A DNA stretch of 64,000 nucleotides, taken from contig NZ_JAIUMR010000001.1 in assembly GCF_022565475.1 (NCBI RefSeq), forward strand, positions 310,001-374,000, written 5' to 3'. The notes below the pieces were generated by a model. The model did not search any database and was not told where the DNA came from. It worked only from the letters and a program-made list of their open reading frames with translations. Positions 1 to 64,000 of the stretch are shown here, piece by piece. This stretch comes from Aliidiomarina sp. Lineage in GTDB: Bacteria; Pseudomonadota; Gammaproteobacteria; Enterobacterales; Alteromonadaceae. Position numbers and translations under genes: made by a program. Each line of letters begins with the position of its first letter. Position 1 is the first letter of the stretch.

Positions 1-1
1 A

Positions 2-2107
2 GCGGGTAAACTCTCAGCTGAAGAACAAGCGTTCTTAGACGGCCCGTGTGACGAAGTGTGTGCCATGTTGGACGACTGGAAAGCGACCCATGAACTGGCG
101 GACATGCCTGAAGATGTGTGGCAATACCTGAAAGACAACAAGTTTTTCGCCATGATCATCAAGAAAGAGTATGGCGGTCTTGAGTTTTCGGCCTACGCTC
201 AGTCACGCGTCTTGCAAAAACTTGCTGGCCACTCGACTATTCTCGCCAGTACGGTTGGTGTTCCTAACTCATTAGGTCCAGGTGAACTCCTGCAACACTA
301 CGGCACTAAAGCACAGCAAGATTATTATTTGCCGCGCTTAGCCACGGGTGAAGAAATTCCGTGTTTTGCTCTGACTAGCCCAGAAGCCGGCTCAGATGCA
401 GGCTCAATTCCTGACACGGGCATTGTCTGCAAAGGCGAATGGGAAGGCAAAGAAGTTGTTGGTATTCGTCTGAATTTCAACAAACGCTACATTACCCTTG
501 CACCAATTGCGACTGTGGTTGGTTTAGCATTTAAAATGTACGATCCGGACGGCCTGATTGGCGAGCAAGAAGACATTGGTATTACCTGTGCCTTGTTGCC
601 GCGCGATATTAAAGGCATGACCATTGGTCGTCGTCACTTACCGTTGAACGTGCCATTCCATAATGGTCCAATTCAAGGTGAAGACGTCTTCATCCCGATG
701 GACTTCATCATTGGTGGCCAAGCAATGGCAGGTAAAGGCTGGCGCATGCTGATGGAGTGTCTCTCCGTCGGCCGTGTGATCACACTGCCATCGAACAGTG
801 CTGGTGGCGCCAAGTCATTAGCATTAGTGACCGGTGCCTATGCCCGCATTCGTCGCCAGTTCAAATTACCGATTGGTAAAATGGAGGGTGTCGAAGAAGC
901 GTTGGCGCGCATTGGCGGTAACGCTTACTTAATGGACGCAGTGACTAAATTCTCAACCGCCGGTCTTGACCAAGGTGAGAAGCCGTCAGTGATTTCTGCC
1001 ATTTCCAAATACCACATGACTGAGAAACTCCGTCAATGTATGAACGACGCGATGGACGTTCATGGTGGTAAAGGGATTTGTTTAGGTCCAAACAACTATC
1101 TTGGCCGAGGCTACCAAGGCACACCGGTTGCTATTACAGTTGAGGGTGCAAACATTTTGACCCGTAGCTTAATGATCTACGGCCAAGGCGCGATTCGCTG
1201 CCATCCTTATGTGTTAGAAGAAATGGAAGCGGCTGCGGTACCTGGTAAAGAAGGCCTTGATCGTTTCGACAAAGCACTGTTTGGTCATATCGGCTTTGTG
1301 TTTAGTAACTTTGTTCGTTCTCTTTGGTTAGGTTTAACTGGCGCGCGTTTCACCGCCGCTCCTGCCAACGACAGTACGGCGCATTATTATCGCCAAATGA
1401 CACGCTTTAGCTCAAACCTGGCACTGATGTCAGACGTCGCAATGGGTGTGTTGGGTGGCGAGTTAAAACGCCGTGAGCGCTTGTCGGCGCGTTTAGGCGA
1501 CATGCTGAGCTACCTATTTATCGGTTCAGCAATTCTGAAACGCTTTGAAGACGATGGCCGTCCTGCTGACGATTTACCACTCGTCCACTGGGCGATGCAA
1601 GATAGCTTAAACAAGTTACAGCAAAGCCAGCTTGAGTTCCTCGAGAACTTCGGTGCCATTGGCTCAGTCCTGAAAGGTATCATGTTCCCGTTTGGCCGCA
1701 TCGTTAAAGCGCCAAGTGACAAGCTTGGCCACAAAATCAGCCGCATGCTGATGGAGCCAAATGCAACTCGTGCGCGCTTAGGTGAAGGTCAATTCTTGTC
1801 TGAGAAAGGTCCGTTTGGCTATGTTGAGCAAGTCCTGCGTGACATTATTGCCATCGAACCACTGCACGACAAAGTACAAAAAGCAGCTGGCGAGCGCTTA
1901 CCTTTCATGCGTTTACATGAAATTGGCTTGAAAGGGAAAGAGCTTGGCGTCCTCAGCGACGAAGAGGTTGCACTGTTTAAACGTGCGGAAGAAGGTCGTT
2001 TACGTGTGATCAATGTCGATGACTTTGACCCAGCGGATTTACTGGCAGGTCAAGCCGCACGCGACTATGCGTTAGCACAGGTCGGCAAAGAAAAGTCAGT
2101 GGCTTAA
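2..2107 (+). CDS. fadE: Acyl-CoA dehydrogenase FadE (5' end outside window)
   Basis: Catalyses the FAD-dependent first step of fatty acid beta-oxidation, acyl-CoA to trans-2-enoyl-CoA. The reading frame is open from base 2, so the gene starts upstream; the ATG at 56 is internal, because codons before it ([17 protein letters not shown]) already match FadE. About 700 of the usual 810-820 residues are present. Family blocks seen are [34 protein letters not shown] and [13 protein letters not shown] in the N-terminal and middle domains, and [10 protein letters not shown], which holds the presumed catalytic glutamate. The long C-terminal extension is typical of FadE rather than of short acyl-CoA dehydrogenases. 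A strong terminator follows 41 bases after the stop. Identification is firm. Confidence 0.96.
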
Positions 2108-2148
2108 TCCGCGGCGGTTATAGCAACCACCGCAAGAGCCAAAAACAA

Positions 2149-2185
2149 AAACGCTGGCCGGTTAATAACCGCCAGCGTTTTTTTT
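2149..2185 (+). terminator. Rho-independent terminator of fadE
   Basis: A GC-rich stem (ACGCTGG paired with CCAGCGT) continues into an inner stem (CGGTT paired with AACCG) with one bulged C, and is followed by eight T. It lies just after the fadE stop and points the same way. Confidence 0.9.
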
Positions 2186-2259
2186 ATCGTCATGACTCGG
2201 GGAGTTTAAAAAGTAAAGAAACAGTAAACCAAGTCGCATTACTGCCAAATTACTTTAAA

Positions 2260-2351
2260 GTGAATCTTGCCGATCGCAATCAATCGTGCAACCCTGATTC
2301 GCTTGTCCAGCAAGCGACTTCTCTACGCCCCAACCTTTGGGGCGTTTTTTT
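2260..2351 (+). ncRNA. Candidate small RNA or orphan transcript end
   Basis: This noncoding stretch holds two consecutive hairpins on the + strand: CGCTTG-TCCAG-CAAGCG at 2300-2316, and ACGCCCC/GGGGCGT at 2325-2345 running into seven T. The fadE transcript already has its own terminator about 140 bases earlier, so a second + strand terminator with no + strand gene before it suggests a short independent RNA of roughly 80-100 bases. I found no convincing promoter; AT-rich sequence at 2251-2262 could hold a -10 box. It could instead be a back-up fadE terminator. The 5' end given is a guess. Confidence 0.3.
2325..2351 (+). terminator. Rho-independent terminator, + strand
   Basis: Perfect 7-bp stem ACGCCCC/GGGGCGT with loop AACCTTT, followed by seven T. 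On the opposite strand no T-run follows, so it does not serve the leftward thioesterase gene whose stop codon lies three bases away. Confidence 0.75.
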
Positions 2352-2353
2352 AT

Positions 2354-2929
2354 CTAGGCGTCGCGCGATAACTCGCGCTGAATTTCCCGATCTTTACGAG
2401 CTTGCGCTGACAAAGCATCCAAGGTTTTTCGCCATGCTTCCACCCACTCAGGCAATGCTGGCGACTGCAAATGTCCATGCCCAGTTTCGGCAATCAAGTC
2501 TTCGGGGCTAAGACCACCCTTCTTTTTGCTCCAGAACATACCGCGGATGACAATCAAAGCGGCGACTCGATTTTCTTTATCGAGAACTTTATGCTCTAGA
2601 AAAGCCCACTTCTCGTCCCAACCCAGTAAACGCGATTCAATGTAAAACCGATCGAACGCTTTGAGCTGGCGAATATAACGCGCGTTCACATCGCCAATGA
2701 CCGGAATGAAACCTTTTTTACGAGCTACATCCCATGCGCCACTGCGAAAAAACCAGTCAACTCGGCCGAGATCTGCGAAGCTCAAATAGCGCCCGTTGTT
2801 CACGTGCATGTTTAAATCAAGGTCATTTGGAAACACCCTAGATCGAACACGGAGCGTATCAAACGCTCCGCATCGAGGCTGTTTCCGACGTCGAAAGAGA
2901 ATCCACAACAGTCGAAGTAAAAGATTCAT
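2354..2929 (-). CDS. Hotdog-fold acyl-CoA thioesterase family protein
   Basis: 191 residues. A hydrophobic N-terminus with basic residues (LLLRLLWILFRRRKQ) is followed by a hotdog domain resembling 4-hydroxybenzoyl-CoA thioesterase and THEM6-type proteins: DLDLNMHVNNGRYLSFADLGR (split here as NDLDLNMHVNN and GRYLSFADLGR) carries the conserved N-H-V-N-N-G-R-Y block at about residues 41-48. The family hydrolyses acyl-CoA esters; the substrate here is unknown. The gene starts 9 bases after the 2OG-oxygenase gene on the same strand, with an AAGG ribosome site, so the two are probably cotranscribed. The arginine-rich start could anchor the protein at the membrane, which is inference. Confidence 0.75.
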   Translation of the reverse strand: MNLLLRLLWILFRRRKQPRCGAFDTLRVRSRVFPNDLDLNMHVNNGRYLSFADLGRVDWFFRSGAWDVARKKGFIPVIGDVNARYIRQLKAFDRFYIESRLLGWDEKWAFLEHKVLDKENRVAALIVIRGMFWSKKKGGLSPEDLIAETGHGHLQSPALPEWVEAWRKTLDALSAQARKDREIQRELSRDA

Positions 2930-2938
2930 GCCACTGCC

Positions 2939-3871
2939 TTATTTGACCAACCCGATTTCACGTAATCGCTCCATCAAATAATCATCAGCGGTAATTGGTG
3001 GCCATTTCACCGGATTCTCGTCCGTTACACATTGTGGTAATGCTTCAATCACAACATCTGGATTGAAGTGCAAGAAAAACGGAATTGAATAGCGCGAAAC
3101 TTCGTTAAATGGTGCCGGCGGATTAACCACGCGATGCGTCGTTGACGGCAGAACACCATTAGTTAAACGCTGTAACATATCACCCACGTTACAAATAATC
3201 GCACCTTCCAAAATAGTGACTGGAATCCACTCACCTGATTTCGAAAGCACTTCTAAGCCGGGCTCGCGTGAGCCAATCAACAAGGTAATAACGTTAATGT
3301 CTTCGTGCGCTGCTGCACGCACCGATGGTGTTCCTTTATCAACGATTGGCGGATAATGCAGTGGACGTAAAATTGAATTGCCTTTATTCACACGCGTGCG
3401 GAAGTAGTCACGCGGTTGACCTAAGTACACCGCAATCCCTTCTAATACTTGATTACCTAGTTCATCGAGTGCAGCGAAAAGTTCGGTCGTCGTTGTTTTG
3501 AACGACGGTAGCTCTTGCGGCCATACGTTAGGCACCAAACCTGGGTAGTCCGTATCATTATCAACTTCACGACCGACATGCCAAAACTCTTTTAAGTCAA
3601 CATGCTTGGCATCTTTCGCGATCTCAGTACCGAACGGGGTGTAACCACGAGCACCACCTAAGCCCGGCTTGTGATATTGCTTTTTCACTTGCTCGGGTAA
3701 ATCGAAAAGCTCGCGAGTCGCGTCAAGGGCGCGGTGAATTGTCTCACTCGGGATGCCATGATTGGTTAATGCGACAAAACCATTCACCTCATAACCTTCA
3801 CCGATGGTTTGAACAAACTTAGCAAAGTCGGACTGAAATACCGACATGTCAACATGTGGGATTGATTGCAT
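2939..3871 (-). CDS. 2-oxoglutarate/Fe(II)-dependent oxygenase, isopenicillin N synthase-like
   Basis: 310 residues from the ATG at 3871; an in-frame TTG two codons earlier is less likely because an AGG site sits about 9 bases before the ATG. The N-terminal DIOX_N part contains VALTNHGIPSE. The catalytic jelly roll shows the iron-binding H-x-D in AAHEDINVITLL, the distal histidine in STTHRVVNP, and the arginine beside it that binds 2-oxoglutarate. Members oxidise small molecules using Fe(II), O2 and 2-oxoglutarate. The substrate cannot be read from the sequence; the thioesterase directly downstream suggests an acyl or lipid-like substrate, but this is speculative. Confidence 0.85.
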   Translation of the reverse strand: MQSIPHVDMSVFQSDFAKFVQTIGEGYEVNGFVALTNHGIPSETIHRALDATRELFDLPEQVKKQYHKPGLGGARGYTPFGTEIAKDAKHVDLKEFWHVGREVDNDTDYPGLVPNVWPQELPSFKTTTTELFAALDELGNQVLEGIAVYLGQPRDYFRTRVNKGNSILRPLHYPPIVDKGTPSVRAAAHEDINVITLLIGSREPGLEVLSKSGEWIPVTILEGAIICNVGDMLQRLTNGVLPSTTHRVVNPPAPFNEVSRYSIPFFLHFNPDVVIEALPQCVTDENPVKWPPITADDYLMERLREIGLVK

Positions 3872-4040
3872 GAACAAGTGCCTAATAAATAATCAATTAA
3901 AAACCTGACGAATCTGTTAATACTTTGTAACATATTCATCAATGAAGTTAATCGGATTTTACCACAGATTCGTTTAGTATCACGAATAGCAGTCGTGTTT
4001 TTACGCCTCGCTTTTCCGCATCAACAACAGGAAAATAATA

Positions 4041-7000
4041 ATGACTAGAAATACCAGCCAGAAATTAAAGCTGAGCTTAGTCGCCGGAGCTGTGCTCTCG
4101 GTGGTCTCAGTGAGCGTTTTCGCCAGTGGGTTTGAGCAAATTCAACCACGTGATGGTTTTAATGCCACCGAAGTCGTGTCACCTATGGTCGACAAAGAGA
4201 AGAGCCTTCGTACGCTTGAATTTGCTGAGGCAAATTACCTAATTATCGAGTTAGAGCATCAACCGGTCGCTACCTATCGCGGCGGTATTGAAGGTTATGC
4301 AGCGACTGCACCCCGTGCAGGCATGAGCCCGAGTGAAATTGTTAGCTCCGCAGCAGCTGCAAGCTACCAACAGTTTCTTCAAAGCGAGCAAGCCGCGTTT
4401 GTCAGCCAACTCTCGAATGTGCTGCCGGGTGTAAGTTTTGTTCAAGGCTTTCAAGGCCTGACGAACTCCGTTGTTGTCGAAGCGCCTAATTCTGCAAAAG
4501 CGCGCGCTGAGATCGCCCGCATGCCAGGCGTTAAGCGCGTGTTTCAAAATGAGCGTTTCTTCGCTCAAATGGATGCATCGAATAGCTTGATCAACTCGCA
4601 AGCTGCATGGGATATGGTTGGTAGTCGCGCTGAAGCCGGCAAAGGTGTCCGTGTTGCAGTCATCGATAGCGGTATTCTTCCTAATCATCCAATGTTCGCC
4701 GGTAACGGCTTCAGCGCTCCAGATTCACTGCCCGGTAACGATTACTGTGCCACAACTGAGCCAGAATTTTGTAACGACAAGTTAATTGTCGCCCGCAGTT
4801 TCCCTCCTGCGAATACTGGGACTTTGCATCCGCAAGAAACCGTCACGCCACATGATTTAAGCGGCCACGGTACCCACGTTGCCGGTACGAGTTCAGGAAA
4901 CTTAGTCAGCACCACCCATGAAGGTGTTGCCTTAAGCTTTTCCGGGGTTGCTCCGGGCTCTTATGTCATGGCCTACAAAGCACTATTCGTCGGTACCGAT
5001 GGTCGTGCCACTGGCTTTAGTAATCAGCTTGCAGCCGCACTTGAAGCCGCTTTCTTTGATGGCGCGGACGTCATTAACAACTCTTGGGGTGGCGGTGCTG
5101 GGACACATCCTTCAGCGAGCCCTTACCCACCGATTTTTGAAGCCTTAGAAAGTTTAAATGTTGTGGTGGTAACGTCTGCCGGTAACTCAGGTCCGGGTGA
5201 TAAAACCATCGGCTGTCCTGCCTGTGCCGAATCCGGCATTGCAGTTGCAAATACGCAAACTGGCCGTACATTTGGCGCACCATTCCGTGCATCTGGCATT
5301 GAAGTCAATGCCGCGATTGCAAGTGGTGATTTTAACCTCGACGAACCCATTTCTGGCCCGTGGATGCCTGTTTCTGAAGCATTAACCGAAGAGTCAGAAG
5401 GCGATGTCCTCGCCTGTTCAGACTTCGGCGATGAAACCTTGTTCGATGGCCATATTGTCATGGTTCAACGTGGTGAATGTTCATTCATAGACAAAGCAAC
5501 CAATATTCAAAATGCTGGTGCAATTGGCATGGTTGTCTACAACAACGCAGCCGGTGCCTTTGGTATGGCGATGGAAGGCACAACACTGCCGAGTATTGCC
5601 ATTCCGCAAAGCGCAGGTGAAGCTATGATTGGCGCTTGGTCACAGGGTGACACAGCAACCATGAACCCAGCCCAGCAGCTTATCAATGCGACCAATGTGG
5701 ATATCATGGCAGCCACGAGCTCGCGTGGACCAAACGGTGATGCATCATTCTTGAAGCCAGATGTCGCTGCCCCAGGTACCAATATTTTATCGGCTTACCC
5801 AACGGCCAGTGGTTACGGTGCTATTTCGGGTACCAGTATGGCTAGCCCTCACGTGGCCGGTGCTGCGGCACTACTGCGTCAATTACGTCCGGAACTTGAT
5901 GCCTATCAGATTAAATCCGTACTGATGACCTCAAGTAACCCGAATGTTCGTATGCAAAATGCTCAAGACCTAGCAACACCATTCGCCATGGGTGCGGGTC
6001 GCTTAGACATTGAAGCTGCACTAGGTACTGCCATTGCATTTGACACTGCATCGATTGCATCAACTGCATGTGCACCAACCTGTTCTTTCGATCGCACCAT
6101 CACCAACTTGATGGGTGAAACAACAGAGTGGACCTTCAGCTATGTGCCGTACAATAGCCATACGATGGTTCATTTTGATAACGAAGACGTCATGATTGAT
6201 GCCAATGGAACGGCTGAAATTAATATCGAGATTGACACGACTTATGCCCCTGAAGGTTGGCAGTTCGGTCATATTGTTGCCACCGATCGTGCTGGTCACT
6301 ACGCCACAGCGATTGTACCTTTCGCGGTTCACGCCGTGAAATCTGACAATAGCCAACTCGTGAGCACCTCGGTGACTTCTGGTCCGGTGCAAGCAGGTGA
6401 GAGTGTCACGATTGAATCTCGCGTTAATGGTGAAGACATTGACGGTGCTGTTGAAATTACCGTTGAACTTCCAGATAACGTTTTATTGGTAGCTGACAGC
6501 ATTACTGCCGACGAAGTGAATGCCAGCCGCACGAGTTTAACCGTAGCTGCAGATCAACGTTCATTTACATGGGTCGGTGAAATGCTCGATGGTACTGCTG
6601 CCACAGATCTTAGCGCAGCGAACCTACCATCGAACCTCAACGGTCGTTCATTGACAGAGATTTTATCAAGTCCTCCGCAATCATTCGGTTGCTCGGAAGG
6701 TTGTGATGATGAACGTCTTACACTGACCGTCAGTGGCGTTGGCGGATTTAACTATAATGGCGTGAACTATGATCAGGTCCAGATTAGTCCGAACGGCTTC
6801 CTGAATGCTGGTGATCAAAGCCACAATGGTTCTTTCCAACCACAAACCATGCCGGATAGCACACCACCGAATAACGTGCTGGCACCTCTCTGGGCTGATT
6901 TTGCCTTAGGTGGCGATCTGGGTGGTGAAATCTACTTTGCTGCCGTCACCATCGGTGGTGATCAGTGGCTGATGGTTGAGTGGAATGAAATTCGTTATTG

Positions 7001-8006
7001 CGAAGGATGGACTGCAGCAACAGGTTGTATCCCAAGTGACGATCACTATACGTTCGCACTGTGGAGCAACATCACGACCGGTGAGCAGTACTTCAACTAT
7101 ATCGACATTCCAAGCACCTTGCCTTCTGAAGCGCGTATCGGCTTCGAAGACGCTGCAGGTACTGTTGGTTTCAACTATACCGGTTCAATCAGCAGCGGTG
7201 ATGTCCGTCAAGTGAGCCTCACTCCGGCTGATTCGTTTGTCAATCTGACCTATCAAGGTACTGCTGGTCTAATGGGTGTTGCGCCAGCGTTAACGGCTGA
7301 GGGCACACCAAATACGCCAGTCACAATCCCTGTTGGTGAAGGGTTTAGCGCGGCTGATGAGCGTGCGTTAGGTCATGTCACGGTTGCCAACGATGGCGTT
7401 GAATACTCTGCATTTGTGCCAGTCTCTGTCGAAGCCGGCGAAAGCTTGAGTGCGGAAGTAGTTGGACAAGCCTCGAGCGGTGTTGCGAGCATCAGCAACG
7501 GTGAGCTAACCTTTACCGGTGCATCTGGCCGCGGCGGTGACTTCACGTTCACCTATCGCTTAGTCGACAGCGCAGGTCGATTCACCATGCCAGGCGAAGT
7601 GACGGTGACCATTGAAAACTCGGCACCGGTTGCAGCTGCATCTGCTTCGGCAACAGCAGCAAGCGCTGGTGACACCGTCAACCTGAGTGCTGCCGGAAGT
7701 TCTGATCCGGATGGCGACCCGTTAACGTACAGCTGGCGTCAAGTAAGCGGTCCAACTGCGGAAATGAACAACACCAGTTCATCGACAGCAAGTTTCATCG
7801 CACCGAAATCAGGCTCTGCTTCGACGTTAGTCTTCGAAGTCACCGTATCAGACGGTTCATTGTCTGACAGCGCACAAGTTTCGGTTGAACTTAACCGCTA
7901 CAGCAGCAAAAAGTGGTACGAAGGAAGTTTCGGCGCACTTGTTGTTTTACTCGGTTTACCACTCGTGTGGTTACGTCGTCGCAAGACGATTAAAATCGCG
8001 TCATAA
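4041..8006 (+). CDS. Secreted S8 subtilisin-like protease with PA, NIDO-like and PKD-like regions and a GlyGly-CTERM-like tail
   Basis: 1321-residue exported serine protease. A Sec signal peptide is followed by cleavage near VFA-SG (residue 28), then an I9-type propeptide at about 60-180. The triad is D209 in VAVIDSG, H276 in GHGTHVAGT and S599 in GTSMASPHVAG. A protease-associated insert occupies about 455-535. A domain at about 860-1053 resembles NIDO domains (VLAPLWADF and similar). A PKD/Ig-like domain (SSDPDGDPLTYSW) lies at about 1193-1286. The C-terminus is a short linker, EGSFG, a hydrophobic helix and RRRK: the architecture of GlyGly-CTERM sorting tails, though without the usual double glycine. 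Those tails are processed by rhombosortase, encoded 1 kb downstream. An AGGAAAA site precedes the ATG. Confidence 0.93.
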   Translation: MTRNTSQKLKLSLVAGAVLSVVSVSVFASGFEQIQPRDGFNATEVVSPMVDKEKSLRTLEFAEANYLIIELEHQPVATYRGGIEGYAATAPRAGMSPSEIVSSAAAASYQQFLQSEQAAFVSQLSNVLPGVSFVQGFQGLTNSVVVEAPNSAKARAEIARMPGVKRVFQNERFFAQMDASNSLINSQAAWDMVGSRAEAGKGVRVAVIDSGILPNHPMFAGNGFSAPDSLPGNDYCATTEPEFCNDKLIVARSFPPANTGTLHPQETVTPHDLSGHGTHVAGTSSGNLVSTTHEGVALSFSGVAPGSYVMAYKALFVGTDGRATGFSNQLAAALEAAFFDGADVINNSWGGGAGTHPSASPYPPIFEALESLNVVVVTSAGNSGPGDKTIGCPACAESGIAVANTQTGRTFGAPFRASGIEVNAAIASGDFNLDEPISGPWMPVSEALTEESEGDVLACSDFGDETLFDGHIVMVQRGECSFIDKATNIQNAGAIGMVVYNNAAGAFGMAMEGTTLPSIAIPQSAGEAMIGAWSQGDTATMNPAQQLINATNVDIMAATSSRGPNGDASFLKPDVAAPGTNILSAYPTASGYGAISGTSMASPHVAGAAALLRQLRPELDAYQIKSVLMTSSNPNVRMQNAQDLATPFAMGAGRLDIEAALGTAIAFDTASIASTACAPTCSFDRTITNLMGETTEWTFSYVPYNSHTMVHFDNEDVMIDANGTAEINIEIDTTYAPEGWQFGHIVATDRAGHYATAIVPFAVHAVKSDNSQLVSTSVTSGPVQAGESVTIESRVNGEDIDGAVEITVELPDNVLLVADSITADEVNASRTSLTVAADQRSFTWVGEMLDGTAATDLSAANLPSNLNGRSLTEILSSPPQSFGCSEGCDDERLTLTVSGVGGFNYNGVNYDQVQISPNGFLNAGDQSHNGSFQPQTMPDSTPPNNVLAPLWADFALGGDLGGEIYFAAVTIGGDQWLMVEWNEIRYCEGWTAATGCIPSDDHYTFALWSNITTGEQYFNYIDIPSTLPSEARIGFEDAAGTVGFNYTGSISSGDVRQVSLTPADSFVNLTYQGTAGLMGVAPALTAEGTPNTPVTIPVGEGFSAADERALGHVTVANDGVEYSAFVPVSVEAGESLSAEVVGQASSGVASISNGELTFTGASGRGGDFTFTYRLVDSAGRFTMPGEVTVTIENSAPVAAASASATAASAGDTVNLSAAGSSDPDGDPLTYSWRQVSGPTAEMNNTSSSTASFIAPKSGSASTLVFEVTVSDGSLSDSAQVSVELNRYSSKKWYEGSFGALVVLLGLPLVWLRRRKTIKIAS

Positions 8007-8032
8007 TCACCGAGTTTAATGTTAAGAACATC

Positions 8033-8060
8033 AAAAGGGGCTTGCGAGCCCCTTTTTTAT
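8033..8060 (+). terminator. Terminator after the subtilisin gene
   Basis: Stem AAAAGGGGCT/AGCCCCTTTT with tetraloop TGCG, ending in six T. It lies between the protease and the first lipoprotein gene, so the lipoproteins depend either on read-through or on a promoter hidden in about 45 bases. Confidence 0.88.
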
Positions 8061-8102
8061 AAACTAAACGATTATGAACACACCGATAAAAGGAAACGTT
8101 CA

Positions 8103-8540
8103 ATGAAAATGAATTCAATGCGTTTATTGATGCCCTTGAGTATGTTAATCGTGCTCGCGGCATGTTCACCAAGTTCCGATGAGCAGGTGATCGAAGTTAC
8201 CGAGAATGACCAACTGAGTGAAACGACCTTGAGTGAGCAAATCAGCGACAAGGCAGCGGAAATATTCCGTTTAGTAGGTAATCCACAAGCCGATCATCCG
8301 AACCAATGTCGAGCCATTGAGTTTGGTCGCAACGCCTGTGGTGGTCCTGCAAGCTGGTTGATCTATTCCACTGCAGTCACCGATGGCGAAACCATCGAAG
8401 CTTTAGTAGGCGAATACAATCAGCTCAGCGAAACCTATCAGCGCACTTTAGGTCAAGTCTCTGACTGTGCTGAGCTGGCCGAAATTCAATTGACAATTCG
8501 TGACGGAATTTGTGTTGGTACTGCACTGTCATATATGTAA
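8103..8540 (+). CDS. Small cysteine-containing lipoprotein, CGGP/WLIYS family, copy 1
   Basis: 145 residues from the ATG at 8103, chosen over an upstream in-frame ATG at 8019 because an AAAAGG site precedes it and it begins a proper lipoprotein signal (LIVLAAC, lipidated Cys21). I do not recognise a named function. The mature part has an acidic linker, then a domain with four cysteines: C in QCRAIEFG, C in NACGGP, C in SDCAEL and C in DGIC. The core reads CGGPASWLIYSTAVTD followed by LVGEYNQLSETY. By hand alignment it shares 31 of 72 core positions with the next gene. Four conserved cysteines suggest two disulfides in the periplasm or at the cell surface. Its position next to an exported protease and a rhombosortase suggests a linked role, which is inference. 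Confidence 0.8.
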   Translation: MKMNSMRLLMPLSMLIVLAACSPSSDEQVIEVTENDQLSETTLSEQISDKAAEIFRLVGNPQADHPNQCRAIEFGRNACGGPASWLIYSTAVTDGETIEALVGEYNQLSETYQRTLGQVSDCAELAEIQLTIRDGICVGTALSYM

Positions 8541-8584
8541 CAGTTTGATTTAGATACGGGTAGAACCGAGATAGGAGTTATTCA

Positions 8585-9082
8585 ATGGCTGTAAAACCGC
8601 TGCAGTTCACCTTCGCTGCATTAAGCGCACTTATATTGTCTGCCTGCGTTGATAGCCAACAACTAGCCGACTATGAAAATGCTCAAACCGATGAAAGCGG
8701 CTATCAGCTGATCGACGTCGCCTTTGTCCAGCACCTCGACCAAATTCTAAACGAAGATCGTGAAGTGGACGCAAGCGATATTGAATTGCTCAATAAAGAG
8801 ATTAACGCTTTAGTCGCCATACCAACGGCGGAGAATGTCCAAGCATGTGCAGTAGTCGGTTATGGCAGCAAACCCTGTGGCGGCCCGAGTCGATGGTTAA
8901 TCTATTCGCGACAAGTCACAGATGACGAGGTATTACTGCCTCTGGTCGAGCGTTATAACCGCCTCACTGAACAGTATAATCAGCAAGAAGGTATGATGTC
9001 CGACTGCGCCATGCTAGAGCCGGTACAGCCACAACTAATTAATGGTGTTTGCGCTGCTGGCTCGCGACACTTATCTGAATAA
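8585..9082 (+). CDS. Small cysteine-containing lipoprotein, CGGP/WLIYS family, copy 2
   Basis: 165 residues, with a TAGGAG ribosome site, 44 bases after copy 1 and surely its tandem paralogue. The signal ends in a lipobox (LILSAC, Cys21). The domain keeps the four cysteines in ACAVVGYG, KPCGGP, SDCAML and NGVC, and the core CGGPSRWLIYSRQVTDDE plus LVERYNRLTEQYN. The region between lipid anchor and domain is longer than in copy 1 and predicted helical (DASDIELLNKEINALV). Function unknown. The last 44 bases overlap the 3' end of the convergent rhombosortase gene. Confidence 0.8.
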   Translation: MAVKPLQFTFAALSALILSACVDSQQLADYENAQTDESGYQLIDVAFVQHLDQILNEDREVDASDIELLNKEINALVAIPTAENVQACAVVGYGSKPCGGPSRWLIYSRQVTDDEVLLPLVERYNRLTEQYNQQEGMMSDCAMLEPVQPQLINGVCAAGSRHLSE

Positions 9083-9629
9083 GTGCGACAGTAATACCAC
9101 TCAGTACCCCATAAAAATGGGCTGCGACCGCAAGTGATTCGGTTGCAGCCTGATTACCCAACGGCCCGAAAAACTGCTCCCAGCTGACTTTGAGCACTAA
9201 ACCGAATAAAAGTAGGTAGCCAAGTTTAATGCGCTGGCGAATGTCATGACACGCTCCCCACGCGAAAATGGCATACAGGACGCCGGAAAAACCAACATAG
9301 TATTGCAGTTCAGGCGCCAGCCAGTACACACCGATACCGGTCAACACGGTGAGGGCTATGACCACGTAAGCATAGCGCCAAGCTGGTGCATGCTCGGCAA
9401 AGAGCAAGAACATCACCCAAATACCAGCCACATTCAACAGCAAATGCCGCCATTCAAAATGCAGTAACTGCCCAGTCATGATCCGCCACCACTGCCCTTC
9501 CGCAATGAGCTCTCGCTGATAACTGAGCGCCTCATGCAGGTTTGCTGGTAACAGATAAAAAAAGACCAGCAGCAATGACATCACTGCTGCTGGTACTAGG
9601 TATTGCCGTTCAAGAGGCAGTTGAATCAC
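9039..9629 (-). CDS. rrtA: Rhombosortase, rhomboid-family intramembrane serine protease
   Basis: 196 residues with about six membrane segments and little else, the size of rhombosortases. Catalytic serine is S115 in GFSGVLYA and catalytic histidine H171 in AHFYGVLSG; the HFEWRHLLLNVAGIW block carries the conserved H and N of the rhomboid oxyanion region. Rhombosortases cleave GlyGly-CTERM tails of exported proteins such as the VesB protease of Vibrio cholerae and help place them on the cell surface or release them. The start is GTG at 9629, immediately after the TAA of the upstream S9 peptidase gene, so the two are translationally coupled. The subtilisin at 4041-8006 is the likely substrate in this window. 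Confidence 0.85.
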   Translation of the reverse strand: MIQLPLERQYLVPAAVMSLLLVFFYLLPANLHEALSYQRELIAEGQWWRIMTGQLLHFEWRHLLLNVAGIWVMFLLFAEHAPAWRYAYVVIALTVLTGIGVYWLAPELQYYVGFSGVLYAIFAWGACHDIRQRIKLGYLLLFGLVLKVSWEQFFGPLGNQAATESLAVAAHFYGVLSGITVALIQISVASQQRKHH

Positions 9630-12083
9630 TTAGTTCTTCTCTGGATACAATGAATCCCACCACTCTGGTTGGTCTTTCAGATGTTTATCAAACCAAGCCA
9701 TGTAGGTTGCCCACCAATGGAAGCGCGCATCGCGACCAATAATGTGGTGATCCTGGCCTTTATATTCGACCAGCTCGACTTCTTTATCCAACAGTTTCAG
9801 TGCCGTGTACATAATGTGACTCTCACCCGGCGGAACGTTGGTATCCGCATCACCGTGAATCAGTAACATTGGCGCAGTCACTTTATCGGCATGAAAGACC
9901 GGGCTTTGTTGCGAATACAAATCCGCGTTGTTCCATGGGAAGCTACCCTTGCTGGCTTCGCCAGAGTACAAGAAGCCCCACCAACCGTGTCCCCAGTAGG
10001 ACGTAATATTCGAAATACCAGCATGGGACATTGAGGCCGAGAAGATATCCGTCATCGTCGCCAACAACATGGTCATAAAGCCACCGTAAGAAGCACCTAA
10101 ATGGCCCACACGGTCAGCGTCAACAAAAGGATGCGCAGCAAGAAACTCTTGCGTGCCTTGAATAATGTCTTCGGCCGTGTATTCACCCCAGGCATTAACG
10201 TGCCGCGCCGAGAACTCTTGGCCATAACCAATAGCGCCGGTCGGCTGTAACACATACACCACGTACCCCTGATGAGCCCATAGATTAAACGGGTAACGAC
10301 CAGTAAAGCCACGTTGAACCGGTGTTGTGCCGCCATAATAGTAAACTAACGCTGGGTAGGTCTGTTCAGGGTCAAAGTTATGCGGATAATACACTCGGCC
10401 GTGAATTTCATCACCGTGACGATTGGTAAAGTTCCACTCTTCAACCGGTGCGATACGATTCGCAGTATAGGCGACATCAGCACTGTCCCACAGGGTTTGT
10501 AAGCGCCCTTCCTGCAAGTCTAAGCTCACCACTTTTTGCGGGGTCGTTGCGCCACTGCCGGCAATCACCAATTTTGGCAATGCTGACTGATTGTAAGTCA
10601 CGTTCGAGACAACTTCGATATCCGTGCTGACTCGCATAAAACGTGACGTACGCGGATCAAAACGATAGAGCTGGGTGCCATCACGTTCTGTTACGCGCAA
10701 CAATAATTGCTGATTTCCCAGCACTGCAACACTACTAATCGCTGGATCAAACTCTCGACTCAACGCAGTGACCTGCTGATTTGCATCGAGACGATAGAGC
10801 TGACCATCATAGTTATTGGTTAACAAGTCTTCCGCAAGACGAGGATCACGACCGGCGTTATCGGCAAATTCAGGGCCGGCAACAATATAGATGCCCTCTT
10901 CACCGTAGACCGCTTGGTTAAATGTCCGATGGGTACCCAGATCACGCGTTTCGCCGGAAGCGACGTCGACTTCGAACAACTGCACAGCAAAATGCGGTGG
11001 CGCAGCATAATCGACGAGACGGCTGCTGACTAACAATCGGTCGCCATCGCGATGCGTATCCGCAAGGCTGTGGCCAGAACCACCAAAGGTATGCTGCTGA
11101 ACCAGTCCACTGTCGATATTAACCGTATTTTGCGTTACATTGCGGAAACTCGACCAACGATCTTCAAGAGCTTGAAAACGTTTACTGAGACCAGAGTCAC
11201 TCTCCGCTGTTTTCGTCCAGTTGAAGACTAAACGGCTGTCGTCTAACCAACGTAAACCAGACATGCCGCGTTGTTCTGCAGTCACCGTGGTGACCGACAG
11301 GTCCGTCAAATCTAAAATTTCAATTTTGTTGCCACTAATATAAGCAACTTGAGAAGCACTTGGGTGCCAAGCAAACTGCCCTGCGTTCGCGTTTTGCCAA
11401 CGATAGACGATGCGATTCTCGCTCAGATCTTTAATCACTAATTCATTCTGAGCACTATTACCGGTCGTCGGTGAATAGGCGCTTTCCCGCCAGACCAGAT
11501 AACGACCGTCCGCCGACAAGTCGATTGAACTCACCGTTGGCGCATCGAACATCGACTGTTCACTCAAACGCCAATGCTCCGGCCATTGCGTCGCAACCGT
11601 GTCATGTTCGGCTTTACCTTGCCAGTTCAGAGTCAGTGCTGACCAATCCTCAACACCTTCAACTAAAATAATCAGCTTGTGATCACCAGTTTGCAAATTC
11701 ACGTCAACACTATGCTTACCGCTGGCGATGCGACTGCCATTGAGATACACAGAGGTGTGGCTTGCACCTGACACTTCGATGCTGCCACGGGTGAAACGAT
11801 CGACACTGAGCGGCAATCTTAAAACACTGCTCTCGCCGCTGATGCTATCCGCTAACGAGGTATCGGATGCATTAAAATCAGCTAACCAAGGACGCACAGC
11901 GCTATCGCGTAACGCATCGGCTTGATCCGAGTCACTGCTAGTGATTCTCACGGGATGGACACGAACATCCTGTTTGGCAATTTCTATTTCCGCGGCTGAT
12001 ACTGATGCTGCGCTAAAGAGACCCGTCGCGGCCAAAGCAATAGCGACGCCTCGCAATGAAAACTGTGAACCTAAAATTCGCAT
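9630..12083 (-). CDS. Exported S9 family prolyl-oligopeptidase-like peptidase
   Basis: 817 residues: Sec signal peptide (residues 1 to about 30, ending SVSAAE), a beta-propeller of WD-like blades at about 190-540 and a C-terminal alpha/beta hydrolase. Nucleophile serine is S665 in GASYGGFMT, the acid lies in HGDADTNVP and the histidine in GQDHHIIG. This is the S9C/DPP-like layout: the propeller restricts access to short peptides. About 110 residues between the signal and the propeller (LTNWQG-type beta strands) look like an extra jelly-roll domain. An AAGGG site precedes the ATG. It is followed without a gap by rrtA. No GlyGly-CTERM tail is visible at its own C-terminus. Confidence 0.88.
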   Translation of the reverse strand: MRILGSQFSLRGVAIALAATGLFSAASVSAAEIEIAKQDVRVHPVRITSSDSDQADALRDSAVRPWLADFNASDTSLADSISGESSVLRLPLSVDRFTRGSIEVSGASHTSVYLNGSRIASGKHSVDVNLQTGDHKLIILVEGVEDWSALTLNWQGKAEHDTVATQWPEHWRLSEQSMFDAPTVSSIDLSADGRYLVWRESAYSPTTGNSAQNELVIKDLSENRIVYRWQNANAGQFAWHPSASQVAYISGNKIEILDLTDLSVTTVTAEQRGMSGLRWLDDSRLVFNWTKTAESDSGLSKRFQALEDRWSSFRNVTQNTVNIDSGLVQQHTFGGSGHSLADTHRDGDRLLVSSRLVDYAAPPHFAVQLFEVDVASGETRDLGTHRTFNQAVYGEEGIYIVAGPEFADNAGRDPRLAEDLLTNNYDGQLYRLDANQQVTALSREFDPAISSVAVLGNQQLLLRVTERDGTQLYRFDPRTSRFMRVSTDIEVVSNVTYNQSALPKLVIAGSGATTPQKVVSLDLQEGRLQTLWDSADVAYTANRIAPVEEWNFTNRHGDEIHGRVYYPHNFDPEQTYPALVYYYGGTTPVQRGFTGRYPFNLWAHQGYVVYVLQPTGAIGYGQEFSARHVNAWGEYTAEDIIQGTQEFLAAHPFVDADRVGHLGASYGGFMTMLLATMTDIFSASMSHAGISNITSYWGHGWWGFLYSGEASKGSFPWNNADLYSQQSPVFHADKVTAPMLLIHGDADTNVPPGESHIMYTALKLLDKEVELVEYKGQDHHIIGRDARFHWWATYMAWFDKHLKDQPEWWDSLYPEKN

Positions 12084-12396
12084 AGGAAACCCTTGTTGAC
12101 GTTCTTATCATTAAAATCTAAAGCTTATCTTACACATTTCCGTTGAAATCGGCAGTTTTCGTCCACAAGAATGCGATAAAACTCGTAGCAAACACGATTA
12201 TTTTGAGAAAAAAGAAATCTGATCGCAAATTCGCGTCTGACAAGGCTACCGATCACGGCTTGAAGGATGTATGCTAAATGCGATTTTTGTTCGAGTTCTA
12301 GGCAAAATGACGCTGAAGCTGCCATTTTAACTAGAGATTTATTCGAACTCACACCGAAAACACAACAAAAACAGTGGTTAACCACGGGGACTCATT
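12084..12396. other. Divergent intergenic region between S9 peptidase and abgT-like gene
   Basis: 313 bases without a supported gene. It must hold the promoters of both flanking genes. A TTGACG hexamer at 12096-12101 points right but has only a poor -10 at the right distance. A 12-bp palindrome lies at its right end. An 86-codon leftward open frame here has no family features and I do not believe it. Confidence 0.6.
12374..12385. promoter_or_regulatory. 12-bp perfect palindrome next to the ribosome site of the AbgT gene
   Basis: GTGGTTAACCAC, ending directly before the GGGGA ribosome site. It could be an operator or a small hairpin over the start; no known binding-site family is matched. Confidence 0.35.
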
Positions 12397-13953
12397 ATGA
12401 GCGCTGACAAGCAAGTCAAGGATACAGAAAACGGTCTGCTCAACCGTTTCCTCAATAAAATCGAAGTGATCGGCAATAAACTCCCTGATCCAGCCGTCAT
12501 GTTTGCTGGATTATTAGTGATTGTCTGGGCACTGAGCTTATTGTTCGCCCAATTTAGTTATAGTGAAATCGACCCGCGAACAGGTACCGAGATTGTCGTT
12601 AATAACCTACTCGCACCCGCCGCCCTCGCGAACTTCCTCGCCACCATGGTTACAACATTCACGTCATTTGCGCCGTTAGGTGTCGTGCTTGTTGCTATGC
12701 TAGGTATTGGTGTGGCAGAGCGCAGTGGTTTTATTAACGTTGGCATTAAGTTGCTATTGAACAACACAGCGAAATTCTTGCTCACGCCAATTTTGATCTT
12801 AGTGGCAATTGTCAGCCATACCGCAGTTGATGCTGGCTACGTTCTCGTTATTCCGCTTGGTGGTATTATCTTCTATGCCGCTGGTCGTCACCCTCTTGCG
12901 GGTATCGCCGCAGCGTTTGCCGGTGTGTCAGGTGGTTTCTCCGCAAACTTTGTACCCAGTGCGATCGACCCGATGTTGCAAGGGATTACCCAAGAAGCGG
13001 CACGCTTATACGACTCAACGATTCTGCTCAACCCACTGAACAACTGGTACTTTACCGCTGCGTCGAGCATTGTCGTGGTATTAGTCGGTTGGTACTTAAC
13101 TGATAAAATCATTGAGCCACGGCTGCAAGGCACCCAAGTTGACGGTGACCCTGAAGAAATGCCAAAAATCGAAGAAGTTTCTGCCAAAGACCGCAAAGCC
13201 TTTACCGCCGGTGGCCTAACCATGCTTGCAGGTATTGTTGCACTCGTGGTCATGACCTTGCCAGAAACCTCAGCGCTGCGTTCACCTGAGGGTGAAATCG
13301 CTGCATTTGATGCACCACTGATGCAGTCGATTGTACCGATTATCTTCTTGTTGTTCTGGGTACCTGGCATTGTTCACGGCTATGTCGCTGGAACCTTTAC
13401 TGAGTCCAAAGACGTCATCATGGCAATGTCGAAAACCATGGAAACCATGGCTTACTACCTGGTCATGGCCTTCTTCTGTGCGCTCTTTATCAAGGCATTT
13501 GGTGACTCGAATCTCGGCATTCTACTGGCCATGAAAGGCGCGAACTTCCTGCAAGCGATGGCTGTTCCAGGCCCGGTGACCTTGGTGGGTATCATTATGT
13601 TGGTTGCGATTATTAACCTATTCGTTGGCTCTGCCAGCGCAAAATGGTTACTGATTTCTCCAATTTTCGTACCTATGCTGATGCAGCTCGGTATCTCACC
13701 TGACCTGACTCAGGCGGCCTACCGTGTTGGTGATTCGGTGAGTAACATCATTACGCCGTTATTGCCTTACTTCCCACTCGTTGTGGTTTACTGTCAACGC
13801 TATGTGAAGAGCACAGGTATCGGTACATTAGTTTCGATGATGCTGCCATACAGTGTCGCCTTGGGTATTATTTGGACCATCTTCTTGTTGCTCTACTGGA
13901 TGATCGGAATCCCACTCGGTGTCCAAGCCAACTATATTTACCCAGCTGGTTAA
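12397..13953 (+). CDS. AbgT family transporter (MtrF/AbgT-like)
   Basis: 518 residues, inner membrane, with about a dozen hydrophobic segments including paired re-entrant hairpins. Family blocks are KLPDPAVMF near the N-terminus, SHTAVDAGYVLVIPLGG, the AGVSGGFSANFVPSAIDP turn and GSASAKWLLISPIFVPML near the end. The AbgT family includes the E. coli p-aminobenzoyl-glutamate importer and the MtrF-type proteins reported to export sulfonamides. Which activity applies cannot be told from sequence. No abgA/abgB hydrolase genes adjoin it, but an M20 peptidase follows. A strong terminator closes the unit. Confidence 0.9.
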   Translation: MSADKQVKDTENGLLNRFLNKIEVIGNKLPDPAVMFAGLLVIVWALSLLFAQFSYSEIDPRTGTEIVVNNLLAPAALANFLATMVTTFTSFAPLGVVLVAMLGIGVAERSGFINVGIKLLLNNTAKFLLTPILILVAIVSHTAVDAGYVLVIPLGGIIFYAAGRHPLAGIAAAFAGVSGGFSANFVPSAIDPMLQGITQEAARLYDSTILLNPLNNWYFTAASSIVVVLVGWYLTDKIIEPRLQGTQVDGDPEEMPKIEEVSAKDRKAFTAGGLTMLAGIVALVVMTLPETSALRSPEGEIAAFDAPLMQSIVPIIFLLFWVPGIVHGYVAGTFTESKDVIMAMSKTMETMAYYLVMAFFCALFIKAFGDSNLGILLAMKGANFLQAMAVPGPVTLVGIIMLVAIINLFVGSASAKWLLISPIFVPMLMQLGISPDLTQAAYRVGDSVSNIITPLLPYFPLVVVYCQRYVKSTGIGTLVSMMLPYSVALGIIWTIFLLLYWMIGIPLGVQANYIYPAG

Positions 13954-13990
13954 ACGTAACGCCTTATAACCTCTGGTTAAAAGATAGACA

Positions 13991-14030
13991 AAAAGGAGCT
14001 GAACTCTTCACCGAGTTTAGCTCCTTTCTT
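13991..14030 (+). terminator. Terminator after the AbgT-type transporter gene
   Basis: Long stem AAAGGAGCT-AACTC paired with GAGTT-AGCTCCTTT (one bulged base on each side), loop TTCACC, then a T-rich tail. Confidence 0.88.
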
Positions 14031-14077
14031 TTCTGCGCCATGGTAAGATGTACCCTTCGACTTGCTTAGGAGTTTTT

Positions 14078-15244
14078 ATGCATCGCACTTTGCCTTCGTT
14101 CATGGATATGTACCGTGATTTAATTGCCGCCCCATCGGTTAGTTGTCTTGAACCCACTTGGGATATCTCGAACCGACAAGTCATTGAATTACTGGGTCTG
14201 TGGCTGTCGAGCTTAGGCTTTCATGTTGAGATACAAGAACTCGAGCGCCAAGCGGGCAAGTATAATCTGTTGGCCAGTATCGGCCCTGAGCCAACCGACG
14301 GTAGTGCTGCAGGTCTCTTGTTATCAGGCCATACCGACACGGTGCCGTGGGACGAAGGTCGCTGGACGCGTGACCCATTCACCCTCACCGAAGCCGACGG
14401 TAAACTCTTTGGTTTAGGCAGTGCTGACATGAAGGGCTTTTTCGCTTTCGTCATCGAAGCGGTGCGTGATCTTGACCTCAGCAAATTAAAAAAGCCGCTG
14501 CGAATTCTAGCCACTGCCGACGAAGAAACATCCATGGCGGGTGCCCGTGAACTGCATCGCTTTGCCAACTTAAAACCAGAATACGCGGTCATTGGCGAGC
14601 CGACGAACATGGTTCCGGTGCGTATGCACAAAGGTCACTCGACCGACTGCATTCGCATCACCGGGAAATCAGGCCACAGTTCTAACCCCGCTGCAGGTGT
14701 AAACGCGATTAGCATAATGCACGAAGTGCTTGGTTCCCTGAAAACTCTTGAGCAAAGCCTGAAAGACAAGTTTCATGAGCCCGCGTTCGAAGTCCCTTAT
14801 CCAACCTTGAATTTCGGCCACATCCACGGCGGCGACGCAGCGAACCGTATTTGTGCCTGTTGCGAGCTACACATGGATATGCGGCCATTACCGGGTATGC
14901 GTATCGATACACTGAATGACATGCTTAACGGCGCATTGGCGCCCATTCGAGAGCGTTATCCGAATGCACTCGACATTATCGCCATGCATGAACCGATTCC
15001 TGGCTATGAAACCAAAGCCGATGCCGCTTTAGTCCGTTTGGCTGAAGCGATCAGTGGGCAGAACGCTGAACCCGCTAACTATTGTACCGAAGCACCATTT
15101 ATTCATGATCTAGGTTGCGAAACCATTGTTATGGGCCCGGGCTCTATTCGTCAGGCGCATCAGCCGGACGAGTACATCACCCTGGCGGAAATAAAGCCAG
15201 CACAACAACAGCTGCGCGAACTGATTGTGAAAACCTGCTTTTAG
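14078..15244 (+). CDS. argE: Acetylornithine deacetylase
   Basis: 388 residues, M20 zinc peptidase family, close in length to E. coli ArgE (383). It hydrolyses N2-acetylornithine to ornithine and acetate in arginine synthesis. The ATG at 14078 is preferred to one at 14048 because TAGGAG lies just before it. Metal ligands are H in SGHTDTVPWD, bridging D in SADMKGFF, the EE pair in ADEETSMAGA, E in IGEPTNM and a C-terminal histidine in GPGSIRQAHQPDE, whose sequence is ArgE-like. No other arg gene is nearby. rnhB follows after 18 bases, so the two may be cotranscribed. Confidence 0.9.
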   Translation: MHRTLPSFMDMYRDLIAAPSVSCLEPTWDISNRQVIELLGLWLSSLGFHVEIQELERQAGKYNLLASIGPEPTDGSAAGLLLSGHTDTVPWDEGRWTRDPFTLTEADGKLFGLGSADMKGFFAFVIEAVRDLDLSKLKKPLRILATADEETSMAGARELHRFANLKPEYAVIGEPTNMVPVRMHKGHSTDCIRITGKSGHSSNPAAGVNAISIMHEVLGSLKTLEQSLKDKFHEPAFEVPYPTLNFGHIHGGDAANRICACCELHMDMRPLPGMRIDTLNDMLNGALAPIRERYPNALDIIAMHEPIPGYETKADAALVRLAEAISGQNAEPANYCTEAPFIHDLGCETIVMGPGSIRQAHQPDEYITLAEIKPAQQQLRELIVKTCF

Positions 15245-15262
15245 AATAAAAAGGACGAAAAC

Positions 15263-15841
15263 GTGTCTGAACTAAAACGCCCTCTACTGACCTGTGGAGT
15301 CGACGAAGCGGGTCGCGGCCCAATTGCAGGTCCCGTCATTGCAGCTGCGGTGATACTTGATCCAAACAATCCAATTACGGGAATCACTGACTCGAAAAAA
15401 CTTAGCGAGAAAAAGCGCAATGCACTGAATCTCGAAATTCGTGAAAAAGCGCTATGTTGGTCGATAGCCCACTGTAGCGTCGAAGAAATTGACGAATTGA
15501 ATATTCTGCATGCGACCATGTTAGCCATGAAGCGCGCCGTCGAAGCATTACATCAACGTCCCGAGCTGGTTTTGATCGACGGCAATCGGCTGCCGAAACT
15601 TGCCGTACCGGCCGAAGCTATTGTTGGCGGTGACTTAAAAGAAGCCTGTATCGGTGCTGCGTCGATTCTAGCCAAGGTCGAGCGAGATCGGCAAATGCTT
15701 GAATGGCACGAGCTTTACCCGCAGTATAATTTCGCCAAACACAAAGCCTACGGTACTGCTGAGCATTTAGCTGCACTGAAAGCACATGGCGTTAGCCCGA
15801 TTCATCGTAAGAGCTTCCGCCCAGTGCGTGACCTTCTTTAG
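15263..15841 (+). CDS. rnhB: Ribonuclease HII
   Basis: 192 residues. It cuts the RNA strand of RNA-DNA hybrids and single ribonucleotides in DNA. The metal-binding aspartate/glutamate pair is in GVDEAGRGP; further acidic residues are in VLIDGN and in the [11 protein letters not shown] block. [14 protein letters not shown] near the C-terminus is the family signature. The start is GTG, with AAGGA 8 bases upstream. In E. coli rnhB sits between lpxB and dnaE; here it is detached from dnaE (31.5 kb) and rides behind argE. Confidence 0.95.
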
Positions 15842-15870
15842 TCGCAGAGATTTAACGCTAGTAAACATGA

Positions 15871-15907
15871 AAAAAGGGCTATGCGATTACCGCATAGCCC
15901 TTTTTCA
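15871..15907. terminator. Bidirectional terminator between rnhB and the prolyl oligopeptidase gene
   Basis: Perfect 15-bp stem AAAAAGGGCTATGCG/CGCATAGCCCTTTTT around loop ATTAC. T-runs lie at the end on both strands, serving rnhB rightward and the prolyl oligopeptidase gene leftward. Confidence 0.95.
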
Positions 15908-15921
15908 ATTGGTTTAGAGAC

Positions 15922-18063
15922 TTAGCGTGGCAGTTCGCTATAGCCCATGTTGTATAAGATAAACGAGAACACGTCGGCAGCTTGGTCAATGACCATTGAC
16001 ACCGGCATTCCCGCACCATGGCCCGCATTGACATCAATGCGAATCAACTGTGGGTTTTCGCCACCATCTTTCGCCTGTAACTCAGCGGCATACTTGAATG
16101 AATGCGCCGGTACAACGCGATCATCGTGGTCAGCGGTGGTCACCATCGTTGCTGGGTGATTCACACCTTCACGGACGTTATGCACAGGCGAGTAGCCCAG
16201 CAAATACTCAAACATCTCTTCACTTTGCTCGGATGTGCCGTAGTCATATGCCCAACCCGCGCCGGCTGTAAAGGTGTGGTAACGCAACATGTCTAACACA
16301 CCAACGGCCGGAATTGCGACTTGGAACAGCTCAGGGCGCTGGGTCGACACCGCTGCCACTAACAGGCCGCCATTCGACCCACCACGAATCGCTAATTTAT
16401 TGCTGCTGGTGTAATTTTCCTCAATGAGATACTCGCCCGCAGCAATAAAGTCATCGAAGACGTTCTGACGGTTTAATTGGCGACCGGCATCATGCCAAGC
16501 TTTACCGTACTCGCCACCACCACGGATATTGGCAACGGCATAAATACCACCCATGTCCATCCAAACCGCGTTAGCAACGCTGAACGAAGGCGTCAGGCTG
16601 ATATTAAAACCGCCGTAGCCATAGAGAATGGTTGGGTTGCTGCCATCACGCTCAAGATCATTGCGATAGCTAATAATCATTGGAATCCGCGTACCGTCTT
16701 GCGAGGTATAGAACACTTGCTCAGACGTGTAATTTGCCGGGTCAAAGTTAGTTTCCGGGCGATTAAACAGCTCGCTCTCACCGGTATGCGGATCGAAACG
16801 ATAGATGCTGCTCGGCGTCGTGTAATTGGCAAAACTGAAGAACAGCTCCTCGGCGTCTGCCTTACCACCGAAACCACCGGCACTGCCCACACCAGGCAGA
16901 TCGATTTCACGGACCAAATTACCTTCTAAGTCGTATTGCTGTACTTGCGCGACTGCATCGACAATGTAATTAGCAAAGATATAGCCGGCACCGGTACTCG
17001 CACGTAACACGTGATTGGTTTCCGGAATCACATCCTGCCAATGCTCAGGTTGCGGATTTGCCGCATTCGCCATGACCACGCGACGGTTCGGTGCATCGCG
17101 GTTGGTTAGAAAATACAGGGTATCACCCTCAGCGGTGAGTAAACTCACATCGTGACTTGGCGTCTCAACAATTGCTGTAAAGCCAGCTTCTGGATTCTCG
17201 AGGTCTTTAATAAAGAGTTTGTTACCCGAAGTCGATACTGATGCCGAGACCAATAAATAGCGGTCATCACGGGTGACACTAGCGCCCACGTAACGATGAA
17301 TTTCCTCAGGCTTCTCACCAAACACGACTTGGTCTTCGGACTGAGGTGTACCCAAACGATGGAAATACAGCTTATGCTGCTCGGTCATTGCCGAAAGAGC
17401 GCTGCCGTCCGGCTTGTCATAGCTTGAATAATAAAAGCCTTCGTTACCGACCCAGTTAATGCCACTAAATTTGATGTCTTCGAGCACATCACCAATTTGT
17501 TCGCCAGTTTCGACATCAATCACGATGATCTTCCGCCAGTCACTGCCGCCCTCAGAAATCGCATATGCCGCTAAACTACCGTCACGCGAAAAACTCAAAG
17601 AAGCCATAGACGTTGTGCCATCAGCACTAAACGTATTTGGGTCGAGGAACACCTCTGGCTCACCGTCATCTTTCTGACGGTACAAAACAAACTGGTTTTG
17701 CAGGCCATCGTTGCGATAGAAATAGGTGTAATCGCCTTCTTTAAACGGTGCACCTAAGCGCTCGAAATTCCATGAGTCTTGTAACCGCTCACGAATAGAA
17801 TCACGATATGGAATTTGCTCTAAGTAAGAAAATGTCAGTTCATTCTGAGCTTTAACCCAAGCGCTAGTTTCAGCGCTGCGATCGTCTTCTAACCAACGAT
17901 ATGGGTCTGCAACTTGGCGACCAAAATAGGTGTCGACCACATCGCCTTTACGCGTTTCTGGGTAGGTTAAATTTGATTGCGCGGCGTCTGTCTCTGCTGG
18001 CGCTGGGGCTTCAGCACAGGCAGTTAACAGGGCAACCGTCAGTAATGGAATGGCGTATTTCAT
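15922..18063 (-). CDS. Prolyl oligopeptidase (S9A), lipoprotein
   Basis: 713 residues, the normal length for prolyl oligopeptidase, which cuts short peptides after proline. A lipoprotein signal (VALLTAC, Cys16) places it in the periplasm or on the outer membrane, followed by an alanine/proline-rich linker. The entry segment [25 protein letters not shown] is typical S9A (positions about 37-61). A seven-bladed propeller follows. In the hydrolase domain the serine is S563 in RGGSNGGLL, the aspartate is in [11 protein letters not shown] and the histidine in NAGHGAG. Monocistronic, with a GGAGAG ribosome site. It is the second exported S9 enzyme in this window. Confidence 0.94.
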
Positions 18064-18175
18064 GAAGCTAGGCTCTCCAAGTGTTGTTGTTATATTAACC
18101 CTAGATTAACAAAGTAATCTCACAAAGCCTATGCAATTAAGCCCAGTAATTAAACGCTATACCGAGCAGCTAGCG

Positions 18176-18859
18176 CTATTTCACGACAACCGCAACCTCA
18201 TCGTCGTGCTGGTCATCCAAGTAAGCAATCATGATTTCATTACGGCGTAGGAAAGGTAATCGCCAGGGCGGGTCATAACGGGCAACTTCTGGGCTTCCTA
18301 GGGGAGTTAACCCTTGATCTTGCATCCATGCGAGCAACTCAGTCGCTATTTGTTTTGTCCGTCTCTCGCCGGCAAAGCCTGAAAATGAAACAACTGCATA
18401 GGTTTGTGTCGGTACTTGGCGCACCTGCACTTGCGAATTATTCGGTTTCGGCAGCGTCTCATAACTGTACTTACTGGGCATGACAAAATGCACGCGCCAG
18501 CGATTGTCGTTTTGTTGCATGGTGACGGGTGCTGTCATGCTAATCTCGACTGATTGAGGCTTCATCGTCACCGGTGACGTCATCGCAATGTCTTGGCTCC
18601 GCCCCGATTCCGCAGTGTTATTACCAAAAATGAAGTCGGCTAGAACACGAAAGCCGCGGTTCGACGCTTCATTCATGGACCCTGTTACCCAAGTTTCCGC
18701 AATCAGCATAGGTTGATACAAACGCAGCTCGACCGGTCCTCGTTGCTCAAGGACTTCATACTTCGGCTCTTCTGTTGCCATCGCTGTTCCTCCATCGACC
18801 AGTGATAAAAAGGTTAGTGATAGAACACCAAGAAGACTCGCCAAAACAAATTTTTTCAT
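18176..18859 (-). CDS. SOUL family haem-binding protein, exported
   Basis: 227 residues with an N-terminal signal (about 1-28, MKKFVLASLLGVLSL onward). The SOUL/HBP fold is seen in PKYEVLEQRGPVELRLYQP, the paired repeats IAMTSPVTMK and ISMTAPVTMQQ, and a C-terminal strand set ending RRNEIMIAY. Eukaryotic members bind haem or porphyrin; the role of the bacterial exported forms is not established. It stands alone between the prolyl oligopeptidase and dehydrogenase units, with an AGGG ribosome site. Confidence 0.88.
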   Translation of the reverse strand: MKKFVLASLLGVLSLTFLSLVDGGTAMATEEPKYEVLEQRGPVELRLYQPMLIAETWVTGSMNEASNRGFRVLADFIFGNNTAESGRSQDIAMTSPVTMKPQSVEISMTAPVTMQQNDNRWRVHFVMPSKYSYETLPKPNNSQVQVRQVPTQTYAVVSFSGFAGERRTKQIATELLAWMQDQGLTPLGSPEVARYDPPWRLPFLRRNEIMIAYLDDQHDDEVAVVVK

Positions 18860-18950
18860 AGCCTAACCCTCACACTAACTAGCAGTCCTTTAAATACGTC
18901 GTTAAGCAGCGAAACGGCTTCATCCGCGATGATTATTTTTTAACAACCAT

Positions 18951-18989
18951 AAAAAAACTGCCTAAGTCATTCACTTACTTAGGCAGTTT
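18951..18989 (-). terminator. Terminator of the branched-chain keto acid dehydrogenase operon
   Basis: Perfect 13-bp stem AAACTGCCTAAGT/ACTTAGGCAGTTT with a 9-base loop. On the minus strand it is followed by seven T. It lies downstream of the E2 gene stop. Confidence 0.92.
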
Positions 18990-19025
18990 CGATTTGCTTC
19001 AAGCGCTAATTATTTACAGAGACAC

Positions 19026-20639
19026 TTAGCGCATCACGGTCAGCATTTGCATTGGATCTTCAAGGAACTGCTGCCAACGCTTATTGAAGTTTGCAATGGT
19101 CGCACCGTCGATAATCCGATGGTCGCCTGACCAACTTGCAGTCATTATATCGCGGCCAACAACACTACCGTCCGCAGCAAAGCGCGGTAAGGTTTGTACC
19201 TTACCAAGCGCAACAATCGCTGCTTCTGGCTTATTGATAATCGGTGTAGTCACCGTGCCACCGACAACGCCAATGTTGGAAATGGTAATCGTGCCACCTT
19301 TCATGTCGGCTTGCGCAACTTTCCCTTCCCGCGCGGCAGCCGTTAAGCGGTTCACTTCTTCAGCCACTTCTAACAATGACTTCTGCTGTACCGCCTTAAT
19401 GTTCGGCACCATTAAACCCACTTTGGTTGCAACGGCCATACCAATGTTATGGTCGTCGAAATAAGTGATTTCTGTGGCTTCGTCATTCAGCTGAGCATTC
19501 ATAATCGGGAATTCGCTGAGTGCTAATGACATTGCTTTAATAAAGAACGGCATCAAGGTTAAGCGCACGCCCTGCTCGGCATATTGTGCTTTGAGTTTCG
19601 CATGCAATGCACGTAACTCAGTGAGGTCAAACTCTTCAGCATAGGTAAAATGCGGAATGGTTCGCACCGAATCGGCCATTTGCCGTGCCATCGCTGCACG
19701 GACACCGCGCATCGGCTCAGTCCGCTTGCCGCCCGTTGCTGGTGTTGCAGCCGGGGCACTGGTTGCAGCAGGTGCTGCAGCAGCGTTTGTCGTAGCAGAG
19801 GATGCTTTAGCAGCGCTCAGATCTTCTTTCAGAATCCGACCTTTTTTGCCACTACCCTGCACTGCAGTTAAATCAATTCCTGCTTCACGTGCACGTCGAC
19901 GCACAGCCGGGCTCGCTAAAACTTTTCCGTCTGCAGCCGGTTGTGGTGGCTCAAACTGACCACCTGCTGCGCGCGCTGGCTCTGCAGTTGCAGGCGTTGC
20001 AGTTGCAGACGCTGCCGCTGGTGCAGGTGCTGATTCGGGTGCAGGTGTTGTTGCGTCGGCTGCGCCCGTTAACGCAAACAGCGGCGCTCCAACTTTGGCA
20101 ATGTCGCCTTTCGCGTAATATAACTTGCTCACCACGCCGTCAGATTTGGCCGGGATTTCAACCACCGCTTTATCGGTCATGACTTCGACGACAACTTGGT
20201 CTTCTTCAACTTGCTCGCCTTCGCTCACACGCCATTCAACGATCTCACACTCGACAATACCTTCACCAATATCTGGCAAAATAAAGTCATTCGCGCTGCC
20301 TGCAGCAGCTGCCGGAGCGGCTTGAATTTCTTCTGGTTGCGAATCTGCCGGTGCAACTGGCGTTGGCTTACTTTCTGCTTGCGCAGGCGCTGAGTCAGTG
20401 CCTTCGGCATCAATTGCAAACAGTGGCTCACCGACTTTAGCGATGTCGCCTTTGGCGTAGTAAAGCTTGGTAACAGTACCGTCAAACTTGGCCGGAATCT
20501 CCACCACTGCCTTATCCGTCATCACTTCGACAACGACCTGATCTTCTTGCACTGAATCGCCTTCCTGGACTTGCCATTCGACGATTTCACACTCAACGAT
20601 ACCTTCACCGATATCTGGTAAAATGAAATCCGTGCTCAT
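19026..20639 (-). CDS. bkdB: Branched-chain 2-oxo acid dehydrogenase E2 (dihydrolipoyl acyltransferase) with two lipoyl domains
   Basis: 537 residues. Two lipoyl domains come first, each DFILPDIGEGIVECEIVEW with a lipoyl lysine in VMTDKAVVEIPA at K43 and K157. Alanine/proline-rich linkers follow, then a peripheral-subunit-binding domain (VLASPAVRRRAREAGIDL, about 242-275), then the acyltransferase core with catalytic histidine and aspartate in DHRIIDGAT near the C-terminus. It transfers acyl groups from E1 to CoA in catabolism of leucine, isoleucine and valine and supplies branched acyl-CoA primers. Last gene of the operon. No E3 gene follows, so the complex must use an Lpd encoded elsewhere. 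Two lipoyl domains are more than most Bkd E2 proteins carry. Confidence 0.92.
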   Translation of the reverse strand: MSTDFILPDIGEGIVECEIVEWQVQEGDSVQEDQVVVEVMTDKAVVEIPAKFDGTVTKLYYAKGDIAKVGEPLFAIDAEGTDSAPAQAESKPTPVAPADSQPEEIQAAPAAAAGSANDFILPDIGEGIVECEIVEWRVSEGEQVEEDQVVVEVMTDKAVVEIPAKSDGVVSKLYYAKGDIAKVGAPLFALTGAADATTPAPESAPAPAAASATATPATAEPARAAGGQFEPPQPAADGKVLASPAVRRRAREAGIDLTAVQGSGKKGRILKEDLSAAKASSATTNAAAAPAATSAPAATPATGGKRTEPMRGVRAAMARQMADSVRTIPHFTYAEEFDLTELRALHAKLKAQYAEQGVRLTLMPFFIKAMSLALSEFPIMNAQLNDEATEITYFDDHNIGMAVATKVGLMVPNIKAVQQKSLLEVAEEVNRLTAAAREGKVAQADMKGGTITISNIGVVGGTVTTPIINKPEAAIVALGKVQTLPRFAADGSVVGRDIMTASWSGDHRIIDGATIANFNKRWQQFLEDPMQMLTVMR

Positions 20640-20650
20640 GAAAGCTCCTG

Positions 20651-21628
20651 TTAGTAATTCAGTGAACGTTTAATCATTTCGTACGTCTTCAGATGATCTG
20701 AGAAGTACTCTTTTTCGTGCGCAAGCGGGTACGGTGTATCTAAACCTGAAGCACGCATCACCGGCGACTCTAAGTACAGGAAGCATTTTTCCTGAATCGT
20801 TGCCGCCACTTCGCTGCCGAACGCCATGGTATGCGGCGCTTCTTGGCTAACAACCATGCGACCCGTTTTCATCACCGACTGCGCAACCGTGTCGACATCC
20901 CACGGCAAAATGCTGCGTAAGTCGATAATTTCAACGCTGACACCGTCTTTCTTCGCCAATTCTGCTGCGCGCTCAATCACTTCGACTTGGGCACCCCAGC
21001 CAACGACTGTGATATCCGTACCTTCCTGCACAACTTCAGCCTTACCAATAGGCAGTGTGTACTCTTCTTCCGGTACTTCGCCAACCGCAGCGCGATATAA
21101 ACGCTTCGGCTCGAGGAATAAAACTGGGTTTGGATCAAAAATCGCACTCAGCAACAAGCCTTTAGCCTGATACGGGTTGCGTGGAACAACAATTTTTAAG
21201 CCTGGCGTGTGGGCAAAGTAAGCTTCTGGTGATTGCGAGTGATAGTGACCACCATGAATACCACCGCCATAAGGAGTACGAATGGTTAAACCACCGACAT
21301 TAAATTCGTTACCTGAGCGATAACGGAATTTGGCGGTTTCGTTCACGATTTGGTCAAATGCCGGGAATATGTAATCACCGAACTGAATTTCCGCAACTGG
21401 GAAACTCCCTTGCGCAGCCAAACCGTTGGCAAAGCCAATAATTCCTTGCTCAACCAATGGCGTGTTAAAACAACGGCTACGGCCATACTTTTGCTGCAAA
21501 CCGCTAGTTGCTCGGAAAACACCACCAAAGTGGCCAACGTCTTCACCAAAAACACTAACTTTGTCGTTCTTTGCCATCGCCACATCGAGAGCGCTGTTGA
21601 TGGCTTGGAGTAAATTCATTTTTGCCAT
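20651..21628 (-). CDS. bkdA2: Branched-chain 2-oxo acid dehydrogenase E1 beta subunit
   Basis: 325 residues. The transketolase pyrimidine-binding domain comes first ([49 protein letters not shown]), then the C-terminal domain with DLRSILPWD and [14 protein letters not shown]. With E1 alpha it forms the thiamine-diphosphate decarboxylase that loads the E2 lipoyl arms. Its ATG overlaps the stop of the alpha gene by one base (TAATG), so translation is coupled and stoichiometry kept. E2 starts 11 bases after its stop. Confidence 0.93.
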
Positions 21629-22821
21629 TACTTAACGCCTCCTGAGGTAGCCGGGTACGCATCTGGATATTGCCGGATGTGTGCTTTTAACGCTTCAAGT
21701 TGATCTTTCAACGCTTGCGTCGGCTCGTCATAGACGTCAACAATAATTTCATCAACATGCGGCGCAGCAACAGTTTCTGCTCGCTTCAATGCCGCTAAAA
21801 CTTCTTCTTTATGCTGTTGCATTTGTGCGTCAGCTTCTTCTTCGCTAATCCAACCTTGCTTCACCAACCAATTGCGGAAGCGGATCATCGGCTCGCGTTT
21901 GCGGCGTGCTTCTTCTTCTTCCTTGCTGCGATAACCACTTGGATCGTCCGATGTTGAGTGGCCGGCCATCCGATATGACATGGCTTCAATAAGCACGGGC
22001 TCATTCTCTTCAACCGCTAAGCGACGCGCTTCTTGCACAGCTTGGTAAACGGCAAAAATATCATTACCGTCGACGCGAATGGCTTTCATGCCATAACCAA
22101 CAGCACGCGGGGCAATACCATCGCCAGCAAATTGCTCATTGGCCGGCGTTGAAATCGCGTAACCATTGTTCCGGCAGAAGAAGATAACGGGCACTTTAAA
22201 TACAGCAGCCATATTTAAACCGGCGTGGAAGTCACCTTCTGAAGCGGCGCCTTCACCGAAATAACATAAGGTACAGGTCTTATCGCCAGACTGCTTCTGA
22301 CCATATGCGTAACCCGTTGCTTGTGGGATTTGCGTGCCGAGCGGCGACGAAATCGTCATGAAGTTCAAGTCAGCGCAGCCGTAGTGCACTGGCATTTGCC
22401 GACCTTTACCCAAATCAAGCTCGTTCGAGAACAGCTGATTCATGAACTGGTCAATAGTAAACCCGCGAAACGCCAAAGCGCCTTGCTCACGGTACTGACC
22501 CATAATCATGTCTTCAAACTTAAGCGCAGCCGCCGAGCCAATTGCTGCGGCCTCTTCACCCAATGATGAGAGGTAAAAGCTAATTCGACCTTGGCGTTGT
22601 GCGGCGATCATACGCTCATCCAAAATCCGAATAAACTGCATGGTACTGAACATCTTCAGCGCCAGCTCTTTGCCGATTTCCGGAAGTTTGACTCCTTTAT
22701 GCACCGTGCCGTCTTCTTTCAGCAACTGATACATAGGAATATCAAGGGCATTCCCGGAAATTACCTGCAGTTCAGTAGTCACTGCAGTTTTTTGAGGATC
22801 CTTTGCCATTTGCGTAGCCAT
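21628..22821 (-). CDS. bkdA1: Branched-chain 2-oxo acid dehydrogenase E1 alpha subunit
   Basis: 397 residues, first gene of the operon. The thiamine diphosphate motif begins at [18 protein letters not shown] and ends in [28 protein letters not shown] is the phosphorylation-loop region, with the conserved histidine that contacts the cofactor. The family-specific N-terminus ([15 protein letters not shown]-like, here [15 protein letters not shown]) fits branched-chain E1 rather than pyruvate dehydrogenase. An AAGAGAA ribosome site precedes the ATG. Confidence 0.93.
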
Positions 22822-22974
22822 AGCGTTCTCTTCAGTGTGTTAATACTTTGTGACAGACTTTACCTTTACGTCAACTGCGATGCAAACTTTGTCGTTCAGT
22901 TCTGTCGTAATTGGTGTTCATTCTAGCGTACATTTGCCAAGCGCTTGCTCTGACCAGACTCAACTGGCCAAGGA

Positions 22975-24015
22975 TTAGGCAACATTGAGTTTATCCATAG
23001 CCACCGGCATGACGGTCAAAAGTGCGCGCTGACCAATCGCCACTTTCGCATTTGGAAAAATAATCGCTTCGCCGTCCTGTTCAGCATACACCGGCTCGGA
23101 ACCATCGCGCGCAAGCAAATCACCTTGCTTAAATGACGTGAAATTCGCCACATCATCGGGGAAATTCAATTGAAAATCTGTTTGTGTGCGGTTAATGCTG
23201 CGTTGCACTTGATAGATTTGTACCGAGGTTAATCTCGGCGTTGCCTCTATGTTCAAACCATCACGGATCAACGTCAGTAGTTGCGCTTTGGTTTGTGTGA
23301 AGCGCGTCATATCATTCTCGCCAAATGGACGCACTTTACCCAGTTCGACGGTGAAGCCATGAGCATCACATGCGTTTACCGAAAAATACGAGAAGGTTGT
23401 CGTTGGCCCCTCATGCAGCAGCACCACAGGAACATCGAGCGCCGCTAACAAACGCAACTGTTCAGCCGAGTAAGGTTTGCCGTTCTGGTAGGGGTAAACT
23501 GCAAATTTTTCGTGTTTGGAGTCACGAATAGCGGTATGCAAATCGTAATGTATGCGAGTATGTGTGCGTGGCGTCGCCGCAAAAAAATCAATGACAAAGC
23601 CTTCCAATGCTTTGGCGCGCTCGCGTTCACGGTTGATTAAGCCCTCGCCTTGACTGTGCCCACCGCTAAATAACCGGTTCATATTCTCTTCGACAAATCG
23701 TTGCCCGATATTAATCGCCGCCGGATTCGCGATTAAAAATAACACGCGACTTTTCGGCACGAACTCTTCTCGCATCAGCGCGCTAATCAGCTCGTCACAA
23801 ATTTCTATGGGTGCGGTTTCATCGCCATGGACTGCGCATGACAGGACTACGTCCAGCGCCGCAGATTGCTCAGGTGGAATAAATTCAATAACGCCGCTGT
23901 CATGTTGGATGACGCGAACACCATTGCTTAACTGTGATGAAACAGGGGCTAAACCTCCCCACTCATGTTGCCGCGTGAATGCTAAAAAGCTATCGTCAGG
24001 CCATGATTGCACCAT
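22975..24015 (-). CDS. astE: Succinylglutamate desuccinylase/aspartoacylase family protein, AstE-like
   Basis: 346 residues. Zinc-peptidase (M14-like) fold; the H-x-x-E zinc motif is in AVHGDETAPIEI, the third ligand in YDLHTAIRDS, and the catalytic glutamate in FTVELGKVRPFG. AstE removes succinate from N-succinylglutamate as the last step of the AST arginine-degradation pathway. Length and motifs fit AstE (about 320-345). None of the other ast genes is here, so the role rests on similarity alone, and a related N-acyl amino acid hydrolase is possible. AGGAG lies 9 bases before the ATG. Confidence 0.78.
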   Translation of the reverse strand: MVQSWPDDSFLAFTRQHEWGGLAPVSSQLSNGVRVIQHDSGVIEFIPPEQSAALDVVLSCAVHGDETAPIEICDELISALMREEFVPKSRVLFLIANPAAINIGQRFVEENMNRLFSGGHSQGEGLINRERERAKALEGFVIDFFAATPRTHTRIHYDLHTAIRDSKHEKFAVYPYQNGKPYSAEQLRLLAALDVPVVLLHEGPTTTFSYFSVNACDAHGFTVELGKVRPFGENDMTRFTQTKAQLLTLIRDGLNIEATPRLTSVQIYQVQRSINRTQTDFQLNFPDDVANFTSFKQGDLLARDGSEPVYAEQDGEAIIFPNAKVAIGQRALLTVMPVAMDKLNVA

Positions 24016-24051
24016 TGATTCGTAACTCCTGTTTAAAAGATTAAACTATGA

Positions 24052-24789
24052 TTAGACCGTGCCAGATTGTTTCGGTCCGGGCTCGAGCCCTTGCGAGGCC
24101 AATAGTGCTCGTAACACACGTGAATTGTATTCACGCCGATAGAGCACTGCGGTAACCACGATGCTCGCGAGAATGAACAGCCAGGGGCTCACAAACCAAC
24201 ATAGGTAGGCAAGCGCAAAATAATAGGCTCGTAAACCGTAATTATACTCATGTCCTGCCTGATCGAGTACTTTTGCGGCATTGAGTGAGAATGCCTCACG
24301 CTGCGCTTTTTCGACCGTCGGGCGCGAGATTGACGGTGCCATTCCCAATAAAATGGAAACAAAGCCAAATTGACGTACCGCCCAAGTAAACTTAAAGAAG
24401 GCAAATACCATGATACTGGCGATACCAGCGAGTTTTAACAGAACCAAACCATGACTTTGTTCGGTGGTGAATGGCAATTGCTCCAGAACCCGCACGAAGG
24501 CATCGTTCGAGGCAATAACAGTTAATACACCAGCGAGCACAAAAATGGTTGAGGAAGCAAAAAAAGTAACCGTGCGCTCGACGTTACCCACCAAGGCGGC
24601 GTCAGCAATGTGATGTTCCTTATGCACCACTGCGTTCATCCATTCAACACGCAACGTACACAGAATATTGGACAGCGAGTAGTAGGTTTTCGCTCGTTTC
24701 CGCGCAAAAAATGAATAGCCCACCCAACATGACATAAACCAAGCAAACGCTATGATATCAATTAACGGAATAGCGATCATTTTCAACAT
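24052..24789 (-). CDS. DUF599 family membrane protein
   Basis: 245 residues, inner membrane, about four hydrophobic segments (IIAFAWFMSCWVGYSFFA; FFASSTIFVLAGVLTVI; LVLLKLAGIASIMVFAFF; YFALAYLCWFVSPWLFILA). It matches the DUF599 family, whose function is not known. Conserved polar positions include RVEWMNAVV and the tract FSLNAAKVLDQAGHEYNYGLRAYYFALAYL (read here in two parts, FSLNAAKVLDQAGHEYN and YGLRAYYFALAYL). It ends 36 bases before the AstE-like gene on the same strand and may share its transcript. Confidence 0.85.
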   Translation of the reverse strand: MLKMIAIPLIDIIAFAWFMSCWVGYSFFARKRAKTYYSLSNILCTLRVEWMNAVVHKEHHIADAALVGNVERTVTFFASSTIFVLAGVLTVIASNDAFVRVLEQLPFTTEQSHGLVLLKLAGIASIMVFAFFKFTWAVRQFGFVSILLGMAPSISRPTVEKAQREAFSLNAAKVLDQAGHEYNYGLRAYYFALAYLCWFVSPWLFILASIVVTAVLYRREYNSRVLRALLASQGLEPGPKQSGTV

Positions 24790-24888
24790 GCCGAACTCTC
24801 CCTGAATCTACAACCGCGTTCATTTGCAATAAAAACCAATGCTGCGATGGGTAAGTGTAAGCTCACAGTTTAGCGTTTTTTATGACAG

Positions 24889-24920
24889 AAAAAAGGGCAA
24901 ATCTTCATTTGCCCTTTTTT
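24889..24920. terminator. Terminator downstream of the RND pump operon
   Basis: Perfect 14-bp stem AAAAAAGGGCAAAT/ATTTGCCCTTTTTT with tetraloop CTTC. It is symmetric, with a T-run on each strand, and lies 15 bases past the leftward RND stop codon. Confidence 0.93.
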
Positions 24921-24935
24921 ACTCGTTTGAATGCC

Positions 24936-27900
24936 TTACATACGGCTTACTTCGTCACTTGCGACGACCGGTCGCCCGCGACCAAACCACTGCTTAATAT
25001 CATTCAACACCAGATACAAACACGGTATGAGTATGAGTGTAATGACGGTTGCAAACAATATACCGAAGGCCAGAGAAATCGCCATTGGAATCACAAATTT
25101 GGCCTGCATACTGCGTTCCAATACAATCGGTGCAAGACCCATAAACGTCGTCAATGACGTCAATACAATCGCGCGAAAACGGGCACAACCAGCATTCACG
25201 ACAACCTCGCGTAGATCTTTGACCTTGTCTTTGGTTTGGTTGACATAATCGACCAATATCAGACTGTCATTCACCACAACGCCGGCCAATGCAATAATTC
25301 CGAATAGACTAAGAATACTGATTGGCATCTGCAGCACCCAGTGGCCAAAAATCGCACCGATTACACCAAACGGAATGACCGACATGATAATTAATGGCTG
25401 GCTGTAGGACTTCAACGGAATCGCCATCAAGGCATAAATTCCAAATAATGCCAAGAGCGCACCAAAGGCTAAGGAACTCAGCGCCTCCGCTTCGTCCAGA
25501 CTCGCGCCTTCAAGTCCAAAACGAACATTCGGATATTGTGCCAAAATGTCAGGAAGATAATTCGCCTGCACATCGCGGACAATCGAGCCCGGTTCAATGC
25601 GATCCTTATCAACCCGCGCCCGCACATTCACTGACCGCACCCCATTCACCCGATTAATGGTGCTAAAACCGTCTGCTATTTGCGCCTCGGCAATTTCTCT
25701 AAACGGTATCTCGCGACCATCAGGCGTGCGGATCATCATACTCTCTAGGTTGCCAATTGATTGCCGTTCTGACAGCGGATAGCGAACCATCACACGCACT
25801 TCTTCGTCATTACGCGGTAGTCGTTGTGCTTCAGCACCATAGAAGGCATAGCGCACTTGCGTAGCTAAGTCTTGCAGCGTTACACCGACCGAGTCAGCAG
25901 TCGAATTCAAGCGCAGCTGAACTTCTTCACGCGGTGTTCCAAATGTGTCCGAGATATCAAACACACCCCCGTATTCCGCCAGAACGGCACGCAGATCACG
26001 CGCTGCAGCAGCAAGCTCGTCAAGATTACGACCACTGAGCTGGAACTCGATATCAAAACTCGGCCCGCCACCAATACTGCCTTGGAAGTTCAGTTCTTTG
26101 ACACCTGCTAATTCAGGGACTCGCTCACGCCAATTGTTGACCGCAACGAAACCGTCAATCTCTAGCTTTTCACCTTTCTCCAACTCAACCATAACCTGGC
26201 CAGACTCAGCACTATTGAGGAATAGGTTGACGTGCTTGACCATGGGTTCACCATGCTTCTGCTCGTATTCTTCGTTGAGTTCCTCCAGCACTGAGCGGAG
26301 TTCACGTAAAACGCCAGCGGTACGCTCTTCATTGGTACCCGGTTGCATCTGCACTTGGGCAAAAATAAAGTCGCTGGGGATATTCGGGAAGAACACCCAA
26401 CGCACAAATCCGCCGGAGAGTAAGCCGAACATAATGATCATTAAAGCTACGAATGCAGCGATGGTATTGTAGCGGTATTTCACACACTTTTCGGCGAACG
26501 GCCGATAGCGTTTCTGCACAAATACTTTCAAACCATCCGCGAAGCGATTCCGAAAACGTTGAAATGCGTTTTGTTTGCTATCGGCGGTCTTAGAAAATTT
26601 CATCCCATTAATATGCGCAGGTAGAATCCACTTCGACTCAATCAACGAAAAAATCAAACAGAAGATCACCACGTAGGCAATGGACTCCCAAATGCCCGCC
26701 ATCGTGCCACCAACCATCAGCATAGGGACGAAAGCGACGATCGTAGTCAACACCCCGAATGTGGCTGGTAAGGCGACACGCTTCGCGCCACGAATTACGT
26801 TTTCTTCGGATTTACCGTGTGCCTCAATTTCGGAGTAGGCACTTTCTCCGATGATTATCGCATCGTCGACCACGATCCCGAGCACGAGGATAAAGCCAAA
26901 CAAGGAAATCATGTTTACGGAAACATCAAACACAGCAAGATTCATCAGCGCTAAAGCACCGAGGAAACAAACCGGCAACCCAACCATGACCCAAAATGCC
27001 AGGCGCAATTGCAGGAATAATGTCAAAGCAAGGAAGACCAAGACGATGCCGAAGTACATGTTCTTCATCATCAGGTCGAGTCGGCCCTGCAAGTAATAGG
27101 AGCTATCCCCCCAATGGTCGAGATAAACCCCTGCTGGCAAATCGTTTTTCTTCTGCTCGACATAACGCTTCACTGAACGCGCAATTTGCAAGTCATTTTG
27201 ATCGCCAACTGAGTCGACACGCACAAAGGTCGCTCGGCCGCCATCAAACTCCGCAAATGCACGCGTTTCAACAAAATCGTCACGAACAATCGCGATGTCG
27301 CCGATGGTAATTCGAGTGCCGTCTGGACGTCGCAATAAGACAATATCTTCGAATTCACGGCCGCTATAGCTTTGACCTTTCGCGCGCAACAAAATATCGC
27401 CATTCGGTGTCCGAATCGTGCCGCCGGGAATATCAATGGACGTGCCGCGAACAGCTTGCACTATGTCTTGAAAGGTTAGACCGAACTGACGTAAATCATG
27501 CTCAGAAATCTCAATTGAAATCTCATCGCTACGCGCGCCGACGACAGTTGCACGCGTAATCCCCGAAATCGAACGAACCTCATCCCGAATTTCACGGGCT
27601 AAGTTCTTCCGCGAACGTTCATCGAGATCACCATAGACAGACATCCAAATAATCTGTCGTTGCGGCCGCATTCGATAAACCAATGGCGGTTCAATTTGCG
27701 CAGGAAAACTGGAAATACCATCCACGTTCATGCGTACTTCATCCATTACTTCTTGGATGTTGTAGTTCGATTCCACTTCGATTGTAACCGTGCCCATACC
27801 TTCGCGCGCATTACTCGTAATTCTTTTTATACCTTCGACTTCATCGATGGCATCTTCAATACGAATAATAACGCCCTGCTCGACCTCCTGCGGTGCGGCG

Positions 27901-28070
27901 CCTGGGTACAAGACACGAACCGAAATCGTATTCGGTTCAATGGTCGGAAACATTTGTTTGCGGATGGAAAACACCGCAGCAATACCGGCAACAATAATTA
28001 AGAACATTAATAAATTGGCGGCAACTCGATTGCGCGTAAACCACGCAATAATTCCAGTTTCACGCTGCAT
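24936..28070 (-). CDS. RND efflux transporter, inner-membrane pump subunit
   Basis: 1044 residues, AcrB-like resistance-nodulation-division pump. The first membrane helix (VAANLLMFLIIVAGIAAVF) is followed by a large periplasmic loop, helices 2-6, a second periplasmic loop (about 560-850) and helices 8-12. The proton-relay aspartate pair is in LGIVVDDAIII of helix 4. The N-terminus (TGIIAWFTRNRVAANLLM) and the GEYG-poor loops place it in the broad HAE-1-like group found in marine gammaproteobacteria rather than with AcrB proper. Substrate unknown. Its start lies 2 bases after the adaptor stop. No TolC-type gene adjoins. Confidence 0.92.
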   Translation of the reverse strand: MQRETGIIAWFTRNRVAANLLMFLIIVAGIAAVFSIRKQMFPTIEPNTISVRVLYPGAAPQEVEQGVIIRIEDAIDEVEGIKRITSNAREGMGTVTIEVESNYNIQEVMDEVRMNVDGISSFPAQIEPPLVYRMRPQRQIIWMSVYGDLDERSRKNLAREIRDEVRSISGITRATVVGARSDEISIEISEHDLRQFGLTFQDIVQAVRGTSIDIPGGTIRTPNGDILLRAKGQSYSGREFEDIVLLRRPDGTRITIGDIAIVRDDFVETRAFAEFDGGRATFVRVDSVGDQNDLQIARSVKRYVEQKKNDLPAGVYLDHWGDSSYYLQGRLDLMMKNMYFGIVLVFLALTLFLQLRLAFWVMVGLPVCFLGALALMNLAVFDVSVNMISLFGFILVLGIVVDDAIIIGESAYSEIEAHGKSEENVIRGAKRVALPATFGVLTTIVAFVPMLMVGGTMAGIWESIAYVVIFCLIFSLIESKWILPAHINGMKFSKTADSKQNAFQRFRNRFADGLKVFVQKRYRPFAEKCVKYRYNTIAAFVALMIIMFGLLSGGFVRWVFFPNIPSDFIFAQVQMQPGTNEERTAGVLRELRSVLEELNEEYEQKHGEPMVKHVNLFLNSAESGQVMVELEKGEKLEIDGFVAVNNWRERVPELAGVKELNFQGSIGGGPSFDIEFQLSGRNLDELAAAARDLRAVLAEYGGVFDISDTFGTPREEVQLRLNSTADSVGVTLQDLATQVRYAFYGAEAQRLPRNDEEVRVMVRYPLSERQSIGNLESMMIRTPDGREIPFREIAEAQIADGFSTINRVNGVRSVNVRARVDKDRIEPGSIVRDVQANYLPDILAQYPNVRFGLEGASLDEAEALSSLAFGALLALFGIYALMAIPLKSYSQPLIIMSVIPFGVIGAIFGHWVLQMPISILSLFGIIALAGVVVNDSLILVDYVNQTKDKVKDLREVVVNAGCARFRAIVLTSLTTFMGLAPIVLERSMQAKFVIPMAISLAFGILFATVITLILIPCLYLVLNDIKQWFGRGRPVVASDEVSRM

Positions 28071-28072
28071 GT

Positions 28073-29260
28073 TTATTCTCCGTCAGCCGTTGCATGCGGA
28101 TTTTCTTCACCGGGAATGCGCACGCGCAGTCCATTCAGAGGGTTTTCTAATTGAGTCAGCATCACCAATTCGCCGGCAGCTAACCCAGAGCGGATATAAA
28201 CTGCATTGCGGTCGCGTCGGAAGATCTCGACATCGCGTAATTCTAAAGTGCGCTCAGGTGTAATCACCCAAACTTGTTGATTGCTCGTTACTGCATAGCG
28301 CGGCAGTTCAACTAAATCATTCACCTCAATGCCTTGTAATTGCATGCGGACAAAGCGACCGAAGGGTAAGGCTGAACGATCAGCATCTTCCGCGAGGTTA
28401 TACGGGTCTTCAACAGCAATGACCGCATAGGTCACACGACTATCCGCATCAATCACGCCTTCCGTGCGAATTAAATGACCTTGCCATTGACGCGATTCGC
28501 CAGCAACTTCTGCCTTTAAAATTGCGGTCGGAAAGGTATCAACCGCTGCACCCGGTTCAATGGCCGGCAATAGCGCGAGATCGAACTCAGAAAGTGCAAC
28601 GCGAATTTCAGCAACGTCAGTACCGAAGAACGAACCAATATTCGCATTTGCTGGGATAAATTGGCCTAGATTGACGTTCCGGCTCTGCAGTACCCCATTA
28701 AACGGCGCTTTAATCTCAGTACGCTCAAGGTTGCGTTCAGCTTGGGCAAGACGAGCTTGTGCCGACTGTAAGTTGGCAAGTTCACTTGCTAACTGCGGGC
28801 GTCGTAAACCTAATTCCGGAATTTCGCCTGCCTGAATCGAACGCCACTCTGCCTCTGCTACCTGCCCACGCGCTCGCTCTTCAGCGACCATGGCTTGAGC
28901 ACGGGCCAAGTTCGCTTTCGCCTCTTCGAGCGCAGTGCGAAAATCAAAGTCATCGATGCGCAGCAGTACTTCGCCTTTACTAAAAAATCCACCGGCCACG
29001 AAGCGAGGTGAGACCCAGTGAATCCGCCCCCCTACTTCTGCGGTCAGTTGCGTTGCGAAGCGCGGCATCACATTACCCTGGGTTGGTACTTGAAAACGCA
29101 CCGGACCTACCTCTATCACTGTGTATTCAACTAACACTGGAAGGCGCTCAACACCTTGTCGCGGTGGCGTTGGTCGTGAAGATGAAAGTGCCATGAAAAT
29201 GAGGATTGCAGCCGTAATAATTAAAATCGGTACAATAATGAGACGCTTTTTAACTGCCAT
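28073..29260 (-). CDS. RND efflux periplasmic adaptor (HlyD/membrane fusion protein)
   Basis: 395 residues from the ATG at 29260; an upstream in-frame ATG at 29311 would add 17 residues before the membrane anchor. I prefer the shorter form because KKRLIIVPILIITAAILIF then stands at the N-terminus as usual; neither start has a good ribosome site. Lipoyl-like halves (TQLTAEVGGRIHWVS; IKAPFNGVLQSRNV) flank an alpha-hairpin of about 90 residues (ALEEAKANLARAQAMV...LAQAERNLERTEIK). Beta-barrel and membrane-proximal parts follow. It bridges the RND pump to an outer-membrane channel. Confidence 0.88.
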   Translation of the reverse strand: MAVKKRLIIVPILIITAAILIFMALSSSRPTPPRQGVERLPVLVEYTVIEVGPVRFQVPTQGNVMPRFATQLTAEVGGRIHWVSPRFVAGGFFSKGEVLLRIDDFDFRTALEEAKANLARAQAMVAEERARGQVAEAEWRSIQAGEIPELGLRRPQLASELANLQSAQARLAQAERNLERTEIKAPFNGVLQSRNVNLGQFIPANANIGSFFGTDVAEIRVALSEFDLALLPAIEPGAAVDTFPTAILKAEVAGESRQWQGHLIRTEGVIDADSRVTYAVIAVEDPYNLAEDADRSALPFGRFVRMQLQGIEVNDLVELPRYAVTSNQQVWVITPERTLELRDVEIFRRDRNAVYIRSGLAAGELVMLTQLENPLNGLRVRIPGEENPHATADGE

Positions 29261-29568
29261 GAGTAATTTAACCGCTGATAGAGTAGTATTCCCAGTTGCT
29301 GTATCGAGCAACCGAACCGTGTCGCAATTTAAAACAGTGCTATCTTTTTTTATATTACCATTAACCTAACTAGTGTACGCGAATATCCATAACGAAAATG
29401 TAACAAATTGTCGCTGAAATATTAGGCTTTTATTATACGTCAAGAACAAAGGTTAACGAGTCGGCGTGGAGTATAGACGATAGATTGTTAAAATTATTCC
29501 ATACCAGCTGCCAGTTACCGCTTAGATACGAAGTTTTAACGAAAAAGGTGCTTTTTTGCGCAGAAATA
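29261..29568. other. AT-rich intergenic region upstream of the RND operon
   Basis: 308 bases between tilS and the adaptor gene, both leftward. No supported gene, and in particular no trace of a missing TilS C-terminal domain. It should hold the tilS transcript end and the RND operon promoter. Only a weak A/T hairpin near 29553-29568 follows tilS. Confidence 0.6.
29432..29437 (-). promoter_or_regulatory. Candidate -10 box of the RND efflux operon
   Basis: Perfect TATAAT on the minus strand, about 170 bases before the adaptor start. No good -35 stands 16-18 bases upstream, so an activator may be needed, or the match may be chance in AT-rich DNA. Confidence 0.35.
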
Positions 29569-30567
29569 TTAGCGGCCGCGGAAATCTAGCTTTAGCCATT
29601 TCTGTTGACGATACACTTCAACTTGGCTCCAATTGACTCGCACTTGCTTGCCACCGCGACTACGTTGCAACTGGGTTTGTAGCTCGTATAGGATAGCCGC
29701 ACTCGGAAGGGTGATTTGAAAGGTTTCTAACCAAGCGCGCAGTAGCGCTCGCTGCAATTTTTCATCAAGCGACCACCAATTGGTTAATTCAAACCAGTTT
29801 TCCGCCGTCTGAAAGTCGCCTAATTTTTCGCTCAACAGCGCTTGCAGGACTTCTGTTTGTTCGCCGCATAACGCAGCAGTGCGCGCCGCTGTATGCTGAA
29901 ATGACGGAAAGCGCGCTTCAATCTGGGGAATGATTGTATGGCGAAAAAAATTACGCTCGATTCGGGTGTCATGATTGGTGTCATCTTCAATCCACTCGAC
30001 GCCATGAGCTCGTGCATAACGATAAATTTGATCTTTCGTTACGTTCAGCAAAGGACGGATTAAACGGCGCTGATCGACAAACTCAGCAATTTGCTGCATT
30101 CCCGCGAGTCCTTTTGGTCCCGAACCACGTTTGAGCTGTAACAGCAGGGTTTCAACCTGATCAGTGCGATGCTGGCCTAATAAAATCACGGCGTTCTTGC
30201 TGGTTAACTCAGCCAAACGGCGATAGCGTGCTAAACGCCCCTGCTCTTCCTTGCTCAAGCGCTTACCGGTCGGCACGGTCACTGGCTCAACAATGTGGTC
30301 GATTCCCGCACGTTGACAATAAGTGCGTAAAAACTCAGCCCATGCAGGCGAATCCGGATGGAAATAATGATCAAGGTGAATCGCGAGGTAGTGAAAGTCG
30401 GGAAACTCCTGCTGGAAGCGCAAGGTTAAGTCGAGCACGGACTGAGAATCCGCACCACCACCTAAAGCCACCACAATCTGTTGCCCCGCAGGAAGTTCCA
30501 ACGAGGTCAACAGATCACGATACAGCGGATAAAGGTCAGTTTCTGCTGACGCAGGAAGCGCCATCAT
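29569..30567 (-). CDS. tilS: tRNA(Ile)-lysidine synthase, short form with altered PP-loop
   Basis: 332 residues. TilS modifies C34 of tRNA-Ile(CAU) to lysidine using ATP, an essential activity. The ATP-pyrophosphatase loop reads GGGADS (G36-S41), where the family norm is SGGxDS; the GGT codon for G36 is one base from AGT serine. Downstream family blocks are present: HLDHYFHPDS, LLGQHRTDQVETLLLQLKRGSGPKGLAGM, PLLNVTKDQIYRYA (long one read in parts) and EDDTNHDTRIERNFFRH. The protein stops after the middle domain; E. coli TilS (432 residues) has a further C-terminal domain. Short forms are known in other phyla. Two ATGs are adjacent (30567, 30564); the second is better spaced from AGGA. Follows accA after 9 bases. 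Confidence 0.87.
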   Translation of the reverse strand: MMALPASAETDLYPLYRDLLTSLELPAGQQIVVALGGGADSQSVLDLTLRFQQEFPDFHYLAIHLDHYFHPDSPAWAEFLRTYCQRAGIDHIVEPVTVPTGKRLSKEEQGRLARYRRLAELTSKNAVILLGQHRTDQVETLLLQLKRGSGPKGLAGMQQIAEFVDQRRLIRPLLNVTKDQIYRYARAHGVEWIEDDTNHDTRIERNFFRHTIIPQIEARFPSFQHTAARTAALCGEQTEVLQALLSEKLGDFQTAENWFELTNWWSLDEKLQRALLRAWLETFQITLPSAAILYELQTQLQRSRGGKQVRVNWSQVEVYRQQKWLKLDFRGR

Positions 30568-30576
30568 GGGTCCTAT

Positions 30577-31533
30577 TTAAACGTAACCAAACGACATCAG
30601 CTTTTTATAACGCTGCTCCAGCAACTCATCATGCGACAACCCCGAAAGACTTGCGAGGTCGTCGGCAATACGCTGTTTTAATCGCGTTGCGGTCGTCGCG
30701 TAGTCGCGATGCGCGCCACCAAGCGGTTCTTCAACGATTTTATCAATCAGGCCTAACTCCAACGAACGTTGCGCGGTAACACCCATGGCTTCAGCCGCTA
30801 ATTCAGCTTTCGTGGCACTTTTCCACAAAATCGACGCACAGCCTTCTGGTGAAATCACCGAGTAAGTGCTGTATTGCAGCATATTCACACGGTCACCTAC
30901 ACCAATCGCCAAAGCACCACCGGAGCCACCTTCACCAATCACAGTACAGACAATCGGTACCCGCAAACGCGCCATGACTTTTAAGTTTCGGGCAATGGCT
31001 TCACTCTGCCCACGCTCTTCGGCACCGATTCCTGGGTATGCACCCGGTGTATCAATAAAGGTCACGATTGGCATTTTAAAACGTTCGGCCATTTCCATTA
31101 GGCGTAGCGCTTTGCGATAACCTTCTGGTTTCGGCATACCGAAATTGCGGCGAACCTTTTCTTTGGTTTCTCGACCTTTCTGTTGGCCAATGACCATGAT
31201 CGGTTTGCCGTCCAGTCGAGCAATGCCGCCAACAATTGCTTTATCGTCGGCAAAGGCGCGGTCACCGGCCAACTCATCAAACTCAGTGAACATGAGCTTA
31301 ATGTAGTCCAAGGTATAAGGGCGCAGCGGATGGCGAGCTAACTGAGCCATTTGCCACGCGCCTAAATCGCCAAAGATCTTGGTAATTAGTTCGCTACGCT
31401 TCTTTTGTAGCTGCGTGATCTCTTTTTCTAAGTCAATATCGAGACCGCCTTTCGCGCCGACAGCACGTAACTCTTCAATTTGTGCTTCTAGTTCAGCAAT
31501 AGGCTGCTCAAACTCTAAAAAATTTAGATTCAT
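30577..31533 (-). CDS. accA: Acetyl-CoA carboxylase carboxyltransferase subunit alpha
   Basis: 318 residues, matching the 319 of E. coli. The start [16 protein letters not shown] is nearly the E. coli N-terminus; an in-frame start 24 bases upstream would add eight unrelated residues and is rejected. With AccD it transfers carboxyl from carboxybiotin to acetyl-CoA, the committed step of fatty acid synthesis. Family blocks: [22 protein letters not shown] (in parts [12 protein letters not shown] and [10 protein letters not shown]), [20 protein letters not shown] and [15 protein letters not shown], the oxyanion-hole region. It lies 16 bases after dnaE, as in E. coli dnaE-accA. Confidence 0.97.
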
Positions 31534-31549
31534 TCGTGGTTTCCAATAC

Positions 31550-34500
31550 TTATTCAAAGCACAACCGAACGTTTTCTGCGCCCAGCCGTAAATTTAATTC
31601 ATAGATGACATCGTCATTCGGTTCAATAAACCAATCGCTGCCAACATCGACTCGTGCCTCCGCGCCTGGCATTCGACAATAAAGATGCACAGGACATGTT
31701 CCACGCGAAGCTCCGCGTAAAACTGAAATCAAATCAGCAACTTGCTTTTCATTTAGCCTTTTTTCAGGGCCTTCATCGGCCGCCGAATCCGCTGCTGTAG
31801 GTGCATCCTTGCTGTCGTTAAGCTCTAGTGTTAAAGCCAAAGCACGCACATATTGTGCTCGTGCTTGTTCTAATGTCATCACTTCACTAGCGGTCATTGT
31901 ATTGCCACCGCTGAAAGAATCAAATCGTACCTCTCCTTTCACCCAGAGAATTTGGTCTTTTTCGAGCAAGGCTTCATACTGTTCAAACTCACGATTAAAC
32001 AGCCGAACTTCGAGTCGAGCACTCTTATCATCGAGTGTCATTAAGCCCCAACGCTGACCTTTCTTATTCATCATCGAGCGGGCATCAAGGACCAAACCAG
32101 CGACGGCAATCTGTTCACCCTTGCGGGTTTTATCGACCTCAGCTAACCGGCTATGGGTATAATGCATTAACTCTTTGCGGTAGCGGTTGACTGGGTGCCC
32201 CGTTAAATAGAGCCCCAACGTTTCACGTTCACCTTCAAGCCAAACCGCTTCTGGCCATGGCGACACCATTTCGAATTCATGCTCAATGTTTTCGGGTTCA
32301 GCAGCCAACACACCAAATAAATCCGACTGGCCAACAGCTTCAGCTTGCGCATGTTGTTCTGCTTGCCGCATTGCCTTATCAAGCGTCGCCATTAACGCCG
32401 CACGGTGCGGACCAAGGTTGTCCATCGCGCCAGCCCGAATCAAGCGTTCAATCACTCGCCGATTCAACTTTTTCAAATCAACACGGCTGCAAAAATCAAA
32501 TAAGTCAGTGAATGCGCCACCGCTCTCTCGAGCCTGAATAATTGACTCAATAGGACCTTCACCGACACCTTTGATAGCACCAATACCGTAAATGATTTGC
32601 TGCGCATCATCGACAGAAAACTTGTAATATCCACGATTTACATCAGGCGGCAGTATTTTCAGCCCCATCCGCTCGCATTCATCAACGAGGGTGACAATCT
32701 TATCCGTGTTGTCCATATCGGCTGACATAACCGCAGCCATAAACTCAGCAGGATAATGCACCTTCATCCAAAGTGTTTGATATGACACCAGTGCATAGGC
32801 GGCTGAATGCGATTTATTAAAGCCGTAGCCAGCAAACTTTTCCACCAAGTCGAAGATTTTAATTGCTAACGTGGGGTCGATACCATTGTCCGCAGCACCT
32901 TGTTCGAACACAGCGCGCTGCTTTTCCATCTCCTCAGGCTTTTTCTTACCCATGGCTCGCCGCAGCAAATCTGCACCGCCTAGAGTATAACCTGCCAATA
33001 CCTGAGCGATCTGCATGACTTGCTCTTGGTACAAGATAACCCCGTAGGTCGGCTCCAGAATCGGCTTTAGCGAATCATGCTGATACGTGGAATCCGGATA
33101 GGAAATTTCCTCGCGCCCATGCTTTCGGTCGATAAAGTTATCGACCATGCCTGACTGCAACGGACCTGGGCGGAACAGTGCGACTAACGCGATAATGTCT
33201 TCAAAACTGTCCGGTAAAAGGCGCTTAATCAGCTCTTTCATGCCACGCGATTCAAGCTGAAACACCGCCGTTGTCTCAGCCCGTTTTAACACTTCAAAAC
33301 AGCGTGGGTCGTTGAGCGGAATGGACTCAATAAAAATTGGCTTTTGTTGCGTCTCGGCCCGGCGCGCATTCACCATGTCGAGCGCCCACTGAATAATCGT
33401 TAATGTGCGCAGACCAAGAAAATCGAACTTTACCAGTCCGGCTGTTTCAACATCATTCTTATCAAACTGAGTGACGGGGAATTTCCCTTCCGAATCACAA
33501 TATAATGGCGTGAAATCAGTTATTTTTGTTGGTGCAATAACCACGCCACCCGCGTGTTTACCAGCATTTCGGGTCACACCTTCGAGACGACGGGCCATAT
33601 CAATGACCTCGCGCACTTCATCGTCACTATTATAGAGTTCGGGCAGTCGTGGTTCTTCTTCAAAGGCTTGGGCAAGTGTCATTCCCGGCGTTGGCGGGAT
33701 CAACTTAGAGATTCGGTCGACGAACCCATAAGGCTGCCCCAACACCCGCCCAACATCACGGACGACGGCCTTCGCCGCCATGGTACCAAAGGTAATAATC
33801 TGTGACACGGCCTCACGACCATACAACTCGGCAACGTGATCGATGACTTCGTCACGACGATCCATACAAAAGTCGACGTCAAAGTCAGGCATGGAAACCC
33901 GTTCCGGATTCAAGAATCGCTCGAAAAGGAGGTCGAACTCCAGCGGATCAAGATCAGTAATCTTTAGTGCATAAGCTACTAAAGAGCCAGCACCCGATCC
34001 TCGCCCCGGTCCTACCGGAATGCCATTGTCTTTACTCCACTGAATAAATTCCATGACGATTAAGAAGTAGCCGGGGAAACCCATGTTGTTGATGACTTCG
34101 AGTTCGATATCTAAGCGCTCGTCATACTCGACGCGTTTCTCAGCACGAACCGTCGGGTCCGGAAATAAGAAAGCTAAGCGTTCTTCTAAGCCTTCTTTTG
34201 ATTTCTTGATGAGAAAGTCACCTTCCGTCAAACCACCGGTCGGAAAGTTCGGTAAAAAATACTCATTCAGTCGCACCGTCACATTGCAGCGACGTGCAAT
34301 TTCAACCGTATTTGCGAGTGCTTCGGGAATGTCAGCAAAGAGCTCCTGCATTTCTTCTTCACTGCGCAAGTACTGTTGCTTGCTATAGCGTTGTGGTCGA
34401 CGTGGATCGGACAAGGTAAAACTGTCATGAATCGCCACGCGGATTTCGTGCGCCTCAAAGTCGTCTTCACGCAAGAATACCACTTCGTTGGTAGCAACGA

Positions 34501-35086
34501 CGGGCAAGTCAGCCTCTTCAGCTAAAGCCACTGCGGCATGAACATACCGTTCTTCATCCGGACGCCCAGTGCGACTTAATTCCAAGTAAAAGCGGTCAGG
34601 AAAATGGGCTTGATAAAAAGCGACGCTTTGCTGCACTGCTTTTCGTTGACTACGCAGTAACCCGCGGCCAATATCACCGTCGCGGCTGCCAGACAACAAC
34701 AGCAGTCCCTCGCCCCATTGTTGCAACCACGCTTGGTCTATACATGGCTTGCCACAACGATGGCCCTGCAGATACGCAGCAGAAATCAGTTCTGTGAGGT
34801 TTTTATAGCCCGTTTCATTCATGGCCAAAGCAGTTAATCGAAATGGCTCATCCGGCCAATCCGCGCTTAATACATTGAAGTCGCAACCGATGAGAGGCTT
34901 AATGCCAAGGCCACGGGCAGTTTGATAGTAACGCACTAAACCACAAAGGTTCATTTCATCCGTCAGCGCCATCGCTGGCATGTTCAAATCAGCCACACGT
35001 TGGCAAATTGGCTTCACTTTCGCTAATCCATCGACCATGGAAAAATCGCTATGGATGCGCAAATGTACAAACGCTGGTGAGCTCAT
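31550..35086 (-). CDS. dnaE: DNA polymerase III alpha subunit
   Basis: 1178 residues (E. coli 1160), the replicative polymerase. PHP domain at the N-terminus ([18 protein letters not shown], about 5-25). Palm with catalytic aspartates in [16 protein letters not shown] near residues 395-405. [16 protein letters not shown] and the fingers block [13 protein letters not shown] are typical. The helix-hairpin-helix, an OB fold ([20 protein letters not shown]), and a tau-binding C-terminal region follow. The ribosome site is AGG 6 bases before ATG. It heads the dnaE-accA-tilS unit. rnhB and lpxB, which precede dnaE in E. coli, are absent here. Confidence 0.97.
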
Positions 35087-35258
35087 ACGGACCTATTTCA
35101 TCGTTATTATTTTATACTTGAAAAGACCTAGCATTGTGCCTGAAAGCGGCGCAGCTGTCACCCGCAAGAGGTGCGCAACCAATGAAAATCAGAAAAGGCA
35201 AAATCACCGCGTTTGCAGTGCAAATTAAATGTGGATCAGGATAAGAGAAGAACCAAAA

Positions 35259-35335
35259 TGGCGGAGCGGACGGGACTCGAACCCGCGACCCCCGGCGTGA
35301 CAGGCCGGTATTCTAACCAACTGAACTACCGCTCC
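35259..35335 (-). tRNA. aspV: tRNA-Asp(GTC), copy 2
   Basis: 77 bases including an encoded CCA. On the minus strand it begins GGAGCGGTAG, the anticodon loop is CCTGTCACG (GTC), the T-arm is GGTTCGAGTCC, and the acceptor stem closes with CCGCTCCGCCA. It differs from E. coli tRNA-Asp at only a few bases. It is the distal of two identical copies separated by 99 bases. Confidence 0.97.
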
Positions 35336-35434
35336 GTATTTGATTGCAGCCGCTCAGTGCTGCAGAAATCTAAACCGCGAGGTAGTTCAAATGCGGAATA
35401 GATTTTGTCTTGCCTACTCTTCGATGAGAGAAAG

Positions 35435-35511
35435 TGGCGGAGCGGACGGGACTCGAACCCGCGACCCCCGGCGTGACAGGCCGGTATTCTAACCAACTGA
35501 ACTACCGCTCC
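35435..35511 (-). tRNA. aspV: tRNA-Asp(GTC), copy 1
   Basis: 77 bases, identical over the full length to the copy at 35259-35335. It is the promoter-proximal copy, with a strong stable-RNA promoter about 70 bases upstream on the minus strand. Adjacent to dnaQ, like aspV in E. coli. Confidence 0.97.
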
Positions 35512-35579
35512 ATCCGTCAAGTAACGTTGTTAAAACAGTTTGAAGTGTTCCTGAAACTGTTCCCCTCAACGCGGCGAGG

Positions 35580-35608
35580 ATAATACGAGGGAGAATGTTT
35601 CGAGTCAA
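35580..35608 (-). promoter_or_regulatory. Sigma-70 promoter of the tRNA-Asp pair
   Basis: On the minus strand: TTGACT (35603-35608), a 17-base spacer and TATTAT (35580-35585). The sequence after the -10 is GC-rich (CCTCGCCGCG), the type of discriminator seen in stable-RNA promoters under stringent control. Near-consensus, and it points into the tRNA genes. Confidence 0.88.
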
Positions 35609-35695
35609 CCCCTTTTTTTACACTTTTTGGCTCGTTTGCTCATGTTTAAGGCAATTGATCGCTATTCACACAAAAAATGTTGCAAAAACCGTCAA

Positions 35696-36448
35696 CTACC
35701 AATGTTTCTCCGGAGCATCCGCTAAAATACCTTGTAAATATTGCTGATGAGTTTGTTGCTCAGCGGCACTCGCAGAAATCACGCGCAATGATTTACCGGC
35801 ACTATTGAGTCGCTGAATTTGCGATCCATCGGTTTGCTGATGTTGTTGCTGTGCAGCTTGGAATAATTTGCGCTGCCCTCCGGTCATCAACAAATAAACG
35901 TCAGCGAGAATTTCCGCATCGAGTAAGGCGCCGTGCAAGGTACGGTGACCATTCTCCACATCGAAACGCTTGCACAATGCATCAAGGCTATTGCGTTGAC
36001 CCGGAAATTGTTCGCGAGCAAAGGCTAAGGTATCAAAAACGTCACAAACGTCCTCTAATTTACCTTTGTGACTGCCGAGCAGGCTGAGTTCATGATTCAA
36101 AAAGCCAACGTCAAAGGGCGCATTATGAATCACGAGTTCAGAGTCGCGAATGAACTCGAGAAAGTCGTCGACCACTTGCGCAAAAACCGGCTTGTCCGCT
36201 AAAAATTCGTTGGTAATACCATGGACTTTAATCGCGTCTTCTTCGACGAAACGTTGTGGATTCAAATAAACATGGAAATGGTTCCCCGTAAGTTTCCGAC
36301 CAACCATTTCCACACAGCCGATTTCAATCACCCTATGTCCTTCCGCAGGATTAATACCTGTAGTTTCAGTGTCTAAAATAATTTGTCGTTTATCCGGGAT
36401 AAAATGCTCTGCGAACGGATCAAGGGTGGCAGATTGAACTTGCGTCAT
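35696..36448 (-). CDS. dnaQ: DNA polymerase III epsilon subunit, 3'-5' proofreading exonuclease
   Basis: 250 residues. DEDDh exonuclease: ExoI ILDTETTGINP with the D-x-E pair, ExoII VIHNAPFDVGFLNHE, ExoIII with histidine and aspartate in TLHGALLDAEILADVYL. The C-terminal part is glutamine-rich (AQQQHQQTDGSQ), the flexible tether that binds alpha. Divergent from rnhA with 118 bases between, the same layout as in E. coli. Confidence 0.96.
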   Translation of the reverse strand: MTQVQSATLDPFAEHFIPDKRQIILDTETTGINPAEGHRVIEIGCVEMVGRKLTGNHFHVYLNPQRFVEEDAIKVHGITNEFLADKPVFAQVVDDFLEFIRDSELVIHNAPFDVGFLNHELSLLGSHKGKLEDVCDVFDTLAFAREQFPGQRNSLDALCKRFDVENGHRTLHGALLDAEILADVYLLMTGGQRKLFQAAQQQHQQTDGSQIQRLNSAGKSLRVISASAAEQQTHQQYLQGILADAPEKHW

Positions 36449-36566
36449 TGTTGTTTTGCCCTTCGGTACGAAAACTTATACTCTTATGCATTAACCATTA
36501 GCTAGCATCTTAGCCTTTCATCCTCGAAAAACAAAGTTTAGATGCCACCGCAGCGAATTCTTATTC

Positions 36567-37046
36567 ATGACAAAAAAAACATTGGTGACAATTTACACAG
36601 ACGGATCCTGTTTAGGTAATCCTGGCCCCGGCGGTTATGGCATTGTGCTGCAGGCTGGGAAACATCACAAAGAGCTCGCGCAGGGTTATCAACTCACCAC
36701 GAATAATCGGATGGAGCTGTTAGCTGCTGCGGTTGCCTTAGAGTCGTTAAAGCGCCCATGTTCGGTTGATCTGTGGACCGACAGTGAATATGTCCGCCAA
36801 GGCATTACCAAATGGCTTGCCGGTTGGAAACGCAATAATTTTCGCACCAGTCAGAAAAAAGCCGTTAAAAACGTCGATTTATGGCAACGCCTTGATGCCG
36901 CACAAGCGCGTCATGAGGTTCGTTGGCACTGGGTGAAGGGTCATGCAGGTCACCCCGAGAATGAACGCTGTGATGAACTTGCTCGCGAAGCAGCCAATGC
37001 TGACGATCGGCTCGAAGACCAAGGTTATCAACCGGAGATCAACTAG
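36567..37046 (+). CDS. rnhA: Ribonuclease HI
   Basis: 159 residues (E. coli 155). Degrades RNA in RNA-DNA hybrids. The four catalytic carboxylates are visible: D in [13 protein letters not shown] in [10 protein letters not shown] in [11 protein letters not shown] and D in [11 protein letters not shown]; the basic protrusion is [14 protein letters not shown]. Its last 8 bases overlap the 3' end of the convergent methyltransferase gene. Confidence 0.97.
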
Positions 37047-37791
37047 ATTTTGTCATGCCACGTCCAACCGCCACCGCGCCTGCCCGCACCGGTCTTTTAT
37101 GGCTTTGACGCAGGCGCACCGGCGTTAACGGCCATTCGCGTTTGCGTGCCACGAGATAATAGCCAGCCTGCAACCAAGTGCATGTTTGCATGATTTGGCG
37201 CCAACCTTTTTCAGGATTTCCATCCGCTCGGCACATGACGCCGGCACCAAAATAATCGCAAGCAATGACTTCATAATGCAGTAAAGACAGCCAATCTTTC
37301 ACCCGTTGCGGTGTAAACAAACGACTATCCCACAATGCTTGTTGACGATATTTCGGTAGGATTCGCGCAAACTGGGCAGGACTCAACGGATTTGTCATGG
37401 CAATGACAACGTGCCCGTCCGCTCTCAACACCCGATTTACTTCGCGCAGCAGAGCGTGAGGGTTCTCGTGATATTGCAAAACAAACGGTAAAAATACGGC
37501 GTCAACACTGTCCTTTTGAAATGGCAATGCATGCAAATCAGCTCGGATAAACGTCTCGTCATTCGCCAACGCACGTTGCGGTGAGACGATGTACTGCTCA
37601 CGAATGCGACAAGGCGTATCTAAACCGGCAGAAAGTCCGCCTAGTTTAACTAAATAATGCCCAAAAACCGTTTCCCAATGCGGCGCTAACGCAGATTCTA
37701 GCGCCTGTCGCAGCCAGTCCCCCTGCGGAATATCTTGCCAGCGCCGAGGTAAAGGTTGTGAATAATCACGAATTGCCGGTTTAAACCACAT
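37039..37791 (-). CDS. SAM-dependent methyltransferase, YafS-like
   Basis: 250 residues, class I methyltransferase (Methyltransf_11 type). The acidic beta-2 and post-II motifs are [20 protein letters not shown] and [20 protein letters not shown]. The glycine motif I is weak (KLGGLSAG), as often in this group. Position and orientation, between rnhA and gloB, are those of yafS in E. coli. Substrate unknown. Confidence 0.8.
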
Positions 37792-37840
37792 AGCGGATCC
37801 CTTTATACTGTCGTTCTAGCATAACAGGTTGAGAGGAATG

Positions 37841-38623
37841 ATGCGTATAGAGGCAGTCTCTGCATTTCGAGACAATTATATCTGGACAATTCGACCGAGC
37901 AAGCAGACGGATGGTCAAACAAACGGGTGTATCGTGGTTGATCCCGGTGACGCTGAACCCGTGCTTGCTTGGCTGCAGAAAAATGAATGCCAGCTTAACG
38001 CTATTCTGATTACGCATCATCACTGGGACCACACCAATGGCATTGACGAGCTGGTGGCAAAATACGCTTGCCCTGTTTACGGCCCAGTAAGTGATAAAAT
38101 ACCGGCGATTACCCACCCTGTAAAAGGCGGTGATGAACTCACGCTGCTCGGTGGTGCCTTGCAATTAAACGTGATTGAATGCCCAGGGCACACCTTAGAT
38201 CATATTGCTTATATCAACGCACAATATATGTTTGTCGGTGATACCCTCTTTGCTGCCGGTTGCGGCCGAATGTTTGAAGGTGAAGCCGAGCAATTCTATC
38301 AATCATTACAGAAGTTAACCGCACAACCTGCAGATTGTCAGGTCTATTGTGCGCACGAATACACAGCCGCTAACTTAGCGTTTGCAGCGGCGGTTGAGCC
38401 TGATAATTTAGCCATTCAAGAGCGCCAAGCACAAGTCGCGGCGCTTCGGCAACAGAATCTGCCGACTATTCCATCCGAATTGGCTGTCGAGTTCGCAACC
38501 AATCCGTTTCTGCGTTGTCATTTACCGTCGGTAACGGCAGCAGCGGAAAAGCGCGCGGGTCAGCGCTTAAACTCGGCCGCTGAAGTATTTGCGGTGATTC
38601 GAGCTTGGAAAGACAACTATTAA
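37841..38623 (+). CDS. gloB: Hydroxyacylglutathione hydrolase (glyoxalase II)
   Basis: 260 residues. Hydrolyses S-lactoylglutathione to lactate and glutathione, completing methylglyoxal detoxification. Binuclear metal motif in ITHHHWDHTNG, further ligands in CPGHTLDHIAY, GDTLFAAGCGRMFEG and CAHEYTAANLAFA. The N-terminus (IEAVSAFRDNYIW) matches GloB. Three starts lie close together (TTG 37829, ATG 37838, ATG 37841); GAGAGG at 37831-37836 fits the last best. Divergent from the methyltransferase gene. Confidence 0.95.
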   Translation: MRIEAVSAFRDNYIWTIRPSKQTDGQTNGCIVVDPGDAEPVLAWLQKNECQLNAILITHHHWDHTNGIDELVAKYACPVYGPVSDKIPAITHPVKGGDELTLLGGALQLNVIECPGHTLDHIAYINAQYMFVGDTLFAAGCGRMFEGEAEQFYQSLQKLTAQPADCQVYCAHEYTAANLAFAAAVEPDNLAIQERQAQVAALRQQNLPTIPSELAVEFATNPFLRCHLPSVTAAAEKRAGQRLNSAAEVFAVIRAWKDNY

Positions 38624-38690
38624 ATTAAACATTGCTTTGATGACGCAAATACGGCTAAATTTCACCCAGTTCCAAACGAGACTGCATGAC

Positions 38691-40307
38691 ATGAAAAGAA
38701 TTATAATTACCAGTGCAACGGTTCTTGCCCTTAGCGGTTGCCAACTGACAAACGACTCGAGTGCAGATTCCCGGCACAACGAAGTCGTTCCAGCACCACA
38801 GATGGAGCGTGAAGCGGGCATTCAGCAATATGCACTGATTCATCCTGGCAGTAGGCACGCACCACAAATCGACCGACAATTGCCAGCGCAGATGCAAGCT
38901 GACCTTTGGGATCGAATCCGTATGCAGATGTCGATTGAGATTCCAGAGCATGCTCTTATCGATACGCACCGTGATTGGTATTTACGCCATCCATCCTACA
39001 TTGACCGAGTCGCACAACGTGCGGCGCCGTTCTTACATTTAATCGTGCAAGAAATCGAAAAACGAAATCTCCCGCTCGAGCTCGTCTTAGTACCTGTGGT
39101 TGAAAGTGCCTACGACACGTTCGCCTATTCTCATGGCCGCGCCAGCGGTATTTGGCAGTTCATCCCGAGTACTGCGCGTCATTATGGGCTGGAAATTGAC
39201 TGGTGGTACGATGGTCGTCGCGATGTGATGGCCGCAACGCACACAGCACTTGATTACTTTGATCGGCTGGCAAAAACTTTTGACGGCGACTGGCTATTAG
39301 CTATGGCCGCCTATAACGGCGGACAAGGCCGCGTACTCGGCGCGATTCGACGCAACGAGCGTGAAGGCAAGCCAACCGATTTTTGGAATTTGCAATTGCC
39401 ACGTGAGACCCGCAACTATGTCCCAAAAATTCTTGCCCTTGCCGAGTTGTTGCGTGATAGCGAGCATTGGAACGTCAGCTGGACTCACATTCCTAATCAA
39501 CCTGTAACCGAAATTGTCGACGTCGGTCATCAAATCGATTTGGCACTTGCCGCGTCGATGGCAGGCATGAGTCTGGAGGATTTGCATCGTTTCAACTCAG
39601 GCTATAATCGTTGGGCTACCGCGCCAAACGGCCCGCACAAATTATTACTGCCTATTGAACGAGCACAACAGTTTAAACTGGCCATGGCAGATTCAAACCC
39701 GAACGATTGGCTGAGCTGGCAGCGCCATCAAGTTCGCCCAGGTGAAAGTTTGAGTACGATTGCGCAACGATACAACACCACCGTGCGTTCGATTCAGCAG
39801 TTTAATAATCTAAGCGGCACCATGATTCGCCAAGGTGATCATCTTTTGATTCCGGTCGCGAGCCAAGAGCTGGAACAATATACGCTGTCTGCTGAGCAGC
39901 GCTTAGCAACCACGCAGAACCGTAGTCAAGGACAACAGCGGCTTGAGCACTCGGTCCGGCGCGGCGATACGCTCTGGGATATTGCACGAAAATACCGCGT
40001 TTCCGTGGCGAATATCGCACGTTGGAATAATATGGCACCGCGAGACACGCTGCGCATTGGACAAACCTTAGTGATCTGGCAGAACAACACCAGTAGCGCA
40101 AGCAGTACTCAAACTGCCGGCACAACGCCCGTCATGAGAACCATACAGTACAATGTCCGTAGTGGTGATTCGTTGGCGCGAATCGCCAGTCGTTTTCGCG
40201 TGACCGTGGCAGATATTGAGCAATGGAATTCAATCTCACGTGACCGGTTTTTACAGCCCGGTCAACGCTTAACCTTACACGTGGACGTCACCAAAGTGTC
40301 GCTATAA
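38691..40307 (+). CDS. mltD: Membrane-bound lytic murein transglycosylase D with three LysM repeats
   Basis: 538 residues from the ATG at 38691, which begins a lipoprotein signal (VLALSGC, Cys17); an upstream ATG at 38637 would bury this signal. The SLT domain is at about 100-240, with catalytic glutamate in VPVVESAYDTFA and the block ASGIWQFIPSTARHYGL. Three LysM domains bind peptidoglycan: HQVRPGESLSTIAQRYN, HSVRRGDTLWDIARKYR and YNVRSGDSLARIASRFR begin them. E. coli MltD (452 residues) has two. The enzyme cuts glycan strands at the outer-membrane face of the wall. It follows gloB as in E. coli. Confidence 0.94.
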   Translation: MKRIIITSATVLALSGCQLTNDSSADSRHNEVVPAPQMEREAGIQQYALIHPGSRHAPQIDRQLPAQMQADLWDRIRMQMSIEIPEHALIDTHRDWYLRHPSYIDRVAQRAAPFLHLIVQEIEKRNLPLELVLVPVVESAYDTFAYSHGRASGIWQFIPSTARHYGLEIDWWYDGRRDVMAATHTALDYFDRLAKTFDGDWLLAMAAYNGGQGRVLGAIRRNEREGKPTDFWNLQLPRETRNYVPKILALAELLRDSEHWNVSWTHIPNQPVTEIVDVGHQIDLALAASMAGMSLEDLHRFNSGYNRWATAPNGPHKLLLPIERAQQFKLAMADSNPNDWLSWQRHQVRPGESLSTIAQRYNTTVRSIQQFNNLSGTMIRQGDHLLIPVASQELEQYTLSAEQRLATTQNRSQGQQRLEHSVRRGDTLWDIARKYRVSVANIARWNNMAPRDTLRIGQTLVIWQNNTSSASSTQTAGTTPVMRTIQYNVRSGDSLARIASRFRVTVADIEQWNSISRDRFLQPGQRLTLHVDVTKVSL

Positions 40308-40325
40308 CGCGACTTTTAAACGCAC

Positions 40326-40349
40326 AAAGGGCGCTCAATGCGCCCTTTT
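40326..40349. terminator. Terminator between mltD and ligA
   Basis: 9-bp stem AAAGGGCGC/GCGCCCTTT with loop TCAAT and T-runs on both strands. It serves the converging mltD and ligA transcripts. Confidence 0.92.
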
Positions 40350-40351
40350 GT

Positions 40352-42415
<2,064 letters not shown>

Positions 42416-42459
42416 TCAATGATAAAGAAAGGCCTCAGCAAATGAGAGGCCCTGTGCCA

Positions 42460-43395
42460 TTATGACTGACGCAATTCAGCCAGTCGCTGACGGCGCTCGA
42501 ATTCGCGGATACGTTGATAGGTATGTTGCACTGACTGCTTTGTCATCGGATTGCGGTTCGCATCTAACACCGCAGCACGAGGCATCGCCTCAGCAATTTT
42601 GTTTGCAGCATTATACATCATGGTAAAAGCTTTATGACCGTCATACTTAATTGGCAGGGTCATGAACAGAACCACACCGCGGGCGGTGAAATTCTCTAAG
42701 TTATCGAGATCGAACGTTCCTGGATTGTACATATTCGCCATACGAAACAGTAATGGCCCTCGACCTGACGGCTGTTCATAACGATGGAAAATATCCAAAT
42801 CACCAAATTTCATGCCCAATTCAGTGACAGTTTCCAGCAACACTTGTCCTTTGATATCACCCGATACAAACAAAGTAATCACTTCTTCTTTAGGTGGCTC
42901 TGGAATTTCGTCACTGTCATCAGTTTCCGGCAAGCCAATGGCTAATTGTTCAACTGCAGAATCATCACGCTGGGCGCGCATCGATGGAATCTCCTCGGGT
43001 TGCGACTTTTCCGCCGACGCTTTCAGGGTGATGTCATCAGCATCAGTCGCAGCAGCCGAGGTCGTTTCCACCTTCTGCGTTTCCTCGGCATGAATCTCTG
43101 AGTTTTCAACATCAACGTCGACCTGCTCTGCCATTTGTCGCTCGCCGCGTTTACGTGTTTTAACCCGACCAACGCCAAGCTCATCAAAGTCTCGAACAGG
43201 GTTGTTCTGATCATGCTCCGAAGACTCTAATAGGTCTACCTGCTCAGCATCATAACTTTGACGCTTGCGCTGCAGTGACTCACGGCTTGCTTTGCCGTTG
43301 CGATTATTCTTTTGCAAGGTCCATAAACCATGAACGACAAGCCCAATTATGATTGCAACGCCAGCGAGAATAAGAACGACCCGTAAATTGTCCAT
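42460..43395 (-). CDS. zipA: Cell division protein ZipA
   Basis: 311 residues. An N-terminal membrane anchor (NLRVVLILAGVAIIIGLVVH) is followed by a charged linker of about 150 residues rich in acidic and basic patches, then the FtsZ-binding domain (VITLFVSGDIKGQVLL, FGDLDIFHRYEQPSGRGPLLF in part, NMYNPGTFDLDNL, GVVLFMTLP). It ties the Z-ring to the inner membrane. It lies 106 bases after smc and 65 bases before ligA, a common gammaproteobacterial order outside the enterics. Confidence 0.93.
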   Translation of the reverse strand: MDNLRVVLILAGVAIIIGLVVHGLWTLQKNNRNGKASRESLQRKRQSYDAEQVDLLESSEHDQNNPVRDFDELGVGRVKTRKRGERQMAEQVDVDVENSEIHAEETQKVETTSAAATDADDITLKASAEKSQPEEIPSMRAQRDDSAVEQLAIGLPETDDSDEIPEPPKEEVITLFVSGDIKGQVLLETVTELGMKFGDLDIFHRYEQPSGRGPLLFRMANMYNPGTFDLDNLENFTARGVVLFMTLPIKYDGHKAFTMMYNAANKIAEAMPRAAVLDANRNPMTKQSVQHTYQRIREFERRQRLAELRQS

Positions 43396-43501
43396 TGTTG
43401 CCTTTACCTATTTTATGCTTTGCATGATAAGCCCATAAGGCTGTTGTTATTTTATAGCGTTCGAGTATCGCATAAATTGACGACGGAAAGCATCCCTTAA
43501 C

Positions 43502-46500
43502 TCACGCCTCAGCAAGCGCCAATGCTTCTTCTACATCGACAGCAACTAAACGAGACACGCCAGGTTCTTGCATGGTCACCCCAGCGAGGTGTAACGCCAT
43601 TTCCATCGCAATCTTGTTATGGCTAATATAAATAAACTGCACTGTTTCTGACATTTCCTGAACCAAGCGGCAGAAACGACCGACATTCACATCATCCAGC
43701 GGGGCATCGACTTCATCTAAAAGACAAAAAGGTGCTGGATTTAACCGAAAGATTGCGAACACAAGTGCCAACGCGGTCAATGCTTTCTCGCCGCCGGAAA
43801 GCAGGTGAATGGTCGAGTTTTTCTTCCCCGGAGGCCGCGCCATAATGGTCACGCCCGTCTCAAGTAAATCATCTTCGGTTAAATCTAAATACGCCTGACC
43901 ACCCCCAAAAACTTTCGGAAACAAACGTTGTAAATCTTGGTTAACCTGATCAAACGTCACCTTAAAACGCTGCCGTGTTTCTCGATCAATCTTCTTAATT
44001 GCGTCTTCTAAGGTGGTTAACGATGCACTCAAATCTTCGTGCTGAGCATCCAAATAGGCCTTGCGCTCTGCCTGCACTTCGACCTCTTCCAGTGCCGCTA
44101 AATTGATCGCTCCGAGCTGCTGGATCTTGCGACTGGTCGTTTCTAAACGTTGTTGCCACTCTTTTTCATTAGTTTCCTCGGGCATCGTCTCGAGAACCGT
44201 CTTTAACGCAACATTCATTTCCTTAAGGCTATCGAGTAACGCGTGTCCGCGTTCCCGTGCAGCAGCCAACTCAAGTTTGCCCGCCTGCACACGCTCTTGT
44301 TGACGGGCAATCCGTTCAACAACAGCACTTTGTCCTTGGTTCAGAATTCGAATTTCTTCGCTAACGGTCGCCAATTGTTCGCGCGCTGCATGTAACTCTG
44401 CTTCGACTTCTTCACGCTCGACAAGTTTCATCGCCAGCTCCTCGGCGACAAACTGAAGCTCATCATCAGTCTGTAGCGCAGCTTCGAGCTCAGCAATATG
44501 TTCGTGCAGCGTTGCTTGCTGCGCTTCAGCACGCAACATGGATTGCTGCAGATGTTCGGCACGAGACTTCACCTGTGAGTGCTGCAATTGCACCTGATGA
44601 TACTCATTTTGTTCACGCTGCAAGGTCGATTTATTCGCCGCAACCACCTGTTTAAGGCGCTCTCCTTCGCCAATGAGCCGTTCCCGTTCAGGCTCACGCT
44701 CGCGCTCAATCTGTTCCAATTCGAATAGCTGAAGTTCGGCTTGTTCAATACGTTCTTCTTGACCTTGCAGGCTAATGTCTAGCTCATTTTGTTCTTGTTC
44801 TAAGCGCTGACGTCGACGTAACAAGTCCTCTTGTTGACTGACCTGTGCGCGTTCCCGTTCCTGCAACTGAGCAAGCAGCAAAGCACTTTCACTATATTCG
44901 TTGCGTAACTGTTCGCGCTGGCTTTCGAATCGCTCAATCTGTTCTTTCAAGCTTGTTTGTTGCAGAGTCAATTGTTGGCAGCTTTCCTCTAGGCTGTGTA
45001 ATTGCTCCTCGCTTTCGATAAGTTCCTGCTGCCAGCGCAATGGGCCTGCTTCATCCTCCGCGTGCAGGTACCATGACCGGCCGCACACCTGCCCGGCAGG
45101 CATGAGTACAGCAAAGAGCCCCGCGTTACTCGCTAACAAACCTTGTGCCTGAGCTAAGCTTTCAGCGACAGCAAAGTGGGTCAAAAGAGGTAAATGCTGT
45201 AATTGCTCGGTCTGGAACTGAGCCAAACTTGCGCTGTGATGAGAACTTGTAGCTTCCAACTGCAAGCCAAAACCCTCAAAGGATACATATGCGTCAAAAA
45301 CAGGTAACGATAACCAAGGGGCCAAAATTTGTTCAGCCGCTTGCTGATACATGTCGGGAACCGTCAGCAGTTCGCGCAGAAGACCAAGATGCTCTGCATA
45401 CACCTGCCCCGGTTCCTCTCGGCTGCTCAATAACGTCTGCAGGGAACTGATTTTCCCACGTAGTTTTTGCTGCTTATCTTGTTCGGTGGCATAAGCCGAC
45501 TGACACGATTCCAGCTGTTCTTGCGCCGCGCTTTTGTCCTGTTGGCATTGTTCAAGCTGCTCAAGTTTAACTTGCAACTCGTCTTCTGTTTTTGCCATCT
45601 GCTGCAACAAAGCTTGTTGTGCATGCTCATCAACCGTTGGTAGCTCTGCAATCTCGGTTGCGATGTTTTCTAGGCGTTGTTGGAACTGTTGCATTAACTG
45701 TCGAGCAGACTGCACTTCTGCCACTTGCAATGCCTTTTCACGGCTCGCATCACCATGCCGCTGTTGCCAAGATTGCCACTGCTCCTGCCATGCTTGCAAT
45801 TCGCTTTCAGCTTCTTCAGCACCTAGTTCCGCCATTTGTCGCTGCTCAGCGGCAAGTTGTAAGCGCTCACCGAGTTCTTCTTGTTCAGCACTGAGTTGTT
45901 CGTATTCGTGTTGATCAGCAGTTAAGCTCTCGGCAAGTTGCATGAGTTGCCGACGCTGTTGCTCAATTTGTTGCTGACGCTGTTGATTCAGGTTTCGGCC
46001 ATGCTGAATCTGCTGTTCAAGCCGGGTTGTTTCCGTATTTAAACGGTAGAATTGCTGTTGGATATCATCGACTTTCTGTTTCCAATCCGATTCTTGCTCA
46101 CGCAGCTCGGTTTGACCGCGCTCACTTCCGCGTTGCTCTGCGACCCAACGTTGCAGTTCGGCTTCCTCACTATTTACTTGATGTTCTAGGTGATCGCATT
46201 GCTCTTGATAATGCATCCAGCGAATAGCCTGCAACTGCGCCTTGAGCTCACGCTCTTCTGCCTTCAGGGTTTTATAACGCTGGGCAGCCGCAGCCTGCCG
46301 TTGTAATTTAGCTAATTGTTGGCCTAACTCTTCACGCACATCGGTTAGCCGGTCGAGATTATCGCGAGTGCGACTCATCCGGCTTTCGGTTTCTTTCCTG
46401 CGCTCTTTGTATTTTGAAATTCCGGCTGCTTCTTCGATAAACACCCGCAACTCTTGCGGCCGCGACTCAATAAGCCGGGAAATCATTCCTTGTTCAATAA

Positions 46501-46927
46501 TTGCGTAACTTCGAGGGCCTAACCCAGTCCCTAAAAAGAGATCGGTGATATCGCGGCGACGACATTTTGCGCCGTTTAGTAGATAGGTCGACTGCGCGTC
46601 ACGAGTGACCACACGCTTAACAGAGATTTCATTAAACGCAGCAAATTCGCCTTGAATTCGCCCTGAACTATTGTCAAACACAAGCTCAACACTTGCTTGT
46701 GAGACTGGTTTACGCGACTGCGAACCGTTAAAAATAACGTCGGTCATCGCATCACCACGTAGGTTTTTCGCTGAACTTTCACCGAGAACCCAACGTACTG
46801 CATCGATAACGTTCGATTTTCCACAGCCATTAGGCCCCACAATACAGGTCATTTGCTCAGGGAAGGCAACCTTGGTAGGGTCAACGAATGACTTAAAGCC
46901 TGCTAGCTTGATGTGTTTTAATCGCAT
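43502..46927 (-). CDS. smc: Chromosome segregation protein SMC
   Basis: 1141 residues. ABC-type ATPase halves lie at both ends: Walker A in GPNGCGKSNVIDAVRWVLGE, signature LLSGGEKALTALALV and Walker B CLLDEVDAPLDD. Two long glutamine/glutamate-rich coiled coils flank a hinge at about 500-650 (VYAEHLGLLRELLTVPDMYQ onward). SMC with ScpAB compacts and resolves chromosomes; its presence implies the Smc-ScpAB system here rather than MukBEF. High heptad content explains several long antisense open frames inside the gene, which are not genes. Confidence 0.96.
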   Translation of the reverse strand: MRLKHIKLAGFKSFVDPTKVAFPEQMTCIVGPNGCGKSNVIDAVRWVLGESSAKNLRGDAMTDVIFNGSQSRKPVSQASVELVFDNSSGRIQGEFAAFNEISVKRVVTRDAQSTYLLNGAKCRRRDITDLFLGTGLGPRSYAIIEQGMISRLIESRPQELRVFIEEAAGISKYKERRKETESRMSRTRDNLDRLTDVREELGQQLAKLQRQAAAAQRYKTLKAEERELKAQLQAIRWMHYQEQCDHLEHQVNSEEAELQRWVAEQRGSERGQTELREQESDWKQKVDDIQQQFYRLNTETTRLEQQIQHGRNLNQQRQQQIEQQRRQLMQLAESLTADQHEYEQLSAEQEELGERLQLAAEQRQMAELGAEEAESELQAWQEQWQSWQQRHGDASREKALQVAEVQSARQLMQQFQQRLENIATEIAELPTVDEHAQQALLQQMAKTEDELQVKLEQLEQCQQDKSAAQEQLESCQSAYATEQDKQQKLRGKISSLQTLLSSREEPGQVYAEHLGLLRELLTVPDMYQQAAEQILAPWLSLPVFDAYVSFEGFGLQLEATSSHHSASLAQFQTEQLQHLPLLTHFAVAESLAQAQGLLASNAGLFAVLMPAGQVCGRSWYLHAEDEAGPLRWQQELIESEEQLHSLEESCQQLTLQQTSLKEQIERFESQREQLRNEYSESALLLAQLQERERAQVSQQEDLLRRRQRLEQEQNELDISLQGQEERIEQAELQLFELEQIEREREPERERLIGEGERLKQVVAANKSTLQREQNEYHQVQLQHSQVKSRAEHLQQSMLRAEAQQATLHEHIAELEAALQTDDELQFVAEELAMKLVEREEVEAELHAAREQLATVSEEIRILNQGQSAVVERIARQQERVQAGKLELAAARERGHALLDSLKEMNVALKTVLETMPEETNEKEWQQRLETTSRKIQQLGAINLAALEEVEVQAERKAYLDAQHEDLSASLTTLEDAIKKIDRETRQRFKVTFDQVNQDLQRLFPKVFGGGQAYLDLTEDDLLETGVTIMARPPGKKNSTIHLLSGGEKALTALALVFAIFRLNPAPFCLLDEVDAPLDDVNVGRFCRLVQEMSETVQFIYISHNKIAMEMALHLAGVTMQEPGVSRLVAVDVEEALALAEA

Positions 46928-46947
46928 GGCGCCACAGTAAAGTTATT

Positions 46948-46975
46948 GTTATAGGTTATACTTTTGTTGTCGCAA
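46948..46975 (-). promoter_or_regulatory. Candidate promoter of smc-zipA-ligA
   Basis: On the minus strand: TTGCGA (46970-46975), 16-base spacer, TATAAC (46948-46953), about 20 bases before the smc ATG. Reasonable but not close to consensus at the -35. Confidence 0.4.
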
Positions 46976-47100
46976 TAATTCAGTGTAAAGCGAACTGACA
47001 CGAGCAGCAACAATTGAACAAATACTTACAGTTAATTTCTTGCGTCAAACCATGGCAGTTACGTATGATCTGGTCGGATGATTCGTTGTAGAGAAGTTAA

Positions 47101-47664
47101 ATGGCTAAAAAACTGAATATTCTCATCTGTTTCGTTGCCTTTGTCAGCTCCGGCGCCCATGCGCAGAGCTCGGCATCATCGTTATTGGATTTTAGCAACG
47201 ATGGCAGTGAGGACTTTTACTACAAAATTCAAACGTCCCTGTGGACCACCCATTTTAATCCGAAGCCAGAACACAACAATCATCAAAATTTAGTTGGTTT
47301 TGAAGTCTATGGTCGGCGCTTGCCGCCAGAAACCACGCAACGATTTCATGACCAGTTTGACTACGCTAGGCCCTTAGTTGGCGTAGCATTTTTCCGAAAC
47401 TCGTTTCATCAAAATACCACCTACCTGTATGGCGGCATTCGTCAAAATTTAGTCGCTGGTCAGCAGTTACAAACTTATATTAAAGTCACTGGTGGCCTTA
47501 TTCATGGCTATCGCGGTGAGTACCAACATAAAATTCCGTTTAATCATATCGGTATCGCGCCTGCGGTGATTCCCATGTTTGGCGTGCAATACAAACAAGT
47601 CAGTAGCGAACTCACTCTCTTTGGCGCTTCCGGTATCATGCTCACGCTTGGACTAACGTTCTAA
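47101..47664 (+). CDS. Outer-membrane beta-barrel protein, PagP-like in outline
   Basis: 187 residues with a signal peptide cleaved near AHAQ-SS (about residue 21). The mature part is a series of short amphipathic strands ending in an aromatic C-terminus (GIMLTLGLTF), typical of small outer-membrane barrels. The block SLWTTHFNPKPEHNNHQNLV, the central YLYGGIRQNLV and the PFNHIGIAPAVIPMFGVQY turn recall proteins of PagP-like architecture in Shewanella and Alteromonas. I cannot assign acyltransferase activity. It sits between the divergent smc gene and convergent rmuC, overlapping the rmuC stop by 4 bases. AGAGAAG is the probable ribosome site. Confidence 0.6.
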   Translation: MAKKLNILICFVAFVSSGAHAQSSASSLLDFSNDGSEDFYYKIQTSLWTTHFNPKPEHNNHQNLVGFEVYGRRLPPETTQRFHDQFDYARPLVGVAFFRNSFHQNTTYLYGGIRQNLVAGQQLQTYIKVTGGLIHGYRGEYQHKIPFNHIGIAPAVIPMFGVQYKQVSSELTLFGASGIMLTLGLTF

Positions 47665-48965
47665 TCTTGACGTTCGTCGTCCTCATCAAGTAATCGGCTG
47701 TCTAACTTTTTACTAGGTTGAACACCGAGCTGACGAAACTTTTCGACCCTTCCCAGTAAATTGCCGCGGCCACTACTCAGTTTATTCATGGCAGCATCCC
47801 AATGCTTGCGTGTGCCGTCCAATGCTTGACCAATTTTCTGCAAATCCTCGACGAAATTGGCAAACTTGTCGTACAGACGAGCGGCGTCTTGGGCAATGCG
47901 TTGCGCATTTTGATTCTGCTGCTCATACTGCCAGATATTGTTCACAGTCCGTAACGCCACCAACAAATTGGTTGGGCTTACCAACATGATATGTTGCTCT
48001 AAGGCCAATTTAACGAGGTCAGGATCGCGGTCGACCGCAAGCAAGAAAGCCGGTTCGATGGGAATAAACAACAACACGTAGTCTAGCGTGCGAACTCCCT
48101 CTAACTGTTGATAATTCTTTTTACCGAGCTCACGAATATGATTACGCAGCGATTGAATATGATCGTTGAGAGCCTGCTCTCGATCAGCATCGTTTTCGCT
48201 ATTAAAATAGCGCTCATACGCAGCAAGCGAGACTTTCGAGTCAATGATCACGTCCTTGTCTTTCGGCAGATGAACAATCACATCAGGGCGATAACGTTTA
48301 CCGTCGTCCTGACGATGTTGTGATTGCGTCGTATATTCACGCCCTTCATGCAACCCTGACTGTTGCAGAATACGCTCAAGAATGACCTCGCCCCACGCGC
48401 CTTGCTGGCGCGTGTCACCTTTCAAAGCTCGGGTAAGTGCTTCAGCTTCAGCGCTCATCTGTTGATTAAGTTCACGCAAACTGGAAATTTGTTGCTGCAA
48501 GCCTGCTCGCTGTTTCGTTTCGTCACTAAACTGCTGAGCAATTTGCTGACGAAAACCTTCAAGCTGTTTCTGTAACGGGTTTAGCGTGCTTGCCAGTGAC
48601 TTTTCTTGGCGTTGCTCTAATGCCGCAGTCTTTTGTTCAAAGATCCGATTCGCCAGGTTCTCAAACTCCTTCTGCAAGCGCACTTCACTTTGCTGCAGCA
48701 ACTCAATTTTTTCCGCCAAATGTTGCTGCTCTCGCTGACTCGCAACCTGCAGTTTTTCATGCTCGGTATACCAATGTTGTGCTTCTTTCTGCTCCTGTTC
48801 GAAACGTTCTTGAAGGACTTGTTTCTCAGCGAGGAACCGGGCTATCTCCTCTTCTCTACTTGCCGCGATGCGACGTGCCGAGAACCCAGCAAATAGTCCG
48901 ACTAGAACTACCCCAAGGAACAGACCAATTGCGAATAACATGAGACCGTCGTTGGTTATCTCCAT
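47661..48965 (-). CDS. rmuC: DNA recombination protein RmuC
   Basis: 434 residues from ATG 48965, chosen because it starts a membrane helix (GLMLFAIGLFLGVVLVGLFAGF); an upstream start at 49013 would run back to the fumarase terminator. A long coiled coil (about 35-180) precedes the RmuC nuclease-like domain: LKGDTRQQGAWGEVILERIL, YRPDVIVHLPKDKDVIIDSK, VLLFIPIEPAFLLA and MLVSPTNLLVALRTVNNIW. RmuC limits inversions and acts in DNA recombination; the mechanism is unclear. Overlaps the barrel-protein gene by 4 bases at its 3' end. Confidence 0.92.
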   Translation of the reverse strand: MEITNDGLMLFAIGLFLGVVLVGLFAGFSARRIAASREEEIARFLAEKQVLQERFEQEQKEAQHWYTEHEKLQVASQREQQHLAEKIELLQQSEVRLQKEFENLANRIFEQKTAALEQRQEKSLASTLNPLQKQLEGFRQQIAQQFSDETKQRAGLQQQISSLRELNQQMSAEAEALTRALKGDTRQQGAWGEVILERILQQSGLHEGREYTTQSQHRQDDGKRYRPDVIVHLPKDKDVIIDSKVSLAAYERYFNSENDADREQALNDHIQSLRNHIRELGKKNYQQLEGVRTLDYVLLFIPIEPAFLLAVDRDPDLVKLALEQHIMLVSPTNLLVALRTVNNIWQYEQQNQNAQRIAQDAARLYDKFANFVEDLQKIGQALDGTRKHWDAAMNKLSSGRGNLLGRVEKFRQLGVQPSKKLDSRLLDEDDERQD

Positions 48966-49013
48966 AGCGACAAAACTTCCTTTTTGACAAGATAATTTCT
49001 CGAAGTTTGGCAT

Positions 49014-49054
49014 AAAAAAAGCGCAGTGACAGCAACTTCTGCCTCCGCGCTTTT
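49014..49054 (-). terminator. Terminator of the fumarase gene
   Basis: On the minus strand: outer stem AAAAGCGC/GCGCTTTT, inner stem GGCAG/CTGTC, then seven T (49014-49020). About 20 bases past the fumarase stop. Confidence 0.75.
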
Positions 49055-49074
49055 CGATTTAGCAAAACAAGGTT

Positions 49075-50589
49075 CTAAGCTGACGTCATTTCCTGAATCT
49101 TCACTGCCCATACCGCAGGGCCCGCTTGGTGGGCGTTATTTCCTTGACTGTCAACCGCGACCGTCACCGGCATGTCTTCAACCTCAAATTCGTAAATTGC
49201 TTCCATACCGAGGTCTTCAAAGGCGACGACTTTCGCTTGCTTAATTGCTTTCGCCACTAAATAAGCCGCACCGCCAACCGCCATGAGATACACTGCCTGA
49301 TGTTTGGCAATACTTGCGACCGTTTGTGCACCGCGCTCTGCCTTGCCAATCATGCCGATAATACCGGTTTGCTCAAGCATGAGATCGGTAAATTTATCCA
49401 TCCGCGTTGCTGTTGTGGGTCCAGCGGGGCCAACCACTTCATCGCCAACTGGATCAACCGGCCCAACGTAGTAAATAAATTTATTATTGAAATCGACCGG
49501 CAATTCTTCGCCTTTGTCGAGCATGTCTTTAATCCGTTTATGCGCGGCATCACGACCGGTTAAAAGTTTGCCGGACAAGAGCACGGTTTCGCCCATTTTC
49601 CAGTCGCGTACATCTGCGGCCGTCAAGGTATCGAGGTTCACCCGACGTGCATTGTCGCCAACTTCAAACGTGATATCTGGCCAATCCTCTAACTTCGGTG
49701 GTTGTAACTTAGCCAGACCACTGCCGTCTAAGTGAAAATGGACATGGCGTGTCGCTGCACAGTTTGGAATCATGGTCACCGGTTTCGACGCAGCATGCGT
49801 TGGCATCGACTTGATCTTCACGTCAACCACGGTGGTTAAACCGCCAAGCCCTTGAGCGCCAATACCCAATTGATTCACTCGATTATAAATTTCTAAACGC
49901 AGAGCTTCCTCAGCGTTTTCCGGACCACGCGCAATCAATTCTTGGATATCCACCGGATCCATGAGCGACTCTTTAGCTAAAACCGCTGACTTCTCTGCAG
50001 TTCCGCCAATACCAATGCCAAGCATTCCCGGCGGACACCAACCTGCGCCCATCTTCGGCAATGTTTCCACGACCCAATCTGCAATGGAGTCACTCGGGTT
50101 TAACATCACCATTTTGGTTTTGTTCTCAGAACCGCCGCCTTTCGCCGCAATCGCAACTTCGATTTCGCCGCCCGGAATCATATCAATGTGAACAACCGCC
50201 GGTGTGTTGTCTTTGGTGTTTTTGCGACCGCCTGCTGGATCCGCAACGATTGAAGCGCGCAGCGGATTATCTGGATTTAAGTAGGCTCGACGCGTTCCTT
50301 CATCAACCATCTCTTGCACAGTCATGTCGGTTTTATCCCACTGCACGTCCATGCCCACTTTAACAAAGCACGTCACGATACCCGTGTCCTGACACAATGG
50401 TCGATGACCTTGTGCTGACATCCGCGAGTTAACCAGCATTTGTGCAATTGCACTTTTCGCAGCTTCACTTTGTTCTTTCTCGTGAGCTTCGGCGAGCGCG
50501 TTAACGAAATCGAGTGGGTGGTAATAGGAGATAAACTGCAGTGCATCTTCGATGCTATCAATAAAGTCTTGTTGTCGAATAAGTGCCAT
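49075..50589 (-). CDS. fumA: Fumarate hydratase, class I (iron-sulfur)
   Basis: 504 residues from ATG 50589, which has AGAGG upstream; an in-frame start at 50634 adds 15 residues without family similarity. Converts fumarate to malate in the TCA cycle with a [4Fe-4S] cluster that is sensitive to oxidants. The N-terminal (alpha-type) domain contains PLCQDTGIVTCFVKVG and GCAATRH-type cluster regions (here IPNCAATRHVHFHLDGSG). The C-terminal (beta-type) domain contains GPTTATRMDKFTDLMLEQTG and YEFEVEDMPVTVAVDSQGNN. Length is slightly below E. coli FumA (548). Divergent from pabB. Confidence 0.92.
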   Translation of the reverse strand: MALIRQQDFIDSIEDALQFISYYHPLDFVNALAEAHEKEQSEAAKSAIAQMLVNSRMSAQGHRPLCQDTGIVTCFVKVGMDVQWDKTDMTVQEMVDEGTRRAYLNPDNPLRASIVADPAGGRKNTKDNTPAVVHIDMIPGGEIEVAIAAKGGGSENKTKMVMLNPSDSIADWVVETLPKMGAGWCPPGMLGIGIGGTAEKSAVLAKESLMDPVDIQELIARGPENAEEALRLEIYNRVNQLGIGAQGLGGLTTVVDVKIKSMPTHAASKPVTMIPNCAATRHVHFHLDGSGLAKLQPPKLEDWPDITFEVGDNARRVNLDTLTAADVRDWKMGETVLLSGKLLTGRDAAHKRIKDMLDKGEELPVDFNNKFIYYVGPVDPVGDEVVGPAGPTTATRMDKFTDLMLEQTGIIGMIGKAERGAQTVASIAKHQAVYLMAVGGAAYLVAKAIKQAKVVAFEDLGMEAIYEFEVEDMPVTVAVDSQGNNAHQAGPAVWAVKIQEMTSA

Positions 50590-50738
50590 GCCTAACCTCT
50601 TTTCGGCGGTGATATACGATGCTGAATAAACCAACTTATGATACTCTCTTCTCGAAAGTGCTGCCAGTGGATAAGTGCCCTTCAGCGCTGCTAAATCGAA
50701 TCACCTTAATCACTTTATATTCGGAGTATGTCTGCTTC

Positions 50739-52133
50739 ATGGCGTTTTCGCAGCCTTCCCTTCAGGTTACAGAGCTCAACTACCAAGACTGGCACGATAC
50801 GGTCGCTATTTTTACGCCTTTTGCTGCAGAACCATGGGCACTTTTGCTCGACTCAGCAGCAGCGAACCATCCCAATAGCCGCTATGACATGCTCTTGCGC
50901 CAGCCTTGTAAGACGTTTACGTGGCCAAATGCGCAAACACAACGCAACCCATTTCAGCAACTCCAAGACGAATTAACGCGCTCGCCCATTGCACCTTTAC
51001 CTGCGCCCTATCAAGATTTGCCATTTCAAGGCGGTCTCGTCGGTCTGTTTGGCTATGATCTTGGCCGCACGCTCGAAGTCTTACCGGAGCTTGCACAACA
51101 AGATATCGACCTACCCGATCTAGCCGTCGGCTTTTATCACCATGCACTGATCATTGATCATCAAGAAAAACGGACTTACGCGTTGCAACCAGCCGATTTT
51201 ACGGTTGCTGCGGATGAATTCTGGCAGTCCAATAGCAAGGCTAACAATAGCGCTTTTCAGTTGACCAGTGCGTGGCACAGTAATCTCAGCGCAACGGAAT
51301 ATCACCGACGTATCGACCAAATTCATGAGTACCTGCGAGCCGGTGATTGTTATCAAATTAACCTTGCGCAACGTTTTCAGGCAACCTTTCAGGGTGATCC
51401 ATGGCAGGCCTATATTGCGCTGCGAAATGCGAATCGTGCACCGTTTTCCGCTTGGTTGAACCTACCTCAAGGCTGTGTACTCAGCCTGTCGCCAGAACGT
51501 TTTTTACGCGTTGCCCCCGATGGTCATGTCGAAACTAAACCGATTAAAGGCACATTACCTCGCCTCAATGACCCGAATCGTGACGCTGAGCAAGTGCAAC
51601 GGCTGAAAGATTCGCGTAAAGATCAAGCTGAAAATTTGATGATTGTCGATCTCCTACGCAATGACTTAAGCCGCGTTTGCCAACCGGGCAGTGTCCAGGT
51701 TTCTTCACTCTTTGCTATCGAGAGTTTCAATGCCGTTCATCACTTGGTCAGTACCGTTGAAGGCCGGCTTCCTGCTGACGTACAACCACTTGCTTTGCTT
51801 GCCGCAGCTTTTCCGGGCGGCTCCATTACGGGCGCACCGAAAATTCGAGCAATGGAGATTATTGATAGTCTCGAGCCACATCGCCGGTCCGTTTATTGCG
51901 GCAGTATTGGCTACTTTAGCGTACATGGTCAGAGTGATACCAGCATCACCATTCGCACGTTATGCACCTATCAGGATTCCATATACTGCTGGGCTGGTGG
52001 CGGAATCGTTCATGATTCCGATGCAGCTTCCGAGTATCAGGAGACTTTCGACAAAGTGGCAAAGATTCTTCCTGTGCTGCAAACCTGCGGCGATGTAGTC
52101 AACACTGTCACGGTCGACGAAAGTAAGGGGTGA
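50739..52133 (+). CDS. pabB: Aminodeoxychorismate synthase component I
   Basis: 464 residues from ATG 50739 (E. coli 453); the longer frame from 50619 has an N-terminus unlike PabB. With PabA glutamine it turns chorismate to 4-amino-4-deoxychorismate for folate. Family blocks: DLPFQGGLVGLFGYDLGR, DCYQINLAQRF, the nucleophile lysine in ETKPIKGTLPR, AENLMIVDLLRNDL and FPGGSITGAPKIRAMEIID. A GGAG lies 13 bases before the start, somewhat far. It heads pabB-nudL-sdaA. Confidence 0.94.
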   Translation: MAFSQPSLQVTELNYQDWHDTVAIFTPFAAEPWALLLDSAAANHPNSRYDMLLRQPCKTFTWPNAQTQRNPFQQLQDELTRSPIAPLPAPYQDLPFQGGLVGLFGYDLGRTLEVLPELAQQDIDLPDLAVGFYHHALIIDHQEKRTYALQPADFTVAADEFWQSNSKANNSAFQLTSAWHSNLSATEYHRRIDQIHEYLRAGDCYQINLAQRFQATFQGDPWQAYIALRNANRAPFSAWLNLPQGCVLSLSPERFLRVAPDGHVETKPIKGTLPRLNDPNRDAEQVQRLKDSRKDQAENLMIVDLLRNDLSRVCQPGSVQVSSLFAIESFNAVHHLVSTVEGRLPADVQPLALLAAAFPGGSITGAPKIRAMEIIDSLEPHRRSVYCGSIGYFSVHGQSDTSITIRTLCTYQDSIYCWAGGGIVHDSDAASEYQETFDKVAKILPVLQTCGDVVNTVTVDESKG

Positions 52134-52135
52134 CA

Positions 52136-52732
52136 ATGAATCGAGCTGAGTTTTTACAAGCCTTTTCGTTTTCATGCACACCACAAGTTGCATGGCCAGA
52201 TTATCCGCTCAAGCCTTCAGCCGTTTTGGTCGCACTGCAGGAGTCCGCGCATGGACTTGAATTTGTTCTTACCCGTCGTCCAGGGCATATGCGCCAACAT
52301 GCGCACCAGATCTGTTTTGCTGGAGGCCGTCACGAATATGCTGATGAGTCGCTGTTAGCCACTGCACTGCGCGAAGCGGAAGAAGAATTAGGTATTGATC
52401 CAGCGATCGTTGACATCATTGGTGAACTGCCTTCACAACCGGTCTTATCGCGGTCGATGATTCATCCCTATGTCGGATTCATTCCACACGGGTTAAACTT
52501 TTACCCTGACCCAGGAGAAGTCGAAGAAATCGTTAAAATACCTGTACTGAGGTTATTGGATCACGAAACCTATTACGTTCAGCGCGTCAAACGCTTGCTC
52601 TACCACGAACTTGTCTTTATTCCTCACCAAGGTCAGTTGATTTGGGGAGCAACAGCAGCGATCATACGTCGCTTAGCTGACCAACTTTACCCTCATCGCT
52701 CCCAAATGGTTCGGAAGCTGCCTGATTTATAG
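52136..52732 (+). CDS. nudL: Nudix hydrolase, CoA pyrophosphatase type (NudL/YeaB)
   Basis: 198 residues. The Nudix box fits G-x5-E-x7-R-E-x2-E-E-x-G: GGRHEYADESLLATALREAE followed by EELGI. The upstream LTRRPGHMRQHAHQICFAGG is the UPF0035 signature of coenzyme A diphosphatases, which cleave CoA to phosphopantetheine and 3',5'-ADP. The ATG at 52136 follows AAGGGGTG within the end of pabB; the frame also has a GTG at 52130 overlapping the pabB stop. Coupled to pabB, as in E. coli. Confidence 0.9.
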   Translation: MNRAEFLQAFSFSCTPQVAWPDYPLKPSAVLVALQESAHGLEFVLTRRPGHMRQHAHQICFAGGRHEYADESLLATALREAEEELGIDPAIVDIIGELPSQPVLSRSMIHPYVGFIPHGLNFYPDPGEVEEIVKIPVLRLLDHETYYVQRVKRLLYHELVFIPHQGQLIWGATAAIIRRLADQLYPHRSQMVRKLPDL

Positions 52733-52768
52733 GCGCGCAATCAATCAAGATAGCCCGACCAGTTGACT

Positions 52769-52796
52769 TTGACTTGCACAAGTCAGAATTTATCAC
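52769..52796 (+). promoter_or_regulatory. sdaA promoter with an overlapping dyad
   Basis: TTGACT (52769-52774), 16-base spacer and TATCAC (52791-52796), 40 bases before the sdaA ATG. A dyad with 7-bp arms, TGACTTG-CA-CAAGTCA (52770-52785), overlaps the -35 and spacer, where a repressor would block transcription. A second TTGACT lies at 52763-52768. Confidence 0.5.
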
Positions 52797-52835
52797 CACA
52801 CTAACGCTCAACACAGTCCAAGGAGTGCAGTAAAA

Positions 52836-54209
52836 ATGATTAGCGTGTTTGACATCTATAAGGTCGGTATCGGCCCATCCAGTTCTCATACCGTTGGCCC
52901 TATGCGGGCGGCAAAAGAGTTTTTAGAACATGTCAAAGGCGAATTTGGATTGGCGCAAATTAGCAAAGTTGAAGTGGAGCTGTTTGGTTCTTTAGGCCAG
53001 ACCGGTAAAGGCCATGGAACAGGTAAGGCAGTTATTCTCGGACTTGCTGGTGAATCACCTGAGCACGTCGACACCCATAAAGTTGACGAATTTCTAGCGA
53101 CCGTTGAAAAAACACAAACACTGAAGCTGCTCGGTGAGCATGAAGTAGCATTCCCTTCTGCGGGCGCGATCACCTTTCATCGCCGCAAGACCATGCCGAA
53201 ACATGCAAACGCGATGGAGCTGCGCGTCTACAGCGACGATAAATTACTATTTAAAGACCTCTATTATTCAATTGGTGGTGGTTTTATCGTTCGCGATGCA
53301 GACTTCGATGAAAGCTTAGAAGAAGCCATTGAGCAGAGCTCAAAGCCAATTCCCTATCCTTTTGACAGTGCCAAAGAGTTATTAGCCCAATGTAAAGAGC
53401 ACGGCATGCGTATCAGCACGCTGATGCTCAACAATGAGTTGGTTTTTCGAAATAAATCAGAGATTTGCAAAGGCTTAATGCACATTTGGAATACCATGGA
53501 TGCGTGCATTACCAATGGTATCCATACCGAGGGTATTTTACCGGGCGGTCTTAAAGTTCGCCGTCGTGCCCCCGACCTTTATCAACGGCTGAAAACCGAG
53601 AAGTCGTCCGATCCCATGCAGGTTATGGATTGGGTAAGTCTTTTTGCTTTAGCCGTGAATGAAGAAAATGCGGCCGGCGGACGCGTAGTCACAGCCCCAA
53701 CCAACGGCGCAGCGGGCATAATCCCGGCAGTTATGAAGTATGCCGATAAGTTTATTCAACCCCTCGATGAAGACGCTGTGACGCGTTTCTTATTAACGTC
53801 AGCGGCAATTGGTATTTTGTACAAGAAAAATGCTTCGATATCCGGTGCTGAAGTTGGCTGTCAGGGTGAAGTTGGCGTGGCCTGCTCGATGGCTGCGGGC
53901 GCACTAGCTGAATTGATGGGCGGAGATATCGGTCAAGTCGAGAATGCTGCAGAAATCGGTATGGAGCACAACCTGGGTTTAACCTGCGACCCTGTCGGTG
54001 GCTTAGTGCAAGTGCCCTGCATTGAACGTAACGCCATGGGTGCCGTCAAAGCCATCAATGCCGCTCGCTTAGCCCTACGCGGCAGTGGCGAACACAAAGT
54101 CTCGTTAGACAAAGTGATCAAGACAATGTGGGATACGGGTAACGACATGAAGAGCAAGTACAAAGAAACTGCTCGCGGTGGTTTGGCGGTCAATATTATC
54201 GAGTGTTAA
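52836..54209 (+). CDS. sdaA: L-serine dehydratase (iron-sulfur)
   Basis: 457 residues (E. coli 454). Deaminates serine to pyruvate using a [4Fe-4S] cluster. Blocks: [20 protein letters not shown] at the N-terminus, [31 protein letters not shown] and [17 protein letters not shown]; cluster cysteines are likely in [16 protein letters not shown] and [16 protein letters not shown] lies 10 bases before ATG. Third gene of the pabB-nudL-sdaA order; with its own promoter-like sequence upstream it may be expressed apart. Fits an organism feeding on amino acids. Confidence 0.96.
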
Positions 54210-54232
54210 CCAGCGCAACATAACCGAGAATG

Positions 54233-54265
54233 AGCCGCAGCTGAATTGCTTCACTGCGGCTTTTT
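54233..54265 (+). terminator. Terminator of sdaA
   Basis: Stem AGCCGCAG/CTGCGGCT with inner TGAA/TTCA pairing, followed by five T; between converging sdaA and cysB. Confidence 0.85.
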
Positions 54266-54277
54266 ACTACGCTCTAA

Positions 54278-55276
<999 letters not shown>

Positions 55277-55373
55277 TTATATTCTTTAATCGACTAAGAT
55301 TGTCAGTATCTATATCAACTGTCAAACAAAACGTCTGCGAATAGAGCTAAAGTTCAAACCAGAGGAGTGATCG

Positions 55374-55706
55374 ATGTCATTGCGAGATCAGCTATCGAGT
55401 TTAGTTTACAGCACCGAAACGGGTAGAGTGAATCCTGAAAAGGAAGTTGTAGAGCCTCCTAAGGGCGACGGTATTGTGCGCATTCATCGCGAAACCAAAG
55501 GTCGAAAAGGTAAAGGCGTCACGCTCATCAAAGGCTTGGAACTTTCACTGGAAGACATGAAGACACTGGCGAAACAACTGAAACAACGCTGTGGTGTTGG
55601 CGGAAGCGTAAAAGACTTCGTCATTGAAATCCAAGGTGATCAACGCGAAGCCTGTAAAAAGTTTCTAGAAGAAGCCGGTTACCGGGTTAAGTTAGCGGGA
55701 GGTTAA
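55374..55706 (+). CDS. yciH: SUI1/eIF1-like translation factor YciH
   Basis: 110 residues. SUI1 fold: VRIHRETKGRKGKGVTLIKG, LKQRCGVGGSVKDFVIEIQG and the DQREACKKFLEEAGY helix. The basic loop RETKGRKGKG is the ribosome-facing part in eIF1. Bacterial YciH is thought to affect start selection or translation under stress, not settled. GAGGAG precedes the ATG. Its last 4 bases overlap the convergent phosphatase gene. Confidence 0.95.
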   Translation: MSLRDQLSSLVYSTETGRVNPEKEVVEPPKGDGIVRIHRETKGRKGKGVTLIKGLELSLEDMKTLAKQLKQRCGVGGSVKDFVIEIQGDQREACKKFLEEAGYRVKLAGG

Positions 55707-57343
55707 AAAGACCGTTGCCGTTCTTGCTGCAATGGGTAGGCGAACTCGATTCGACGGCCGCCTTTTGACCATTGAACCTGATTCGTTAGTTCGCGAATAA
55801 GCATCAATCCTCGACCGGATACGTGCTGCATCGATTGTGCTTTCAGTTCTTCAAAATCAAAGCCGTCGCCATCATCTTCAACCGCAACTCGCATTTTGTT
55901 TTCTGCGGGTCGATAATCAAGTTCTATTAAAATTAATCCACGACGCAATCGGCTTAAGCGATAAGTACGTTCTCGATAATACCGTTCGAAACCATTTTCT
56001 TGCTGCTTTAATTTAGACGACAGTTTTAGAATGCCGTATTCCAAAGCATTATTGTAAGCTTCGGTAATCACGGTATAAAGGCCCGCTTTAAATTCTTCAA
56101 AGCCGCGTAATTGGCCGATACCTGTCAGCAGCTCCTCGACCGGATCCATCCGCCGCATCACATCCGAGGTTAACCGCAAGTTAATTTGAAATGGCAATGG
56201 GGTTAACTTCTGCGAACGCGTCGAAGGGTTTAGCCCAGTTGGCACACACAGCAACTTAACCAATGACATATCGTCATTCGCACCACGGACTTCCCGCTCC
56301 GCTAATAATGCATCCTCTAATGCATGGATGTCCCAATTCACGTCTCTGCCAAGTTGCTGAAAGCCTTGATACCCTAATGGACGATTATGTTGGACACCCA
56401 ACTCAATTACGCCATCGGTATACAGAATGAGTCGCGCACCTTCGGCGACATAGGTAAAGGTTAACGCTGAATCAAACTCATCGGCACTCAAAACACCAAG
56501 AGGAAGATGTTGTGGCGTTAGCTCTTCGCTGACGTTACCGCTCTCATCGACAATAAACGCAGGAGGCATGCCCCCGCTCCACCAGGTCAAATGCCTGCCC
56601 GATGCGGAGAGTTCAACCACCGTCGCACAAAAAAACAAACTCGTGGGTAATAATTTATTCAGTTGCTGATTGACTTCATAAACGATTTTACTGACCGGCG
56701 CGCCGCGCTTTGCCATCGCAAAAAATGTTTGTGCGGTCGGTAAGGTGCCAATTGCAGCTGGTAAACCATGCCCGGTAAAATCGCCTAAAAGTAAATAAAT
56801 GCTACCTAAAGGACCGCGTGCAAATAAATACAAGTCACCATTGAACGTGGTAAACGGCAAGAGAATCGTGTCAATGTGCGGGTAATTTTGAAGATTTCTG
56901 CTCAACGCATTGGCAAAAATATTCTCAACGATACGGTGTTCTTGCGCTGCTTTTTCTTTTGCCTTCACTTGCTGTTGGTCATTTTCAAGCAAGTTTAAAA
57001 GGTTACTTAACTTGTGATTAAGTACGATACGATGAAATGGGACGGTCAGTAATGCGGCTGGACTCATAGCCTCAGCTTGGAGAACACCATGCTCGTCAGT
57101 AACATCAACAACCACTAAGAGAACTCGGGTATCGCTCCCTTTCAGTGCTCTTAAAAGTTCCGCTCGTTCATGCTTGGAGGTTGCAACAAGAGCAACACAA
57201 GCGAATGTGATTGCTGGGTTTTGCAATGCCGAAACGAACGTTGACAGCGTGTTGCTGGTCTGCGATTCGACGCCCAAATCCTGCAAAGACTGACTCAATT
57301 CAGCGGTTAATTTGCAGTCTTTACAAAAAATAATGGCTGCCAT
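55703..57343 (-). CDS. SpoIIE-type serine phosphatase with degenerate receiver and C-terminal anti-sigma kinase domain
   Basis: 546 residues in three parts. The N-terminal about 120 residues look receiver-like, but the beta-3 strand reads TFACVALVATSK with no phosphoacceptor aspartate. The PP2C/SpoIIE domain (about 150-380) has metal aspartates in LLGDFTGHGLPAA, ILYTDGVIEL and GANDDMSLV. The C-terminal HATPase_c domain (about 400-540) has an N-box in ITEAYNNALEYG and G-boxes in VEDDGDGFDF and SGRGLMLIREL. This is the layout of HsbR of Pseudomonas and CrsR of Shewanella, which switch a STAS partner by phosphorylation. The STAS gene lies 5 bases upstream. The lost aspartate suggests that histidine-phosphotransfer control does not apply. 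Confidence 0.88.
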   Translation of the reverse strand: MAAIIFCKDCKLTAELSQSLQDLGVESQTSNTLSTFVSALQNPAITFACVALVATSKHERAELLRALKGSDTRVLLVVVDVTDEHGVLQAEAMSPAALLTVPFHRIVLNHKLSNLLNLLENDQQQVKAKEKAAQEHRIVENIFANALSRNLQNYPHIDTILLPFTTFNGDLYLFARGPLGSIYLLLGDFTGHGLPAAIGTLPTAQTFFAMAKRGAPVSKIVYEVNQQLNKLLPTSLFFCATVVELSASGRHLTWWSGGMPPAFIVDESGNVSEELTPQHLPLGVLSADEFDSALTFTYVAEGARLILYTDGVIELGVQHNRPLGYQGFQQLGRDVNWDIHALEDALLAEREVRGANDDMSLVKLLCVPTGLNPSTRSQKLTPLPFQINLRLTSDVMRRMDPVEELLTGIGQLRGFEEFKAGLYTVITEAYNNALEYGILKLSSKLKQQENGFERYYRERTYRLSRLRRGLILIELDYRPAENKMRVAVEDDGDGFDFEELKAQSMQHVSGRGLMLIRELTNQVQWSKGGRRIEFAYPLQQERQRSF

Positions 57344-57348
57344 GGCGA

Positions 57349-57654
57349 CTAATCAATCACAAACAGTTTATCGAAGCGCGATATATCAAAAACTTTACGT
57401 ACGTTTGGTCTGCAATTGACCAAGTGAAAACGACGTTGCTCTGGCATCAACGATTTACGCATGTTGAGTAACATGCCCAAACCTGAACTATCGATGTGGT
57501 CGGTTGCCCGAAAGTCAATAATTACCTGACGTACACTCGGTGCCATTCCTTCGTAGGCATTGCGGAATTCTTGTACCCGTGAAAAATCAAAATGACCCGA
57601 GATATAGATAATAAACTGCTTACCGTCATTGGCATACTCGGTTACGAGTGACAT
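57349..57654 (-). CDS. STAS-domain anti-sigma factor antagonist, HsbA/CrsA-like
   Basis: 101 residues, a single STAS domain. The phosphorylatable serine region is DHIDSSGLGML (S56/S57), the site that anti-sigma kinases modify. It is cotranscribed with the phosphatase/kinase downstream (5-base gap), which presumably both phosphorylates and dephosphorylates it. Targets of such switches include sigma factors for flagella or stress and diguanylate cyclases; none is encoded nearby. Confidence 0.9.
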   Translation of the reverse strand: MSLVTEYANDGKQFIIYISGHFDFSRVQEFRNAYEGMAPSVRQVIIDFRATDHIDSSGLGMLLNMRKSLMPEQRRFHLVNCRPNVRKVFDISRFDKLFVID

Positions 57655-57749
57655 ATAAATTACTCCCTGTGCACATGCATGTTTCCCCTAGAATAAGCAG
57701 CAATGATTCAATATACAATGCATACTGCGTGATTCGTCGGCACGAATAA

Positions 57750-57774
57750 AAATCCCCAGCAACGCCGGGGATTT
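57750..57774 (-). terminator. Terminator of the amidohydrolase operon
   Basis: Stem AAATCCCC/GGGGATTT with loop AGCAACGCC; on the minus strand a T-rich tail follows. About 25 bases past the stop of the leftward amidohydrolase gene. Confidence 0.85.
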
Positions 57775-57799
57775 CCCTTAGAACATCAGTGCAATTTTA

Positions 57800-59089
57800 T
57801 TATTCAACGATGCGTTCTTGATACTTTTGGTACAGTTGCCAGTGTCGGTTACTCAAGTCAATTGCGCGACCGTCAATAAACATGTGTTGAATGTCTTGAC
57901 CAAGATGATCGAGAACATCGCCACTTGAAACAATGAATGTCGCTTGTTTTCCAGCTTCAATACTGCCCAGTCGGTCCGCAACACCTAGAATCTGGGCTGG
58001 TCCATAAGTGATCGCTGCGATTGCTTGATCATAATCGAGTCCATAAGCAACTGCATTACCGGCGGCAAACGCGAGATTTCGAACATCCCAAAAGCCTGGG
58101 TAAGCAATTGCAAAATTAACCCCTGCGTCAGCGAGTAATTTTGGTGTGCTAAACGCGCTATCATAGGCTTCATCAACCCGCGACGGCAAGCCGTAAGCGG
58201 CACCGAATACCACTGAAACATCCGCTGCGGCAAGCTCGTCAGCCATCATCCACGCATCGCGACCGCCCATAATGACCAGCTCAAAACCATACGCTTCGTT
58301 GAACGCCAAGATTTGCTCAATCTGACGGCGATCATCAGCATGCACAAACAGCTTCTGTTCACCTTTAAACAACGACCGCATAGCTTCCCAACGCTGGTCG
58401 ACACGCGTTTGAGCGCCACTTTCGCGAGCTTCGTGATAGACCTTCGCTGTAGCAAACAACTGTTGTAGTTGTTCGCGCTGCTCTTGTTGGGTATTGCGCT
58501 GCTGTTCTGGCGTTCGCCGCTCCCACGGCGACGTATTTAAGCCAGTCCGAGGCCAAGTAACATGCATGCCATTAGGACTCGCTTCAATACCATCACGCCA
58601 ATTCCAGCTATCTAATTTCATCAAGCTTGATTGACCACGCACCAGAGGCCCTTGCGGAACAACTTGTGCGTGCGTCACACCGTTATAGCGAATCGTCGGG
58701 ATAATTTCCGAGTCCGCATTGAAGGCATGATGCGCCATCACTTCCGGCGTGAAATTACCCACTTCATTGGTATCAACCGTTGCCCGAATTGCCGGAATTT
58801 CAATAATCCCCAAAGTCGTATCTAACGCTATAATTCCCGGATAAACATGTTGTCCTTGAATATCGATAACGGTCGTACCTTCCGGAATCTGTAAGTTTTC
58901 ACCGACAGCAACAATTTTACCGTCGACAAACAGTAAGTCTGCGCTGTCTAAACGACCTTGCGTCACCGTATGGATGGTTCCGCCTTGCAACAGAATTGGG
59001 CCACTTTGAGGTGCGCCTGGGACAAGGTTGTGCGCGTGTGCAGCCGATGCGACCAAACCAAGGCCAATTAAAAGTGCTTTAAGTTTCAT
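57800..59089 (-). CDS. Amidohydrolase-family protein, exported, metal site degenerate
   Basis: 429 residues with a signal peptide (1 to about 19, ending AHAH). Composite-domain N-terminus GTIHTVTQGRLDSADLLFVD and a C-terminal LGSIEAGKQATFIVSSGDVL match imidazolonepropionase-like amidohydrolases. The first metal site, normally H-x-H after the strand, here reads YPGIIALDTTLG with no histidine, and later histidine ligands are hard to find. It may be a non-catalytic partner. Its ATG overlaps the stop of the upstream amidohydrolase gene by one base (TAATG). Confidence 0.82.
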   Translation of the reverse strand: MKLKALLIGLGLVASAAHAHNLVPGAPQSGPILLQGGTIHTVTQGRLDSADLLFVDGKIVAVGENLQIPEGTTVIDIQGQHVYPGIIALDTTLGIIEIPAIRATVDTNEVGNFTPEVMAHHAFNADSEIIPTIRYNGVTHAQVVPQGPLVRGQSSLMKLDSWNWRDGIEASPNGMHVTWPRTGLNTSPWERRTPEQQRNTQQEQREQLQQLFATAKVYHEARESGAQTRVDQRWEAMRSLFKGEQKLFVHADDRRQIEQILAFNEAYGFELVIMGGRDAWMMADELAAADVSVVFGAAYGLPSRVDEAYDSAFSTPKLLADAGVNFAIAYPGFWDVRNLAFAAGNAVAYGLDYDQAIAAITYGPAQILGVADRLGSIEAGKQATFIVSSGDVLDHLGQDIQHMFIDGRAIDLSNRHWQLYQKYQERIVE

Positions 59090-62000
59090 TAGTGCGCTCC
59101 TCCAAATCCATGATGGCTGTGGCCATGAGCATGTTCTGCACTATACCACTGGTTCCAAACGTCAAACTGATCTTCACAGTGCCACGTTGGCTGCTCTTCA
59201 CGGAAGCCGTTACGATGACCTTGTTGCGCCTCTTCACCCGCACCAAGTACTTTCTGAATAAGGGCAGTACGCTCCGCGGCAACACGTTCACGCATGGCCA
59301 AATCATCTTGTCGATCAAAGTATTTGCGACCTTCAATCCAAGTTTGTTGCACTTGTGCGTAGGCCGACAAAGGGTGATGGTTCCAGAACACTAAGTCGGC
59401 ATGCTTTCCGACCGTAATGCTGCCGACATAATCTGCAATTTCAAGCTGCTCCGCAGGATGCAAAGTGATCATTTTCAATGCATCGTTTTCACTCATTCCG
59501 CAATAACGGACTGACTTAGCGGCTTCCGTATTCAAGCGACGCTGCAAGTCATTGCTGTCTGAGTTAATGCTGGTATGCACGCCCTGCTCCATCATTAAAC
59601 ATGCATTTTGTGGAATTGCATCAAATGCTTCAATTTTGAACGCCCACCAATCAGCAAACGATGACGCCCGTGCGCCATGTTCGGCAATCTCTTTAGCCAC
59701 TTTATAGCCTTCGAGAATGTGCGTGAAGGTATGAATTCGGAAGCCCTGTTGCTCAACCACATCCATCAGTGCCAGTACTTCCGAAGCCACATAAGAGTGG
59801 ACATGAGTATGACGTTCGCTCTTCAGGATTTGCAGCAAAGTTTCCATCCGATAATCACGGCGTGGCGGTGCCATTCTGCGCTTCTCCGCACGACTCATGC
59901 GCTCGTAAGCCTGATGCTCAGCTTCATATTCACGCGCTTGTTGGAATGCGTCTTGAATCAGCTTGGCAACACCCATGCGTGTTTGCGGATAACGAACCGT
60001 GTAGAGTTCACCCCAGTTACTTTGCTTGACGTTTTCACCAAGCGCCATTTTGATCGTTGGTGGTGTCTCTTTAAACTTCAGGCCTTCAGCATTCGCACCC
60101 CAGCGCAGCTTAATCGCTTGGCCTTGGCCACCGATCGGGTTTGCCGAGCCGTGCAAAAGATGGGCGATGGTTGTCCCACCCGCGAGTGAACGGTAGATGT
60201 GAATATCATCGGGATTAACGACATCGCCAATCCGCACTTCCGCGGTAATTGCTTCGGTGCCCTCGTTGACGCCTTGGGAGATTGCGATATGCGAGTGTTC
60301 ATCAATAATACCCGGCGTAATATGCATACCCGACGCATCAATCACTTCGTATCCACGTGGTGTTGACAGGTTTTCACCAATCCGGTGGATTAAGCCGTTG
60401 CGGACGATAATATCTGTGTTCTCAAGTACGCCTTGGTCATCTGCGGTCCACACCGTCGCATTACGAATATGTAGGTTCTTTTGCTCCGGCAACGCATCAC
60501 GACCGAAGGCCACATTGGGGTATGTCAAATCACTAATATAGGACACTGCTTGACGATCATTAGCCGTACTTGGTGCGCTGCTTGATTCGTTGTCGTCATT
60601 CGCCAAAGCCGTGATCGTGACAACCTCGCCTGCGGCTGTTTGTACGGTGCCACTTAACTGCCCCTGAGACTGATGCTTGAAGCTAAAGCGATAAACCCCT
60701 TGATGACCAAACTCTTCGAGGTTAACAGCAAAACGTAATTGTTCGTCGTCTTGACGAGCATTGCTTGCACGTACCTTTTTATCATCTGCACTCAACTCGA
60801 CTTGTAGGCGATTACTCGCCGTCACTTTCACTGAGAAGGCAGCCTCACCTTGTGCTGGGGCAAATCCACTCACTGTCCAGTTACCGTTAAAGTCAACGGG
60901 ATGCATCGGCTTAAAGCTATTCTCATGACCTTGCGTCCAGACCGAAACAATCTCACCGTCCGCGAACAGGTCGCCTCGACTGATCACGAGATCCGCACGG
61001 TAGCCGGCTGCCAGCTTTCCACTTTGCTCTGCAACGCCTGCGATTTCAGCAGCTTGCGTCGTTAGCGCCGCAAGCGCGCGATCTTTTGATAAACCGTGCT
61101 GTACCGCCTTACGAACATTTGGCCAGAAATCTTGGGGCTTCTCTAAACCATTCATCGTGAATGCAAACCGAACATTGGCGTTGGCCAAGGCCGCTGGATT
61201 TCCCGGCGCGCGCTCCCAATGGCGTAAATTCGCCAACGACACATCCAGCTCTGCAAACTGATCACTTAACTCAGGCGCAGCCGGAAATGACATCGGTAAA
61301 ATCAGCGCTGCTCCAGTCGCCTTCACGTCATCGAGACGGGCATATTCGAAACCTGAACCGACGTAAGTCACTGGGATTTCAAATTGGCTAAAGACTTGAT
61401 GCGCGCGCAGCAAGTTTTGTTCGTTGGTGGTGTGGAAAACCATACCGCTGCGCTGCAGGTTCTGAAGTGCCGCAAGTGCCGCATTAAACTCGACCTGTCC
61501 ATTGCTCGCTTGCTTGCCCGCTGCGTCTTGATACCAAGACGCATCCGCTAAGGTTTGCCGAATTAAGGCAATACTGCCCATCAATGACTGCGGGTACTGT
61601 TGCGGCGAACTACCTTTATCAAACGAACCAAAATGTTGTGTGCGGGTTTGGTAAACCGCGGTATTTGGTAATGTATCGGCGAGCGAGACTGTTGTCGCGC
61701 GGCCACGGAAAATACCATCCAAACGAGCACTTTGTACGGTCGTGAAACCTTGCTGCAAATAGTTGCGGGCCTGACTCGAGTCCGGCTTGAATGTATCGAC
61801 CCAATTTTTCTCAGCATGAATCGCAGCATTTGAAGCGTTGCCACCTTCACGTTGATTACTGTAGACCGGAGCAGATGACCGACCACGGTTCGTCGCTCGA
61901 CCTGGCTGTTCAACACCATAATTGCTGTACGGGTCGATAAAACCCGGGTAAATCGTGTAGCCCGACGCATCAATTACGCGAGCACCTGAGGGAGCACGGT

Positions 62001-62235
62001 TGTTTCGTTCAATCGACCGAATCGCACCATTTTCAATCACCAAGGTAGCGTTCTCAATCTGAGTGCCTGGCTCGGTAATTAAAGTCGCATTAGTGAACGC
62101 AATGAGGTTTGGATTATGGTGATGTAGACCTTGGACTGGCGTCGTTTGATCTTGCGGCGCTCCGGCAGCTACCGAAAAGGCAAGCAAACTTGTTCCAGCC
62201 AGCAATAGTGATTGCTTGGTGGATATTCGCATCAT
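59089..62235 (-). CDS. Double-domain exported amidohydrolase with histidine-rich C-terminus
   Basis: 1048 residues from ATG 62235, which starts a signal peptide (MMRISTKQSLLLAGTSLLAF, cleaved near AAG-AP) and has AGGGAAA upstream; the frame is open further back to 62436 without signal features. The first amidohydrolase domain (about 45-455) lacks the H-x-H (YPGFIDPYSNYG). A beta-rich insert (about 465-570) follows. The second domain (about 590-1000) has the intact site in GIIDEHSHIAI, plus HVHSYVASEV, HTFTHILEG and SINSDSND. The tail HAHGHSHHGFGGAH could bind metal. Substrate unknown; peptides or cyclic amides are plausible for this family. Confidence 0.85.
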   Translation of the reverse strand: MMRISTKQSLLLAGTSLLAFSVAAGAPQDQTTPVQGLHHHNPNLIAFTNATLITEPGTQIENATLVIENGAIRSIERNNRAPSGARVIDASGYTIYPGFIDPYSNYGVEQPGRATNRGRSSAPVYSNQREGGNASNAAIHAEKNWVDTFKPDSSQARNYLQQGFTTVQSARLDGIFRGRATTVSLADTLPNTAVYQTRTQHFGSFDKGSSPQQYPQSLMGSIALIRQTLADASWYQDAAGKQASNGQVEFNAALAALQNLQRSGMVFHTTNEQNLLRAHQVFSQFEIPVTYVGSGFEYARLDDVKATGAALILPMSFPAAPELSDQFAELDVSLANLRHWERAPGNPAALANANVRFAFTMNGLEKPQDFWPNVRKAVQHGLSKDRALAALTTQAAEIAGVAEQSGKLAAGYRADLVISRGDLFADGEIVSVWTQGHENSFKPMHPVDFNGNWTVSGFAPAQGEAAFSVKVTASNRLQVELSADDKKVRASNARQDDEQLRFAVNLEEFGHQGVYRFSFKHQSQGQLSGTVQTAAGEVVTITALANDDNESSSAPSTANDRQAVSYISDLTYPNVAFGRDALPEQKNLHIRNATVWTADDQGVLENTDIIVRNGLIHRIGENLSTPRGYEVIDASGMHITPGIIDEHSHIAISQGVNEGTEAITAEVRIGDVVNPDDIHIYRSLAGGTTIAHLLHGSANPIGGQGQAIKLRWGANAEGLKFKETPPTIKMALGENVKQSNWGELYTVRYPQTRMGVAKLIQDAFQQAREYEAEHQAYERMSRAEKRRMAPPRRDYRMETLLQILKSERHTHVHSYVASEVLALMDVVEQQGFRIHTFTHILEGYKVAKEIAEHGARASSFADWWAFKIEAFDAIPQNACLMMEQGVHTSINSDSNDLQRRLNTEAAKSVRYCGMSENDALKMITLHPAEQLEIADYVGSITVGKHADLVFWNHHPLSAYAQVQQTWIEGRKYFDRQDDLAMRERVAAERTALIQKVLGAGEEAQQGHRNGFREEQPTWHCEDQFDVWNQWYSAEHAHGHSHHGFGGAH

Positions 62236-62236
62236 A

Positions 62237-62258
62237 AGTGTTTCCCTAGTGTTTCCCT
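62237..62258 (-). repeat. Tandem 11-bp duplication of the ribosome-binding region
   Basis: AGTGTTTCCCT occurs twice in a row on the + strand, so the minus strand reads AGGGAAACACT twice directly before the ATG of the double amidohydrolase gene. The proximal copy supplies the ribosome site. Confidence 0.8.
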
Positions 62259-62535
62259 TGTTGACAACATCGACGTTAATTCGCCCGTGGCATTTTCTCT
62301 CGCCATTCACTCGCGACAAAAATGCCTGCGACGTTTCGCTGTATGTTATATTGTTGTAATGTTTGTTATTAAAGCTGTTATTGCACTGACAAACAATGAG
62401 AAGCGCGATGAATGACCTTGATTCAGGGGTAAACACAGAAACCAGTGAACCTGAACCTCATTCTATGACGTATTCTCTATATTGAGTGTCAAACCACATC
62501 GTTATTCCACCAATAAGCAAAACAAGGAGTTCACT
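62259..62535. other. Divergent intergenic region, amidohydrolase / cytochrome c'
   Basis: About 280 bases without a supported gene. AT-rich sequence at 62340-62400 should hold the leftward promoter. Arms TGTTTGT (62361-62367) and ACAAACA (62390-62396) form an inverted repeat 22 bases apart. The frame for cytochrome c' is open from 62482, but its signal peptide starts at 62536. Confidence 0.5.
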
Positions 62536-63015
62536 ATGCGTTTGCTAACAACCTTCTCTGCTTTAACCGTTTCAATTGGTATCGCAGCGCTTGCCGCCAC
62601 ATCGAACCCAGTGCAAGCGAGTGCATTTACTCAGGCTGAAGACGCAGTCAAATATCGGCAAGGTGCATTTCAGCTCATTCGTGAAAACTTTGGCTACATG
62701 TCCGGCATGGTACGTGGCGAAATCGACTTTGATGCTGAACAATTCAAACAGCGCAGCCAAGCACTTTATCACCTCAGTAACATCCCATTTGACGCATTTT
62801 CTGGGGCTGGCGAAAATGCCACCGACAACAGTGATGCATTGCCTGCCATTTGGCAGAATCGTAGCGACTTTGATGCCAAGGCTGAAGCCTTTCAACAAGC
62901 GGTAAAAGAACTGGTGGAAGCGGCAGATAGCGAGAATATGCGGACGATTCGTCCGGCATTTATGGCAACTGCGCGGACATGTCAGCAATGCCACGAAGGC
63001 TATCGAGCGGACTAA
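62536..63015 (+). CDS. Cytochrome c', class II c-type cytochrome
   Basis: 159 residues from ATG 62536, with AAGGAG just before it. Sec signal peptide, cleavage near VQA-SA (residue 28). Four-helix-bundle cytochrome with haem site CQQCH at C149-H153 close to the C-terminus, typical of class II. Members bind NO or act in periplasmic electron transfer. The cytochrome b561 gene starts 3 bases after its stop, so the b-type protein is the likely membrane partner. Confidence 0.92.
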   Translation: MRLLTTFSALTVSIGIAALAATSNPVQASAFTQAEDAVKYRQGAFQLIRENFGYMSGMVRGEIDFDAEQFKQRSQALYHLSNIPFDAFSGAGENATDNSDALPAIWQNRSDFDAKAEAFQQAVKELVEAADSENMRTIRPAFMATARTCQQCHEGYRAD

Positions 63016-63018
63016 ACC

Positions 63019-63669
63019 ATGATGAATACGCTGACGATTAAGCTGTGGGACGGCTTCATTCGTAGCTTTCACTGGTTGCTTGTCGTTGTTCTTGCAGGTC
63101 TTTGGTATACCGGCGGAGACATCGACTATATCGACTTGCATCATCAACTGGGTTTGGTGATGCTCGCCCTTCTCCTGACACGGATCATGTGGGGGATAGT
63201 CGGCAGCCAGTCAGCTCGGTTTAGCTATTTTATGCGCTCACCCATTGCAGTTTGGCAATATTTTAAAGCGCCATTCAAGCATGAATACGTCACCCATAAT
63301 CCGGCTGGCGCCTATATGGTGATCATCATGCTGGCATTGCTGCTCAGCCAAGCGATCAGCGGCCTGTTTACCGACGACGCCATTTTCTTTCGTGGACCGT
63401 TGGCCCATCTAGTCAGTAATGACATGGTACGGAGTTTGACCCGTTACCATAAACAGGCATTTGACTATATTTTGATCGCTATCGCACTCCATCTTGTGGC
63501 TATCTTCGTCTACACAGTGATGAAGAAACGACTTGTTGGACCGATGATTACCGGTCGCAAAGCTTATCCGGAAAACGCTCAAGTTAACCAACCCAAACAG
63601 CGTCATGGCGCGTTCGGTTTGGTGCTGCTAGGCATCAATATAACATGGATTTTCGGCTGGCTGAGTTAG
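63019..63669 (+). CDS. Cytochrome b561-type membrane dihaem protein
   Basis: 216 residues, four to five membrane helices, of the Ni/Fe-hydrogenase cytochrome b-like/b561 group. Haem-ligand histidines are in SFHWLLVVVLAG (helix 1), LHHQLGLVML (helix 2) and IAIALHLVAIFVY (helix 4), with another in RYHKQAFDY. Transfers electrons from the quinone pool toward periplasmic partners; here the c' cytochrome is the natural candidate. Two adjacent ATGs (63019, 63022) leave the start uncertain by one residue. Confidence 0.9.
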   Translation: MMNTLTIKLWDGFIRSFHWLLVVVLAGLWYTGGDIDYIDLHHQLGLVMLALLLTRIMWGIVGSQSARFSYFMRSPIAVWQYFKAPFKHEYVTHNPAGAYMVIIMLALLLSQAISGLFTDDAIFFRGPLAHLVSNDMVRSLTRYHKQAFDYILIAIALHLVAIFVYTVMKKRLVGPMITGRKAYPENAQVNQPKQRHGAFGLVLLGINITWIFGWLS

Positions 63670-63678
63670 CCGATGAAT

Positions 63679-63720
63679 GGCACTGAAAGTAATTGAACCG
63701 CTTGCTTTCAGTGCCTTTGG
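63679..63720 (+). terminator. Terminator-like hairpin after cytochrome b561
   Basis: 11-bp perfect stem GGCACTGAAAG/CTTTCAGTGCC with a 15-base loop, but only three T follow. It may be a weak terminator or an mRNA 3' stabiliser. Confidence 0.55.
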
Positions 63721-63781
63721 TTGACTTTACCCGTCGGTCCATGGCAGTCTTAACACTGAATTTTCAATGCAAAAAGTTGCT

Positions 63782-64000
63782 ATGAAACGCATATTAATCG
63801 CAGACGATGACTTTATCAGTCTCGAAGTTCTAAAAGCGATGTTAAGTCGCTACCCCGTCGAAATCCTCACGGCGATGACAGGTGCGGATGCGCTCCAACA
63901 AGCACTCGACCAACAGCCAGCGTTATTGATTTTAGACTATGAAATGCCTGACTTTACCGGAGCTGATCTTTGTATCAAGTTGCGGCAAAACGCAATGTTT
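63782..64000 (+). CDS. Response regulator receiver protein (3' end outside window)
   Basis: 73 residues visible. CheY-like receiver: acidic pocket KRILIADDDFISLE with the D-D pair, phosphoacceptor aspartate in LLILDYEMPDFTG. The gene runs off the right edge, so output domain and length are unknown. No clear ribosome site precedes the ATG at 63782. Confidence 0.88.
   Translation, partial: MKRILIADDDFISLEVLKAMLSRYPVEILTAMTGADALQQALDQQPALLILDYEMPDFTGADLCIKLRQNAMF

Follow-up and report, generated by a model that had tools for sequence, protein, structure and literature searches.

The gene of a small lipoprotein with a conserved CGGP motif goes with the gene of an exported subtilisin, and not with the rhombosortase gene that lies close by, as judged from gene order. 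That the subtilisin and the lipoprotein form a functional pair is considered probable. The reading of the pair preferred here, with somewhat less than even confidence, is that of a two-gene unit in which the lipoprotein would be an outer-membrane guard that restrains the subtilisin during export. Secreted proteases must stay harmless until they are out of the cell, and few species have been studied to the point where the handling of surface-sorted (GlyGly-CTERM) proteases is understood. A compact two-gene unit, also borne on a plasmid of a laboratory strain, makes the role of the partner directly testable, and the pairing offers a clue to the function of a lipoprotein family that is unnamed and occurs in several phyla.

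The window is a stretch of 64,000 nucleotides from a draft genome of Aliidiomarina sp. (2.73 Mb, 95.6% complete); genomes are labelled G and loci L, each with a number, and the window W. The features of the window discussed below are as follows.

4041..8006, plus strand: S8 subtilisin of 1321 aa, with a signal sequence (by eye), prodomain, S8 catalytic domain with a PA insert, PKD-like domain and GlyGly-CTERM tail
4233..4550, plus strand: prodomain, I9-like by position, with an AlphaFold order b-a-b-b-a-b at low confidence
4638..5999, plus strand: PF00082 catalytic domain, residues 200-653, with the PA insert at 457-528
7923..7985, plus strand: GlyGly-CTERM tail (EGSFG, hydrophobic helix, RRRK), with no Gly-Gly pair
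8033..8060, plus strand: terminator-like hairpin with a T-run, AAAAGGGGCTTGCGAGCCCCTTTT, between the subtilisin and lipoprotein 1
8103..8540, plus strand: lipoprotein 1 of the CGGP family, with four invariant Cys in the mature domain
8585..9082, plus strand: lipoprotein 2, a paralogue, with a confident AlphaFold model for about residues 50-160
9039..9629, minus strand: rhombosortase (TIGR03902)
9630..12083, minus strand: S9 peptidase

Every feature named in a first-pass annotation of the window was recovered in its place, but that annotation missed the hairpin at 8033-8060, the likely start of lipoprotein 1 at 8103 and the tail-to-tail overlap of the lipoprotein 2 and rhombosortase genes at 9039-9082. 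The start of lipoprotein 1 is probably at 8103 and not at 8019, where the longest ORF begins, as suggested by the ribosome-binding site and lipobox seen by eye.

Profile searches assign the subtilisin to PF00082 (E 4.1e-46) and identify its PA and PKD-like domains, with catalytic motifs at residues 205, 275 and 597. The AlphaFold model of the prodomain has a mean pLDDT of 49.8, and only the order of its elements is usable; PF05922 is not over cut-off in the window subtilisin, and is over cut-off only in the homologues at L107 and L163. The tail, EGSFGALVVLLGLPLVWLRRRK, is the sole TIGR03501 match in this 95.6% complete genome, and at 15.7 bits against a cut-off of 15.5 the match is marginal. 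The tails are alike in all 21 lipoprotein-linked subtilisin loci given.

The rhomboid at 9039..9629, called a rhombosortase in the first-pass annotation, is one by its family score (153.8 bits on TIGR03902 against a cut-off of 84), and carries the dyad motifs GFSG at 113 and AHFYG at 170. That a rhombosortase lies near a GlyGly-CTERM subtilisin has precedent (Haft and Varghese 2011, PMC3237569), and such close pairing is expected given a single TIGR03501 match in the genome and only two genes between the tail and the rhombosortase. The suggestion that the subtilisin is a substrate of this rhombosortase is plausible. For VesB, the part of PMC6219818 that was consulted describes cleavage of the tail, a new end containing glycerophosphoethanolamine and type II secretion. 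By analogy, the window subtilisin may be handled in the same manner, and the type II secretin GspD is present in the genome (TIGR02517, 541.7 against 351.35 bits). The genome encodes two TIGR03902 proteins over cut-off, the second of which (G000:C7:94615-95022; L176:9571-10203) scores 107.5 bits and has a second S9-like gene nearby, as judged by eye; a genome-wide TIGR03501 search found no second GlyGly-CTERM match to go with it.

The two lipoproteins of the window, which are paralogues, are 35% identical. Both have a lipobox with its Cys and no Asp at +2, and neither matches a Pfam or NCBIfam family over cut-off. Among 23 sequences of the genus, including these two, no variation occurs in the lipobox Cys, in four Cys of the mature domain or in CGG, and the Pro that follows is nearly invariant. 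A simple lipobox pattern finds 55 of 64 family rows, none with Asp at +2; among the nine rows that it misses, two from Bacteroidota (L128, L134) read Cys-Asp. With 30 sequences as input, AlphaFold models lipoprotein 2 at a mean pLDDT of 83.7, with values above 90 in 106 of 165 residues, and predicts a domain of the order helix-strand-strand-helix-strand-strand. None of 67 Foldseek matches in the PDB reaches E <= 0.001 (best E 0.86), and a profile search among solved structures gave no match (best E 1). Thirty members were also compared with Pfam and NCBIfam. Here, no strong match to a known protease inhibitor family was found, one member giving a weak match to a plant cystatin-related family (E 0.037), and PF18492, the ORF2 family, gave no match at E <= 0.1. 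Only one member has a strong match, to a META domain (E 1.3e-13), and the next best is to LppK, in two members (E 0.00095); a longer member of 273 aa, L132:2999-3820, is probably the bearer of the META domain, ahead of its CGGP domain. No match to the lipoprotein was found in phages. Wider relatives, at 37 loci, come from Rheinheimera, Flavobacteriaceae, Algoriphagus, Marinimicrobia, Krumholzibacteriia and Pseudobacteriovorax. Word searches of the open-licence literature found no paper on the family. Proteases that come with an accessory gene are familiar; this accessory family and its pairing with proteases look new.

Gene order was compared in 17 genomes of the genus and 26 of a second genus, and the adjacency figures are raw counts with no chance rate, in which related loci are not independent events. 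All 17 genomes of the genus carry the lipoprotein family, and all 17 have a TIGR03902 protein over cut-off. The lipoprotein gene lies directly downstream of the subtilisin gene at 12 loci in 11 of these genomes, one of which (G004) has two such loci. The subtilisin occurs at 17 loci in the genus, and five of them have no lipoprotein beside the enzyme, namely second copies in G007, G012, G014 and G016, and the one in G013; nor was the lipoprotein found beside the subtilisin at homologue loci of other genera (L160-L165). Thus, the lipoprotein is not needed by all such enzymes. At six further loci (L166-L170, L172) the enzymes were missed by the motif, and searches of those genomes for the lipoprotein turned up nothing in their vicinity.

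In the second genus, the lipoprotein is found in 23 of 26 genomes and the subtilisin also in 23, and 21 of the 23 lipoprotein genes are downstream of the subtilisin on the same strand. The spacing is 17-1023 bases from the end of the aligned part of the subtilisin, and -20 to 96 bases from gene to gene in the loci that were read. As for the remaining lipoprotein genes, in G162 the subtilisin is split over contig ends and the lipoprotein is beside the tail piece, whereas G172 has no such subtilisin and encodes its lipoprotein next to an ORF2-family gene and a kexin-type subtilase. The lipoprotein is missing from three genomes, which are 77-88% complete; one of these has a subtilisin.

The mere presence of a rhombosortase does not speak for a link to the lipoprotein. 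In a scan of 147 genomes of the bacterial family, in which up to 25 candidates per genome were scored and absences are only that sure, TIGR03902 is over cut-off in 144 and the lipoprotein occurs in 28, all of them among the 144. Since the rhombosortase is nearly universal, co-occurrence by presence is uninformative and lends no weight to a link with rrtA. More can be learnt from the order of the genes. The first-pass annotation had placed the lipoproteins and the S9 peptidase, as anchors, inhibitors or foldases, in a maturation module centred on the rhombosortase. In the window, all of the parts do lie within 8 kb, and the S9 gene adjoins the rhombosortase gene in 10 of the 17 genus genomes, where only lipoprotein neighbourhoods were judged. 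However, among the places listed, there is no rhombosortase near the pair in four genomes of the second genus (G041, G084, G116, G144), and no relative of the window rhombosortase was found in the neighbourhoods of L140-L143, about 10 kb on each side. The plasmid described below has no annotated rhombosortase in bases 1-49000 of 64,758, nor is it one of the six plasmids that match the window rhombosortase. The association of the lipoproteins with a protease stands, by adjacency in two genera, at different places on the chromosome, and on a plasmid. Their place in a rhombosortase module is not supported, as the subtilisin gene is followed by that of the lipoprotein whether or not a rhombosortase is close, and such a module is regarded as very improbable.

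The S9 peptidase (PF00326, E 1.6e-44; signal sequence by eye) scores below cut-off as Dpp5 (NF053518, 159.2 against 900 bits). Its stop codon abuts the GTG start of the rhombosortase gene (9630/9629), an arrangement that fits the co-transcription proposed for the two genes but does not demonstrate it. One genome, G001, keeps the lipoprotein and S9 genes at the old place, with the subtilisin and rhombosortase absent at the locus, and the S9 gene was not found in the stretches fetched around the G004 and G014 pairs. Because the S9 gene persists in G001, the peptidase is probably outside the subtilisin-lipoprotein unit, and its assignment to a rhombosortase module is likewise undermined. On its other side are a transporter of the AbgT type (PF03806) and an M20-like peptidase, the latter by eye (window:12397-15244), and such neighbours fit peptide use. 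The genes around the pair are conserved across much of the genus, and the subtilisin, S9 peptidase, transporter and M20-like peptidase could accordingly be read as a nutrient cluster for peptide use in which the lipoproteins are passive. This reading is rather improbable, given that the pair occurs elsewhere without these genes, although a nutrient role in itself is compatible with a guard.

The space between the lipoprotein and rhombosortase genes is occupied differently at other loci of the genus. A small 2OG-Fe(II) oxygenase gene lies there at six loci (L034:9858-10541, L038:9728-10426, L042:8756-9454, L043:9961-10653, L044:5041-5784 and L046:10023-10760), with PF13640 in the two that were scanned; the L038 copy overlaps the lipoprotein stop codon. 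In G007, genes of the RND efflux type are inserted (L037:9818-14298), with ACR_tran in the one scanned. In G013, the lipoprotein, 2OG oxygenase, rhombosortase and S9 genes are together and the subtilisin homologue is elsewhere.

Members of the lipoprotein family are also found beside other proteases. In G005 and G006, the lipoprotein gene diverges from that of a neighbouring kexin-type subtilase (PF00082 and P_proprotein), which has behind it a small gene that belongs, in G005, to the ORF2 family. In all, kexin-type subtilases with a small downstream gene are encoded beside a CGGP lipoprotein at L185:6248-9633, L035:5845-9616 and L036:8825-12379; for L185 and L035, the small gene is confirmed to be of the ORF2 family. 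In G009 and G011, the lipoprotein is near a protein with the motif HExxHxxxxxH, for which G009 gives weak, sub-cut-off metallopeptidase matches; in G011, an acyltransferase-like gene (by eye) stands between the two. At L039:1477-9966 and L041:2023-9599, the CGGP lipoprotein has near it a large lipoprotein-like protein that bears HELGHNFS(V/L)GH and is accompanied by a small lipoprotein-like gene. Outside Idiomarinaceae, no subtilase was seen to adjoin the lipoprotein in the loci read by eye, and the family members of Rheinheimera, Bacteroidota and Marinimicrobia have other neighbours. The gene prlC, named by eye, is next to or near a CGGP lipoprotein at L144-L146, L150, L152-L154 and L156, and in Rheinheimera at L109-L111, L119, L120 and L126; in L154 and L156 the lipoprotein gene overlaps the end of prlC. 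The nearness of prlC in Rheinheimera and its kin is taken as coincidence.

The pair is also plasmid-borne. A tblastn search of 72,556 plasmid records with lipoprotein 2 returned a single match (E 5e-5, 29% identity), on pMEGA of Pseudoalteromonas translucida TAC125, and the L034 lipoprotein as query found the same single record. According to the annotation, the gene of a 1322-residue subtilisin with a GlyGly-CTERM-like tail is followed after 122 bases by the start of the partner gene (both at L194:28415-32865), and the product of the partner gene keeps the four Cys but has lost the lipobox Cys and CGGP. The portions seen of two papers record the protease, as a subtilisin-like protease named in the genome paper (PMC6848147) and as an S8 protease in a table of the pMEGA curing paper (PMC11858219), which describes the cured strain KrPL2; in the term-searched text of both, where the protease is present, the partner gene is not mentioned.

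In a tree of 37 subtilisin rows, the 23 that are lipoprotein-linked fall within one clade of 24 (SH-aLRT 99). The lone unlinked row of the clade, G016b, is the sister of the plasmid copy, and two changes explain all. The tree was built by a quick method, with the long-branched L175 and L169 dropped and an upstream tandem copy in G144 scored as linked. As the lipoprotein was what led to the inclusion of most linked rows, the genome counts are the fairer measure. The lipoprotein and subtilisin trees agree on the groups W+G002+G010+G015 (for lipoprotein 1), G003+G004a, G007+G016 and G084+G144, with other forks unresolved. From a separate analysis of the lipoproteins, one long-branched member (L149, 7550) was dropped. 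Distances for the two proteins are correlated (r 0.711, reached in 0 of 9,999 permutations, with 17 of 21 pairs, four being lost because the motif missed their subtilisins), and species relatedness explains part of this correlation; nearest relatives agree in only 6 of 10 loci of the genus. For the subtilisin and the lipoprotein alike, G003 forms a group with one of the two copies in G004, and the second G004 copy and the plasmid speak for joint movement of the pair.

Between the two genes of the pair, a hairpin followed by T's, often of the form GGGGC...GCCCC, occurs in 14 of the 16 gaps given (the window and 15 loci, in stretches chosen by the author and with no shuffled control); by the criterion used, it is absent from L045 and L141. 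A consensus scan lists the 8033..8060 site as terminator-like on the minus strand only, and finds no promoter-like site between the subtilisin and lipoprotein 1 genes. Over 3700-12500, the scan gives eight terminator-like and eight promoter-like sites, not above the shuffle means of 10.1 and 10.5. In L046 and L140, about 20-30 bases separate the hairpin from the lipoprotein start. As this leaves no room for a promoter behind the hairpin, and none was found in the window gap, transcripts must read through there, and such read-through, to go by the sequence, would be expected to lower the dose of the lipoprotein. At seven loci of the second genus (L142, L186, L188-L192), the genes are less than 20 bases apart or overlap; a hairpin cannot fit there, and is thus not a feature of every pair.

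A lower dose would suit a chaperone or secretion adaptor that acts repeatedly, of which little is needed, and that aids folding of the subtilisin or hands it to the type II system. Membrane chaperones of the CpaB type, which serve type II substrates, are a precedent. So is the position of the gene directly downstream of that of the protease, like ORF2 of the Aeromonas protease ASP in the part of PMC5638518 consulted. Such a role is nonetheless judged unlikely: the subtilisin seems to have its own prodomain, an ORF2-family gene is confirmed as well at two of the three loci with a kexin-type subtilase beside the lipoprotein, homologous subtilisins occur without the lipoprotein, and the seven loci with closely set or overlapping genes leave no room for the hairpin from which the lower dose is argued.

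The role preferred for the lipoprotein is that of a guard, or inhibitor, at the outer membrane; a chaperone or secretion adaptor ranks next, and a tether last. The lipoprotein, having a lipobox and no Asp at +2, would sit in the outer membrane and extend outward on an acidic linker, with its cysteine-bearing domain binding the subtilisin en route to the surface. Binding would restrain stray subtilisin activity in the periplasm or at the membrane, and the terminator-like hairpin, here and in many relatives, may hold the dose of the lipoprotein below that of the enzyme. A guard is favoured over a foldase because of the apparent prodomain of the subtilisin and because family members also adjoin kexin-type subtilases that have an ORF2-family gene; that the lipoprotein persists alone is a further point in its favour. 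Conversely, a lower dose would suit a one-to-one inhibitor badly, some subtilisins manage without the lipoprotein, and the metalloprotease-like neighbours in G009 and G011 count against a guard. The explanation is weakened further by the persistence of the lipoprotein in G001 and G013 with no such subtilisin adjacent, by the other neighbours of the wider family, and by the loss of the lipobox Cys and CGGP in the plasmid partner, and its hairpin element by the seven loci with no room for one.

The lipobox and linker, together with the expected location of the subtilisin at the surface, could also be accounted for by a tether or receptor that holds the processed protease, or a released form, at the cell surface. 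A tether appears very unlikely, since rhombosortase processing is reported, in the part of PMC6219818 consulted, to give VesB a lipid-type anchor, and since the plasmid homologue has lost its lipobox. Returning to the guard, a broader proposal would be that CGGP lipoproteins are outer-membrane guards in marine gammaproteobacteria that have been paired repeatedly with different exported proteases (GlyGly-CTERM subtilisins, kexin-type subtilases with ORF2 and perhaps metalloproteases), with the dose set in Aliidiomarina by a hairpin within the operon. This proposal is speculative and has, in our estimation, a modest chance of being correct.

Protease inhibitor genes are found beside protease genes in systems such as AprI/Inh, in which, as here, the gene of a secreted protease accompanies that of a small exported protein; for the lipoprotein, however, matches to inhibitor families and to PDB folds are only weak and at chance level. 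Aeromonas sobria ASP and ORF2, its chaperone and inhibitor in the part of PMC5638518 consulted, are likewise a secreted subtilase and the product of an accessory gene directly downstream, but the lipoprotein has no PF18492 match and lies beside a kexin-type subtilase at three loci, with the ORF2-family gene itself confirmed at two. The rhombosortase/GlyGly-CTERM pairs (PMC3237569; VesB, PMC6219818) share with the window a TIGR03902 rhomboid, a tripartite tail and a substrate gene close by, and differ in that the window has two lipoprotein genes in between, EGSFG in place of Gly-Gly and a second TIGR03902 protein in the genome. Of the known systems, the pMEGA subtilisin of Pseudoalteromonas TAC125 (in the parts seen of PMC6848147 and PMC11858219) differs from the window pair in a partner without the lipobox Cys and CGGP, but belongs to the same clade and has a gene of the same family downstream.
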